This document shows positions 1 through 39,942 of a DNA stretch of 39,942 bases, piece by piece. The number at the start of each line of letters is the position of its first letter. The stretch's first letter is position 1. The notes beneath the pieces were generated by a model. The model was not told the origin of the DNA and made no database searches. It saw only the letters and a program-made list of their open reading frames with translations. The translations under genes and the position numbers were made by a program. The DNA comes from a virus. The stretch lies in the IMG/VR virus record IMGVR_UViG_3300042006_000033, positions 1 through 39,942 of that record; one strand, 5' to 3'.

Positions 1-448
1 CTACTCCCGTAGTGCTGCCAGTACGCGAATCTGTGATTGCTGCGACGGTAAGAAGTTTGTCGATGCTGAAGTCATGACGATGAAAAGCATCGGGCAGCCG
101 TATCTTACTGAGCGACAAGAAACAGTGAAGGTGCTCTGCCATAAGTGCAAAGGGAAGGGCGTGCTGACCAATGCATGCCAGTGCAACGGCAAAGGTATAG
201 TAGTAGACAAAGAGAAAACTATTCTACAAGGTGGAGTTCCTACATATAAAACGTGCGGACGCTGCAATGGGCGTGGTTATGCTCGATTGCTGCCTGATTC
301 TGTACGGCAATACATCTGCGCTACGGTGATTGATGTGCCTGAAACCACGTGGCGACGGTCATACAAGGATTTCTTCGAAAGCCTGGTAGGTGAGTGCATT
401 AAGCAGGAGGAATATGCGAATCAGATGTTGAGCAAAGTCACTCGCTAG
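1..448 (+). CDS. Q: Late antiterminator Q, 82/P22-gp23 type (5' end missing)
   Basis: Q loads on RNA polymerase paused just after the late promoter and lets it read through tR' into the lysis and head genes. The open frame enters from before base 1 (first full codon at base 2) and 148 residues are visible. The fragment is dominated by four cysteine clusters: CDCC, CHKCKGKG, CQCNGKG and CGRCNGRG. This is a DnaJ-like zinc-binding layout typical of the phage-82 class of Q rather than lambda Q. The C-terminal third is helical and acidic/basic mixed. A methionine at base 74 lies inside the domain and is not the true start. The next gene upstream on the circular map should be ninH, whose 5' part closes the window. 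Identification is from the cysteine pattern and position. Confidence 0.85.
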   Translation, partial: YSRSAASTRICDCCDGKKFVDAEVMTMKSIGQPYLTERQETVKVLCHKCKGKGVLTNACQCNGKGIVVDKEKTILQGGVPTYKTCGRCNGRGYARLLPDSVRQYICATVIDVPETTWRRSYKDFFESLVGECIKQEEYANQMLSKVTR

Positions 449-490
449 TAATTATTTTCTACGAAATAGGATTTATCTAGAAAATCACAC

Positions 491-517
491 TTTACAAAAT
501 GGCGATATTTGTTTAAT
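491..517 (+). promoter_or_regulatory. Candidate late promoter PR'
   Basis: A TTTACA hexamer (491-496) and TTTAAT (512-517) are 15 bp apart, directly after Q and about 35 bp before the tR' hairpin. The position is right for PR', but the spacing is short. The call rests mainly on context. Confidence 0.35.
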
Positions 518-552
518 CTGAAACCAATGATGGAGTAGTGCAGTCATTCGAT

Positions 553-581
553 AGCCCTGAGTTAATAGCTCGGGGCTTTTT
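553..581 (+). terminator. Late terminator tR'
   Basis: Intrinsic terminator with AGCCC-T-GAG (553-561) pairing with CTC-G-GGGCT (569-577). This is a 9 bp stem with one wobble and a 7 nt loop, followed by five T. It lies just after Q, where the Q-controlled terminator belongs. Without Q it would leave a short PR' RNA, comparable to the 6S RNA of lambda. Confidence 0.8.
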
Positions 582-591
582 GCGTTTTAAG

Positions 592-666
592 CACAACGGA
601 AAGCCTTCTTTCATGCCCTTCTTAGGCGTGACACTAAGTATTCGGGAGAGTGGGCTTCCCGTTGTG
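592..666 (+). ncRNA. Folded RNA element in late leader (three-way junction)
   Basis: Bases 592-605 pair with 653-666 over 14 positions with a single A/C mismatch. Inside sit a 6 bp hairpin (612-617 with 625-630, one wobble, 7 nt loop CTTCTTA) and a weaker stem (632-635 with 649-652). No credible reading frame with a ribosome binding site occupies the segment. Its 3' strand overlaps the 5' strand of the following tRNA-like fold, so the two structures exclude each other. The function is unknown. The whole stretch 449-1115 carries no gene I can support. Confidence 0.4.
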
Positions 667-762
667 GTGAGATATATCAGCAGGCTGATTGAATGCGGGT
701 GCTCGGAATCCCGCCACCCAGCAAGGGTGAAACTGGTTCGACTCCAGAAGGTTTCCACCACA
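663..762 (+). ncRNA. tRNA-like cloverleaf with long variable arm (tRNA-Ser-like, degenerate)
   Basis: A closing stem TGTGGTG (663-669) pairs perfectly with CACCACA (756-762). Inside are a D-like hairpin (676-680/685-689), an anticodon-like stem GCGGG/CCCGC (695-699/710-714) with a 10 nt loop, a variable-arm hairpin CACCC/GGGTG (715-719/725-729), and a T arm CTGG/CCAG (733-736/744-747). The T loop TTCGACT fits the tRNA consensus TTCRANY. An ACCA is encoded at 757-760, and GGTGAG plus AGGCTGA resemble the 5' half of tRNA-Ser(GCU). The anticodon loop is too large and the canonical acceptor pairs poorly, so I do not call a working tRNA. Lambdoid phages do carry tRNA genes between Q and the holin. 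Confidence 0.4.
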
Positions 763-782
763 CACCTAACCTGCTACCTCAG

Positions 783-917
783 GCAATCGGTCGAAAGACG
801 CCGGATAAACGTAACCGGCCTTAATTGCACGACCTTTCTGAAAATGCCCTTCCGCCAACAACCAGAATCTCACTCACACACCTCGTACGCTTCTGTGGTC
901 ACGGGGCAGGGCATTTT
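783..917 (+). ncRNA. Structured late-leader RNA, two domains
   Basis: First domain: GCAAT (783-787) pairs with ATTGC (824-828) and encloses a GTC-GAAA-GAC tetraloop hairpin (790-799) and GCCGG/CCGGC (800-804/815-819). Second domain: AAAATGCCCT (841-850) pairs perfectly with AGGGCATTTT (908-917) over 10 bp. A further hairpin CCCGC/GCGGG at 931-946 follows and is preceded by an A-rich tract, so it could terminate minus-strand transcription. No ORF with a ribosome binding site covers this stretch. The remaining 950-1100 shows nothing I recognise. Confidence 0.35.
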
Positions 918-1115
918 ACAAAAAAGAAAACCCGCTCAATGGCGGGCTTCGTGAAGATGGGTGGCAAGAGACTGCGTCAACAGCCTCCTGCCTGATTTGC
1001 TCATGCCTTTAGTCACGAACAAACCACGTTACCGCAAAATGTATCCTGGATTTGTTCTCAAATACATCAACCTTTTCTTAATTACGAACAAATCCCCCGC
1101 AATGAGGGGTAGAGC

Positions 1116-1442
1116 ATGTTCCGCATGAATACACAAAACGGCTTCTGGTCGTATTTCTGGTCTTCAATAACGGGTTTTATGACCATGCTAACTTTGCAGG
1201 ATGTGCTTTTTGCATTTGGTGCGGTGGTCTCTGCGTTATTCGCCTGGCTTACGTACCGTTCAAACGACAGGAAAAACAAAGCTGCGATTGAGGAAGATCG
1301 CAAGCGTACCGAAATCCTCAAAGCGGCATATGCAAGAGGGGACGTCTCCAACATCACCGAAGGCGCAAAGATAGTTCGAAGTATAGAAACCGAACTACAG
1401 CCTCAGGACTCCATCAATGGTGCTACCTCAAAAACTACGTAA
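1116..1442 (+). CDS. Holin with dual-start motif
   Basis: Small inner-membrane protein (108 aa) that would set the time of lysis by forming the membrane lesion. A hydrophobic helix runs from about residue 26 to 46, with a more amphipathic aromatic stretch at 10-25 that could be a second segment. It is followed by a highly charged cytoplasmic tail (RSNDRKNK...). It begins M-F-R-M, with AGGGG at 1105-1109 before the first ATG and a second ATG at 1125. This recalls the Met-Lys-Met of lambda S, where the longer form is an antiholin. It overlaps the endolysin start by 26 nt. I identify it by position, size and topology, not by a sequence family I can name. Confidence 0.75.
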   Translation: MFRMNTQNGFWSYFWSSITGFMTMLTLQDVLFAFGAVVSALFAWLTYRSNDRKNKAAIEEDRKRTEILKAAYARGDVSNITEGAKIVRSIETELQPQDSINGATSKTT

Positions 1443-1899
1443 CAGCATAATCGCTGCATCGGTTGCAGGTGCAGTCTCAATTGCTGGAGTGCTTATTACT
1501 GACCAGGAAGGCGTTAAATACAAACCTTATCTGGATCCGATTGGCATCCCTACTGTCTGTGCCGGTGTAACAGGTTCGGATGTGAAGATGGGAAAGACCT
1601 ACACAAAGCAAGAATGCGATGCGCTTTTGTATAAGCACATGCAGCCGGCCATTAAGGCTGTAGATGGCTCAGTAAAAGTGAAGTTGAATGACTACCAGAA
1701 AGCCGCGCTTTACTCATTCACCTACAACGTAGGCGCAGGTGCTTTCCAGTCATCAACATTGCTGAAGAAACTCAACCGCAATGATATCCATGGAGCATGC
1801 GATGAAATGCGACGCTGGACATATGCCGGTGGTAAGCAGTGGAAAGGACTCATCACACGAAGAGAAGTGGAGCGCCAGTTATGCTATGGAAAACCGTAG
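1417..1899 (+). CDS. SAR endolysin, GH24 lysozyme
   Basis: Muramidase that cuts the glycan strands of peptidoglycan at lysis. Residues 9-28 form a weakly hydrophobic, Ala/Gly/Ser-rich segment without a clear signal-peptidase site. This is a signal-anchor-release helix that tethers an inactive enzyme until the holin depolarises the membrane. The T4-lysozyme triad spacing E-x8-D-x5-T is met by Glu31, Asp40 and Thr46. Two further lysozyme blocks follow (YQKAALYSFTYNVG and GLITRREVERQLC). AGGA precedes the start, which lies inside the holin gene. At 160 aa it has the usual size for phage 21 / P22-type endolysins. Confidence 0.92.
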   Translation: MVLPQKLRNSIIAASVAGAVSIAGVLITDQEGVKYKPYLDPIGIPTVCAGVTGSDVKMGKTYTKQECDALLYKHMQPAIKAVDGSVKVKLNDYQKAALYSFTYNVGAGAFQSSTLLKKLNRNDIHGACDEMRRWTYAGGKQWKGLITRREVERQLCYGKP

Positions 1900-2336
1900 T
1901 AGCTCACTGGAAGGTGATTGTCTTTGCTCTGATGTTCGTATGGGTAGTTATTGCTGGCAAGATGGCAAACAGCTACCACGATAAATACCTGCAGGCTGAC
2001 AAAGACCTGAAGCTAGCCACGCAAACAATCTCTGACATGCAGACACGGCAGCGTGACGTTGCCTCACTCGATGCCAAATACACACAGGAACTTGCTGATG
2101 CTCAGGAAACTATCAATCAGCTTGAGCACGATGTTGCTACTGGCAAGCGTCGGTTGCAGCTCAACGCGACCTGCAAGAATAACTCCACCGGATCCTCCGG
2201 CATGGATGATGCTTCCAGCCCCCGACTTACTGACTCCGCTGAACGGGATTATTTAACCCTCAGACAGCGAATCGAAACAGTCACCAAGCAATTAACCGGA
2301 TTGCAGGAATACGTGAGGTCACAATGTTTAAAATAA
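1881..2336 (+). CDS. Rz: Rz inner-membrane spanin subunit
   Basis: Inner-membrane half of the spanin complex that fuses inner and outer membranes in the last step of lysis. A single N-terminal membrane helix (about residues 11-28) is followed by a long periplasmic coiled-coil region with the Rz signature LDAKYTQELADAQ and a C-terminal helix. I chose the ATG at 1881 (151 aa) because GGAG lies 9 nt upstream and the frame then overlaps the endolysin end by only 19 nt. An upstream ATG at 1839 would add an untypical charged leader. Rz1 is nested in another frame. Confidence 0.9.
   Translation: MLWKTVVAHWKVIVFALMFVWVVIAGKMANSYHDKYLQADKDLKLATQTISDMQTRQRDVASLDAKYTQELADAQETINQLEHDVATGKRRLQLNATCKNNSTGSSGMDDASSPRLTDSAERDYLTLRQRIETVTKQLTGLQEYVRSQCLK
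2098..2256 (+). CDS. Rz1: Rz1 outer-membrane spanin lipoprotein, nested in Rz
   Basis: Short lipoprotein encoded wholly inside Rz in the +1 frame. Starting at 2098 it has a classic lipoprotein signal (MLRKLSISLSTMLLLASVGC) with the lipid-modified cysteine at residue 20. The mature chain is about 32 residues and proline-rich (TPPDPPAW), as in Rz1 of lambda and P22. It would be exported by Sec, lipidated and sorted to the outer membrane, where it binds Rz. The same frame is open from an ATG at 2053, but that start would bury the signal peptide. Confidence 0.85.
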   Translation: MLRKLSISLSTMLLLASVGCSSTRPARITPPDPPAWMMLPAPDLLTPLNGII

Positions 2337-2352
2337 TCGGATATGGCGAAGG

Positions 2353-2556
2353 ATGAGAAAACGAGAGCGTGAAATAACACTGCTCTATGGGATGTCACTC
2401 ATACGCGACGACGTTCTCAACCATCCGCTACCAAAGCATTCAGCAAAAGACAGATTAATAACCTTCTTACATTACTCATTTGCGTTTGCATCCGTCCTCA
2501 CACTAATCGCCTCATCAATCATCCTGATTCTAACGTTTATCCCAACTACGGGATAA
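2353..2556 (+). CDS. Small membrane protein of unknown function
   Basis: A 67-residue protein with a basic N-terminus (MRKRERE), a charged middle and one strongly hydrophobic C-terminal segment (about residues 40-63, ending LTFIPTTG). It reads as a tail-anchored single-span protein. GGCGAAGG lies immediately before the ATG, which is closer than usual. It follows Rz by 16 bp and belongs to the late transcript. I do not recognise the family. Confidence 0.55.
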   Translation: MRKREREITLLYGMSLIRDDVLNHPLPKHSAKDRLITFLHYSFAFASVLTLIASSIILILTFIPTTG

Positions 2557-2574
2557 CCATCAACGGAGCCAACA

Positions 2575-2946
2575 ATGGCAAAAGCCAAATGGCCTAAACT
2601 GCCGTGCTTTACCATCCCGCTATTTCAATGCGCGAATGTTTATCTGGCGGTTACAAGAGATCAATTCCAGCAGGCAGATGCTTTCTTGGGTGGCTCTATT
2701 GGTGACAAACCTTTTAATTCTGGACTGACCAGCAACTATGAAAACACCGGTACAGGTGAGCGCGTTTATCTGATAGGGGTGTTTGACAATCAACTATCAA
2801 CCCTTGTTCATGAATGTGCCCATGCCTGTTTTTACGCCTGTGATGATGTCGGCGTGACAACAAAACCAGATGAAGCTAACGAAACCTATTGCTACCTACT
2901 GGACAGGATGTTTAGTCACTTCCTTCCATACCTGAAACAGGAATAA
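2575..2946 (+). CDS. Putative zinc metallopeptidase-like protein (HExxH)
   Basis: A 123-residue cytoplasmic protein. Residues 79-83 are HECAH, the HExxH zinc site, in a predicted helix (LSTLVHECAHACFYACDD). Acidic residues 17-20 positions on (EANET, about 100-104) could supply a third ligand as in gluzincins. The region before it is beta-rich and cysteines are frequent. No signal peptide is seen. It sits between lysis and terminase genes, so it is expressed late. A role in trimming a virion protein or acting on a host protein is possible but not shown; the motif could also be structural. Confidence 0.6.
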   Translation: MAKAKWPKLPCFTIPLFQCANVYLAVTRDQFQQADAFLGGSIGDKPFNSGLTSNYENTGTGERVYLIGVFDNQLSTLVHECAHACFYACDDVGVTTKPDEANETYCYLLDRMFSHFLPYLKQE

Positions 2947-2948
2947 AA

Positions 2949-3182
2949 ATGGCAGACATTACCCAAATGACAGATGCACAGAAACTGAAGCTCGAAGTTT
3001 ACCGTCTGGTGATGAATGACTCAGCCGCTACCGAAAAGGCCATTGAGTTTATCGCAGGCAACGAGCTTAACTTTGAGCTGTTCAAAGATGCATATGCCAA
3101 GACAGCCAATGAGCCGACAGCCATGGCTAAGACAGAGAAAGCCGTGCGCGAGGCTAAAGAAGTATTAGACCTGTTTGCTTAA
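2949..3182 (+). CDS. Conserved small helical phage protein, function unknown
   Basis: A 77-residue, mostly helical protein beginning MADITQMTDAQKLKLEVYRL. It starts 2 bp after the HExxH gene stop and looks co-translated with it. I recall similar proteins of unknown function (DUF2560-like) in the same position in P22-type coliphages, but this is memory, not a search. It has no membrane segment or cysteines and a charged C-terminal helix (TEKAVREAKEVLDLFA). Confidence 0.6.
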   Translation: MADITQMTDAQKLKLEVYRLVMNDSAATEKAIEFIAGNELNFELFKDAYAKTANEPTAMAKTEKAVREAKEVLDLFA

Positions 3183-3200
3183 CCCATTAGGAGAATGCCA

Positions 3201-3809
3201 ATGATTACCCAACCATGGCCTACATACTCAGATGCCAGTGGCGCATTTGTTCGTGGCTTACCAATTAAGACCCTGACACAGGCTGTGGATGGTTCAGCAG
3301 TAGCTACCTTTGACGGACCATACCCAACCCAGTATCTGTCCGCACTGTTCATGTCCAAGTTCAAACCTGTAGTGACTGGTTATGTTTTCCAGAGCCAGTA
3401 CGGCGAACTGTTGTATATGAGCAAAACAGCATTTGAAGCTCAGTACACTGCGACAAGCACTCCGATCTCCTGGTCATCTGTGACTGGCAAGCCATCAACG
3501 TTCGCTCCAGTAATCGGTACAACCGCTACTACAGCAATGGCCGGTAACAAAGTACCTACATCAACAGATCGCGGTGGCGTACTGCAACAGGCAGCTATTA
3601 CAGCCATCACCGATTCATCCGGTGGCACTTCAGGAGGTAACACTGTACCAGCGGTGCCAGCAGCTACAGCGGCAACCACTGACACATCAGCCGCATCCCT
3701 GGCGTCGACAAACGCATCAATCACTGCACTGAAAAACGACATTGCAACTCTGTCAGCCAAGTACAACGCATTACTGGCTGCAGTGAAAGCATCAGGCGTA
3801 ACAGCGTAA
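3201..3809 (+). CDS. Putative virion decoration / head-fibre-like protein
   Basis: Starting at 3201 (AGGAG at 3189-3193, better spaced than for the ATG at 3195), the product is 202 aa. It has an N-terminal beta-rich domain (about 1-85, PYPTQYLSALFMSKFKPVVT), a Gly/Thr/Ser/Ala linker (about 95-155) and a C-terminal heptad helix (ITALKNDIATLSAKYNALLA). A globular base, flexible linker and trimerising coiled coil resemble fibrous capsid-decoration proteins. The location just ahead of terminase supports a structural role. The identity is inferred from architecture only. Confidence 0.5.
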   Translation: MITQPWPTYSDASGAFVRGLPIKTLTQAVDGSAVATFDGPYPTQYLSALFMSKFKPVVTGYVFQSQYGELLYMSKTAFEAQYTATSTPISWSSVTGKPSTFAPVIGTTATTAMAGNKVPTSTDRGGVLQQAAITAITDSSGGTSGGNTVPAVPAATAATTDTSAASLASTNASITALKNDIATLSAKYNALLAAVKASGVTA

Positions 3810-3839
3810 CCATTACAAAGCTCATCTTCTGGTGGGCTT

Positions 3840-3930
3840 GATAATGAGTGCTCTTCTGGGCCAAAGGCCAAGCGCCACCTGAAAAGGAAAAGGGGTGCGA
3901 TAAGCCGCATCAGGAAGTGTGCTCATTATC
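3840..3930 (+). ncRNA. Compact folded RNA before terminase genes
   Basis: GATAATGAG (3840-3848) pairs perfectly with CTCATTATC (3922-3930), and the stem continues inward for about three more pairs with two wobbles. The enclosed part has GGCC-AAA-GGCC (3859-3869) and a stem 3873-3880/3893-3899 with one bulged C and a purine-rich loop. It is followed within 3 bp by an intrinsic terminator. It may be the 3' structured end of the upstream late RNA or a separate small RNA. No ORF with a ribosome binding site starts here. Confidence 0.45.
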
Positions 3931-3933
3931 TAT

Positions 3934-3960
3934 AAGGCTGCCGAAAGGTGGCCTTTTTTT
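3934..3960 (+). terminator. Intrinsic terminator before terminase small subunit
   Basis: AAGGCTGCC-GAAA-GGTGGCCTT forms a 9 bp stem (two wobbles) capped by a GAAA tetraloop and followed by T7. Q-modified polymerase would be expected to read through into the head genes, as it does at tR'. Confidence 0.8.
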
Positions 3961-3982
3961 ATTGAATAACCGGGAATTAAGC

Positions 3983-4438
3983 ATGGCGACTGAATCAAAA
4001 GTCGGTCGCCCCACGGCCTACAAGGAAGAGTATGCCGAGCAAGCCAGAAAACTTTGCTTGTTGGGGCATACCGACGCTGAAATGGCGAACTTCTTCGAGG
4101 TAAGTGAGCAAACCATTAATGCATGGAAGCACGCACACCCAGAATTTCTTGAGTCCATAAAAAAGGGTAAAGAGGTGGCGGACGGTAATGTGGCAGATCG
4201 CCTGTACCAAAGAGCCATGGGATATGTAGCCCCAGACATCGACATCAGAGTTATTGAAAATCAGATTGTCGAAACACCACTTGAAAAGCATTACCCGCCA
4301 GATACTACAGCCGCAATATTTTGGCTCAAGAACCGCCAGAAGGATAAGTGGCGTGACAAGCAGGAAGTAGAGCATACCGGAGAGGTCAGCCTGATTCAGC
4401 GCATTCAGGAGGCTAGGAAACGCGCAAGAGGTGAGTAA
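3983..4438 (+). CDS. terS: Terminase small subunit
   Basis: DNA-recognition subunit of the headful packaging motor; it selects the pac site and feeds DNA to the large subunit. The start at 3983 gives 151 aa. An earlier in-frame ATG at 3848 would run through the RNA element and terminator, so I reject it. Residues about 25-55 form a helix-turn-helix (HTDAEMANFFEVSEQTINAW) typical of these proteins. A C-terminal helical and basic tail (EARKRARGE) would contact the large subunit. It overlaps terL by one base (TAATG). Unlike the downstream head genes it does not look like P22 gp3. Confidence 0.85.
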   Translation: MATESKVGRPTAYKEEYAEQARKLCLLGHTDAEMANFFEVSEQTINAWKHAHPEFLESIKKGKEVADGNVADRLYQRAMGYVAPDIDIRVIENQIVETPLEKHYPPDTTAAIFWLKNRQKDKWRDKQEVEHTGEVSLIQRIQEARKRARGE

Positions 4439-5898
4439 TGTCATCAGAATATGAGGCAATGCTTGCCGACGACATGGGTCGTTTCTTTTACGATCCCCTC
4501 GGGTTTGTGATGTATGCATTCGAGTGGGATGTAGGTGAGCTTGATGGATTTGATGGCCCAGATGAATGGCAGAAAGAGTTTCTAACCGATTGGGCAGAAG
4601 CTATCCGCACCAATAACTTTGATGGCGTTAAACCTGTTGAAGCTTACCGATGTTCAACCAGTTCTGGTCATGGTATCGGCAAGAGCGCATTAACAGCCTG
4701 GATTATCCTCTACATCCTCAGCACCAGGCCATTCTGCAAAGGAGTGGTAACGGCTAACACCTCAGAGCAGCTCCGTACAAAAACATGGGGTGAGCTAGGG
4801 AAATGGAAAAAGCGCTGCATAACTGGTCACTGGTTTGAGTACAACAACGGCAAAGGCAACATGAACATCTACCACGTAGATCACATGGAGTCATGGCGTT
4901 GTGATGGGCAGACATGCCGTGAAGAGAATAGTGAATCATTCGCTGGTCTTCATGCGGCAAATTCCAGTCCTTTCTACATCTTCGATGAGGCATCAGCCGT
5001 ACCTGACAAGATTTGGGAGGTTGCTGAAGGTGGACTGACAGATGGTGAGCCATTCTGGTTTGCTTTCGGCAACCCTACTCGTAACACAGGTAGATTCAGA
5101 GAGTGCTTCCGTAAGTTCAAACATCGTTGGCGTAGGCGGCAGATAGACAGTCGCAATGCCAAGATGACCAACAAAGAGCTTATTGAAGAATGGCGTAACG
5201 ACTACGGAGAAGACAGCGATTTCTTCAAGGTTCGCGTCAGAGGACTATTCCCATCCGCTTCAGACCTTCAATTCATACCACAAAGCTATGCCGATGCAGG
5301 CATGTCGAGACATCTGGAGTTTAGTCAGTATGGTTATGCGCCGAAGATTATCGGAGTAGACCCTGCATATTCTGGTAGCGATGAGGCGTGTATTTATCTT
5401 CGCCAGGGACTTTATTCAAAACTCCTGGGTTCATACCCCAAAACAGATGATGACGTTAAGTTCGCCCAGGTGGTTGCAGCCATAGAAGATGAGCATAAAG
5501 CAGATGCTGTATTCATTGACTTCGGGTACGGCACCGGCATTCATTCTGTAGGTAAATCATGGGGCAGAAAGTGGCAGTTAGTTAGCTTTGCTGGAGAATC
5601 AAAAGACCCTGCAATGCTCAATAAGCGCGGCGAGATGTGGAACTCAATGAAGTCCTGGCTCAATGAGGGAGGAAGCATTGATGACCAGCAAACAGCCGAT
5701 GAGATTGTTGCTCCAGAGTACAAAGTTAAGCTAGATGGCAAGATCGTCCTGGAGTCCAAAGAGGACATGAAGCGACGAGGTGTTCCATCACCAAACCGCG
5801 CTGACGCACTAGCACTTACCTTCGCCTTCCCGGTAATCAAAAACAAACCAACCAAAGCAGCACCGGCCCCAATTAAACCAGTCGCACGGAGAAGATAA
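4438..5898 (+). CDS. terL: Terminase large subunit
   Basis: ATPase and nuclease that pumps DNA into the prohead and cuts after a headful. The Walker A loop is SGHGIGKS (residues 76-83) and Walker B is YIFDEAS (Asp/Glu at about 183-184). The C-terminal RNase H-like nuclease starts with [10 protein letters not shown] (Asp at about 308), continues with [10 protein letters not shown], and ends near [17 protein letters not shown]. The length of 486 aa is normal. It begins and ends with TAATG overlaps, so it is translationally coupled to terS and portal. Confidence 0.93.
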
Positions 5899-8081
5899 TG
5901 GCCGACAATGAACGACTCAATTCCATCCTGTGTAAGTTTGACGCAGACTGGATGGCGAGCGACGAAGCCAGAACCGAAGCGACAAACGACCTGTATTTTA
6001 GCCGGGTGTCGCAGTGGGATGACTGGTTATCAGATTACACAACCCTGCAATACCGTGGCCAGTTCGATGTAGTGCGCCCTGTTGTGCGTAAGCTCGTTGC
6101 TGAGATGCGCCGCAACCCTATCGACGTACTATTCAGGCCAAAGGATGGCGCAGACCCAAACAGTGCTGATGTACTGATGGGAATGTATCGCACAGACATG
6201 CGTCACAATACCGCGAAGATATCTGTGAACATTGCTGTTCGTGAGCAGATTGAAGCAGGCGTGGGGGCGTGGCGCTTAATTACTGAATACGAAGACCAGG
6301 ACCCAACCAGCAATAATCAGGTTATCCGCCGTGTTCCTATTCATGAGGCTTGCACCCACGTAGTCTGGGACAGCAACAGCAAGCAGATGGACAAGAGCGA
6401 TGCAATGCATTGCACAGTCATCAATGCTATGAGCCGTGACGGATGGAAAGCATTTGCTGAGAAGAACGGATTCGATGATGACGAAATCCCATCGTTCCAG
6501 AATCCGGAAATGAACTGGCTATTCCCATGGCTGACCAGCGATGTTGTTTATGTTGGTGAGTATTACGAGGTAGAAGAGAAGAAAGAAACCGTTTTTATCT
6601 ATCAGGACCCACTGACAGGCGAGCCGGTAAGCTACTTCCAGCGCGACATCAAAGACGTTATCGATGAGCTTGCTGATAAAGGCATGATCAAGGTAGCCGA
6701 GAAGAAGGTTAAGCGTCGCCGTGTATATAAATCAATCATCACCTGCACAACCATCCTGAAAGACCGCGAGCCTATTGCAGGTGAACACATTCCGATTGTT
6801 CCAGTGTTCGGTGAGTGGTCATTTGCAGGCGACAAAGAGGTTTATGAAGGTGTAGTCAGGCTGACGAAAGATGGTCAGCGCCTGCGCAACATGATCATGT
6901 CATTCAACGCCGACATCGTTGCTCGCACACCGAAGAAGAAACCTATCTTCTGGCCTGAGCAAATCGAAGGCTATGAGTACATGTACGGTGGTAATGACGA
7001 CTACCCCTACTACCTACTCAACCGAACAGACGAGAACAATGGCGACCTTCCTGTGCAGCCTATCTCGTACATGGAAAACCCTGAAGTCCCACAGGCTAAC
7101 GCATACATGCTCGAAGCGGCGACTAACTCAGTTAGCCAGGTCGCAACGATGGGTGTTGATGCAGAAGCCGCAAACGGTCAGGTAGCATTCGATACCGTCA
7201 ATCAGCTGAACATGCGAGCAGACCTTGAAACGTTTGTGTTTCAGGACAACCTTGCTACTGCAATGCGTCGTGATGGAGAGATTTACCAGTCAATGGTGAA
7301 CGACATCTATGACGTACCTCGTCAGGTGATGATGACACTTGAGGATGGAACCGAGAAACAGGTTCAGTTGCTCACTCAGGCGGTCGATTATCAGACCGGA
7401 ACGGTGGTCACACTTAACGACATTCGCGGTCGCTATGAGTGTTACACGGACACTGGACCATCATTCCAGAGCATGAAGGAGCAGAACCGGGCAGAGATTC
7501 AGGAATTGCTCGCCAAGGTTCCTCCTGGCACACCTGAATGGCAGATGTTGTTGCTTCAATACTTCACATTACTCGACGGTAAAGGCGTTGAGATGATGCG
7601 TGAGTACGCCAATAAACAACTTGTCATGATGGGACTTAAGAAACCTGAAACTCCTGAAGAAATGCAAATGGTTCAGCAGGCACAGCAGCAACCTGAACAG
7701 CCATCGGCAGAACAGATGCAAGCGCAAGGCGTATTGCTCACCGGACAGGCAGATCTTCTTAATGCGCAGGTTAAACAGCAACAGCTTCAGGTAGACGCTG
7801 CCAAAGTCGACAGCGCCAACCAGCTAAATCAGGCGAAGATTGCTGAAATCTTCAACAGCATGGACCTGGATAAGCAAGCAGCTTTCCGGGACTTCTTAAA
7901 CCTCATGCAGAAAGCGCAGAACGAATCCGCAGCCGATGCACGAGCCAACGCAGAACTACTTCTGAAAGGCGATAGCCAGCAGCACTCACAACGCATGGAC
8001 TTCGCCAACCTCCTGCAACCGCAGAGACAAAATCCACCTTCCGGCAGAGCAGCCGAGCGTACCTCAATAAGAGAGAGTTAA
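5898..8081 (+). CDS. 1: Portal protein, P22 gp1 type
   Basis: Dodecameric ring at one vertex through which DNA enters and leaves, and the platform for gp4 and terminase. At 727 aa it matches P22 gp1 (725 aa) and shares long recognisable stretches such as [20 protein letters not shown] and the segment around [20 protein letters not shown]. Residues about 600-727 are Gln-rich and helical, corresponding to the barrel that projects into the P22 capsid. The extreme C-terminus ([14 protein letters not shown]) also resembles P22. Confidence 0.97.
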
Positions 8082-8084
8082 ATC

Positions 8085-8999
8085 ATGACCGATACCACCA
8101 ATATTCAGGGCTCTGAAGGCCAGTCTGTGCACGTCGATAACGCGGCGGCATCCGCAATCGATAATGCGTCAAATGCCAATGACGCAGCGCTGCAAGATCA
8201 AGGTTTCGAAATAGTTCTGAGTGGCGATGAGGCAAAACCATACCCGGGTAAAGACGCCAGTAATGCTGAGAAAGCGCAGTACCGTCTTGAGCGCAAGCGT
8301 CAACGTGAGCTTGAGCAGCAGGCGGAAGCTGTAAAGCGTGGCGAATTGCCGGAGAACTTACGGGTCGCTCCTGACCTCCCATCTAAGCCAAATGTGACTG
8401 ACTACTTTGGCGATGACGCCCTGTATGGCAAATACAACGGCGACACCGTCATGGCGGCAGCTGCATTCCAGCAGGCAAACGATGAGTGGAATAACAAATC
8501 TTTAGACGCCCGAAGCAATGCAGTGGCAGAGCAGGGCCGAAAGGTTCAGGAGTTCACCCAGCAATCAGCGCAGTACGTCGATGCTGCCCGTAAACACTAT
8601 GACGCGGCGGAGAAGCTCAACATTCCTGACTATCAGGACAAGGAAGATGCTTTCATGCAGATCGTGCCAGCCCCGGTTGCGACTGACATCATGCGCCTCT
8701 TCCCTGAGAAATCCGCCGCGCTCATGTATCACCTTGGGGCTAACCCCGAGAAAGCCCGCCAGTTACTGGCGATGGGCGGGCAGTCCGCGCTGATTGAACT
8801 CACTCGACTCTCTGAACGTTTAACTCTCAAACCTCGCGGTAAACAAGTATCAAGCGCTCCCCCTGCAGATGAGCCCATCACTGGTGAAGTAGTAGCTGCA
8901 AACGTAGCTGCGCTTAAGAAGAAGATGGAAGAAGCATCCAGCAAGGGTGACGTAGAGACCTACCGCAAGATTAAGAAACAATTACAAGGAATCCGATAA
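8085..8999 (+). CDS. 8: Scaffolding protein, P22 gp8 type
   Basis: Internal scaffold that directs coat assembly into a procapsid and then leaves for reuse. At 304 aa against 303 in P22, its middle is close to P22 gp8 ([38 protein letters not shown]). The last 30 residues form the basic helix-turn-helix that binds coat ([19 protein letters not shown]). The acidic N-terminal 60 residues diverge most, as expected for the part regulating synthesis and release. It starts 3 bp after the portal stop and overlaps the coat gene by one base. Confidence 0.96.
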
Positions 9000-10288
9000 T
9001 GGCTCTTAACGAAGGTCAAATGGTGACACTGGCTATCGATGAAGTAATCGAAACCATCACCAGTCTCACCCCTATGGCTCAAAAGGCCGGCAAGTACACT
9101 CCACCGGCCGCAGAAATGCAGCGCTCAAGTAACACCATCTGGATGCCTGTAGAGCAGGAATCTCCTACTCAGGAAGGATGGGACCTGACTGGTCAATCCA
9201 CCGGCATTCTGGAGCTTAACGTTCCGGTAAGTCTGGGTGAGCCTGATAACGACTTCTTCCAGTTACGCGCTGATGACCTGCGAGACGAAACCTCATATCG
9301 TCGTCGTATCAATGCGGCCGCCAAGAAACTGGCAAGCAACTGTGAAGTTAAGGTCGCTAACCTGGCGGCTGAAATGGGCTCTCTGGTTGTTACCAGTGAT
9401 GATCCGATTGGTACCACTGCAGGTAGTGGCTGGGATTTCGTGGCTGACGCAGAAGAAATCATGTTCTCCCGTGAACTGAATCGCGACTCAGGCCTTTCTT
9501 ACTTCTTTAACCCGAAGGATTACAAGGCAGCAGGTCACGACCTGATTAACCGCGACATGTTCGGGCGCATCCCTGAAGACGCGTACAAAGACGGTACTAT
9601 CCAGCGCCAGGTAGCTGGCTTTGATGACGTTCTGCGCTCTCCTAAGTTACCAACTCTGGCGGCATCTACTGCTACCGGCCTTACAGTTAGCGGAGCACAG
9701 AAATTCCAGCCTGTAGCGTGGGATTTGGACGCAGACGGCAACAAGCGCAACGTTGATAACCGACTGGCAACTGTAACTCTGTCTGCAACTACTGGTCTGA
9801 AGCGTGGTGACAAGATTAGCTTCACCGGCGTGAAGTTCCTGTCGCAAATGGCTAAGAACGTGCTGACCCACGACGCAACCTTCTCAGTGGTTCGCGTTAT
9901 CGATGGTACTCACATCGAGATCACTCCTAAGCCTATTGCACTCGACGACACTGCGCTGTCACCAGAGCAGCGTGCTTATGCCAACGTGAACACCTCACTG
10001 GCTAACAGCATGGCCGTGAATGTGCTCAACACCACCACTACGCGTACCAACGTGTTCTGGGCTGATGACTCAATCCGTATCGTGAGCCAGCCAATCCCGG
10101 CTAACCACGAACTGTTTGCTGGCATGAAAACCAAACCATTCAGCATCCCGGAAGTGGGTATCAATGGCATTTTCGCTACTCAGGGCGATATCAGCACTCT
10201 GTCTGGCCTGTGCCGTATCGCTGTCTGGTATGGCGTTAACGCCACCCGCCCAGAGTCAATCGGCGTTGGCCTGGCAGACCAGGCGTAA
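8999..10288 (+). CDS. 5: Major coat protein, P22 gp5 type
   Basis: HK97-fold subunit of the icosahedral capsid. At 429 aa against 430 in P22 gp5 it is recognisably similar throughout ([24 protein letters not shown]-like [16 protein letters not shown]; the C-terminal [20 protein letters not shown]). Residues about 222-345 correspond to the inserted I-domain that guides folding in P22 coat. A strong terminator-like hairpin follows 6 bp after the stop. Confidence 0.97.
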
Positions 10289-10291
10289 TCA

Positions 10292-10317
10292 AGAGGGGCT
10301 TCGGCCCCTTTCTTCTT
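10292..10317 (+). terminator. GC-rich hairpin after coat gene
   Basis: AGGGGC-TTCG-GCCCCT with a stable UUCG tetraloop, followed by TTTCTTCTTT. It resembles an intrinsic terminator or 3' stabiliser placed after the most highly expressed gene. Under Q control it would be read through. Confidence 0.7.
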
Positions 10318-10329
10318 TGGAGAAAAGCA

Positions 10330-10566
10330 ATGTCTAACATGGTCTACCGCCACGGTGACGGCAAGAAATGGAAAGGTATCGGTTACGACTTTGCAATCGT
10401 AAGCGATGATGACCTGAAAGAGTATCTGGATGCTGGTTGGTTTGCACATCCTGATGACTTGATTCAGGCTCCTGCAGAGCCAGAGCCAGAGCCAGAGCCA
10501 GAGAAGAAAGAACGCAAAAAGCCAGGTCGTAAACCTAAGGCGGCAACAGATGAATCTCACGACTAA
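10330..10566 (+). CDS. Small charged protein between coat and gp4
   Basis: 78 aa. The N-terminal half (about 1-45) looks folded (YRHGDGKKWKGIGYDFAIV). The rest is low complexity: a Glu-Pro repeat (PAEPEPEPEPE) followed by a basic stretch KKERKKPGRKPKA that resembles an AT-hook. GGAGAAAAG provides the ribosome binding site. The 3' end overlaps gene 4 by 17 nt. P22-type phages carry a small ORF here; its role is not known to me. Confidence 0.75.
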   Translation: MSNMVYRHGDGKKWKGIGYDFAIVSDDDLKEYLDAGWFAHPDDLIQAPAEPEPEPEPEKKERKKPGRKPKAATDESHD

Positions 10567-11053
10567 AGGCGATCTTGTTCTCGCTGCATTACGTAAGTTG
10601 GGCGTCGCCTCAAATGCCACACTAACCGATGTCGAGCCTCAGTCTATGGAAGACGGGGTTAACGACCTCGAAATGATGATGGCTGAGTGGTTTGAAGGCG
10701 ATGAAAACACACCAGGGATAGATGTAGGGTACATCTTTGCTCCAGATGGTGTGGCACCAGAACCAGGCGACGCCCACGGGCTCACTACTGGAAAGCTCAG
10801 CGCGGTATACCATAACCTGGCTATCCGGGTTTCCACAGATTACGCAGTAGAGCCGTCAGCAAAAGTTATTACCACCGCAAGATATGGCAAAGAGCGCCTT
10901 ATCAAGCTTTCTGCTATGTCACGCGCAAGCGATGCAAAATGTAAGTCCGGTTATCCAAACCGCATGCCAGTCGGCAGCGGGAACAGACTGGCTACGTATA
11001 ACGGCTGGAACTTCTTCCGGCGCAAGGAACCATGCGATAACGGGAGCGAATAA
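10550..11053 (+). CDS. 4: Tail accessory factor / head completion, P22 gp4 type
   Basis: After packaging, gp4 binds the portal and extends the channel; P22 gp4 also has peptidoglycan-hydrolase activity used during infection. At 167 aa against 166 in P22, the start (TKGDLVLAALRKLGVAS, ATLTDVEPQSMEDGVNDLE) and the end (RMPVGSGNRLATYNGWNFF) are plainly related. The start lies inside the preceding gene, and the stop overlaps gene 10 by one base (TAATG). Confidence 0.95.
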   Translation: MNLTTKGDLVLAALRKLGVASNATLTDVEPQSMEDGVNDLEMMMAEWFEGDENTPGIDVGYIFAPDGVAPEPGDAHGLTTGKLSAVYHNLAIRVSTDYAVEPSAKVITTARYGKERLIKLSAMSRASDAKCKSGYPNRMPVGSGNRLATYNGWNFFRRKEPCDNGSE

Positions 11054-12474
11054 TGCCAGTTCAGCAGCTTCCACTAATGAAAGGTGTCGGCAAGGATTAT
11101 ACCAATGCCGATTACGTTGATTTCCTCCCAGTAAACATGCTGGCTACGCCGAAAGAAGTCCTTAACTCCAACGGTTATATGCGCTCATTCCCCGGGATTA
11201 AGAAGCTTCAGGATGTAGCAGGAGTAAGCCGTGGCGGGATGTATAACACGCATGAGGATGCAGTATATAGAGTTTGCGGCACGAAACTTTATAAGTCAGG
11301 AACATCAATCGGGGATGTAACCGGAAGTGCAAGAGTAAGCATGGCCTGCAGTTACAACAGTCAGGCCATTGGCGCTAACGGGACCATGACACTTTATCGC
11401 TATGACGGTACAACAAAGACCCTGGGCAATTGGGATATCTCAACCGGATATATTCAGTATGACCTTGGCAGTCTACGGGACATGTGTAGAAACCGATCCC
11501 GTTATATCTGGAGTAAGGATGGAACAGATTCATTCTTCATAAGCGACCTTGAAGACGAATCTAAGCCCGACCGTTACGCTGCAGAGTACCGGGCAGAAAG
11601 CCAGCCAGACGGGATTATTGGCATCGATAACTGGCGTGACTTTGTAGTGTGCTTCGGAACCTCAACGATTGAGTATTTTAACCTGACAGGTAATGCCTCG
11701 GCTGTTGGCGTGGCGATATACCAGAGTCAGCCTTCTATGATGGTTCAAAAAGGCATTGCTGGTACGTACTGCAAAACGAAGTACGCCGACACTCATGCAA
11801 TTATCAGCCACCCTGCGACCGGAGCACCTTCTGTATACCTGATTAACTCAGGGGCTGTTCAGCAAATTGCCACATCAACAGTAGAGAAAATTCTCCAGAG
11901 CTACAGCGCTGACGAACTGGCTACGGCTTATATGGAAACGACGCGTTTCGAAGCGCATGAGCTTTTACTGATTCACCTTCCCCGCCATGTACTTGTGTAT
12001 GACGGTTCAGTAACGCAAGGCGGTGCTCAGTGGGCAATTCTCAAAACGGGATTCTTTGATGATGTATATCGTGCTGTAGACCTTGTTTATGAGGGGAACA
12101 CGATCACCTGCGGCGACAAGCTTTCAGGTCAACTAGGCGTGATGGACAAAGCAATATCCAGTCAATACACAGAGCAGCAGGAGCACCTGCTATATACACC
12201 CCTGTTCAAGGCTGACAACGCGCGAGTGTTCGACTTCGAGCTTGAATCCAGCACAGGCGTATCACAGTTCGCAGAGCGCATGTTTATCTCAGCAACCACA
12301 GATGGGATTAACTACGGACGTGAACAGATGATTCCCTGGAATGCCCCATTCCGCTATGACCAGAGAGCCATCTGGAAGCGATTGGGTCGCATCCGTAAGA
12401 ACATCGGCTTCAAGATAAGAATTATCACCTCATCACCTGTGACGCTTAGCGGGTGTCAGGTAAGGATAGAGTGA
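11053..12474 (+). CDS. 10: Packaged DNA stabilisation protein, P22 gp10 type
   Basis: Second tail accessory factor; hexamers bind below gp4 and anchor tailspikes and needle. At 473 aa against 472 in P22, the resemblance runs end to end (YVDFLPVNMLATPKEVLNSN; RAESQPDGIIGI; DKAISSQYTEQQEHLLYTPL; C-terminal SPVTLSGCQVRIE). It is a beta-propeller-like fold in P22-group phages. It is coupled to its neighbours by one-base overlaps. Confidence 0.96.
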   Translation: MPVQQLPLMKGVGKDYTNADYVDFLPVNMLATPKEVLNSNGYMRSFPGIKKLQDVAGVSRGGMYNTHEDAVYRVCGTKLYKSGTSIGDVTGSARVSMACSYNSQAIGANGTMTLYRYDGTTKTLGNWDISTGYIQYDLGSLRDMCRNRSRYIWSKDGTDSFFISDLEDESKPDRYAAEYRAESQPDGIIGIDNWRDFVVCFGTSTIEYFNLTGNASAVGVAIYQSQPSMMVQKGIAGTYCKTKYADTHAIISHPATGAPSVYLINSGAVQQIATSTVEKILQSYSADELATAYMETTRFEAHELLLIHLPRHVLVYDGSVTQGGAQWAILKTGFFDDVYRAVDLVYEGNTITCGDKLSGQLGVMDKAISSQYTEQQEHLLYTPLFKADNARVFDFELESSTGVSQFAERMFISATTDGINYGREQMIPWNAPFRYDQRAIWKRLGRIRKNIGFKIRIITSSPVTLSGCQVRIE

Positions 12475-13199
12475 TGGCAGATGAACCGGTAAAGGTTAAC
12501 GTGCAATCTCGCCGCGTTGACTCTTCAATCCTTCCCAATACATTCAGCCAGCCATATCGCCTCTACATAATCCAGCAAAACACTGACATGCTTAGCATTG
12601 CTAACGCTGCAAACAATGCCGGTGAACTTGCTTATGAGGCCACAGTAAAGAACGAACAGCAGGATGTCATACTTGCCGACCATGAGAGCAGGATTTCTGC
12701 GTTACGAGTTGAAGTAGACGATCACGAAATTCGCATCACTGGTAACACATCTGCGATATCAGCACTTTCTGTCAGGGTTACAACGGCTGAGGGTAATATC
12801 ACGACGCTGCAGGCCGATGTCTCAACGCTGCAGACAAACTTATCATCGTTAACTACTCGCGTAACAACTGCAGAGGGAAACATCACTACTTTGCAGGGTG
12901 ATTACGTATCCAAATCAGCGGTTACATCGCAAACTCTGGCCTCACCTCTCAACGTAGCAACCTCTTACTCTGTTGGCGGGACGAAAGTTGTTGGCACACG
13001 CAAAACAGGCTGGACCGCATCCACTGGAACCGCATCAAGAGCGGGGATAAACGGAAGCACTACATACACCGTTAGCGCCACGTATACGCAGGCAGAGATT
13101 CAGGCTATAGCAACCGGACTACAGCAGATAAGACAATGGGCTGTGGCTATGCAAACCGATATGGGAGCAACATCCGGACACGGGTTGATAAACGCATAA
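12474..13199 (+). CDS. 26: Tail needle, P22 gp26 type
   Basis: Trimeric needle that plugs the channel and is thought to help penetrate the outer membrane. The start at 12474 (one-base overlap with gene 10) gives 241 aa against 233 in P22. The N-terminal plug region (SSILPNTFSQPYRLYIIQQN) is followed by heptad coiled coil (about 60-150). This includes an internal duplication of RVTTAEGNITTLQ at about 99-111 and 128-140. The C-terminal domain starts at TSQTLASPLNVATSYSVGG. The duplicated heptads would lengthen the rod relative to P22. Confidence 0.95.
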   Translation: MADEPVKVNVQSRRVDSSILPNTFSQPYRLYIIQQNTDMLSIANAANNAGELAYEATVKNEQQDVILADHESRISALRVEVDDHEIRITGNTSAISALSVRVTTAEGNITTLQADVSTLQTNLSSLTTRVTTAEGNITTLQGDYVSKSAVTSQTLASPLNVATSYSVGGTKVVGTRKTGWTASTGTASRAGINGSTTYTVSATYTQAEIQAIATGLQQIRQWAVAMQTDMGATSGHGLINA

Positions 13200-13678
13200 T
13201 GCATATAAAGCTCATCGATAATCCGGTGAAGCTTGCAGAATTCCTAAATAACCCAGAAAACACAGGAAATATCGTAGATAGCGGGGATAAATACTTCATC
13301 AAGCCTGATGCGGTATATCTCGGCATCTATGAGGGCGTTTTGCTGGCAGGCGTTCATGAAGTGCGTAACTTCTGGCACTGTGTAGTGGAATGCCATGCAA
13401 TTTACTCCCCTGGTTTTCGCGGTGAATATGCCCTGAATGGTCACCGCTTATTCTGCAAATGGCTTCTAGACAACTCCCCATTCCTCAACAGCGTCACGAT
13501 GGTTCCAGACACTACAAAATATGGCCGTGCGCTTATTCGACTGCTTGGCGCCACGCGTATAGGCCATATGGATGACGCCTATATGAGCAATGGTAAACCA
13601 GTTGGAATCACCCTCTATCAACTACCCCGCTCGAAATATGAGGAACTCTTAAATGCTAATTCATCAGATTGCCCGTAA
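13199..13678 (+). CDS. 14: Head assembly protein, P22 gp14 / DUF2824 type
   Basis: 159 aa from the ATG at 13199, which overlaps the needle stop by one base. It occupies the slot of P22 gene 14, between 26 and 7. Features such as YLGIYEGVLLAGVHEVRNFWHCVVECHAIYSP suggest the GNAT-like fold I associate with DUF2824, but no clear acetyl-CoA loop is evident. Its role in P22 head maturation is only partly understood. The 3' end overlaps gene 7 by 26 nt. Confidence 0.8.
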   Translation: MHIKLIDNPVKLAEFLNNPENTGNIVDSGDKYFIKPDAVYLGIYEGVLLAGVHEVRNFWHCVVECHAIYSPGFRGEYALNGHRLFCKWLLDNSPFLNSVTMVPDTTKYGRALIRLLGATRIGHMDDAYMSNGKPVGITLYQLPRSKYEELLNANSSDCP

Positions 13679-14303
13679 GCACCTCAACAAAGCGGTGTAT
13701 CAGAAGGGTGGCGACAGCGGTGCCGGTGCGCAGGCCGATGCAACCAAGAAAGGCGTAGAGCTACAGCGGGATATCTGGCAAACGAACATGAAGAACCTTG
13801 CGTGGGCAACGCCACTTGCTCAGCAATACGTTTCTCAGTTGCAAGGACTGTCCACGCTTCAAGGGCAAGGCAATGCGCTAAACCAATATTACGGGTCCCA
13901 ACAATACAAAGATCTTGCGAACCAGGCTCGTTATCAAAGCCTTAATGCCGCAGAGGCAACTGGAGGTCTTGGCTCAACAGCAACCAGCAATCAGTTAGCT
14001 ACAATCGCGCCAACGCTGGGACAAAACTGGTTATCAGGGCAGATGAATAACTATCAGAACCTGGCAAATATCGGCCTCGGTGCTCTAACGGGGCAAGCCA
14101 CTGCCGGTCAGAACTACGCGAACAACACGAGTCAACTATACCAGCAGCAAGCCAACGCAGCAGCAGCAAATGCTAACCGCCCATCAGGGTTCCAGTCTGC
14201 ACTAGGTGGGGCAGCTGCAGGTGCGGCAGCAGGTACGGCAATAATGCCAGGATGGGGTACGGCAATCGGTGCCGGTGTTGGCGCACTAAGCACACTATTT
14301 TAA
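13653..14303 (+). CDS. 7: Injection (ejection) protein, P22 gp7 type
   Basis: One of three proteins ejected before the DNA to form the trans-envelope conduit. 216 aa against about 229 in P22. A short hydrophobic/basic N-terminal leader (MLIHQIARKHLNKAV) may be removed in the virion, as in P22. A Gln/Asn/Ala-rich helical middle follows, and then a C-terminal glycine/alanine-rich hydrophobic stretch (AAAGAAAGTAIMPGWGTAIG) suited to membrane insertion. It is adjacent to genes 20 and 16 as in P22. Confidence 0.9.
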   Translation: MLIHQIARKHLNKAVYQKGGDSGAGAQADATKKGVELQRDIWQTNMKNLAWATPLAQQYVSQLQGLSTLQGQGNALNQYYGSQQYKDLANQARYQSLNAAEATGGLGSTATSNQLATIAPTLGQNWLSGQMNNYQNLANIGLGALTGQATAGQNYANNTSQLYQQQANAAAANANRPSGFQSALGGAAAGAAAGTAIMPGWGTAIGAGVGALSTLF

Positions 14304-14312
14304 GAGGCATTC

Positions 14313-15701
14313 ATGGCTACATGGCAGCAGTCAGGTAACCCAGGCGGGTTGTTGGCCGGTCTTGGTTCAGTAAACGTAAATGCACCTCAGGCCAGCGATG
14401 CTAATACTGCACTGGCATACATCCGCCAGAACAACGAAGACGAGCGATCAGGCCGAAACAATATTGGCCTACAGGCATTGCAGGGTATCGGCTCTGTGAT
14501 GGATATCTACAAACAGCAAGATCAGCAGCAGAGGCAGCAGGAGTTCCAGCAGGCCTACGGTAAGGCCTATGCATCAGGTGATCGCAATGCTATGCGCCAA
14601 CTTGCTGCGCAATATCCTGACCAGGTTGATGCAGTACGCAATGGAATGAAGTTTGTAGACGAAGACCAGCGCTCAACCGTAGGTAATCTTGCGGCTGCAG
14701 CACGTCTTGCAGCAACGTCACCTGAAGCTATGGGTACATGGCTGCAGAACAATGCAGCAGACCTGCAGCGTGTTGGTCTTGACCCAAAAGAGGTGGCGCA
14801 AACCTACCAGCAGAACCCTCAGCAGTTTGGTGAGTTTGTTGACCATCTTGGAATGGCTGCGCTTGGGCCCGTTGATTACTTCAACGCACAGGACAAAATC
14901 GTCGGTCAGGCTCTCAACCGCGACAAACTGAACGAGACTATCCGCAGCAATCAGGCCGGTGAAAGCAATACTCGACGTGGACAGGATATCTCTGCTTCTA
15001 CAGCAAGACGTGCGCAAGACTTGGCTATGCAACGTGCATCCATGAAAGGTGGCGCTCAGGCAAACGGTGACCGCACTGTTCAGCTAGCAGACGGACGTAC
15101 CGTCAATGTAGGAGGCAAGCTTCATGGGGCAGGAGCCAATGCGTTCTATGAAGGCATCGATAATGACGGGAATATGGTTCGCGTGCCTGCCAGTGCAATT
15201 GCCGCTCCTGCTACTTCGGCAGCCTCAGCGCAGAATTCAGCAATGTCTAAGGACATGAATGCAATTCTCGAAGCGCCAGCTGATAAGCTGAACTTCATGA
15301 CTGGCATGACAGGCGGAAACGGCACTCCTTCATGGGATGCAGAGGCTCGCAGTCGATGGAGTGGCGGAGAGCAACGTCAGTTATTCAATGCCACCAAGCG
15401 CATTCAGGGCAAGATGCAGAATCAGGGTATTGCTGCAGCGAGGGATATGGGTGCATCAGGCATCAACACGGTTGCCGAAGCCAAGATGTACTTTCAGGGC
15501 ATGCCTCAGGTTGACTACTCTAGCCCTGAAGCAATGCAGCAATCTCTGCGTGACATCCAGCAATACACGAACGACTACAACCAGCAGTACAGCGTTAATG
15601 TGGGTAATGCTGGCGCAAAATCACAGCCGGCACGACAGGCACAGCAATCTCAACAGCAACCACAGCAAAGCGCAGGCTTCTCTTCACTATGGGGTGACTA
15701 A
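14313..15701 (+). CDS. 20: Injection protein, P22 gp20 type
   Basis: 462 aa against about 471 in P22. It is Gln-rich and largely helical with a Gly-rich N-terminus ([17 protein letters not shown]), several QQ runs ([20 protein letters not shown]) and a Gln-rich C-terminal tail. It has no signal peptide, so it is packaged in the capsid and ejected into the host envelope with gp7 and gp16. It overlaps gene 16 by one base (TAATG). Confidence 0.92.
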
Positions 15702-17572
15702 TGGCTAAGGCATGGAAAGACGTTATTGCCTCTCAGCAGTATCAGGCACTGGCACCAGAGCAGAAAGCACAGGCGCAGGAGCAGTATTTTAATGAAGTGG
15801 TTGCTCCGCAGGCGGGTGATAGCGCAGAGCAGGCAAAACAGGCTTTCTATGCTGCATATCCAGTTCCGTCAGCAGAGCCTCAGCAACAAGTGCAGCAACC
15901 ACAGGATGAAGCGCAGCAACAGCAGGGCGGATTCATATCTGACCTTGGGAATGCTGCTGAGCAAGCAGGTCGAGGACTGATAAACATTCCATTTGATGCA
16001 TTGCAAGGCGGCGCAAGTCTGATTAACGCAATCAGTCAGGGGTTAGGCGGGCCAAAGGTCCTGGATGATGTTTATCGTCCAGTAGACAGGCCTACGGACC
16101 CTTATGCTCAAGTTGGTGAGTCAGTTGGTAACTATCTTACTCCCGGACTTGGCGTCGCTGGAAATATGATTGCTGGGTCTATTTCTGATGCAACCAATCA
16201 ACAGGGAGACTTCGCCACAAACGTAGCTAAAAATGCAGCAATTAACCTTGGGGCTCAAGGTGCATTGTCTGCTGTAGCGAAGGGTGTTGGTCGGGGAATT
16301 ACAGCTGTTAAAGGTACAATTGCACCTGAAGCAGCTCAGACTATAGCGAATGCGGAATCCTTGGGCATAACACCAATGACTTCTGACATGATTAAGCCAG
16401 GGAATGCATTCACAAAAGGTCTTGTGCAGGGAGGCGAGGGTGCGTTGTTAGGTTCAGGGGCGCAAAGAGAGACCCAGCAGGCAGCAAGAAGCAAGGCTGT
16501 GTCAAACTATCTTGATAAATTCGGAGAGTACAACCCTGATGATGTGGTCAAATCGCTAACAAATAATCTAAAAGGGCGCAGGGATATTGCTGGAAAGGCA
16601 CTGGAAGGCATCACGCAAAAGATGGGCACAACACCTGTAGAAACCTCCAATGCAGTTACCGCGATTGATGACAGTCTGGCTAAGCTTAATCGCCTTGGTA
16701 CATCAGCCGATAAAAACCTAGTGTCTACGCTGGAAAACTTAAAGTCTGAGCTATCAAGCCCAAATATTGACTTCGACCTGTTAAAGCAGCACAGGACAGC
16801 GTTCCGCTCAAATGTACAGGGTGATGCAATGGTATTTCCTGACCATGCAAAGGCGATCACAAACCGCATTGAAAATGCGATGACGAGAGACCTGCGTGGA
16901 GCGGTCGGGAAAAGTCTGGGCCCACAAGAGGCGGCTAACTACATCAAGGCTAATTCTGATTACTCGAATATCTACAACAAAGTTCTGAACAAGAAGATCG
17001 CCAACAATCTTAATAAGGCAACAAACGAGGCGACACCAGAGCTCATCAATAGCGTCGTGTATAGCCGCAATGCTTCGGATATCAAACGAATCTGGCCAGC
17101 GCTGGATGAGAAAGGAAAGGATGCTATGAGGGCGGCGTACATCAGCCGCATATCTGAGAAAACTGGCGGGTCACCTGCAAAATTCCTTACTGAAGTGAAC
17201 AAACTAAAGCGTCAAGCTGGAGGTGAAATTTACAGCACCATATTCAGCGGGAAACACATGAAGGAACTTGACGCACTGCATGAAGTTCTCAGGGAAACCG
17301 CTCGCGCAGATTCAGCTAACGTTGTAACTCAAACAGGGCAAGCTCTAGCTAATCCTCTCAGGCTTGGTGCTGGGGTTGCTTCGGGAGGGACATCGCTAGC
17401 ATCAGAGGCAGGTTATGGGCTGGCAATGAGAGTCTATGAATCAAAGCCAGTGAGAAATGCACTGCTAAGGCTCGCCAATACTAAGCCAGGAACTCCATCA
17501 TATGAAAATGCGCTGAACAATGCAGCCAATCTTGTCAGGCCATTTATAGCATCTCAGGCTGCGCGAGAGTAA
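15701..17572 (+). CDS. 16: Injection protein, P22 gp16 type
   Basis: The largest ejected protein, needed early in infection for DNA translocation through the inner membrane in P22. 623 aa against 609. The N-terminus is [20 protein letters not shown], followed by a Gln-rich linker (about 55-75), glycine-rich amphipathic segments ([19 protein letters not shown]) and a long helical C-terminal half. The last 19 nt overlap the 3' end of the opposing small membrane gene. Confidence 0.92.
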
Positions 17573-17772
17573 GAGCTGATGATGGCATCTGTGGATTTCA
17601 ATTTAGCAATTTCAATTTTCATGTAAAAGATATCATCCTGAAGGTCAGAAATTGTAATTTCATGTGCATCACATTTTCTACGCATTCCTTCCATAAGTGT
17701 TCCAATTGTCCCTATAGCAATTATTACTGCAACAATAAAGATGATGAAACCGATATAAACGAGAGTAATCAT
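17554..17772 (-). CDS. Small membrane protein, probable moron
   Basis: 72 aa. Residues 4-25 are one hydrophobic helix ([21 protein letters not shown]), followed by a cytoplasmic tail with heptad character ([18 protein letters not shown]). AGGAG lies 8 nt before the ATG and an extended -10 lies 36 nt upstream. The gene thus looks independently transcribed, against the late operon, from a prophage. It sits between injection genes and tailspike, a place where P22-type phages carry exclusion genes such as sieA. The sequence does not resemble SieA. Superinfection exclusion is a reasonable guess only. Confidence 0.7.
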
Positions 17773-17807
17773 TTAAATCTCCTGAACCAATAAATGTAAT
17801 TAATTTA

Positions 17808-17816
17808 ATTATAGCA
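17808..17816 (-). promoter_or_regulatory. Extended -10 promoter for minus-strand moron
   Basis: Read on the minus strand this is TGC-TATAAT: a perfect -10 hexamer with the TGn extension. No good -35 is visible, which is usual for extended -10 promoters. It is 36 nt before the ATG at 17772. Confidence 0.6.
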
Positions 17817-17818
17817 CC

Positions 17819-17850
17819 GCTGCGCAAGTTTTATCTTGTGCGGCTTTGCT
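17819..17850 (+). terminator. Hairpin between gene 16 and tailspike
   Basis: GCTGCGCAAG (17819-17828) pairs with CTTGTGCGGC (17835-17844) over 10 bp with two wobbles, followed by TTTGCT. It is a weak terminator for the late strand and overlaps the region upstream of the opposing promoter. Confidence 0.45.
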
Positions 17851-17868
17851 GCGCCCGGAGCACAGTAA

Positions 17869-19923
17869 ATGTCAGATATAACAGCAAATGTTGTAGTGAG
17901 TATGCCTAGCCAGTTATTCACTCTGGCGCGTTCATTTAAAGCAGTTGCAAATGGGAAAATCTACATAGGCCAGATTGACACTGACCCTACTATCCCATCA
18001 AATCAGATTCAGGTGTATATCGAGAATGAGGATGGTAGTCACGTACCCGTATCACAACCCATCATAATCAATGCGGGTGGTTACCCGGTATATAATGGGA
18101 ACATAACCAAGTTCGTTACGGTGCAAGGCCATTCAATGGCTGTATATGACGCCTATAACGCCCTGCAATTTTACTTTCCCAATGTACTAGGGTATGAACC
18201 GGATCAGTTTCAGGTAAATATTGGTGCAAGTGATGGTTTTAAGTATGTAGGCCAGTGTCCTGATGTAGCCACCCTAAGAACGATTGAGCCGGCAACAAAT
18301 AGCCAGAGAATTCTTCTGCGTGAGTATACAGCAGGCACAGGTTACGGTGGCGGTCAGCTACGAGCAGTTCTTGACGGGAGCTCTTACACGGACAACGGCG
18401 TTACTGTGTTTAAAACAACTGGCGGCGCTGCGTGGATTCGAGTTAATTCTGACATCGTGAACCCATTAATGGCTGGAGCAGTGCCTGATGGCATTACGCC
18501 TTGCTCATCAGCGATTAACGCTATGTTTGCTGTCGGGAAGAGAATGCAGTTTACTGGAGGGGATTATCTTTTGGATGCGACAATTACACTTCAATCTGAT
18601 AGGAGTGTAGATTTTGGGGCATCAAGATTAATCCAAGGCACATCACTTGCTAACTATATGTTTGCCATACGAGGGAGTAATTCATCCTCTACTGGAGGGG
18701 TATTCGTTGGCACTGGCACAAGAACTAACTCTATAGCAGCGGCTATTATTATAGCTGATACGTCATATAGCAAAGTAAGTGGAGCAATCGTTCGAAGAGC
18801 GCCTGGTGCTGGCATTCAGATGATTAATGGCACAAGATGTTCAATCATCAACTGCATATCTGAAAACAACTGGGGGAATGGATTAGAAGATCGGTATGGT
18901 AATTTCAATGAAATAATAAACTCAATTGGCAATTACAACGGATATTTAAGCGAAACTGAAATATTTAACGGTGGTAGAGGCTGCCTGGGGTGGAAGAGCA
19001 CTGGAACTACATTCAGAGGAAATCAAACGTTTGGTAACAGTGAATACGGAATCCGAGTTTATTCACAAACTGGTGATGATGCAGTAACTAGATATATTCA
19101 TATATTCGATCACATTTCTGGTGATAATGGAAAGATTGATATATACATTTACAACGATGCTGGAAACCTGCTCAATATCGAATTAAGCAACTGCCATGTT
19201 CACCGGTGGAATCAATCAAATTCAGGGAGTTACATGGTTGCGCTCCAAGGAACCAGATGCCACTGGAATGGAGGAAGCATTACAAAGTACGGTGACATCT
19301 ATGATGCTGCCGCAGTATCGTTTAGCAATGGGGACAACATAACATTCGAAAATACTAGCATAACAAATGTAACCTCAGCATTTGGTAACACAGCAAACAA
19401 TACCACTGTGAGAAACTGCACTATTAACTCTTCATTAGTCATCACGGGGACAGGCACTGGGTCAACTGTTGGCTATCTGACTTTTGAGGCGTGCTCATTT
19501 AACCACACTGGGGCTGGAACTACCGATATTGCATTAACAGTTACATCTGCAACAAGGCTTAATGATTGCCGTTTTAATGGGTTCTATCGAAACGTGTCTT
19601 GGACAAATGAGCCTTTAATTCTGACTGCGTGTCATAGCACTAACACAACTGGAGACGCAATCAGAATGTACGGAGATGGTGTTGGCGCATTTTATAGCTC
19701 AGGCTGTAGGTGGGACGTTGCGACCGTTCCTGCATGGCTCGGAAGCTTAGTTAAGCAAGGAACTGCATTGCCAGTTTTATACGATACAGCGGCGCCAACA
19801 ACTTTAACCTGGCCCAGGGGTTCAAGGTGCATAAATTCAGCACCTGCTATTGGAAGCCCTAAAGAATGGGTATGTGTCACTGCTGGTACCCCAGGAACAT
19901 GGCAATCCACAGGAAACCTTTGA
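17869..19923 (+). CDS. 9: Tailspike with P22-type head-binding domain
   Basis: Trimeric receptor-binding spike, probably an O-antigen or capsule-cleaving enzyme. Residues 1-113 are the P22 gp9 head-binding domain ([51 protein letters not shown]). The remainder is unrelated to P22: a linker, then from about 205 a right-handed beta-helix ([20 protein letters not shown], then Asn/Gly-rich coils). The C-terminal cap [23 protein letters not shown] is of a kind common in enterobacterial tail proteins. The receptor is not predictable from sequence. The gene body is visibly AT-richer than the head genes, consistent with exchange. Confidence 0.93.
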
Positions 19924-19962
19924 TGTGATATCCTCATGAACAAGGATGTTTTTGAGGTGCTT

Positions 19963-21339
19963 ATGTCAATTTCAAGAAGAAAATTTATTAAATTAGCCGC
20001 AGCTATCGGCGCGCTGTCAGGGTCAGGTCTTCTTTTTGCGCATTACGTGCCTGGAAGGAAGAACCGCGTATTCATAATCTATGGGCAGTCTAATTCCACT
20101 GGTAGCGTTGACTATTCGCAAACGTGGAGAACGCCAAGCCCATGGGATGTTTATGCGGATTCTTACGAAGGTGAGAGAGACGGCAGTAAATTCATTACAG
20201 TAAACAGATCGGAAGCATTAACTTTATCTCCAGATGGGTCCAGTTTGTCAAGTTTAGGTGAGATGGCTTATGGTGTAGATGCTGGAGAAGGTCCAGTTTA
20301 TGGCATTGCCTCGCATCTATCGAAGGCATTCCCAAAAGACAATTTAATTATTTTTGGGCATGGCAGAGGATCTCAATATATTGAGCAACTTATCAAGCCA
20401 ACCGAGGGATTAATTCTCAATGGCGATAAATACAATAAACCTCTATCAAAAGAATCTTCTGACTATAATGTAGTTTCAGGCAATAAACCATTGCTTTATT
20501 ATCGTGAGCCAAAATTTCGTTACCCTTATCTGAATGGCATGTGGATGCTAAAAAAGATAAAAGAGATTACTAAAAGCGATATTCAAGTTGATGGCATCTT
20601 CTGGATTCAAGGTGAAAATGATGCTATAGCACCTAAAGGTTATGGAGAAAAGCTATTATCTTTCAGAGATGAGTACCTCAAAGACATAATGGCAATAACT
20701 GGACAGGGAAAAGCACCAGAGTTCGTCTTTGAGCAAAGTAACTATTGCTGGCATGGATTTAAAACAGAAGTCAAGAGAATAAACTCTCACTTTGGCCTTA
20801 ACGTAGAGCAAATGCTTGCGCATCAGGAGGCTAAAAGCTCAGGGATTAACATGTATATCTCTGGCCCTCGCTACCACTTGACCAATGAGATACATATGTA
20901 CCCTCATGTCCAGCGTGCACATGGCGAAAAAATGGCTCAAGCATTTTTAACGAGCATTTATGGAGGGCGTCAATGGAGCCCCCTTTGCTACTCGTCACAT
21001 CACATTGATGATGGGAAGTTGATGATAAAATTCAATGTACCCGTAAAGCCGTTGCAGTTCAGAAAGACCCTTAATGGCATGTACACTTTCTCAAAAGATG
21101 GTTGTCCTATGGGCTTCCATTTTACGGGAAAGAAGTTGGAAAGCGACGATGTGGAAATTATATCATCAGATACAGTAATCATTAACACGCATGGTAAGCG
21201 CGGGGTTGTTAGCTACCTGAAGGAATCAAGGATAGGAGAGCTCTGTGACAGCGACGACTTCCCAAGTCATTTTAAGGATAGATATCACGCGGAAAACACT
21301 ATGGTGAACTATTGCCTTCCTTTTGAAATCATAATTTAA
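19963..21339 (+). CDS. Tat-signal SGNH/SASA-type carbohydrate esterase
   Basis: 458 aa from the ATG at 19963 (GAGG 5 nt upstream; the ATG at 19936 has no binding site). The N-terminus MSISRRKFIKLAAAIGALSG is a twin-arginine export signal, so the enzyme should act in the periplasm or outside. The body matches the sialate-O-acetylesterase-like SGNH superfamily: block I GQSNS with nucleophile Ser43, a mid-protein WIQGENDA (about 215-221) and a C-terminal HMYPHVQRAHG with the likely catalytic His at about 311. The usual Asp two residues before that His is Asn308 here. A beta-rich C-terminal domain follows. It lies 39 bp after the tailspike with no terminator between. Removal of O-acetyl groups from surface polysaccharide is the likely chemistry; the substrate is unknown. 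Confidence 0.8.
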   Translation: MSISRRKFIKLAAAIGALSGSGLLFAHYVPGRKNRVFIIYGQSNSTGSVDYSQTWRTPSPWDVYADSYEGERDGSKFITVNRSEALTLSPDGSSLSSLGEMAYGVDAGEGPVYGIASHLSKAFPKDNLIIFGHGRGSQYIEQLIKPTEGLILNGDKYNKPLSKESSDYNVVSGNKPLLYYREPKFRYPYLNGMWMLKKIKEITKSDIQVDGIFWIQGENDAIAPKGYGEKLLSFRDEYLKDIMAITGQGKAPEFVFEQSNYCWHGFKTEVKRINSHFGLNVEQMLAHQEAKSSGINMYISGPRYHLTNEIHMYPHVQRAHGEKMAQAFLTSIYGGRQWSPLCYSSHHIDDGKLMIKFNVPVKPLQFRKTLNGMYTFSKDGCPMGFHFTGKKLESDDVEIISSDTVIINTHGKRGVVSYLKESRIGELCDSDDFPSHFKDRYHAENTMVNYCLPFEIII

Positions 21340-21353
21340 GCGATAAAAGTTCT

Positions 21354-21372
21354 AGCCCACTCAAGTGGGCTT
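21354..21372. terminator. Bidirectional terminator between esterase and mnt
   Basis: Perfect palindrome AGCCCACT-CA-AGTGGGCT between converging genes. It has TTCTTCT on the plus side and AGAACTTTTATC on the minus side. The mnt stop codon lies within it. Confidence 0.7.
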
Positions 21373-21702
21373 CTTCTGGAACTTAAGCTGAGCGTTAGCA
21401 ATAGCAATCAGTCTTTCATTTTCCTTTTCAATCCGCATTGTAACCTCCTTTAGTGCCTCGCTAATTGCGTGAGCGAATAGCTCGCGATCATCCTCGCTTG
21501 ATGGGTCTTTTTCTTCTATGTACTCCATCAATTTCTCAAGCCATCCATCAGGCTGAGCATCCCTGTAAATAGTTTCGAAAAGAATTTGAAGTATTTCTGA
21601 GTTCAAAGAACGTCCATTTTTAGTGGCCCTATTTTGAACCGCCTCCTTCAGCTCATCAGGCATTCGCAGCCCGAATGGTGCAATGTTTCTAGTTCCGCGC
21701 AT
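21361..21702 (-). CDS. mnt: Mnt-type ribbon-helix-helix repressor
   Basis: Represses the antirepressor promoter in the lysogen. From the methionine at 21702 it is 113 aa. Residues 1-50 hold the ribbon-helix-helix of Mnt/Arc: beta strand APFGLRMP, helix DELKEAVQNRATKNG and RSLNSEILQILFE, where NGRSLNSE matches P22 Mnt. The C-terminal part is longer than in P22 (83 aa) and ends in a coiled-coil helix (EVTMRIEKENERLIAIAN) that should form the tetramerisation bundle. An upstream in-frame ATG at 21768 would overlap the promoter region and is unlikely. Confidence 0.88.
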   Translation of the reverse strand: MRGTRNIAPFGLRMPDELKEAVQNRATKNGRSLNSEILQILFETIYRDAQPDGWLEKLMEYIEEKDPSSEDDRELFAHAISEALKEVTMRIEKENERLIAIANAQLKFQKKPT

Positions 21703-21714
21703 GATCCAACCCCC

Positions 21715-21743
21715 ATCTAAAAGCGATATCACAGTGTAATCAA
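21715..21743 (-). promoter_or_regulatory. Candidate Pmnt
   Basis: On the minus strand, TTGATT (21738-21743) and TTAGAT (21715-21720) are separated by 17 bp and lie 12 bp before the mnt ATG. The match is moderate. The left operator half-site (21725-21736) lies in the spacer. Confidence 0.45.
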
Positions 21744-21793
21744 AAAATACTTGACGACATAGATTCACGGTGCAATCATTTCACCGTGATATC
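21725..21793. promoter_or_regulatory. Operator cluster of the mnt-arc control region
   Basis: GATATCACAGTG (21725-21736) and CACCGTGATATC (21782-21793) form an 11/12 inverted repeat flanking both promoters. A third half-site TTCACGGTG (21764-21772) forms a closer inverted repeat with the right one (TCACGGTG, 9 nt, CACCGTGA). The shared core TCAC[A/G]GTG resembles the CCACGGTGG centre of the P22 mnt operator. It is the likely binding site of Mnt and/or Arc. Confidence 0.65.
21751..21779 (+). promoter_or_regulatory. Candidate Pant
   Basis: TTGACG (21751-21756) and AATCAT (21774-21779) lie 17 bp apart, 34 bp before arc. The middle operator half-site overlaps the spacer, so repressor binding would block polymerase. 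Confidence 0.6.
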
Positions 21794-21812
21794 AAAAACG
21801 AAGGAGATCATC

Positions 21813-21983
21813 ATGGATTCACTTTATATCAGTCGCAAGCGTGAAAACTTCATGCTACGCCTTCCAGAGCGAATGAAAGAGGAGATTCGCCGCATGGCGG
21901 AAATGGACGGGATTTCTATTAACTCTGCGATTGTTCAGCGTTTAGCTAAAAGCCTACGCGAGGATAGGGCGAGTGGTCAGTAA
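21813..21983 (+). CDS. arc: Arc-type ribbon-helix-helix repressor
   Basis: 56 aa from the ATG at 21813, which has GAAGGAG 8 nt upstream; in-frame ATG 21786 lacks such a site. It has the Arc fold (P22 Arc is 53 aa): beta strand ENFMLRLP, helix [15 protein letters not shown], then [15 protein letters not shown]. The beta-strand sequence differs from P22 Arc (QFNLRW), so operator specificity should differ, in line with the novel operator cluster. In P22, Arc dampens ant expression early in infection. Confidence 0.88.
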
Positions 21984-22022
21984 AAACATCGAAGCCCCAA
22001 TGGCTGCAACCATCGAGGCTTC
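21982..22022 (-). ncRNA. sar: sar-like antisense RNA terminator in arc-ant gap
   Basis: Bases 21991-22003 pair with 22010-22022 over 13 bp (a few wobbles) around a 6 nt loop. On the minus strand the hairpin is followed 4 nt later by T5. P22 makes sar, a small antisense RNA from exactly this arc-ant gap, that blocks ant translation. Only the terminator half is visible to me; a convincing promoter was not found within ant. Confidence 0.5.
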
Positions 22023-22053
22023 TAATTTGTCAGTATCTACCAAGGAACTAACA

Positions 22054-22944
22054 ATGAATAGTTTAGCTAAATCTACTGTGAATTGCACCAACAGCATCGT
22101 CATTTCTGACATCAAAATCCACATGGATTCTGATGGGCGTTACTCGCTCAATGATCTGCATAAGGCAGCAGGAAAAGAAGATAAGCACCAGCCAGCTTTC
22201 TTTATGCGAAGAAATGAAACCATTGAATTGATTAATGAAATTTTTAATTCTGCGAATATGCAGAATAAGAACCCTGTAGATTCCAAGAAAGGCCGCTACG
22301 GTGGCACCTACGTTTGCAAAGAGTTAGTTTACTCCTACGCCATGTGGATCAGTGCTGCTTTCGCACTGAAGGTCATCCGTGCATATGACGCACTGGTAAC
22401 TGGCAATGCAAATGAAGCTGTTCGCATTGCTAAGACTACCGTAAGCGAACGCACTCCATTACGTGACGCTGTTAACATGCTGGTAGGAAAGAAAGGCCTG
22501 CGTTACGATGACGCATACAACATGGTTCATCAGCGATTTGGCATTGATAGCATTGATGAGCTTTCTCTCGACCAAATCCCTCAGGCTGTTGAGTATGTCC
22601 ATCGTGTAGTGCTTGATGGTGAATACATTCAGCATGATAGTAGGAACGCAAATACCCTTTCAGCCAAAGAGCTAAATTCTCTCGTGTGGCTGTGGGATTA
22701 CGCAAACAGAACGCAAGCAGTGTTTAAGGCACTATATCCAGCCATGAAAATGCTTGAATCTGGTTTCTCAGGTCGCTGCTTCGATTATGGTCATGACTTC
22801 TCTTACACCATCAATGCCGCTCGTGATGTGCTTTTAGCCCAATCCAATAATATCGACATCACCGCACCAGATGGACCAACAAACCTCTCTGCATGGCTGC
22901 GATTGAAGAATCAAGAGCTTCCTCCATCGCTCTACCAGCGCTAA
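22054..22944 (+). CDS. ant: Antirepressor Ant, KilA-N + P22 Ant C-terminal domain
   Basis: Binds and inactivates repressors of resident prophages when mnt/arc control is lifted. From the ATG at 22054 (AGGA upstream) it is 296 aa against 300 in P22. Residues about 15-115 are a KilA-N DNA-binding domain ([46 protein letters not shown]). P22 Ant has a different N-terminal domain. The part from about 130 is the P22 Ant C-terminal domain ([37 protein letters not shown] end). A GTG-initiated extension to 21973 is open but lacks a better start. Confidence 0.9.
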
Positions 22945-22971
22945 AAATAATATCCAGCACAGCAATAAGAT

Positions 22972-22993
22972 AGCCCACTTCGGTGGGCTTTTT
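22972..22993 (+). terminator. Terminator after ant
   Basis: AGCCCAC-TTCG-GTGGGCT with a UUCG tetraloop followed by TTTTT; a strong intrinsic terminator that closes the immunity-I operon. Confidence 0.85.
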
Positions 22994-23031
22994 GCTTTCC
23001 GCATGTTGATCGATACCGCCGATCAATAATA

Positions 23032-23047
23032 CTGTATGCATACACAG
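23032..23047. promoter_or_regulatory. LexA (SOS) box
   Basis: CTGT-ATGCATAC-ACAG fits CTGT-N8-ACAG exactly and lies 19 bp before the start of the UmuD'-like gene. It places that gene under LexA control. Confidence 0.85.
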
Positions 23048-23066
23048 TAACTATCGGAGGTGCATT

Positions 23067-23456
23067 ATGGGATTCCCGTCGCCAGCAGCAGACTACGTTG
23101 AAGAACGTATATCACTTGACCAGCGCATCATAGCGAGGCCATCAGCCACATACTTCATGAAGGCAGGAGTGACACACTATAGAGAAGGTATCCTTCAGGG
23201 GGCATTACTGGTAGTCGATGCCTCACTGAATCCTTGTGATGGGTCACTTCTGGTGTGCTCATGCGAAGGTGAGTTTCGTATCAAGCGCTATCGAACACAT
23301 CCACAGCCATATCTTGAGAATCTGGAAAACGGTCACAGGGAGTTGTTACGCCAGAAGGATGAGACAACCGATTCTGACAAACCGGTGTTCGGAGTGATCA
23401 CCTACATCATCAATGATGCGAGGACTGGCGAGTTTGATGACTGTCCGGTTATGTGA
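23067..23456 (+). CDS. UmuD'-like protein (HumD family)
   Basis: 129 aa, preceded by GGAGG. It begins MGFPSPAADYVEERISLDQ, matching E. coli UmuD exactly from Gly25. The product is thus born in the processed UmuD' form without self-cleavage. The catalytic Ser60 position (GDSM in UmuD) reads GVTH, so the nucleophile is Thr36 or absent; the Lys in EFRIKRY is kept. UmuD' pairs with UmuC as DNA polymerase V, so the phage could boost error-prone repair once LexA is inactivated. HumD of phage P1 is a comparable case. The C-terminus carries an extra loop (RHELL..DETTDSD) relative to UmuD'. Confidence 0.9.
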   Translation: MGFPSPAADYVEERISLDQRIIARPSATYFMKAGVTHYREGILQGALLVVDASLNPCDGSLLVCSCEGEFRIKRYRTHPQPYLENLENGHRELLRQKDETTDSDKPVFGVITYIINDARTGEFDDCPVM

Positions 23457-23477
23457 GACAGAAATGGGACACACAAA

Positions 23478-23506
23478 GCTTTGCATCGGTTTGCAAGGCT
23501 TTGCAT
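23478..23506. repeat. Direct repeats beside attP, possible Int arm sites
   Basis: GCTTTGCAT occurs at 23478-23486 and again at 23498-23506, exactly 20 bp apart (two helical turns), with TTTGCAA between. The position about 75-100 bp from the att core suits integrase arm-type sites. Confidence 0.4.
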
Positions 23507-23579
23507 GTTTTTCGAAGATGGGACGTGTGAGCGCCGGATTGATGGGGTAAGTTATTGTTAGCTCAGGTAGTTCCAGGAA

Positions 23580-23627
23580 CTTCTAAGCCGTAGGTCGTAG
23601 GTTCGAATCCTACAGGGCGTGCCATTA
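23580..23627. other. attP: attP core, tRNA-Arg(UCU)/argU-like 3' half
   Basis: The segment reads as the anticodon loop (CTTCTAA, anticodon TCT), variable loop, T arm GTAGG-TTCGAAT-CCTAC, acceptor AGGGCGT and GCCATTA of a tRNA-Arg. It is very close to E. coli argU, with a few differences in both stems. The 5' half of the tRNA is absent apart from a TTAGCTCAG echo at 23549-23557. It lies 12 bp from the int stop. Integration here would rebuild the host tRNA 3' end. Confidence 0.8.
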
Positions 23628-23639
23628 TTAATCATGCAC

Positions 23640-24803
23640 TTACGCCTCCTTCACATCCTCCTTATTTCCGCTGTGGGACATATTTGGGACATCAAGCCCA
23701 AAAATCGAGTCAATTTGCTTCGCATGCTCAGTTAAATGGTTAGGTGCTAAGTGGGCATATCGACGAACCATTTCGATGCTTTCCCAGCCGCCCATTTCCT
23801 GCAGCACAGATAACGGAACGCCAGACTGAATTAACCAGCTCGCCCATGTATGTCTCAGGTCGTGGAATCGGAAATCCTCTATACCTGCACGACGACAAGC
23901 AGCATTCCATGCACTCTGGTCATCAACCCGCATCTTCCTCACTGATGGAGTCTTTGAACCATCAGGACGCACACCGGCTTTCATATGGACGAACACCCAT
24001 TTATGATGATTGCCAATCTGATCGCGTAGTACCTTACAGGCCGTATCATTCAGCGCTACGCCAATAGCTCTGTTTGATTTACTGTCTTCAGGATTCACCC
24101 AGGCAACCCGACGCTGCATGTCGATTTGTTGCCACTCCATATTGATGATGTTCGAACGACGAAGGCCGGTTGCCAGCGCAAACTTAACAACCGACTTAAG
24201 TGGCTCAGGACACTCCTCAATAAGCCTCTTTGCTTCCTCATGCTCCAGCCAGCGCACCCGCTTATTCCTTACTGCCGGCACCTTAATCACTGGTGCTTTC
24301 TCCAGCCATTTCCAGTCACGCTCTGCCGCACGCAGAATAGCTTTCATCAGTGCCAGATGCTTGGCCTTGGTGGAAGTGGTGACGGGGGATGCCGAATATA
24401 CCGGTGCTGGCTGTCCATTCTTCTGCGCCGCTGCTGCCTGAATTTTCCATATCTCAAGCAGCTTGCGGTTGCTCATCTTGTTTACTGCTGAGTAAATCCT
24501 TTGCTCAGTGACATCCTTTAATCGAATCCCTTCGAAGTGTGCCAGCCAGAAAGCCATGCGGCTGCGGTCGTCTTTCAGTGACTTCTTCTCGGCCTTTTCC
24601 TCAAGCCACCGCATGCAAGCATCATCAAACGTTACATCAGGGAAATCGCCAAGCCGGTCTACTCGCCACAATTCAGCTTTGCGCTTGTCATGTAGCTCAG
24701 TAGCGAGCCGTTTGTCGGAAGTCCCAAGGCTTTCCTTAATTCGCTTCCCGCCCGGGAGCGAGTACGATGCGTACCATATTTCACCTCTGCGGAAGAGTGA
24801 CAT
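23640..24803 (-). CDS. int: Integrase, P22-type tyrosine recombinase
   Basis: Catalyses site-specific recombination between attP and the host tRNA gene. 387 aa, the length of P22 Int, and alignable throughout ([51 protein letters not shown]). Catalytic residues by motif: Arg215 (TGLRRSN), His314 and Arg317 (HDLRH), Trp340 in the second-His position (GGWES) and nucleophile Tyr349 (RRYAHLA). The N-terminal 60 residues are the arm-binding domain. It overlaps xis by 145 nt as in P22. Confidence 0.97.
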
Positions 24804-25030
24804 TTCGTTTCCTCTTTAATGCCATCACCCGCGCTCACGGCGACAGTATGCAGCGGAGACTGAAGCGCCGCAATGCAGGCTTGCCGTGTGGTGAGGTATG
24901 GGGACTTTGGTTTTGAAGGGTCTTTACGTGTTGCCTGAAGGCGGCCTGTGCGAATCCAGTTGGTAGCGGTAGGTCTGGATATCTTGAGAAATGCACAGGC
25001 CTCATCGAGTGTGAGACTGTGTGATTCCAT
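24659..25030 (-). CDS. xis: Excisionase, P22 Xis type
   Basis: Winged-helix DNA-bending protein that directs Int to excision. The start at 25030 (AGGAG upstream) gives 123 aa against 116 in P22. The N-terminal 70 residues are nearly P22 Xis ([37 protein letters not shown]). The C-terminal 35 residues are unlike P22 and fall in the overlap with int. Confidence 0.94.
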
Positions 25031-25032
25031 GG

Positions 25033-25161
25033 TTACTCCTTGCGTTTGGTGAATCCACCGCAGCCGCATTTAGGGCACATGGTATAGATAATACCTTTGC
25101 GCTCAACCCTGTCGGCACTAGCGTGTTTATGGCCACACGCGACACAAACAAATATCAGCAT
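25033..25161 (-). CDS. Small zinc-ribbon protein upstream of xis
   Basis: 42 aa with two cysteine pairs, CVACGHKH and CPKCGCGG, i.e. a minimal zinc ribbon, and a basic end (FTKRKE). GGAGATAG precedes the ATG. The last codons lie 2 bp before the xis start, so the two are co-transcribed. Small zinc-ribbon proteins of this kind are frequent next to lambdoid xis. The partner is unknown. Confidence 0.65.
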   Translation of the reverse strand: MLIFVCVACGHKHASADRVERKGIIYTMCPKCGCGGFTKRKE

Positions 25162-25171
25162 TATCTATCTC

Positions 25172-25197
25172 CAATAAAAAACCGCCATTGCGGCGGT
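25172..25197 (-). terminator. Minus-strand terminator before xis block
   Basis: On the minus strand, ACCGCC-GCAAT-GGCGGT followed by TTTTTTATT. It abuts the stop of the gene at 25198 and would insulate xis/int from leftward transcription unless N-modified polymerase passes. Confidence 0.8.
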
Positions 25198-25968
25198 CTA
25201 GTCGATGCGGATGTGTGGAATCTTTCCGGCTGCTATAGCGTCGTAAATATCAATAGAGTCTTGTGATGTTGAAACACCTGCATCAAGAATCTCAAATAAC
25301 GCCTCAATAGCCGCATATCTCTTATTGTATTCCTCGGAGCGGATGGTTCGGAAAATGGTATTGCTCAGGTGGCGAATTCCATTATCTGAAGTCCATACGC
25401 ATTCATCGTAGTACGCGATAATTGTTCCACCGTACCACTTACCGGCTTCAATTGCGGGGTGGCCTAAATCTGGCTGCTTGCAAGTGTATTCGACACGACA
25501 CCCCACCGGAGGCAAGCCCTCGCCATCCCATTCTGGTTTATGATGCTCTGACTTGTGCAATCGGTATGCCACGACATCGGCACCATTACTGAAATGTTCC
25601 CAGCGGAAATTATCTGCGACATCACCATCAAGATCAGCCTGACCCTGCGCTCGGAATTTAACTTCAACTACCACATCACCATCTACCGGGCACTCACCAC
25701 CACACCACGAAATCCAGCCATCGTAATCAGGTTTATTGATGATCATCTCTTTGCTGGCTGCAAGTGCTGATTCGTATTTCTCGCGGGTAACTGATCTGTG
25801 TGTATCATCAGCCACGATACTCAATTTCATATCCACAGTATTAACAATGCATCCTCGAGTACCAACAAGTCGACCTTTAGCGTTTTGATACAAACTTTCT
25901 GCGCCTGGCGGCCAACCACCCAAACTCGGCAATTCCTGCACCAAAATATCAATCAGTTTCACATTCAT
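25198..25968 (-). CDS. Ea-region protein of unknown function
   Basis: 256 aa, a soluble protein in the leftward accessory operon. It has no recognised catalytic motif. A WISWCGGECPVDGDVVVEVKF segment is followed by two domain-like repeats with Trp/Cys, and PPVGCRVEYTCKQPDLGHPA looks like a small beta-barrel module. Similar mosaic proteins are widespread in the Ea regions of lambdoid phages and vary in domain content. The start at 25968 follows the upstream gene within 4 bp. Confidence 0.7.
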   Translation of the reverse strand: MNVKLIDILVQELPSLGGWPPGAESLYQNAKGRLVGTRGCIVNTVDMKLSIVADDTHRSVTREKYESALAASKEMIINKPDYDGWISWCGGECPVDGDVVVEVKFRAQGQADLDGDVADNFRWEHFSNGADVVAYRLHKSEHHKPEWDGEGLPPVGCRVEYTCKQPDLGHPAIEAGKWYGGTIIAYYDECVWTSDNGIRHLSNTIFRTIRSEEYNKRYAAIEALFEILDAGVSTSQDSIDIYDAIAAGKIPHIRID

Positions 25969-25972
25969 CTCC

Positions 25973-26173
25973 TTACGCTAATTTCTTATACACGCGAGGC
26001 TCATCAACAGTAGCCGCGCGAAGTTCGTGTTCTGCGTGAGAACTGTAATCACCGGAGTCCCACAAAACGCGATACCATGTCGGCCTGTTCTCCTGCTCCG
26101 TAACGCCATCAACCACTCCTTTGATATCGCCTGACTTGTGCTTTAATATTGCGCCCACAGCAAATTTAGCCAT
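25973..26173 (-). CDS. Small beta-barrel-like protein of unknown function
   Basis: 66 aa, beginning MAKFAVGAILKHKSGDIKGVV with WYRVLWDSGDYSSH in the middle. The alternating pattern suggests an SH3/Tudor-like barrel, a shape seen in several small phage proteins. AGAGGG lies before the start. I cannot name a family. Confidence 0.65.
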   Translation of the reverse strand: MAKFAVGAILKHKSGDIKGVVDGVTEQENRPTWYRVLWDSGDYSSHAEHELRAATVDEPRVYKKLA

Positions 26174-26262
26174 AACAAGCCCTCTGACATGTGAATGAGT
26201 GAAGAGATAGCGCTCAGAGCCATAATTCCGACTATGAGCCAGATAACTGGATTGGCGTGCAT
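26143..26262 (-). CDS. Possible tiny membrane peptide overlapping the previous gene
   Basis: 39 aa open frame with a hydrophobic run WLIVGIMALSAISSLIHM (about 8-25). It overlaps the next gene by 31 nt. The ribosome binding site is weak, so this could be chance, but tiny membrane peptides are common in this region of lambdoid phages. Confidence 0.35.
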   Translation of the reverse strand: MHANPVIWLIVGIMALSAISSLIHMSEGLLWLNLLWAQY

Positions 26263-26276
26263 GATGACTACGGATA

Positions 26277-26301
26277 AAGAAAAACCCGCTGGGTGCGGGT
26301 T
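26277..26301 (-). terminator. Minus-strand terminator after ASCH gene
   Basis: On the minus strand, AACCCGC-ACCCA-GCGGGTT followed by TTTCTTT, 18 bp after the ASCH-type gene. Confidence 0.75.
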
Positions 26302-26319
26302 TGTTATGCGTCGAATGGG

Positions 26320-26622
26320 TTAGGCATCGATGTTCACCTTGATAGCGAAAACCTTCACCGGATCTGGGCCGAAGTGTGGATGTGTTATCACCTTCACTTC
26401 GTAACCGTCATATGGAATGTCGATGCGCTTGCTTGCGTCATCGCGCTTTGGATAGCCGCGGGTGATAATCAGGCGGTCAAAGCGACGCGGTAATTGCTGG
26501 TTATGACCATGCGATAGCCTGCGGCACCAGTACGGATTTACCAGGCGATACTCCTCTGTTTTCTCGCCAGACTTCATCTGGTCGAAGTATTCACCGTTAA
26601 CAGCCAGCTGCAGGTTAGCCAT
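26320..26622 (-). CDS. ASCH/PUA-like domain protein
   Basis: 100 aa. YFDQMKSGEKTEEYRLVNPYW and RFDRLIITRGYPK are characteristic of ASCH-fold proteins (PUA-like beta barrel), and the whole chain is a single such domain. Family members bind RNA or modified nucleotides; a few are nucleases or amidohydrolases. A role in sensing or processing RNA is inference. It overlaps the upstream gene by 8 nt. Confidence 0.75.
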   Translation of the reverse strand: MANLQLAVNGEYFDQMKSGEKTEEYRLVNPYWCRRLSHGHNQQLPRRFDRLIITRGYPKRDDASKRIDIPYDGYEVKVITHPHFGPDPVKVFAIKVNIDA

Positions 26623-27055
26623 TCTTCACCTCCTGCTGCGGTGCTGCTGAGAAATGCTCTATACCTTTTGCCCAAATAGCTTTGATATTGGTCCAACTGA
26701 CTTGAACTTTGGTTTCAATTCTTCCGCTACCGTCACATGTGTCGCACTGATCATCACCAAAGCACTCTGGGCAGTTTATGAACTTGGTTTCTGAAAATTC
26801 ACCCAATAGCGCTTCCTTAGCGCCGTTCTCTGCCGTCAACTTCATCGGCACCAGCACCCAACTATCCGGAATCACCGGAGAGTTGCCATCGGCACCCTGA
26901 AGCATGGCGGCGTGGCGCTCTGACTCGATGAGGCGCTGCTCAAGTGCGGCGAAGTCGGCATGGCTAACATACCCACCATCTTGCTTATCCAGCATCGCTG
27001 CGTATCTTCCTGATGCTGAATCTTTGTATCCAACGCTATAACGGTTCACGCTCAT
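26615..27055 (-). CDS. Ea-region protein with zinc knuckle
   Basis: 146 aa. The N-terminus has a coiled-coil-like patch (DFAALEQRLIESERHAAML) seen in many lambdoid Ea proteins. The middle contains PDSWVLVPMKLTAENGAKEAL, and the C-terminal part has a CPEC-x8-CDTC zinc-binding pair in a DnaJ-like setting (CDTCDGSG). This modular make-up is typical of the Ea22/DUF551-type mosaic group. The function is unknown. Confidence 0.7.
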   Translation of the reverse strand: MSVNRYSVGYKDSASGRYAAMLDKQDGGYVSHADFAALEQRLIESERHAAMLQGADGNSPVIPDSWVLVPMKLTAENGAKEALLGEFSETKFINCPECFGDDQCDTCDGSGRIETKVQVSWTNIKAIWAKGIEHFSAAPQQEVKNG

Positions 27056-27225
27056 TTCTTAGCCCTCTGGTTTAACCACGCTGTCAGGAATTTGTTCTCG
27101 TTCACGCTCTGGAAGCTATTACGCTTCAGCATTTCTTCGCGTGGGATATCGTTGATGGGTTTGAAGCGGTGGCCGGCTATCAATTCGCTGGGCTGTATGA
27201 AGGGGTCGTAAAATGTGCCTATCAT
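27052..27225 (-). CDS. Small conserved hypothetical protein
   Basis: 57 aa starting MIGTFYDPFIQPSELIAGHRF and ending WLNQRAKK. The stop overlaps the start of the next gene (ATGA) and its start overlaps the stop of the previous one, so it is embedded in a coupled operon. No domain is recognised. Confidence 0.65.
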   Translation of the reverse strand: MIGTFYDPFIQPSELIAGHRFKPINDIPREEMLKRNSFQSVNENKFLTAWLNQRAKK

Positions 27226-27551
27226 GCTGCTTTCCTCATTTCAGGTTTCAGTCTGAACTCAATCCCGCCTATACATTTCCCGCCAAACTCAGCACCCCAC
27301 GGATGCGCTTCACATAAATCCTTAACAAGCTCTAACTCTGCGTAAGTGATGTACTCGCTTTGCTCTTCCATGAGGCTCCCCCACCCTTCGTAATAGGGGT
27401 CATGCGTTACCAGGTTAGCGCCAGCCGTGAAACATCCATCAGCTGGGTTAACGCCGCTCCAGTAGGTCGCAATGAAGTTCTTCTCGCTAAGCTGAAGCTT
27501 CTGAATAAGCTGCTCACGAGAATAAAGGCGTCTGTTGGATATGTGATACAT
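27222..27551 (-). CDS. Ea-region hypothetical protein
   Basis: 109 aa, soluble, with aromatic-rich segments (NFIATYWSGVNPADGCFTAG; HDPYYEGWGSLMEEQSEYIT) and an ending KCIGGIEFRLKPEM. It is coupled to the downstream 57-aa gene by a 4-base overlap. A hairpin GCGGGT/ACCCGC (27560-27565/27573-27578) lies before it in the leader. The family is not recognised. Confidence 0.65.
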   Translation of the reverse strand: MYHISNRRLYSREQLIQKLQLSEKNFIATYWSGVNPADGCFTAGANLVTHDPYYEGWGSLMEEQSEYITYAELELVKDLCEAHPWGAEFGGKCIGGIEFRLKPEMRKAA

Positions 27552-27612
27552 GGCGAATTGCGGGTGTGGTTAACCCGCCTCCGTGAGGTGAAATAGAATG
27601 TTCAGGTGGTGG

Positions 27613-28164
27613 TTACTTTTGGACTAATTTCTGCCAGATTACAGAAACGTATTTGGCCTGATGTATTGCATCATCAAGTGCGCTGTGTCGGGTTCCTTCA
27701 AATGGCATATCACGCTTAGGTTCGATTCCGATCGCTTTACCCATCTCGACTACGGTGCGCACATCGCGGTCATTCCACCATTGCCAAGGGGCTTCCTGCC
27801 CGGTGAGAGCGTAACTGTTACGGAGAATCACGCAATCGAACGATGCACCGTTACCCCATACCTGAACGAATCTTGGCTTGGCGTGCTTAGCGACAAAATC
27901 AGATAGCCAGCCAAGGGCGGTTGAAAGCTCTTCGGTATCAGTGGTTAAAGCCTTTCGTGCGGCTTCGCCTTGCTCCATCCACCATAGGATTGTTGAGGCG
28001 TCAGGCCTGGCGCGGAACCTCATTGATGACTCAAGCGATACGTTTACCTGGAAGTCATCGCCTGTAGCACCGGTGTTCGGGTCGAAGAATACAGCGCCAA
28101 TGGAGATGATAGGCGCGTATGGACCGTTACCCATCGTTTCCAGGTCAATCATTAAGTGGTTCAT
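27613..28164 (-). CDS. DEDD-family 3'-5' exonuclease (ExoVIII / Rv2179c-like)
   Basis: 183 aa RNase H-fold exonuclease. Exo I motif: MIDLETMGNGP (Asp7, Glu9). Exo II: VWGNGASFDCVILRN. Exo III: GTRHSALDDAIHQAKYV, with His and Asp placed as in DEDDh enzymes. Proteins of this type are annotated in phages as exodeoxyribonuclease VIII-like, and in mycobacteria as exoribonuclease Rv2179c. Its place next to ssb and the Sak4-type recombinase suggests DNA end processing for recombination, but RNA cannot be excluded as substrate. Confidence 0.85.
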   Translation of the reverse strand: MNHLMIDLETMGNGPYAPIISIGAVFFDPNTGATGDDFQVNVSLESSMRFRARPDASTILWWMEQGEAARKALTTDTEELSTALGWLSDFVAKHAKPRFVQVWGNGASFDCVILRNSYALTGQEAPWQWWNDRDVRTVVEMGKAIGIEPKRDMPFEGTRHSALDDAIHQAKYVSVIWQKLVQK

Positions 28165-28172
28165 ATTCGTCC

Positions 28173-28667
28173 TTAAATTGCGTGAATAGTGTGGCGAGGG
28201 AAGGGAAGCGTTACCGGAGCAAACGGAATATCGTCGTCGAAGTTCATTGGGGGTTCGCTAGCCTGCTTAGTCTGTTGCGGCTGGCTATTTTGCTGCTTTG
28301 GCTGGCTATCCGCTTCGCGCTTACCTCCAAGCATTTGTAGCGTGCCCCCAACACCAACCATAATTTCAGTTGTGTACTTCTCTGTTCCTGACTGATCTGT
28401 CCATTTTCGAGTGCGCAGCTTTCCTTCCAGATACACTTCAGAGCCTTTCCGCAGGTATTCACCAGCTATCTCAGCCAACTTTCCACTAAGTACTACACGG
28501 TGCCATTCCGTTTGCTCTTTTTGCTCGCCAGTCTGCTTGTCTCGCCACTGTTCCGATGTAGCTACGGTCATGTTGGCAAATGCAGCGCCAGAAGGCGCAT
28601 AGCGCACTTCAGGATCCTGACCTAATCGACCTACGATGATTACCTTGTTAACGCCTCTGCTAGCCAT
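28173..28667 (-). CDS. ssb: Single-stranded DNA-binding protein with extended tail
   Basis: 164 aa. The OB-fold domain (1-112) begins [20 protein letters not shown], as in bacterial SSB, followed by a Gln-rich linker (about 118-136). The usual acidic tip, MNFDDDIPF, is present but does not end the protein: 15 residues ([15 protein letters not shown]) follow. In bacterial SSB the free C-terminal Phe docks into partner proteins. The gene starts immediately after the sak4-like stop (TAAATG), indicating a functional pair. Confidence 0.95.
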
Positions 28668-29540
28668 TTATGCCGCCTTATCCTCTGTTTCGAAGTCTGA
28701 TTTACGAGCGTCGTAAACCTCTTTTGCTTTTGACTGATATTCCGTACCGCGAAGTGTTCGCCATGCTTCTTCAAACAATGGCTTTAGCTCGTCCATGCTT
28801 TGCGCGTTGCCGGCCATATCAACGAATGATTTAAGCGTTTCTTCATGAGGGTTTACGCCTGACTCAAGCCAGTTCAGTAGCTGCTTTCCTGTATCTTCAC
28901 TGAGTATCAAAGGGTCAGAGTTGGAAAATAGTTTTGTGCGGTCTTTACTGGCGATTGCATGGTGTGTTTCATGCGCAATATCCAGAACGGTTGTGAACTC
29001 ATATTCAACGCCGTCACGCTGTTCTGACTTCATGCCAAGTTTTGCGACCTTCTTGCGGCCGTTCTCTTCAACCTGTGCCGTCTCAGTCTTGCTTCGCATG
29101 GTTGCTATGATGTGCATTGAAGAGCGCAAAATCGCATCAAGAAATAATCGGTGGCGGGGGTTAATTTCACTCCATGCTGACCAGCTGTTACCGCGATATT
29201 TTGCCTTGGCAATGGTGTCTACCAGCTCAAGACACCCACCAACTCCACCCCATTCATGAGTGATACTGTCAATCACAAGCGTGTCATAACCTGCATCCTC
29301 TGCAGACTTGATGGCTTCAATGAATCGCTCCGGTGAAAATGGAGGATCAAGCTCTAAAACATCGAATTCAGCTACATCAGAGTAAAGGGATGCGCTTCCT
29401 TTCTCGGTGTCGATGAAAGCAATCTTCCCGCCAATTCCTTTGGCAACTAGCAGTGCACTATATGTTTTACCTGATCCACTTGGCCCGGTAAGTGCCAGCC
29501 GTAGCTTGGCTTTCTTTCTCATGGCTTTTTCAAATTTCAT
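28668..29540 (-). CDS. Sak4-type RecA-like recombination ATPase
   Basis: 290 aa. Walker A is GPSGSGKT (19-26); Walker B is DTLVIDSITHEWGG (about 85-98), followed by a sensor-like HIIATMRSKTETAQ. This is the short RecA-core architecture of phage Sak4 proteins, which promote single-strand annealing with the help of a cognate SSB. That SSB is encoded directly downstream. P22 uses Erf at the equivalent position, so the recombination module has been swapped. The C-terminal 90 residues are helical. AAAGG precedes the ATG. Confidence 0.82.
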   Translation of the reverse strand: MKFEKAMRKKAKLRLALTGPSGSGKTYSALLVAKGIGGKIAFIDTEKGSASLYSDVAEFDVLELDPPFSPERFIEAIKSAEDAGYDTLVIDSITHEWGGVGGCLELVDTIAKAKYRGNSWSAWSEINPRHRLFLDAILRSSMHIIATMRSKTETAQVEENGRKKVAKLGMKSEQRDGVEYEFTTVLDIAHETHHAIASKDRTKLFSNSDPLILSEDTGKQLLNWLESGVNPHEETLKSFVDMAGNAQSMDELKPLFEEAWRTLRGTEYQSKAKEVYDARKSDFETEDKAA

Positions 29541-29551
29541 GGTGTTTACCT

Positions 29552-29743
29552 TTAGAATGGAAGTTCGTTAGGGTTTGCAAGAAACTCGCACTTATTCATG
29601 CGCTCACGGCGAGCCTGATAAAGGCAGAATGACTTCATTGACTTGTTACCAGCCTTGCGCCAGAAAAGCGCTTCAGTAACGTGGCACTGGCGTTTGAGTC
29701 GGCTGAGTTCTGGCGTTCTCGCCAGGTCTACTGGAATCGACAT
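29552..29743 (-). CDS. Conserved small basic protein
   Basis: 63 aa from the ATG at 29743, which has GAGG 9 nt upstream (the ATG at 29752 abuts the same GAGG). It is basic, with two cysteines and the pattern LSRLKRQCHVTEALFWRKAG, which I associate with conserved small ORFs before lambdoid recombination genes. The function is unknown. Confidence 0.6.
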   Translation of the reverse strand: MSIPVDLARTPELSRLKRQCHVTEALFWRKAGNKSMKSFCLYQARRERMNKCEFLANPNELPF

Positions 29744-29828
29744 CTTCTGCATCCTCTTTCTGCTGTTTCAACATGTCCTGCATAAGGCGGACAAAGGCAT
29801 CATCTGACCAGGTATCTGCAATGCTCAC
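29673..29828 (-). CDS. Small hypothetical protein, GTG start
   Basis: 51 aa beginning at a GTG (29828) that overlaps the upstream stop as GTGA, with AAGGA 9 nt before it. ATG codons further upstream lack a binding site and would overlap more. The N-terminal half is SIADTWSDDAFVRLMQDMLK; the tail is low-complexity (PGENARTQPTQTPVPRY). It overlaps the next gene by 71 nt in another frame. Confidence 0.5.
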   Translation of the reverse strand: MSIADTWSDDAFVRLMQDMLKQQKEDAEDVDSSRPGENARTQPTQTPVPRY

Positions 29829-30052
29829 AGGTCTGCATCCTTTGCAGGCTTCCATGTGTAAGCTGGGGAGATAATCACATCCATGCAACTACCCATCTCG
29901 TTGTAATACTCAAGAGCATCAAGAACACACTCATCATCCTGAGTGTCACCGTAGCTACCAACGATGCATAAAAGCTCAACAGGAGCACCGAGATTTTGCA
30001 GCGCAATAGTCAACTGCTTGGCCAGGGCCATTTTCATTTGCTCTTCGTTCAT
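29825..30052 (-). CDS. Small acidic hypothetical protein
   Basis: 75 aa from the ATG at 30052 (GAGGC upstream; coupled to kil by a 2-base overlap). An amphipathic N-terminal helix (MNEEQMKMALAKQLTIAL) is followed by an acidic segment (GSYGDTQDDECVLDALEYYN). It occupies the position of gam or abc genes in related phages but shows no resemblance I can point to. Confidence 0.6.
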   Translation of the reverse strand: MNEEQMKMALAKQLTIALQNLGAPVELLCIVGSYGDTQDDECVLDALEYYNEMGSCMDVIISPAYTWKPAKDADL

Positions 30053-30198
30053 GCTTGCCTCCGATACCACGGCATGTTGATGGCGGTCTTAATGGCTTCA
30101 TGAGCCTCTTGCCACATGCGGCCATCTCCGAGATAGCGAGCGATTACCGCTTTGCTCTGCGCTGCTTTAAGCAGGCTGTGATTTATAACTGGTGACAT
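30049..30198 (-). CDS. kil: Kil-type cell division inhibitor
   Basis: 49 aa. SKAVIARYLGDGRMWQEAHEAIKTAI aligns by eye with the core of lambda Kil (TKFTIATFIGDEKMFREAVD...), and the gene directly follows cIII as in lambda and P22. Kil peptides block FtsZ ring formation and kill the host after induction. GGAGGG precedes the ATG. It would be repressed with the rest of the PL operon in the lysogen. Confidence 0.75.
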   Translation of the reverse strand: MSPVINHSLLKAAQSKAVIARYLGDGRMWQEAHEAIKTAINMPWYRRQA

Positions 30199-30314
30199 AA
30201 ACCCTCCAGGTGCTTTCTGGCAGCACGAATAAGACGGCGAACACGTTTTGATAATTCGGATTCAGCGGGGAAATAAGCGGACATGACGCCGCCATATAGT
30301 GCGATGGTATTCAT
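30183..30314 (-). CDS. cIII: cIII-type protein (FtsH inhibitor)
   Basis: 43 aa. AESELSKRVRRLIRAARKHLEGL is the amphipathic helix of CIII (lambda: SESLLERITRKLRDGWKRLI). CIII protects CII from the FtsH protease and favours lysogeny. AGGAGC before the ATG is formed by the last codons of the upstream endonuclease, with which it shares a TAATG overlap. It overlaps kil by 16 nt. Confidence 0.8.
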   Translation of the reverse strand: MNTIALYGGVMSAYFPAESELSKRVRRLIRAARKHLEGLCHQL

Positions 30315-30826
30315 TATTTGCTCCTGTAATATTCACCGTGATGCTTTATGGCAAAATCGCAGTAAGCCTTTTTCGCATCATCAAAGTTCAGAAAATATCC
30401 AAGGTGAATTTTCTTTCCATTCAGCTTGGCTACCGCAACCCATTTGTTGCTTTCTTTTTTCCATGAAACACCTTTGCAGCCAGAAGTGTTAAGTCTGCTT
30501 ATTCTGCTGTTCATTGAGTTCTGTGAGTAATTTGCTAGCCTAAGGTTGGATATTCTGTTGTCAGCCTTGTTACCGTTTATATGGTCAATCATCTCTTCAG
30601 GCTCTACTCCATAATGCAGAAGCCATGCAACCCTGTGGCAAGAAAACAATTTCCCATTTAGATTCATCCGCAGATAACCATTACCAGACAAGGTTCCCGC
30701 CTTAGCACCTGGCTTCCTTGCTGCGTAGCCCCTAAGCCACGTAAAATCTCCTGAATCAGGGTTATATTTGACGGTTTTCATAAGCTCATCCATAGAAATG
30801 GAATCAAGTATTTTATTGAATCTCAT
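30314..30826 (-). CDS. HNH-AP2 homing-type endonuclease
   Basis: 170 aa from the ATG at 30826 (AAGGA upstream). An N-terminal DNA-contact segment (YNPDSGDFTWLRG) precedes the HNH nuclease core (HRVAWLLHYG, then IDHINGNKADNRISNLR, about 70-100). A C-terminal AP2 DNA-binding domain follows (SGCKGVSWKKESNKWVAV; GYFLNFDDAKKAY). It is a free-standing selfish or mobile gene inserted between the upstream small ORF and cIII. It is related in architecture to the gene at 38959. Confidence 0.9.
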   Translation of the reverse strand: MRFNKILDSISMDELMKTVKYNPDSGDFTWLRGYAARKPGAKAGTLSGNGYLRMNLNGKLFSCHRVAWLLHYGVEPEEMIDHINGNKADNRISNLRLANYSQNSMNSRISRLNTSGCKGVSWKKESNKWVAVAKLNGKKIHLGYFLNFDDAKKAYCDFAIKHHGEYYRSK

Positions 30827-30891
30827 AATTGTTCCTTCCAATGGCATATCGACTGAGCACTTGAATAAATGCTCACTCAGATGCGGGTATG

Positions 30892-30913
30892 GAAAAGCCG
30901 CCCTTAAGCGGCT
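30892..30913 (-). terminator. Terminator-like hairpin upstream of the HNH gene
   Basis: On the minus strand, AGCCGC-TTAAGGG-CGGCT-TTTCC. It overlaps the end of the gene at 30904. A second inverted repeat TGAGCA/TGCTCA (30854-30873) lies between it and the HNH start. Confidence 0.5.
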
Positions 30914-31290
30914 GTTGTGCCAGTTGCTTCGAAGTGTGCGTTAGCCATTCGTTCTGCATCTTCATGTCCATTTGCGATAAAGACGACAGGCTCATGCTTT
31001 GGCTGATGGGACATTGTTGCGTGCTTAATCCTGTCCTCGATATCAATGTGATAACTGGTGTCAATGTACTTAAATGATGTTTGCTTTCCGTCAGGGTAAT
31101 AAAGACTCCACGAGGAAGGGTGCAATCTATCCTTGTTTTCAATAAGAAGCCGCTTAACGTCTTGTAAGTATTTAGCCTGCAACTTAGAAAGTTTCTTCAT
31201 GACATCTTCAGGCATTAAGACTCCGCAATATACTCCAGCCGTAAAATCAAAAAGGCTTTCATTAGCAATAACATATTCTTCAGTACTCAT
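30904..31290 (-). CDS. Early leftward hypothetical protein
   Basis: 128 aa from the ATG at 31290 (GGAGGAAAT upstream; an in-frame ATG 15 bases earlier has none). It is soluble and mainly helical (MKKLSKLQAKYLQDVKRLLI), with a C-terminal segment HEPVVFIANGHEDAERMANA that looks like a second small alpha/beta unit. It is the first long gene after N, a position where P22 carries anti-host and exclusion genes. I cannot assign a function. Confidence 0.65.
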   Translation of the reverse strand: MSTEEYVIANESLFDFTAGVYCGVLMPEDVMKKLSKLQAKYLQDVKRLLIENKDRLHPSSWSLYYPDGKQTSFKYIDTSYHIDIEDRIKHATMSHQPKHEPVVFIANGHEDAERMANAHFEATGTTAA

Positions 31291-31301
31291 ATTTCCTCCA
31301 G

Positions 31302-31328
31302 GCAAAAAGAAGCCCCGACAAGCGGGGC
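31302..31328 (-). terminator. Minus-strand terminator tL1-like
   Basis: On the minus strand, GCCCCG-CTTGT-CGGGGC followed by TTCTTTTTG. It is a strong intrinsic terminator downstream of N, as expected for a signal overcome by N antitermination. Confidence 0.8.
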
Positions 31329-31429
31329 AAAGATGACAACAAGGGGGTATTAATCAGAACATCACCAAAGTCTCCTTTGGATGATGTGGTGCGGTATTAC
31401 ACCCAATAGCTAACTCAGAGAATTAGCTA

Positions 31430-31492
31430 TCAGCCGCCATTCCACGAGCCGCGGTTAGGCATTGAGAGTTCGAATATTGCGTACTGAGCCAT
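31430..31492 (-). pseudogene. Truncated 20-codon ORF coupled to N
   Basis: GAGGTGAGC-ATG gives a good ribosome binding site that overlaps the end of gp24. The frame MAQYAIFELSMPNRGSWNGG stops after 20 codons. The GSWNG ending resembles the start of longer small proteins that follow N in related coliphages, so it may be a remnant. Downstream to 31330 there are only two inverted repeats (ATAGCTAA/TTAGCTAT at 31406-31430 and CCAAAG/CTTTGG around 31367-31382). Confidence 0.35.
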
Positions 31493-31494
31493 GC

Positions 31495-31749
31495 TCACCT
31501 CGCTGTTACGTTATTAGACTTACGATGACCAGCTGCGAAAAGCGCCACTTCCGGCAGACACACAGCTCCACCTTCAACTTCCTTCTGACGCGTTCCGGCA
31601 AGCGAAATGGCTCTTGAAACACGCTCACTACAGCCTTCCGACAGCCGTGAAAATGCACGGTCAATCTTTTTACAGTAGGCTTTAGCTTCTAACTTCTGAG
31701 CTGCTTTCATGGCGTTGTATGCAGCCATACGGCGTTGATTTCTGTTCAT
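31495..31749 (-). CDS. 24: Antiterminator N, P22 gp24 type C-terminal half
   Basis: N binds boxB RNA and, with host Nus factors, makes polymerase resistant to terminators in both early operons. 84 aa. The C-terminal half (RAISLAGTRQKEVEGGAVCL and LFAAGHRKSNNVTAR) is nearly that of P22 gp24. The N-terminal arginine-rich motif is different: MNRNQRRMAAYNAMKAAQKL instead of the P22 AKTRRHERRRKLA type. GAGGAAT precedes the ATG. The new RNA-binding end matches the unusual boxB sequences of this phage. Confidence 0.88.
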   Translation of the reverse strand: MNRNQRRMAAYNAMKAAQKLEAKAYCKKIDRAFSRLSEGCSERVSRAISLAGTRQKEVEGGAVCLPEVALFAAGHRKSNNVTAR

Positions 31750-31792
31750 GGGTATTCCTCAGTGAATGCTTTGGTGATTGGATGGCCGGTAC

Positions 31793-31838
31793 TGAACTCC
31801 GGCATGACTATCAGCAACCTAGTTGACACCGGAGTTTC
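31793..31838 (-). other. N-leader stem (possible RNase III site)
   Basis: AACTCCGG (31795-31802) pairs with CCGGAGTT (31829-31836), extendable past a one-base bulge. It lies between nutL and gene 24, where lambda has an RNase III-processed stem that controls N translation. The rest of the leader (31840-31990) has weaker repeats such as ACTGGGC/GCCCAGT but no gene. Confidence 0.45.
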
Positions 31839-31996
31839 ACCGGGGCGAAGGTTTCAGTTGCTTCTTGTTGGGCTATCACTGGGCTTTAGGGCTGCTTACT
31901 CAACATTTTTTCGCCCAGTAGTTGCACGATACCCATCAGGTCTTACACTTGCGCATCAGCCTGCGCATTCATCCAATCCCGAAGCACTTACTTCGG

Positions 31997-32031
31997 CCTG
32001 TGTATTCACAGGATTAAATTTTTAAAGAGCC
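31997..32031 (-). promoter_or_regulatory. nutL: nutL
   Basis: Read on the minus strand: boxA GGCTCTTTA (32023-32031), a 10 nt spacer, then boxB CCTGT-GAATAC-ACAGG (31997-32012). The boxA match and geometry equal those of nutR at 33592-33628. Confidence 0.8.
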
Positions 32032-32076
32032 CGAACTCAGTTCCTTGTTCGTGTTCAGCGTCCTGCTGATGACCAG

Positions 32077-32106
32077 AATATACAAGATAACAAACTTTCT
32101 TGTAAA
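32077..32106 (-). promoter_or_regulatory. PL: PL
   Basis: On the minus strand, TTTACA (32101-32106) and TATATT (32077-32082) have an 18 bp spacer. It is covered by the operator at 32090-32103 and followed by nutL and N. Confidence 0.75.
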
Positions 32107-32119
32107 CACATAAATTTGT
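32090..32119. promoter_or_regulatory. OL: OL operators
   Basis: Two 14 bp near-palindromes, ACAAACTTTCTTGT (32090-32103) and ACACATAAATTTGT (32106-32119), share ACA...TTGT/TTTGT ends with the OR sites ACAAATTAGTTTGT and ACAAGGTAGTTTGA. A further related but poorer sequence lies near 32131-32145. Confidence 0.6.
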
Positions 32120-32222
32120 ATTTTATTGTTTATATCTTGTTTGTTGTTGTATTTAAAGGTTATTTATTTTTGTAAAAGCTTCGTGCGATACTGCTGCGAG
32201 TGAAAATGAGCGAGGGATTGGT

Positions 32223-32426
32223 ATGAAAAGTGAAGATGAGTTCTTTGCGGAGCTTCATCCGCAGGTGGTGGAGGTGCTAGGAACGGCAGTTATGCAGGTA
32301 TTGGTAGAGCAGCGAGAGCCGTCAAGAGAGGCGCTGATAGAGATGATTCAGGTGCTATGGCAAGAGGATGATGTGGGCTTGGCTGTGGAGCTGGCTATCG
32401 ATGTGCTGTCGTTGCCAAAGGGGTAG
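32223..32426 (+). CDS. YmgB/AriR-like small regulator
   Basis: 67 aa, GAGGG 6 nt before the ATG, between PL and the CI gene and convergent with CI. The helical pattern EVLGTAVMQVLVE, a short loop, then EALIEMIQVLWQEDD and ELAIDVL matches the AriR/YmgB layout (E..LG.AV..L, then I..LI..L...D...LEIVL). Members affect acid resistance and biofilm in E. coli and are also found in prophages. In this place lambda has rex. Expression from the lysogen is plausible but the promoter was not identified. Confidence 0.55.
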   Translation: MKSEDEFFAELHPQVVEVLGTAVMQVLVEQREPSREALIEMIQVLWQEDDVGLAVELAIDVLSLPKG

Positions 32427-32539
32427 GGTTCTCGCTGGTGCAGTGCTGGCAGAAAATGGATGCTGCTAAGAACTGCATGCCATATAAAACAATAATATAC
32501 GCTTTCCGAGCGCTGGCGCAATAATAGGGATCGGCAGGC

Positions 32540-32565
32540 AAAGAAAACCCGGCGCGGTGGCCGGG
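32540..32565 (-). terminator. Terminator after the CI gene
   Basis: On the minus strand, CCCGGC-CACCGC-GCCGGG followed by TTTTCTTT, 10 nt past the repressor stop. The rest of 32427-32574 has no gene. Confidence 0.8.
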
Positions 32566-32574
32566 AATCAACAA

Positions 32575-33270
32575 TCAGTAATCCAGCACTGACCACCAGA
32601 ACACGCGCCCAATGATCTCTATTGCACTGAGCGGCTTATCCTCAGCCGGATACTCATCTGAGTTGTAGCTGCGAATGCTGACGGTATCAGGTCCAGTACG
32701 GTGAAGCATTTTTACGCGCTTCCACCCATCCTCGCTAATCGCGTAAATCTTCCCATCAACGATTTTTTTGTCTTCAGTGTTAATCGCCACTGTGGTGCCG
32801 TCAGGTATGTTTGGCTCCATGCTATTACCGCGAGCGGGGAAGCAGAGAATCCCATGTCCGTCTGTGCTGGCACCAATTCTGCGCAGGGTTGACTTGGAAA
32901 ATCGCAGCTTAAATCCATTGTAGTCATCTTCGTTATAGCTACCATCACCACACGCGAACTCAATATCCTTCAGAAATGGTACTTCCACTTCATCATCCCT
33001 CAGCGGAGTTTTGTTATCCCAAACCTCGACCGTGCCCCATTCCTTTTCAGGTGGAAGCTCATCCTGCCTAATGACACTTGATCGCCCGAGAAGATAAGCA
33101 ACATCGCAACCAAGAGCAGCAGCGAGCTCTGGAAGATATCGCGGACGTTGCGTTTTACCGTCCTCAAGTTGCTGAATGGCCTGCTGAGAAGTATTAGCCC
33201 TTACAGCCAGCTCTGCCTGAGTTAAGCCAAGCTCGGCCCTTCTGAGTTTGACCCTTTCTGAAATGCTCAT
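32575..33270 (-). CDS. cI: Prophage repressor CI (LexA-type, self-cleaving)
   Basis: Maintains lysogeny by binding OL and OR; inactivated by RecA-stimulated self-cleavage. From the ATG at 33270 (AAGAGG upstream) it is 231 aa. Residues 4-60 are an HTH_3 domain ([20 protein letters not shown]). The S24 peptidase domain has the likely cleavage site Cys107-Gly108 (IEFACGDGS), nucleophile Ser150 (ARGNSMEP) and a lysine near 187 (RVKML). The Cys-Gly site is like UmuD and some lambdoid repressors rather than the Ala-Gly of lambda CI. It corresponds to P22 c2 in position. Confidence 0.93.
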
Positions 33271-33294
33271 AAAAACCTCTTGATTAATCCCTCC

Positions 33295-33323
33295 ATATTT
33301 ACAAGAAACACGGTATTTGACAA
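33295..33323 (-). promoter_or_regulatory. PRM: Candidate PRM
   Basis: On the minus strand, TTGTCA (33318-33323) and AAATAT (33295-33300) have 17 bp spacing, 24 bp before the CI start. The -10 is weak, as usual for a maintenance promoter that needs activation. Confidence 0.5.
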
Positions 33324-33346
33324 ACAAGGTAGTTTGACAATAAAAT
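33317..33346 (+). promoter_or_regulatory. PR: PR
   Basis: TTGACA (33317-33322), an 18 bp spacer and TAAAAT (33341-33346), 25 bp before cro. An operator occupies the spacer and another follows the -10. Confidence 0.75.
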
Positions 33347-33360
33347 ACAAATTAGTTTGT
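33324..33360. promoter_or_regulatory. OR: OR operators
   Basis: ACAAGGTAGTTTGA (33324-33337) and ACAAATTAGTTTGT (33347-33360) are 14 bp sites with shared TAGTTTG halves and centres 23 bp apart. A third, weaker site may be ACAAGAAACACGGT (33301-33314) over PRM. Confidence 0.65.
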
Positions 33361-33371
33361 AAGGAGGTTGT

Positions 33372-33584
33372 ATGGAAACATTATCTGACCGACTCAAACA
33401 GAAGCGAATTGAACTGAATCTCACCCAGACGCAACTGGCTGAGTTGTCAGGGACTAATCAGCAAACAGTCCAGCAAGTTGAATCAGGTAAAACTAAGCGA
33501 CCTCGATACATTGTTGAACTGGCGCAAGCCCTGAATTGTGACCCGCTCTGGTTGTTGTACGGGAACACCAAGAACGCAGCATAA
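33372..33584 (+). CDS. cro: Cro repressor
   Basis: 70 aa, preceded by AAGGAGG. A single HTH_3 domain (LNLTQTQLAELSGTNQQTVQ), followed by GKTKRPRYIVELAQALNCDP, closely parallels the N-terminal domain of the CI protein across the operator ([20 protein letters not shown]). The two recognise the same sites and probably share ancestry. It is transcribed from PR and turns down PRM and then the early promoters. Confidence 0.92.
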   Translation: METLSDRLKQKRIELNLTQTQLAELSGTNQQTVQQVESGKTKRPRYIVELAQALNCDPLWLLYGNTKNAA

Positions 33585-33591
33585 GCAGTAC

Positions 33592-33628
33592 CGCTCTTTA
33601 ATAATCTGCCTCCCTTGGAATACCAGGG
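33592..33628 (+). promoter_or_regulatory. nutR: nutR
   Basis: boxA CGCTCTTTA (33592-33600), an 11 nt spacer, then boxB CCCTTG-GAATAC-CAGGG (33612-33628; a bulge or mismatch at the fifth position). The GAATAC apex is identical to nutL. Confidence 0.8.
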
Positions 33629-33634
33629 AAACCA

Positions 33635-33652
33635 ACGCATCAAACGATGCGT
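33635..33652 (+). other. Hairpin after nutR
   Basis: Perfect ACGCATC-AAAC-GATGCGT stem between nutR and cII. There is no T run, so it may be part of a Rho-dependent tR1 region or a translational control element for cII. Confidence 0.45.
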
Positions 33653-33683
33653 AAACACTTATTAACTAAAGGAAGTATTACAA

Positions 33684-33983
33684 ATGGAAGAATCAATGTA
33701 TCGCAAGAAAGCAATGCAAATCGAATCAACATTGCTTAACAAGATTGCCGCGTTTGGTCAGTCGAAGCTTTCAAAGCTTATCGGTGTAGACGAAGCGCAG
33801 ATTTGCCGCATGAAGGTGGCAAAGGGAAGGGAGAAGAACAGCTTCTTCAAGACCATGAGCATGATGCTGGCGGTTCTGGAATACGGAATCGAAGACGAGG
33901 AAATGGCTGAGCTGACGAAGCGGCTGGCTAGTTACCTTGCAAAGGAAAAAGCCCCTAAGAACGGTGAATTCTTAGAGGCCTGA
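33684..33983 (+). CDS. cII: CII / P22 C1-type transcription activator
   Basis: Activates the establishment promoters for CI and Int and so decides for lysogeny; unstable unless CIII blocks FtsH. 99 aa. It begins like lambda CII (KAMQIESTLLNKIAAFGQSK versus RIESALLNKIAMLG), with the HTH LSKLIGVDEAQICRMK and the core MMLAVLEYGIEDEEMAEL, as in LLAVLEWGVVDDDMARL. The short polar tail is typical of the degradation signal. No TTGC-N6-TTGC box was found for PRE. Confidence 0.93.
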   Translation: MEESMYRKKAMQIESTLLNKIAAFGQSKLSKLIGVDEAQICRMKVAKGREKNSFFKTMSMMLAVLEYGIEDEEMAELTKRLASYLAKEKAPKNGEFLEA

Positions 33984-34019
33984 TAACACTGTGTTACGTC
34001 AATAACCACAGGAATCATT

Positions 34020-34166
34020 ATGGCAAAACCACTCAGTCCTTACCAGGACAAATTGCACAAAAACATACTACGTGATCGCTTCCTGTCCAGCTTCAAGCAG
34101 CCTGGTCGATTTCGGGCTGAGTTGGAGAAAGTGAAGCTGATGCAGAAGGAGAAAGGTCATGAGTAA
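34020..34166 (+). CDS. Small conserved protein (DUF2740-like)
   Basis: 48 aa: basic, with [15 protein letters not shown] and [16 protein letters not shown] recall this as a conserved small ORF between cII/c1 and the replication gene of P22-like phages (DUF2740). AGGAATC precedes the ATG, and the end overlaps gene 18 by 8 nt. The function is unknown. Confidence 0.75.
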
Positions 34167-34965
34167 TCTCGCAACCGTAACACCTATAAAGCCTCACCTG
34201 GAGGTTGTGGAGCATCGCGTGGCAGATACCGAAGATGGCTTCATGCGCGTTGCTAACGAGCTTACAGACAGCTTACTGATGGCTGATTTAACCGCCCGGC
34301 AGTTGAAGGTAATGCTCGCTATCATGCGCAAGACATACGGATTTAATAAGCCAATGGACAGGCTCACAAACACGCAGATAGCAGCAATGACCGGTATTCA
34401 CCACACGCATATCTGCACCGCAAAACGTCAGCTGATTGAGCGCAAGTTTCTCATTGCAGACGGCGTGAGAATTGGAGTTAACAAGGTAGTCTCACAGTGG
34501 ATTAGCCAAGACAGCTTAACATTAGCTAAGACTGCTAATACAACATTAGCCAAGTCAGCTAATGGGTATAAGCCAACTCAGCTAAACACAAAAGACAATA
34601 TTCAAAAGACAATAAATACAAATACCCCCTTACCCCCTAAAGGGGGATGCGATGAAGTTTCTAAACCTGAAAAGCGAAAGGCCGTTCGCATCAACTACAA
34701 CGAGTATCTCGAAGCCTACAACGAAATCGTGGGCGACAGATTGCCTCACGCTGTAGAAGCCAACGCGGAACGTCAACGCAAACTCAAGAAGCTGATTAAC
34801 TCTCTCGCTACCAAAAACATCGACGGCTACCGGGCATACGTGAAAGCGTTCATGACCGCAGCAAGGCCATTCCATTTCGGTGATAACGACCGTGGCTGGG
34901 TGGCGACGTTTGATTACCTGCTGCAGCCGAAAGTATTAACCGCAATTCGTGAGGGAACACTATGA
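34159..34965 (+). CDS. 18: Replication initiator, P22 gp18 / lambda O type
   Basis: Binds the iterons located inside its own gene and recruits the helicase. 268 aa. The N-terminal domain (about 25-110) is the winged-helix O-type domain: [38 protein letters not shown] and [12 protein letters not shown] low-complexity middle encoded by the iterons ([15 protein letters not shown]) is followed by a C-terminal domain (about 175-268) ending [18 protein letters not shown]. It ends in an ATGA overlap with the helicase gene. Confidence 0.93.
34501..34625 (+). other. ori: Replication origin: four iterons and AT-rich region
   Basis: Four 19 bp quasi-palindromic repeats with consensus ATTAGCYAAGNCWGCTAAT lie at 34501-34519, 34521-34539, 34545-34563 and 34568-34586. 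They are followed by a purine/AT-rich stretch (34587-34620) suited to unwinding. This is the lambda-ori layout, within the initiator gene. Confidence 0.85.
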
Positions 34966-36335
34966 GACAGGATATCGAGGCCAGCGTTATCGGCGGACTA
35001 CTCCTGGGTGGATTAACGCCTGCAGCCGGAGACGTTCTGGCAACTCTGGAACCGGAAGCATTCTCCATTCCGCTGTACCGGAAAGCCTTTGAGGTGATCT
35101 GCAAGCAAGCGCGTAACCGTAACCTGATTGACGCTCTGATGGTCGCTGAGGAATGCGGTGATGAGCATGCTACCGATGTGATGATGACTGCCAGGTCATG
35201 CCCAAGCGCTGCCAACCTGAAAGGCTATGCCAGCATGGTTGCTGATAACTACCATCGCCGCCTGGTGCTGAATCTGATTAGCGAAATGCGTGACCCCATC
35301 GAGAATGGAACTATCGACACTTCAGGTCAGGCTATGGACGAACTGGTAAAGCGTCTGTCAGCCATCAGGAAGCCGCGTGACGAGATTAAACCTGTTCACC
35401 TTGGCGATATCATCACCGACTACACAGAAACGCTTGATAAGCGCCTGCGCAACGGTGAGGAGTCAGACAACCTGAAGACCGGTATCGACGAGCTTGATGC
35501 AATCCTTGGTGGCATCAACGCAGAAGACCTGATCATCGTTGCAGCCCGTCCAGGCATGGGTAAAACGGAGTTCTCTCTTAAGCTGGCAGAAAGCGTGGCA
35601 AGCCGGACTCTGCCTAACTCAGAGAAAAAACGTGGAGTGCTGATTTTCTCAATGGAGATGAGCGCATTGCAGATTGCAGAGCGAAGCATTGCCGGTGCCG
35701 GGATGATGTCGGTTAGCTCTCTGAGAAACCCAACGCGCATGAACGACGAGGCATGGGGGAGGGTAGCCGAAGGCATGAAACGCCTGGCTGGTCTTGATGT
35801 GTGGGTTGTCGATGCATGCCGCCTTACGGTTGAGGAAATCAGGGCAATCGCAGAACGCCTGAAGCAGGAAAATCCGCATCTGTCGCTCATCATGGCTGAC
35901 TATCTTGGCCTCATCCAGAAGCCGAAGGCAGAACGAAACGACCTGGCTATTGCTCACATCTCCGGAAGCCTAAAGGCCATGGCGAAGGAACTTAAAACTC
36001 CGGTCGTATCGCTCAGTCAGTTATCACGTGAAGTCGAGAAACGCCCCAACAAACGCCCAACCAACGCAGACCTGCGCGACTCAGGCAGTATCGAACAGGA
36101 TGCAGACTCAATCATCATGCTGTATCGCGAGGCTGTGTATGACGAAAACAGCCCGGCCGCACCTTTTGCAGAAATCATCGTGACAAAAAACCGCTTCGGC
36201 TCCCTAGGAACTGTGTATCAGGGATTCCGAAATGGTCACTTTGTTGGCTGCGACCAGACTGAGGCCAGAGCTAAATGCACAGCTGCCAGTCAGCCTCAAC
36301 AGAAGGGGCGACGATATTCAGGAGCCGATGTATGA
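34962..36335 (+). CDS. 12: Replicative DNA helicase, DnaB type (P22 gp12)
   Basis: Hexameric 5'-3' helicase; P22-type phages bring their own helicase instead of a lambda P loader. 457 aa against 458 in P22. The N-terminal DnaB domain ([17 protein letters not shown]) is followed by a RecA-like core with Walker [10 protein letters not shown] (about 196-204), [17 protein letters not shown], Walker [13 protein letters not shown] and [20 protein letters not shown], ending with [17 protein letters not shown]. All DnaB motifs are present. Confidence 0.96.
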
Positions 36336-36781
36336 ACACACGAGACAAAATACTCAACCACCTTGAAACAAACATTCCCGCCTCAGCAGCACAGTTATCA
36401 AAACTCTTCGGATGCCACAAATCACACATCAATCTCTTAATTCGCGACCTCGTTGCAGATGGTCAGGTTGAGATTGAGCGCATCAGTAACAGCGTGAAGT
36501 ATTACCGGCTGGCGGTACTTCATCACGAGCGCACTGAAGCTGTCATGCGCTATCTGGATGAGCACGAAACCGGAATGGCAGTTGAAATTTCAACCGCAAC
36601 AGGAATCGACAAACGCCTGGTAACGAAGATGCTCAAGCACCTTCATGAAAACGGTGAACTGCATCGTGACTGGTGCCACAAGAATGCATGGGTATACAGC
36701 AAGAAGCCAGTGTTTAACTTCGGCTGCGCTAATCCATTAACTGATTTATTCAACAAGGCATTGAGAGAGGTGAGGGCATGA
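36332..36781 (+). CDS. Winged-helix DNA-binding protein
   Basis: 149 aa from the ATG at 36332, overlapping the helicase stop (ATGA). Two consecutive winged-helix/MarR-like units: residues about 4-60 ([20 protein letters not shown]...[19 protein letters not shown]) and about 65-125 ([20 protein letters not shown]...[18 protein letters not shown]). The two halves look like an internal duplication. It sits where lambda P or ren genes lie. Its target is unknown. Confidence 0.75.
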
Positions 36782-36849
36782 GTTTTTTTCTTGTAGTTAT
36801 AGGAATAATCATCTTAGTAGCAATCGTCTTTTATTCTCACCCCAACTAA
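36778..36849 (+). CDS. Tiny membrane peptide
   Basis: 23 aa: [20 protein letters not shown], then HPN. It is almost entirely one membrane helix. It is coupled to the previous gene by ATGA with GAGGTGAGG just upstream, so translation is likely. It resembles other one-helix peptides of lambdoid nin regions in type, not in sequence. Confidence 0.5.
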   Translation: MSFFLVVIGIIILVAIVFYSHPN

Positions 36850-36877
36850 CACCCCAGCACTCTGATGGAGAGGAATG

Positions 36878-37063
36878 ATGAGCAACCCTAAATTTCCAGA
36901 GCTTCCAGTTGAAGTCCAAGTAGCACTGATTAACTCTGCAACACACCTGGCCTGCACAAAAATTCAGGCGGTAGGTTCTCGATTCAATGAGAATAAGGAC
37001 TGGTTTCAAAAGGAGTATCAAAAAATATGCGATACCCTTTACACCGAAAATCGCGGACGCTAA
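36878..37063 (+). CDS. Small hypothetical protein
   Basis: 61 aa, starting at the second of two adjacent ATGs (36878), which is better spaced from GGAGAGG. It is soluble and helical (ELPVEVQVALINSATHLACT; DWFQKEYQKICDTLY). The same leader sequence TGGAGAGGAAT precedes the next gene, hinting at duplicated gene starts. No family is recognised. Confidence 0.6.
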   Translation: MSNPKFPELPVEVQVALINSATHLACTKIQAVGSRFNENKDWFQKEYQKICDTLYTENRGR

Positions 37064-37090
37064 CACCAAATCCCACTAATGGAGAGGAAT

Positions 37091-37354
37091 ATGGACGAAT
37101 CACGAAAGCAGTTTGAGGAGTGGATGACAGACATGGGTAAGCATCCGCTAGCGATTGAGAAGGTTGATGGGAATTACATTCTTGCATCTGCAAGAACGCA
37201 ATGGGAAGCATGGAAGGCCAGTCGCGAAGCTATCGAGATAAAGCTTCCGACAGAAAACGAGCTTCACCAAAAGGTATGTAGCGAATGCGCTAGTGAGAGC
37301 CTGGAAATGGTTGAGCAAGCCGTCCGCGCCGCTGGAATCAAAGTGAAGGAGTGA
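37091..37354 (+). CDS. Small protein with WEAWKASR motif
   Basis: 87 aa from the ATG at 37091 (GGAGAGGAAT upstream). It begins ESRKQFEEWMTDMG and contains TQWEAWKASREAIEIKLP, a motif shared by many accessory proteins of lambdoid phages, where it forms a helical N-terminal module. The C-terminal part has CSECASESLEMVEQAVRAAG. The function is unknown. Confidence 0.65.
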   Translation: MDESRKQFEEWMTDMGKHPLAIEKVDGNYILASARTQWEAWKASREAIEIKLPTENELHQKVCSECASESLEMVEQAVRAAGIKVKE

Positions 37355-37356
37355 GT

Positions 37357-37509
37357 ATGAGCGGAATAATCACTGGCATAGCTGCAGGCATATGCGCTGG
37401 CTCGGCAGTATCCGCAATCCTTTGGGATGAAAAGTGGAATCTGCGGACATTTATCAAATATCAGGTAGCGGCCTTAGGCATCGTAGCTGCCATCTACATT
37501 CTGAGGTGA
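37357..37509 (+). CDS. Small two-span membrane protein
   Basis: 50 aa, with two hydrophobic segments (IITGIAAGICAGSAVSAIL and VAALGIVAAIYIL) separated by a charged loop (WDEKWNLRTFIKYQ). AAGGAGTGAGT before the ATG supports translation. A Gly/Ala small-residue pattern in the first helix would allow tight packing. No family is recognised. Confidence 0.6.
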   Translation: MSGIITGIAAGICAGSAVSAILWDEKWNLRTFIKYQVAALGIVAAIYILR

Positions 37510-37511
37510 GT

Positions 37512-37721
37512 ATGAGCGATACAGTAAACGGAATGTGTTCAGATGCGCCGAGAGCTAAAAACTGTTGGTGCGGAGAACCTCCAACCATATTCAACATGAA
37601 AAGCTTCTGTCACATTTTCTGCAATGGCCACGATACAGTGGCAGCAGCAAACTACCGCAGCGCAGTAACTGAATGGAACGAGAAGATGAGCCATGAAACA
37701 AACAATCTTCCTTCGAAGTAA
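37512..37721 (+). CDS. Lar-like zinc-ribbon protein
   Basis: 69 aa. CWCGEPPTIF, then HIFCNGHDTVAAANYRSAVTEWNE, follows the Lar/Ea pattern (CxxCG, C..C, A...WN). Lar-family proteins relieve type I restriction in Rac prophage, and many phage relatives are of unknown function. Here one cysteine of the second pair seems replaced (FCNGH), so zinc binding may use His. It overlaps ninB by 29 nt. Confidence 0.6.
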   Translation: MSDTVNGMCSDAPRAKNCWCGEPPTIFNMKSFCHIFCNGHDTVAAANYRSAVTEWNEKMSHETNNLPSK

Positions 37722-38103
37722 GCAGCAGCAGCAGTCAGCAATAAACACCATCCTCGCATCACCTCTCGACAACGACCGACCAATCACCATCCGAATCTCT
37801 GACTACAAGCGAAACATTGACCAGAACGCGCGTTTTCACGCGATGCTGGGTGATATCGCTCGTCAGGTCACATGGTGCGGAAAGCAACTCAAGCCTGAGC
37901 AGTGGAAGGTATTGCTGATTAGCGGTCATGCGGTCGCTACGAAGCAGGAGGCTGAAGTCGTACCAGGGTTAGAGGGTGAGTACGTCAACATCAGGGAAAG
38001 CAGCGCAGAGATGAGCGTAGGACGTATGGCGAGCCTCATAGAGTACACGATGGCTTGGGCGACCGGTCAGAACGTCAGATTTACTGACAGGAGGTATGAG
38101 TGA
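37693..38103 (+). CDS. ninB: NinB / Orf recombination mediator
   Basis: Homologue of lambda Orf, which substitutes for RecFOR by loading a recombinase onto SSB-coated DNA. 136 aa. Recognisable by PITIRISDYKRNIDQNARFH, MLGDIARQVTWCGKQLKPEQWK and ESSAEMSVGRMASLIEYTMA. It heads the nin region as in P22 and lambda. Confidence 0.92.
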   Translation: MKQTIFLRSKQQQQSAINTILASPLDNDRPITIRISDYKRNIDQNARFHAMLGDIARQVTWCGKQLKPEQWKVLLISGHAVATKQEAEVVPGLEGEYVNIRESSAEMSVGRMASLIEYTMAWATGQNVRFTDRRYE

Positions 38104-38300
38104 AGCGAACGTACTTCTACCACCCACCAATGACAACAGACGAAGCCAACCAACTAATCACTCTCTACCACTCCCGAAACGTACAAACAACCAAGCACCT
38201 TAGCGCTGACCCACGCCTATGGGTAGTGGGAGCCTTGTTGCCAGAGTACGCCAGCGAGCCAAAGGGTAGGAGTCAGTTTCAGCAACGAATCTGGAGTTAA
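38100..38300 (+). CDS. Nin-region protein of unknown function, GTG start
   Basis: 66 aa beginning at GTG (38100) with GGAGG 7 nt upstream. It overlaps the ninB stop as GTGA. FYHPPMTTDEANQLITLYHS and HLSADPRLWVVGALLPEYA suggest a compact alpha/beta protein. I do not recognise the family. Confidence 0.65.
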   Translation: MKRTYFYHPPMTTDEANQLITLYHSRNVQTTKHLSADPRLWVVGALLPEYASEPKGRSQFQQRIWS

Positions 38301-38302
38301 TT

Positions 38303-38521
38303 ATGAGCGCAGAAGAAGATTACATCGAGCGTTTCTCTGACCTCATGGAAGATGCAGAAAGCGAAGGAGTCGATGGCATAAACATCATGATGAATTACCT
38401 GATGGCTTATGTTGAGGCAATGACAGAGGACGAAGAAGAGCAGGGTGTCATTTGGCAATTAGGTGATAAAGACCTGGTAATTTCTATTGAGCCGGCAGAG
38501 CAAACAGCGAGGTTGCATTAA
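38303..38521 (+). CDS. Small acidic nin-region protein
   Basis: 72 aa, strongly acidic (MSAEEDYIERFSDLMEDAES; AMTEDEEEQGVIW), ending in a hydrophobic beta strand pair (DKDLVISIEPAEQTARLH). Coupled to ninF by TAATG. It may mimic nucleic acid or bind a basic partner, but nothing specific is seen. Confidence 0.6.
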   Translation: MSAEEDYIERFSDLMEDAESEGVDGINIMMNYLMAYVEAMTEDEEEQGVIWQLGDKDLVISIEPAEQTARLH

Positions 38522-38703
38522 TGCTTACAACCTCAGAAGCCCAATCCTACGAGCAGCAGAGCATACGTAGAACGTTGTGCGCAGGATGCACGAAGGAGCT
38601 AACGCCAGAGGAAACATACGCGTGTTCTGAATGCGTGGATGAATGGCTAATTTATCGTGATCCGAACGGAGATATCTTAGATGGCAATATACCGGAGCAA
38701 TAA
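38521..38703 (+). CDS. ninF: NinF
   Basis: 60 aa. SYEQQSIRRTLCAGCTKELT and YACSECVDEW match lambda NinF (SYEQESVERALTCANCGQKL; CEHCCAEL), a small zinc-ribbon protein of unknown role. It overlaps the next gene by 23 nt. Confidence 0.85.
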   Translation: MLTTSEAQSYEQQSIRRTLCAGCTKELTPEETYACSECVDEWLIYRDPNGDILDGNIPEQ

Positions 38704-38962
38704 ATGGCTTCAGGCAGTCAGGGAGATAGATTGCTGCGTTCTGTGTGGTCGATATGGAGTTCAGGCTGCACATCGTAACGAAGGGAAGGGAATAGGGCTG
38801 AAGGTCGATGACTGTTTAACTGCGGCGCTATGCGAACAATGCCATACGCGCATAGACAACGGAAAGGACATGACCCGGGAAGAACGCAGGGCTGAAATGG
38901 ATAGAGCCATTGTTCTGACGCTTAAGCAACTGGCTAACGGAGGGAGGTTATCGGTCAGATGA
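38681..38962 (+). CDS. DUF1364 HNH-like protein
   Basis: 93 aa. CCVLCGRYGVQAAHRNEGKG, ALCEQCHTRIDNGKDMTREE and MDRAIVLTLKQLANGGRL match the DUF1364 family of phage nin regions. Two CxxC pairs and the AAH residue give an HNH-like zinc site, so a nuclease role is plausible. It overlaps the downstream endonuclease by 4 nt. Confidence 0.85.
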   Translation: MAIYRSNKWLQAVREIDCCVLCGRYGVQAAHRNEGKGIGLKVDDCLTAALCEQCHTRIDNGKDMTREERRAEMDRAIVLTLKQLANGGRLSVR

Positions 38963-39456
38963 ACGAGAAAATTCTTTTAGAACTACTGACATATCATCCA
39001 GAAAGTGGGTTGTTTACATGGAACGTTAGCCGTGGGAAAGCAAGAAAAGGGAAAGTAGCAGGATATGAAATGACAGGAGGATACATAGGGATTTTCTTTA
39101 ACAAAAAGCTATATAAAGCCCATAGACTTGCCTGGTTTTTTACGCATGGAGAGCTTCCTTCTGGAGAAATTGACCACATAAACTGCAACAAAAAAGATAA
39201 CCGCATAGGCAATCTGCGGGTAGTTACTACTGCTGAAAACATAAGAAATAGAGGAATGCAAAAGAGAAATACCTCCGGTGTAAAAGGTGTTAACCGAAAA
39301 AAGGGACGGCTTGGATGGGAGGTGAGAATAGGCGTTAATAATCGCAGGATTTTTCTTGGGATTTTTGATGATATCGAATTTGCTGAACTAGTAGCAAAAG
39401 AAGCGCGTGAAAAATTCCATGGGGAATTCGCTAATGATGGAGACGCTTATGCCTAG
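38959..39456 (+). CDS. Second HNH-AP2 homing-type endonuclease
   Basis: 165 aa with the same architecture as the gene at 30314: YHPESGLFTWNVSRGKA, HNH core HRLAWFFTHGELPSGEIDHI with NKKDNRIGNLRVV, and AP2 domain RNTSGVKGVNRKKGRLGWEV, FLGIFDDIEFAELVA. The two proteins are paralogous in layout but clearly diverged. It is inserted between the DUF1364 gene and rusA, overlapping both, and is AT-richer than its neighbours. Confidence 0.92.
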   Translation: MNEKILLELLTYHPESGLFTWNVSRGKARKGKVAGYEMTGGYIGIFFNKKLYKAHRLAWFFTHGELPSGEIDHINCNKKDNRIGNLRVVTTAENIRNRGMQKRNTSGVKGVNRKKGRLGWEVRIGVNNRRIFLGIFDDIEFAELVAKEAREKFHGEFANDGDAYA

Positions 39457-39844
39457 ATACCTTATCAAGCTTCCATGGCCACCTTCAGTCAACAAATACT
39501 GGCGACACTCACGAGGCATCCACTACATCAGCGATTGGGGAAAGAGATACCGAAAAGAAGTAATCGAAATAATCCAGCAACAACAGTTAGACATCAAAAT
39601 CACACCTCGCATCAGAGTCACCATCCACGCAGCACCTCCTGATAACCGCAAACGAGATTTGGACAATCTTCCCAAAGCCGTTTTTGACGCACTCACCAGT
39701 GCGGGCTTCTGGCTGGATGACGGTCAGATAGACGATATGCGCATCAAGCGCTGTCAGGCGATTAAAGGCGGAATGCTAGTGCTGGTAGTGACTGAGACAT
39801 GCGGAAGTTTGCCAATGATTACAGAACTATTGGAGGCAGCATGA
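39449..39844 (+). CDS. rusA: RusA Holliday junction resolvase
   Basis: 131 aa from the ATG at 39449 (GGAG upstream, inside the endonuclease 3' end). It has the RusA pattern LPWPPSVNKYWRHSRGIHY at the N-terminus and the catalytic aspartates in NRKRDLDNLPKAVFDAL and GFWLDDGQIDD, as in E. coli RusA. It cleaves four-way junctions, resolving recombination and replication intermediates before packaging. Coupled to ninH by ATGA. Confidence 0.95.
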   Translation: MPRYLIKLPWPPSVNKYWRHSRGIHYISDWGKRYRKEVIEIIQQQQLDIKITPRIRVTIHAAPPDNRKRDLDNLPKAVFDALTSAGFWLDDGQIDDMRIKRCQAIKGGMLVLVVTETCGSLPMITELLEAA

Positions 39845-39942
39845 CACCCTCTATCAAAACTATCCCTGACATCCTGGTAGAAGTTCGCGGGAATCAGTCA
39901 GAGGCAGCAAGGCAATTAGCCTGCAGTAGAAACACCATCCTC
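39841..39942 (+). CDS. ninH: NinH (3' end missing)
   Basis: 34 codons to the end of the window: TPSIKTIPDILVEVRGNQSE and AARQLACSRNTIL, the Fis-like helix-turn-helix start of NinH. In lambdoid phages ninH directly precedes Q, which is the partial gene at the other end of this window. Confidence 0.85.
   Translation, partial: MTPSIKTIPDILVEVRGNQSEAARQLACSRNTIL

Follow-up and report, generated by a model that had tools for sequence, protein, structure and literature searches.

A 39,942-base stretch of viral DNA (hereafter the window) represents a P22-like temperate phage that carries, next to its tailspike gene, a gene for a SASA/SGNH esterase with a twin-arginine translocation (Tat) signal. 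We estimate at roughly 60% the probability that this protein is a deacetylase, exported by Tat and probably made late in infection, which takes O-acetyl groups off the host O-antigen bound by the spike and so limits re-adsorption or superinfection. This reading draws on the domain homology and export signal of the protein, purifying selection on its gene, its pairing with one type of spike, its location in a slot held by gtrABC in related phages, and the association of that spike with O93 strains of E. coli.

Gene layout and export signal

The genes of the window are arranged in the order packaging, head, tail-needle and ejection genes, tailspike, esterase, Arc-like and antirepressor-like genes, and integrase. 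The tailspike matches the profiles Head_binding (PF09008; E = 5e-62) and Beta_helix (PF13229). Its receptor-binding part recurs, with the same or a different adaptor, in a siphovirus-like contig (L001), an E. coli prophage (L039) and the Enterobacter phage fGh-Ecl02. The esterase reading frame proposed in the sequence-only reading, together with its SASA-like blocks, was confirmed (Table 1). We place its start at ATG 19963, which is preceded by the conserved SD sequence GAGGTG; the in-frame ATG further upstream, at position 19936, is replaced by ATT in the two close relatives and is thus not the start.

The spike and esterase genes are co-directional and separated by 39 nt. A terminator scan found no terminator-like site between them, as the sequence-only reading had stated, and a consensus scan found no promoter-like site for the esterase above chance; together these features favour late co-expression. 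The hairpin directly 3' of the esterase was not called by the terminator scan. In folding predictions, a conserved CCTC at 19932-19935 is able to pair with the GAGG of the esterase SD sequence, and the pairing showed no covariation. It might conceivably couple translation of the esterase to that of the spike, being opened by ribosomes that finish the spike. Between the gene-16-like gene and the spike, the minus strand encodes a 72-aa ORF (17554-17772) with one strong N-terminal transmembrane stretch, possibly an accessory membrane gene; the E. coli sister prophages carry a minus-strand 'YobH family protein' between the ejection genes and the spike.

Table 1. Coordinates of the tailspike, the esterase and associated features in the window.
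Feature	Position	Strand	Remarks
Tailspike gene, 684 aa	17869..19923	+	P22-type head-binding domain (aa 1-113) and beta-helix receptor-binding part
Spike-esterase gap, 39 nt	19924..19962	+	SD GAGGTG at 19954-19959, kept in relatives
Tat-signal SASA/SGNH esterase gene, 458 aa	19963..21339	+	Appears to descend from a tail-fibre esterase domain
Tat signal sequence, aa 1-28	19963..20046	+	Twin arginine R5-R6 at 19975-19980; TIGR01409
Block I GQS	20083..20091	+	Predicted nucleophile Ser43 (20089-20091), oxyanion Gln42; from alignments; SASA hallmark (PMC9487903)
Block III WIQGEN, aa 214-219	20602..20619	+	From alignments; QGE is a SASA hallmark
Block V NEIH, aa 308-311	20884..20895	+	Predicted catalytic His311; Asn308 where relatives carry Asp
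C-terminal beta-rich domain, about aa 336-458	20968..21336	+	Common to tail-fibre esterases; phrog_4201 match extends to aa 456; from alignment
Hairpin AGCCCAC-TCAA-GTGGGCT, directly 3' of esterase	21354..21371		Possible terminator, poor T tract; fold z -3.1

The N-terminus of the esterase (SRRKFIKLAAAIGALSGSGLLFA) contains an S-R-R-x-F-L-K-like motif, SRRKFIK, followed by a hydrophobic stretch. The twin-arginine signal noticed in the sequence-only reading is present: this segment (MSISRRKFIKLAAAIGALSGSGLLFA) scored 20.5 bits against the NCBI Tat model TIGR01409 (cut-off 16.7), which was matched in all three homologues, and was sub-threshold against the Pfam Tat model PF10518 (15.1 versus a cut-off of 22.7). 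The sole changes inside the motif among the homologues are K7 to N and I to V, as in SRRNFVK of the E. coli protein. An AxA signal peptidase motif is absent from the esterase, and the homologues have LFA or LLA before residue 27. Cleavage may occur at LFA/H, or the uncleaved N-terminus may serve as an anchor.

Esterase domain and active site

Profile searches placed the protein in the SASA family (PF03629; 35.8 bits, cut-off 24.8; E = 8e-9) and matched it to the 'tail fiber protein' family phrog_4201 (E = 3e-29) across both the esterase domain and the C-terminal part. The latter match covers only positions 394-671 of the 676-position profile: the N-terminal virion-attachment region is absent, and the esterase domain begins immediately after the signal sequence. 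In relatives such as those of phages VvAW1 and HD01, this domain forms the end of a long tail protein, and every homologue that could be placed with confidence is a virion tail fibre. A further esterase-domain ORF (L022:3479-5263) begins about 30 aa before GQS (MVTRRDCFRSSG...) with no hydrophobic stretch; this is possibly another free-standing or split version.

Multiple sequence alignments showed that G41-Q42-S43 and Q216-G217-E218 are nearly invariant among 15 relatives. SASA members are recognised by a Gln adjoining the nucleophilic Ser of Block I and by QGE in Block III (PMC9487903), and on these alignments the esterase is a regular member of the family. Block V differs. The 'DxxH' motif reads N308-E309-I310-H311: His311 is kept, and each of the three Tat homologues carries Asn at the Asp position, where nearly all tail-fibre relatives have Asp and a few have Gly. 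The sequence-only reading depended on a conserved active site, which held for the Ser, Gln, Glu and His and failed for the Block V Asp. Tail-fibre esterases with Gly were found in L030, L031 and L032 (ORF 2990-4807), indicating that the position varies within the family. EcNanS is also without the Block V Asp (PMC9487903), so the change to Asn does not exclude SASA membership. Furthermore, CE20 esterases can employ either Asp or Asn, with a water molecule as intermediary (PMC12313940), and Glu309, adjoining Asn308, is conserved as well. On these precedents, the esterase is likely, though not certain, to be enzymatically active.

Comparison of the window with L001 gave a dN/dS of 0.14 for the esterase, i.e., purifying selection. 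Structure prediction yielded a model of moderate confidence (mean pLDDT 63; pTM 0.71) in which the Block V loop is of low confidence. The best fold matches to this model were a cyanophage tailspike (9vyh; Z = 24.7 over 331 residues) and the carbohydrate acetylesterase XAC1771 (Z = 21.7), with further matches to CE20 enzymes, SIAE and NanS (Z = 13.8).

Pairing with one spike type and association with E. coli O93

Close homologues of the esterase were found in just two further settings. In the siphovirus-like contig L001, the tail genes are lambda-like, with NlpC-type and host-specificity-type members; they are followed by a spike whose adaptor is Tail_spike_N, by an esterase 88% identical to that of the window, and by gtrABC. 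The other setting is one P22-like prophage that E. coli PSJ-36 and LR-25 carry beside dacD (L039 and L040); it has an antirepressor, a spike and then an esterase with 80% identity (WP_204088878.1), named in databases only as a 'twin-arginine translocation signal domain-containing protein'. This E. coli protein was revealed only by a distant search of E. coli, a near-DNA search of phages and E. coli genomes having given no match for the esterase. Searches for the esterase in plasmids and scans of genome contigs with esterase and spike queries returned nothing, and a viral scan repeated with the three Tat homologues recovered L001 and no further virus.

The receptor-binding part of the spike is of the same type in the window, L001 and the E. 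coli prophage (78-82% identical), whereas the adaptor of L001 is unrelated; the esterase is thus paired with both P22 Head_binding and Tail_spike_N adaptors. DNA homology between the window and L001 runs from about 18240, inside the spike, to the stop codon of the esterase. Synonymous divergence was discordant between the two genes. For the window and L001, dS is 0.39 for the esterase and saturated for the spike beta-helix; for L001 and the E. coli prophage, it is 0.40 for the beta-helix and saturated for the esterase. These values indicate that spike and esterase have been reshuffled yet are still paired, and we accordingly dropped the idea that the two move as one undisturbed block.

The spike also occurs without this enzyme, in the lytic phage fGh-Ecl02, or with gtrABC, in the sister prophages, which shows that it works in the enzyme's absence. 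From this distribution, the esterase is an accessory of temperate phages with this spike and no requirement of the spike itself. We also considered a spike-esterase pairing in the virions of lytic phages and dropped it, given that no SASA domain was found among the genes adjoining the same or a related spike in fGh-Ecl02 and KKP 3715.

Where the window has the esterase, gtrABC in the opposite orientation comes after the spike of a P22-like metagenomic contig (L013; related spike) and of an argW sister prophage of E. coli YA-1 and ij001. Both kinds of prophage are present in strain PSJ-36, one at argW with gtrABC and one at dacD with the Tat esterase. The same neighbourhood has an acyltransferase and gtr-type genes in Salmonella phage BIS08P22. 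The presence of these genes at this place in relatives indicates that the esterase occupies a P22-like slot for receptor-modifying genes. In PSJ-36, which is an O93 strain, the prophage regions L045:1-16665 and L039:1-21377 share several identical structural proteins and have related spikes.

The receptor-binding part of the spike was present in five of 5426 complete E. coli genomes. All five are among the ten of those 5426 genomes that contain the O93 wzx-wzy-acyltransferase stretch. The probability of such complete overlap by chance is 6e-15 if genomes are treated as independent and 3e-6 if only two acquisitions are assumed, the latter being the safer figure because O93 genomes are few and partly clonal. 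The profile name phrog_8280 on the spike had suggested colanic acid, and wca genes are also present in the O93 strains. Colanic acid is widespread in E. coli, however, whereas the spike is confined to O93 strains, and we therefore disfavour it as the spike target.

According to NMR analysis, the O93 O-antigen contains a 3-substituted mannose that bears two acetyl groups, at O2 and O6, in roughly half of the units; in a further quarter it has only the O2 acetyl, and in the remaining quarter it is unacetylated. The O93 cluster encodes a maltose-acetyltransferase-like putative O-acetyltransferase (PMC10191223). We found the O93 cluster, including this putative O-acetyltransferase gene, in both strains that carry the esterase, and these lysogens are consequently predicted to make O-acetylated O-antigen. 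Genome association thus predicts the O-acetylated O93 O-antigen as the receptor of the spike in E. coli. By extrapolation, an O-acetylated O-antigen would also be the substrate in the window's own host.

Proposed function and relation to known systems

We propose that a polysaccharide O-acetylesterase arose from a tail-fibre esterase domain that would have lost its virion-attachment part and now bears a Tat signal. Judged from gene layout only, it would share one transcription unit with the tailspike and would most likely be made late in infection. The host Tat pathway would carry the folded enzyme to the periplasm. If, as the MAT-like family of the putative O-acetyltransferase suggests, a cytoplasmic enzyme adds the acetyl groups before the O-antigen is flipped, an eraser of the finished polymer would have to sit outside the cytoplasm, a location that the Tat signal could provide. 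There the esterase would strip O-acetyl groups after flipping and before surface display, at mannose O2 and O6 of O93 in the case of the E. coli relatives. Release at lysis needs no signal, so the Tat signal points to the envelope of the producing cell itself. The altered receptor would keep progeny off the producing cell and its debris, and would hinder superinfection by phages with the same spike. That a Tat-exported deacetylase strips the host's own O-antigen, as the sequence-only reading suggested, is now the best-supported interpretation, considering the pairing with this spike on three backbones, the gtrABC slot and the restriction of the spike to O93 in E. coli.

We favour a late receptor-erasing role. 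The main alternative shares its biochemistry: the same enzyme with the same substrate may be expressed in the lysogen as a seroconversion gene that keeps the O-antigen deacetylated and excludes superinfecting phages, in the manner of gtrABC or oac. This is possible, if rather unlikely. There are precedents, since acetylation by Sf6 blocks Sf6, epsilon15 lowers O-antigen acetylation, by a proposed inhibition (PMC9558356), and Kapi1 lysogens, whose O-antigen receptor is altered, are resistant to superinfection (PMC8787464); moreover, the esterase sits in the slot of the gtrABC genes of sister prophages. Unlike gtrABC, however, it follows the spike closely in the same direction, with no promoter-like site above chance. 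It is improbable that the SGNH domain is catalytically impaired or inactive and acts in the periplasm by binding acetylated O-antigen instead of cleaving it. The shared Asn in Block V would fit such a protein, but NanS is active without the Asp and CE20 enzymes use Asp or Asn through water (PMC9487903, PMC12313940), and the gene is under purifying selection with Ser43, Gln42, QGE and His311 conserved and Glu309 nearby.

The sequence-only reading had also offered that the enzyme acts with the spike in the particle, which we do not favour because the virion-attachment part is missing and a Tat signal is present. For the esterase to be a virion protein that joins the spike, the twin-arginine stretch would have to be coincidental. 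Although its confidently placed homologues are all virion tail fibres and its gene directly follows the spike, the Tat model is above cut-off, the motif is conserved, and the same esterase accompanies spikes with unrelated adaptors; we regard this explanation as very unlikely. Least probable of all is an accessory gene resembling NanS-p that promotes host use of O-acetylated sialic acids and is unconnected to the phage receptor. Phage-borne nanS-p genes do exist (PMC10462455) and belong to the SASA family, but the esterase is tightly linked to one spike type and to hosts with O-acetylated O-antigen, its C-terminal domain is of the tail-fibre type, and its fold match to NanS is weaker than those to tailspike and CE20 esterases.

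Among known systems, the SASA tail-fibre esterases (phrog_4201; Vibrio phage VvAW1, Acinetobacter phage HD01) are closest, sharing a homologous esterase and C-terminal domain with GQS and QGE. Deacetylation of surface polysaccharide is the expected reaction of both, although the tail-fibre enzymes belong to the virion, have an attachment part at the N-terminus and lack a signal, whereas the esterase of the window is free-standing with a Tat signal. The receptor-binding proteins of Klebsiella prophages commonly contain SGNH domains for which deacetylation is predicted (PMC13123978). The G7C tailspike gp63.1 deacetylates, from the virion, the host O-antigen used as receptor (PMC10743462). The esterase is predicted to target the same kind of group; gp63.1 acts from the particle at entry, while the esterase would act inside the envelope of the producing cell, and a PDB search gave no sequence match between the two. 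Sf6 Oac and P22 gtrABC share with the esterase the slot beside the tailspike and, as predicted here, the alteration of the O-antigen that the spike binds. They are membrane enzymes that add acetyl or glucose, in contrast to a soluble, Tat-exported enzyme, co-directional with the spike, that would remove acetyl. NanS and phage NanS-p have the SASA fold, and NanS likewise is without the Block V Asp, but they serve sialic acid metabolism, have other flanking domains, and have no reported linkage to a spike.

In a literature search of incomplete coverage, we came across neither an account of a phage deacetylase that is exported by Tat and absent from the virion nor a paper joining prophage, twin-arginine translocation and tailspike. 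The esterase would constitute a variant of phage receptor modification, an eraser rather than a writer, and exported rather than carried in the virion. We would give even odds to the fuller description of a non-virion 'receptor-destroying enzyme', i.e., a tail-fibre esterase turned into a Tat-exported periplasmic O-antigen deacetylase and inherited with the spike whose acetylated receptor it erases.

In the known routes, lysogens change the receptor by adding glucose or acetyl, or a particle-borne spike deacetylates it. If our reading is true, an eraser exported by the host and paired with the phage's own spike would be a third route, in which a group is removed through the host Tat pathway, and how progeny avoid sticking to their parent cell would become testable by a single gene deletion. 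The analysis also points to a concrete polysaccharide, the O93 O-antigen, in which mannose is acetylated, and to a candidate deacetylase that could be of use in serotyping and glycan research, as well as to a putative case of a phage using Tat.
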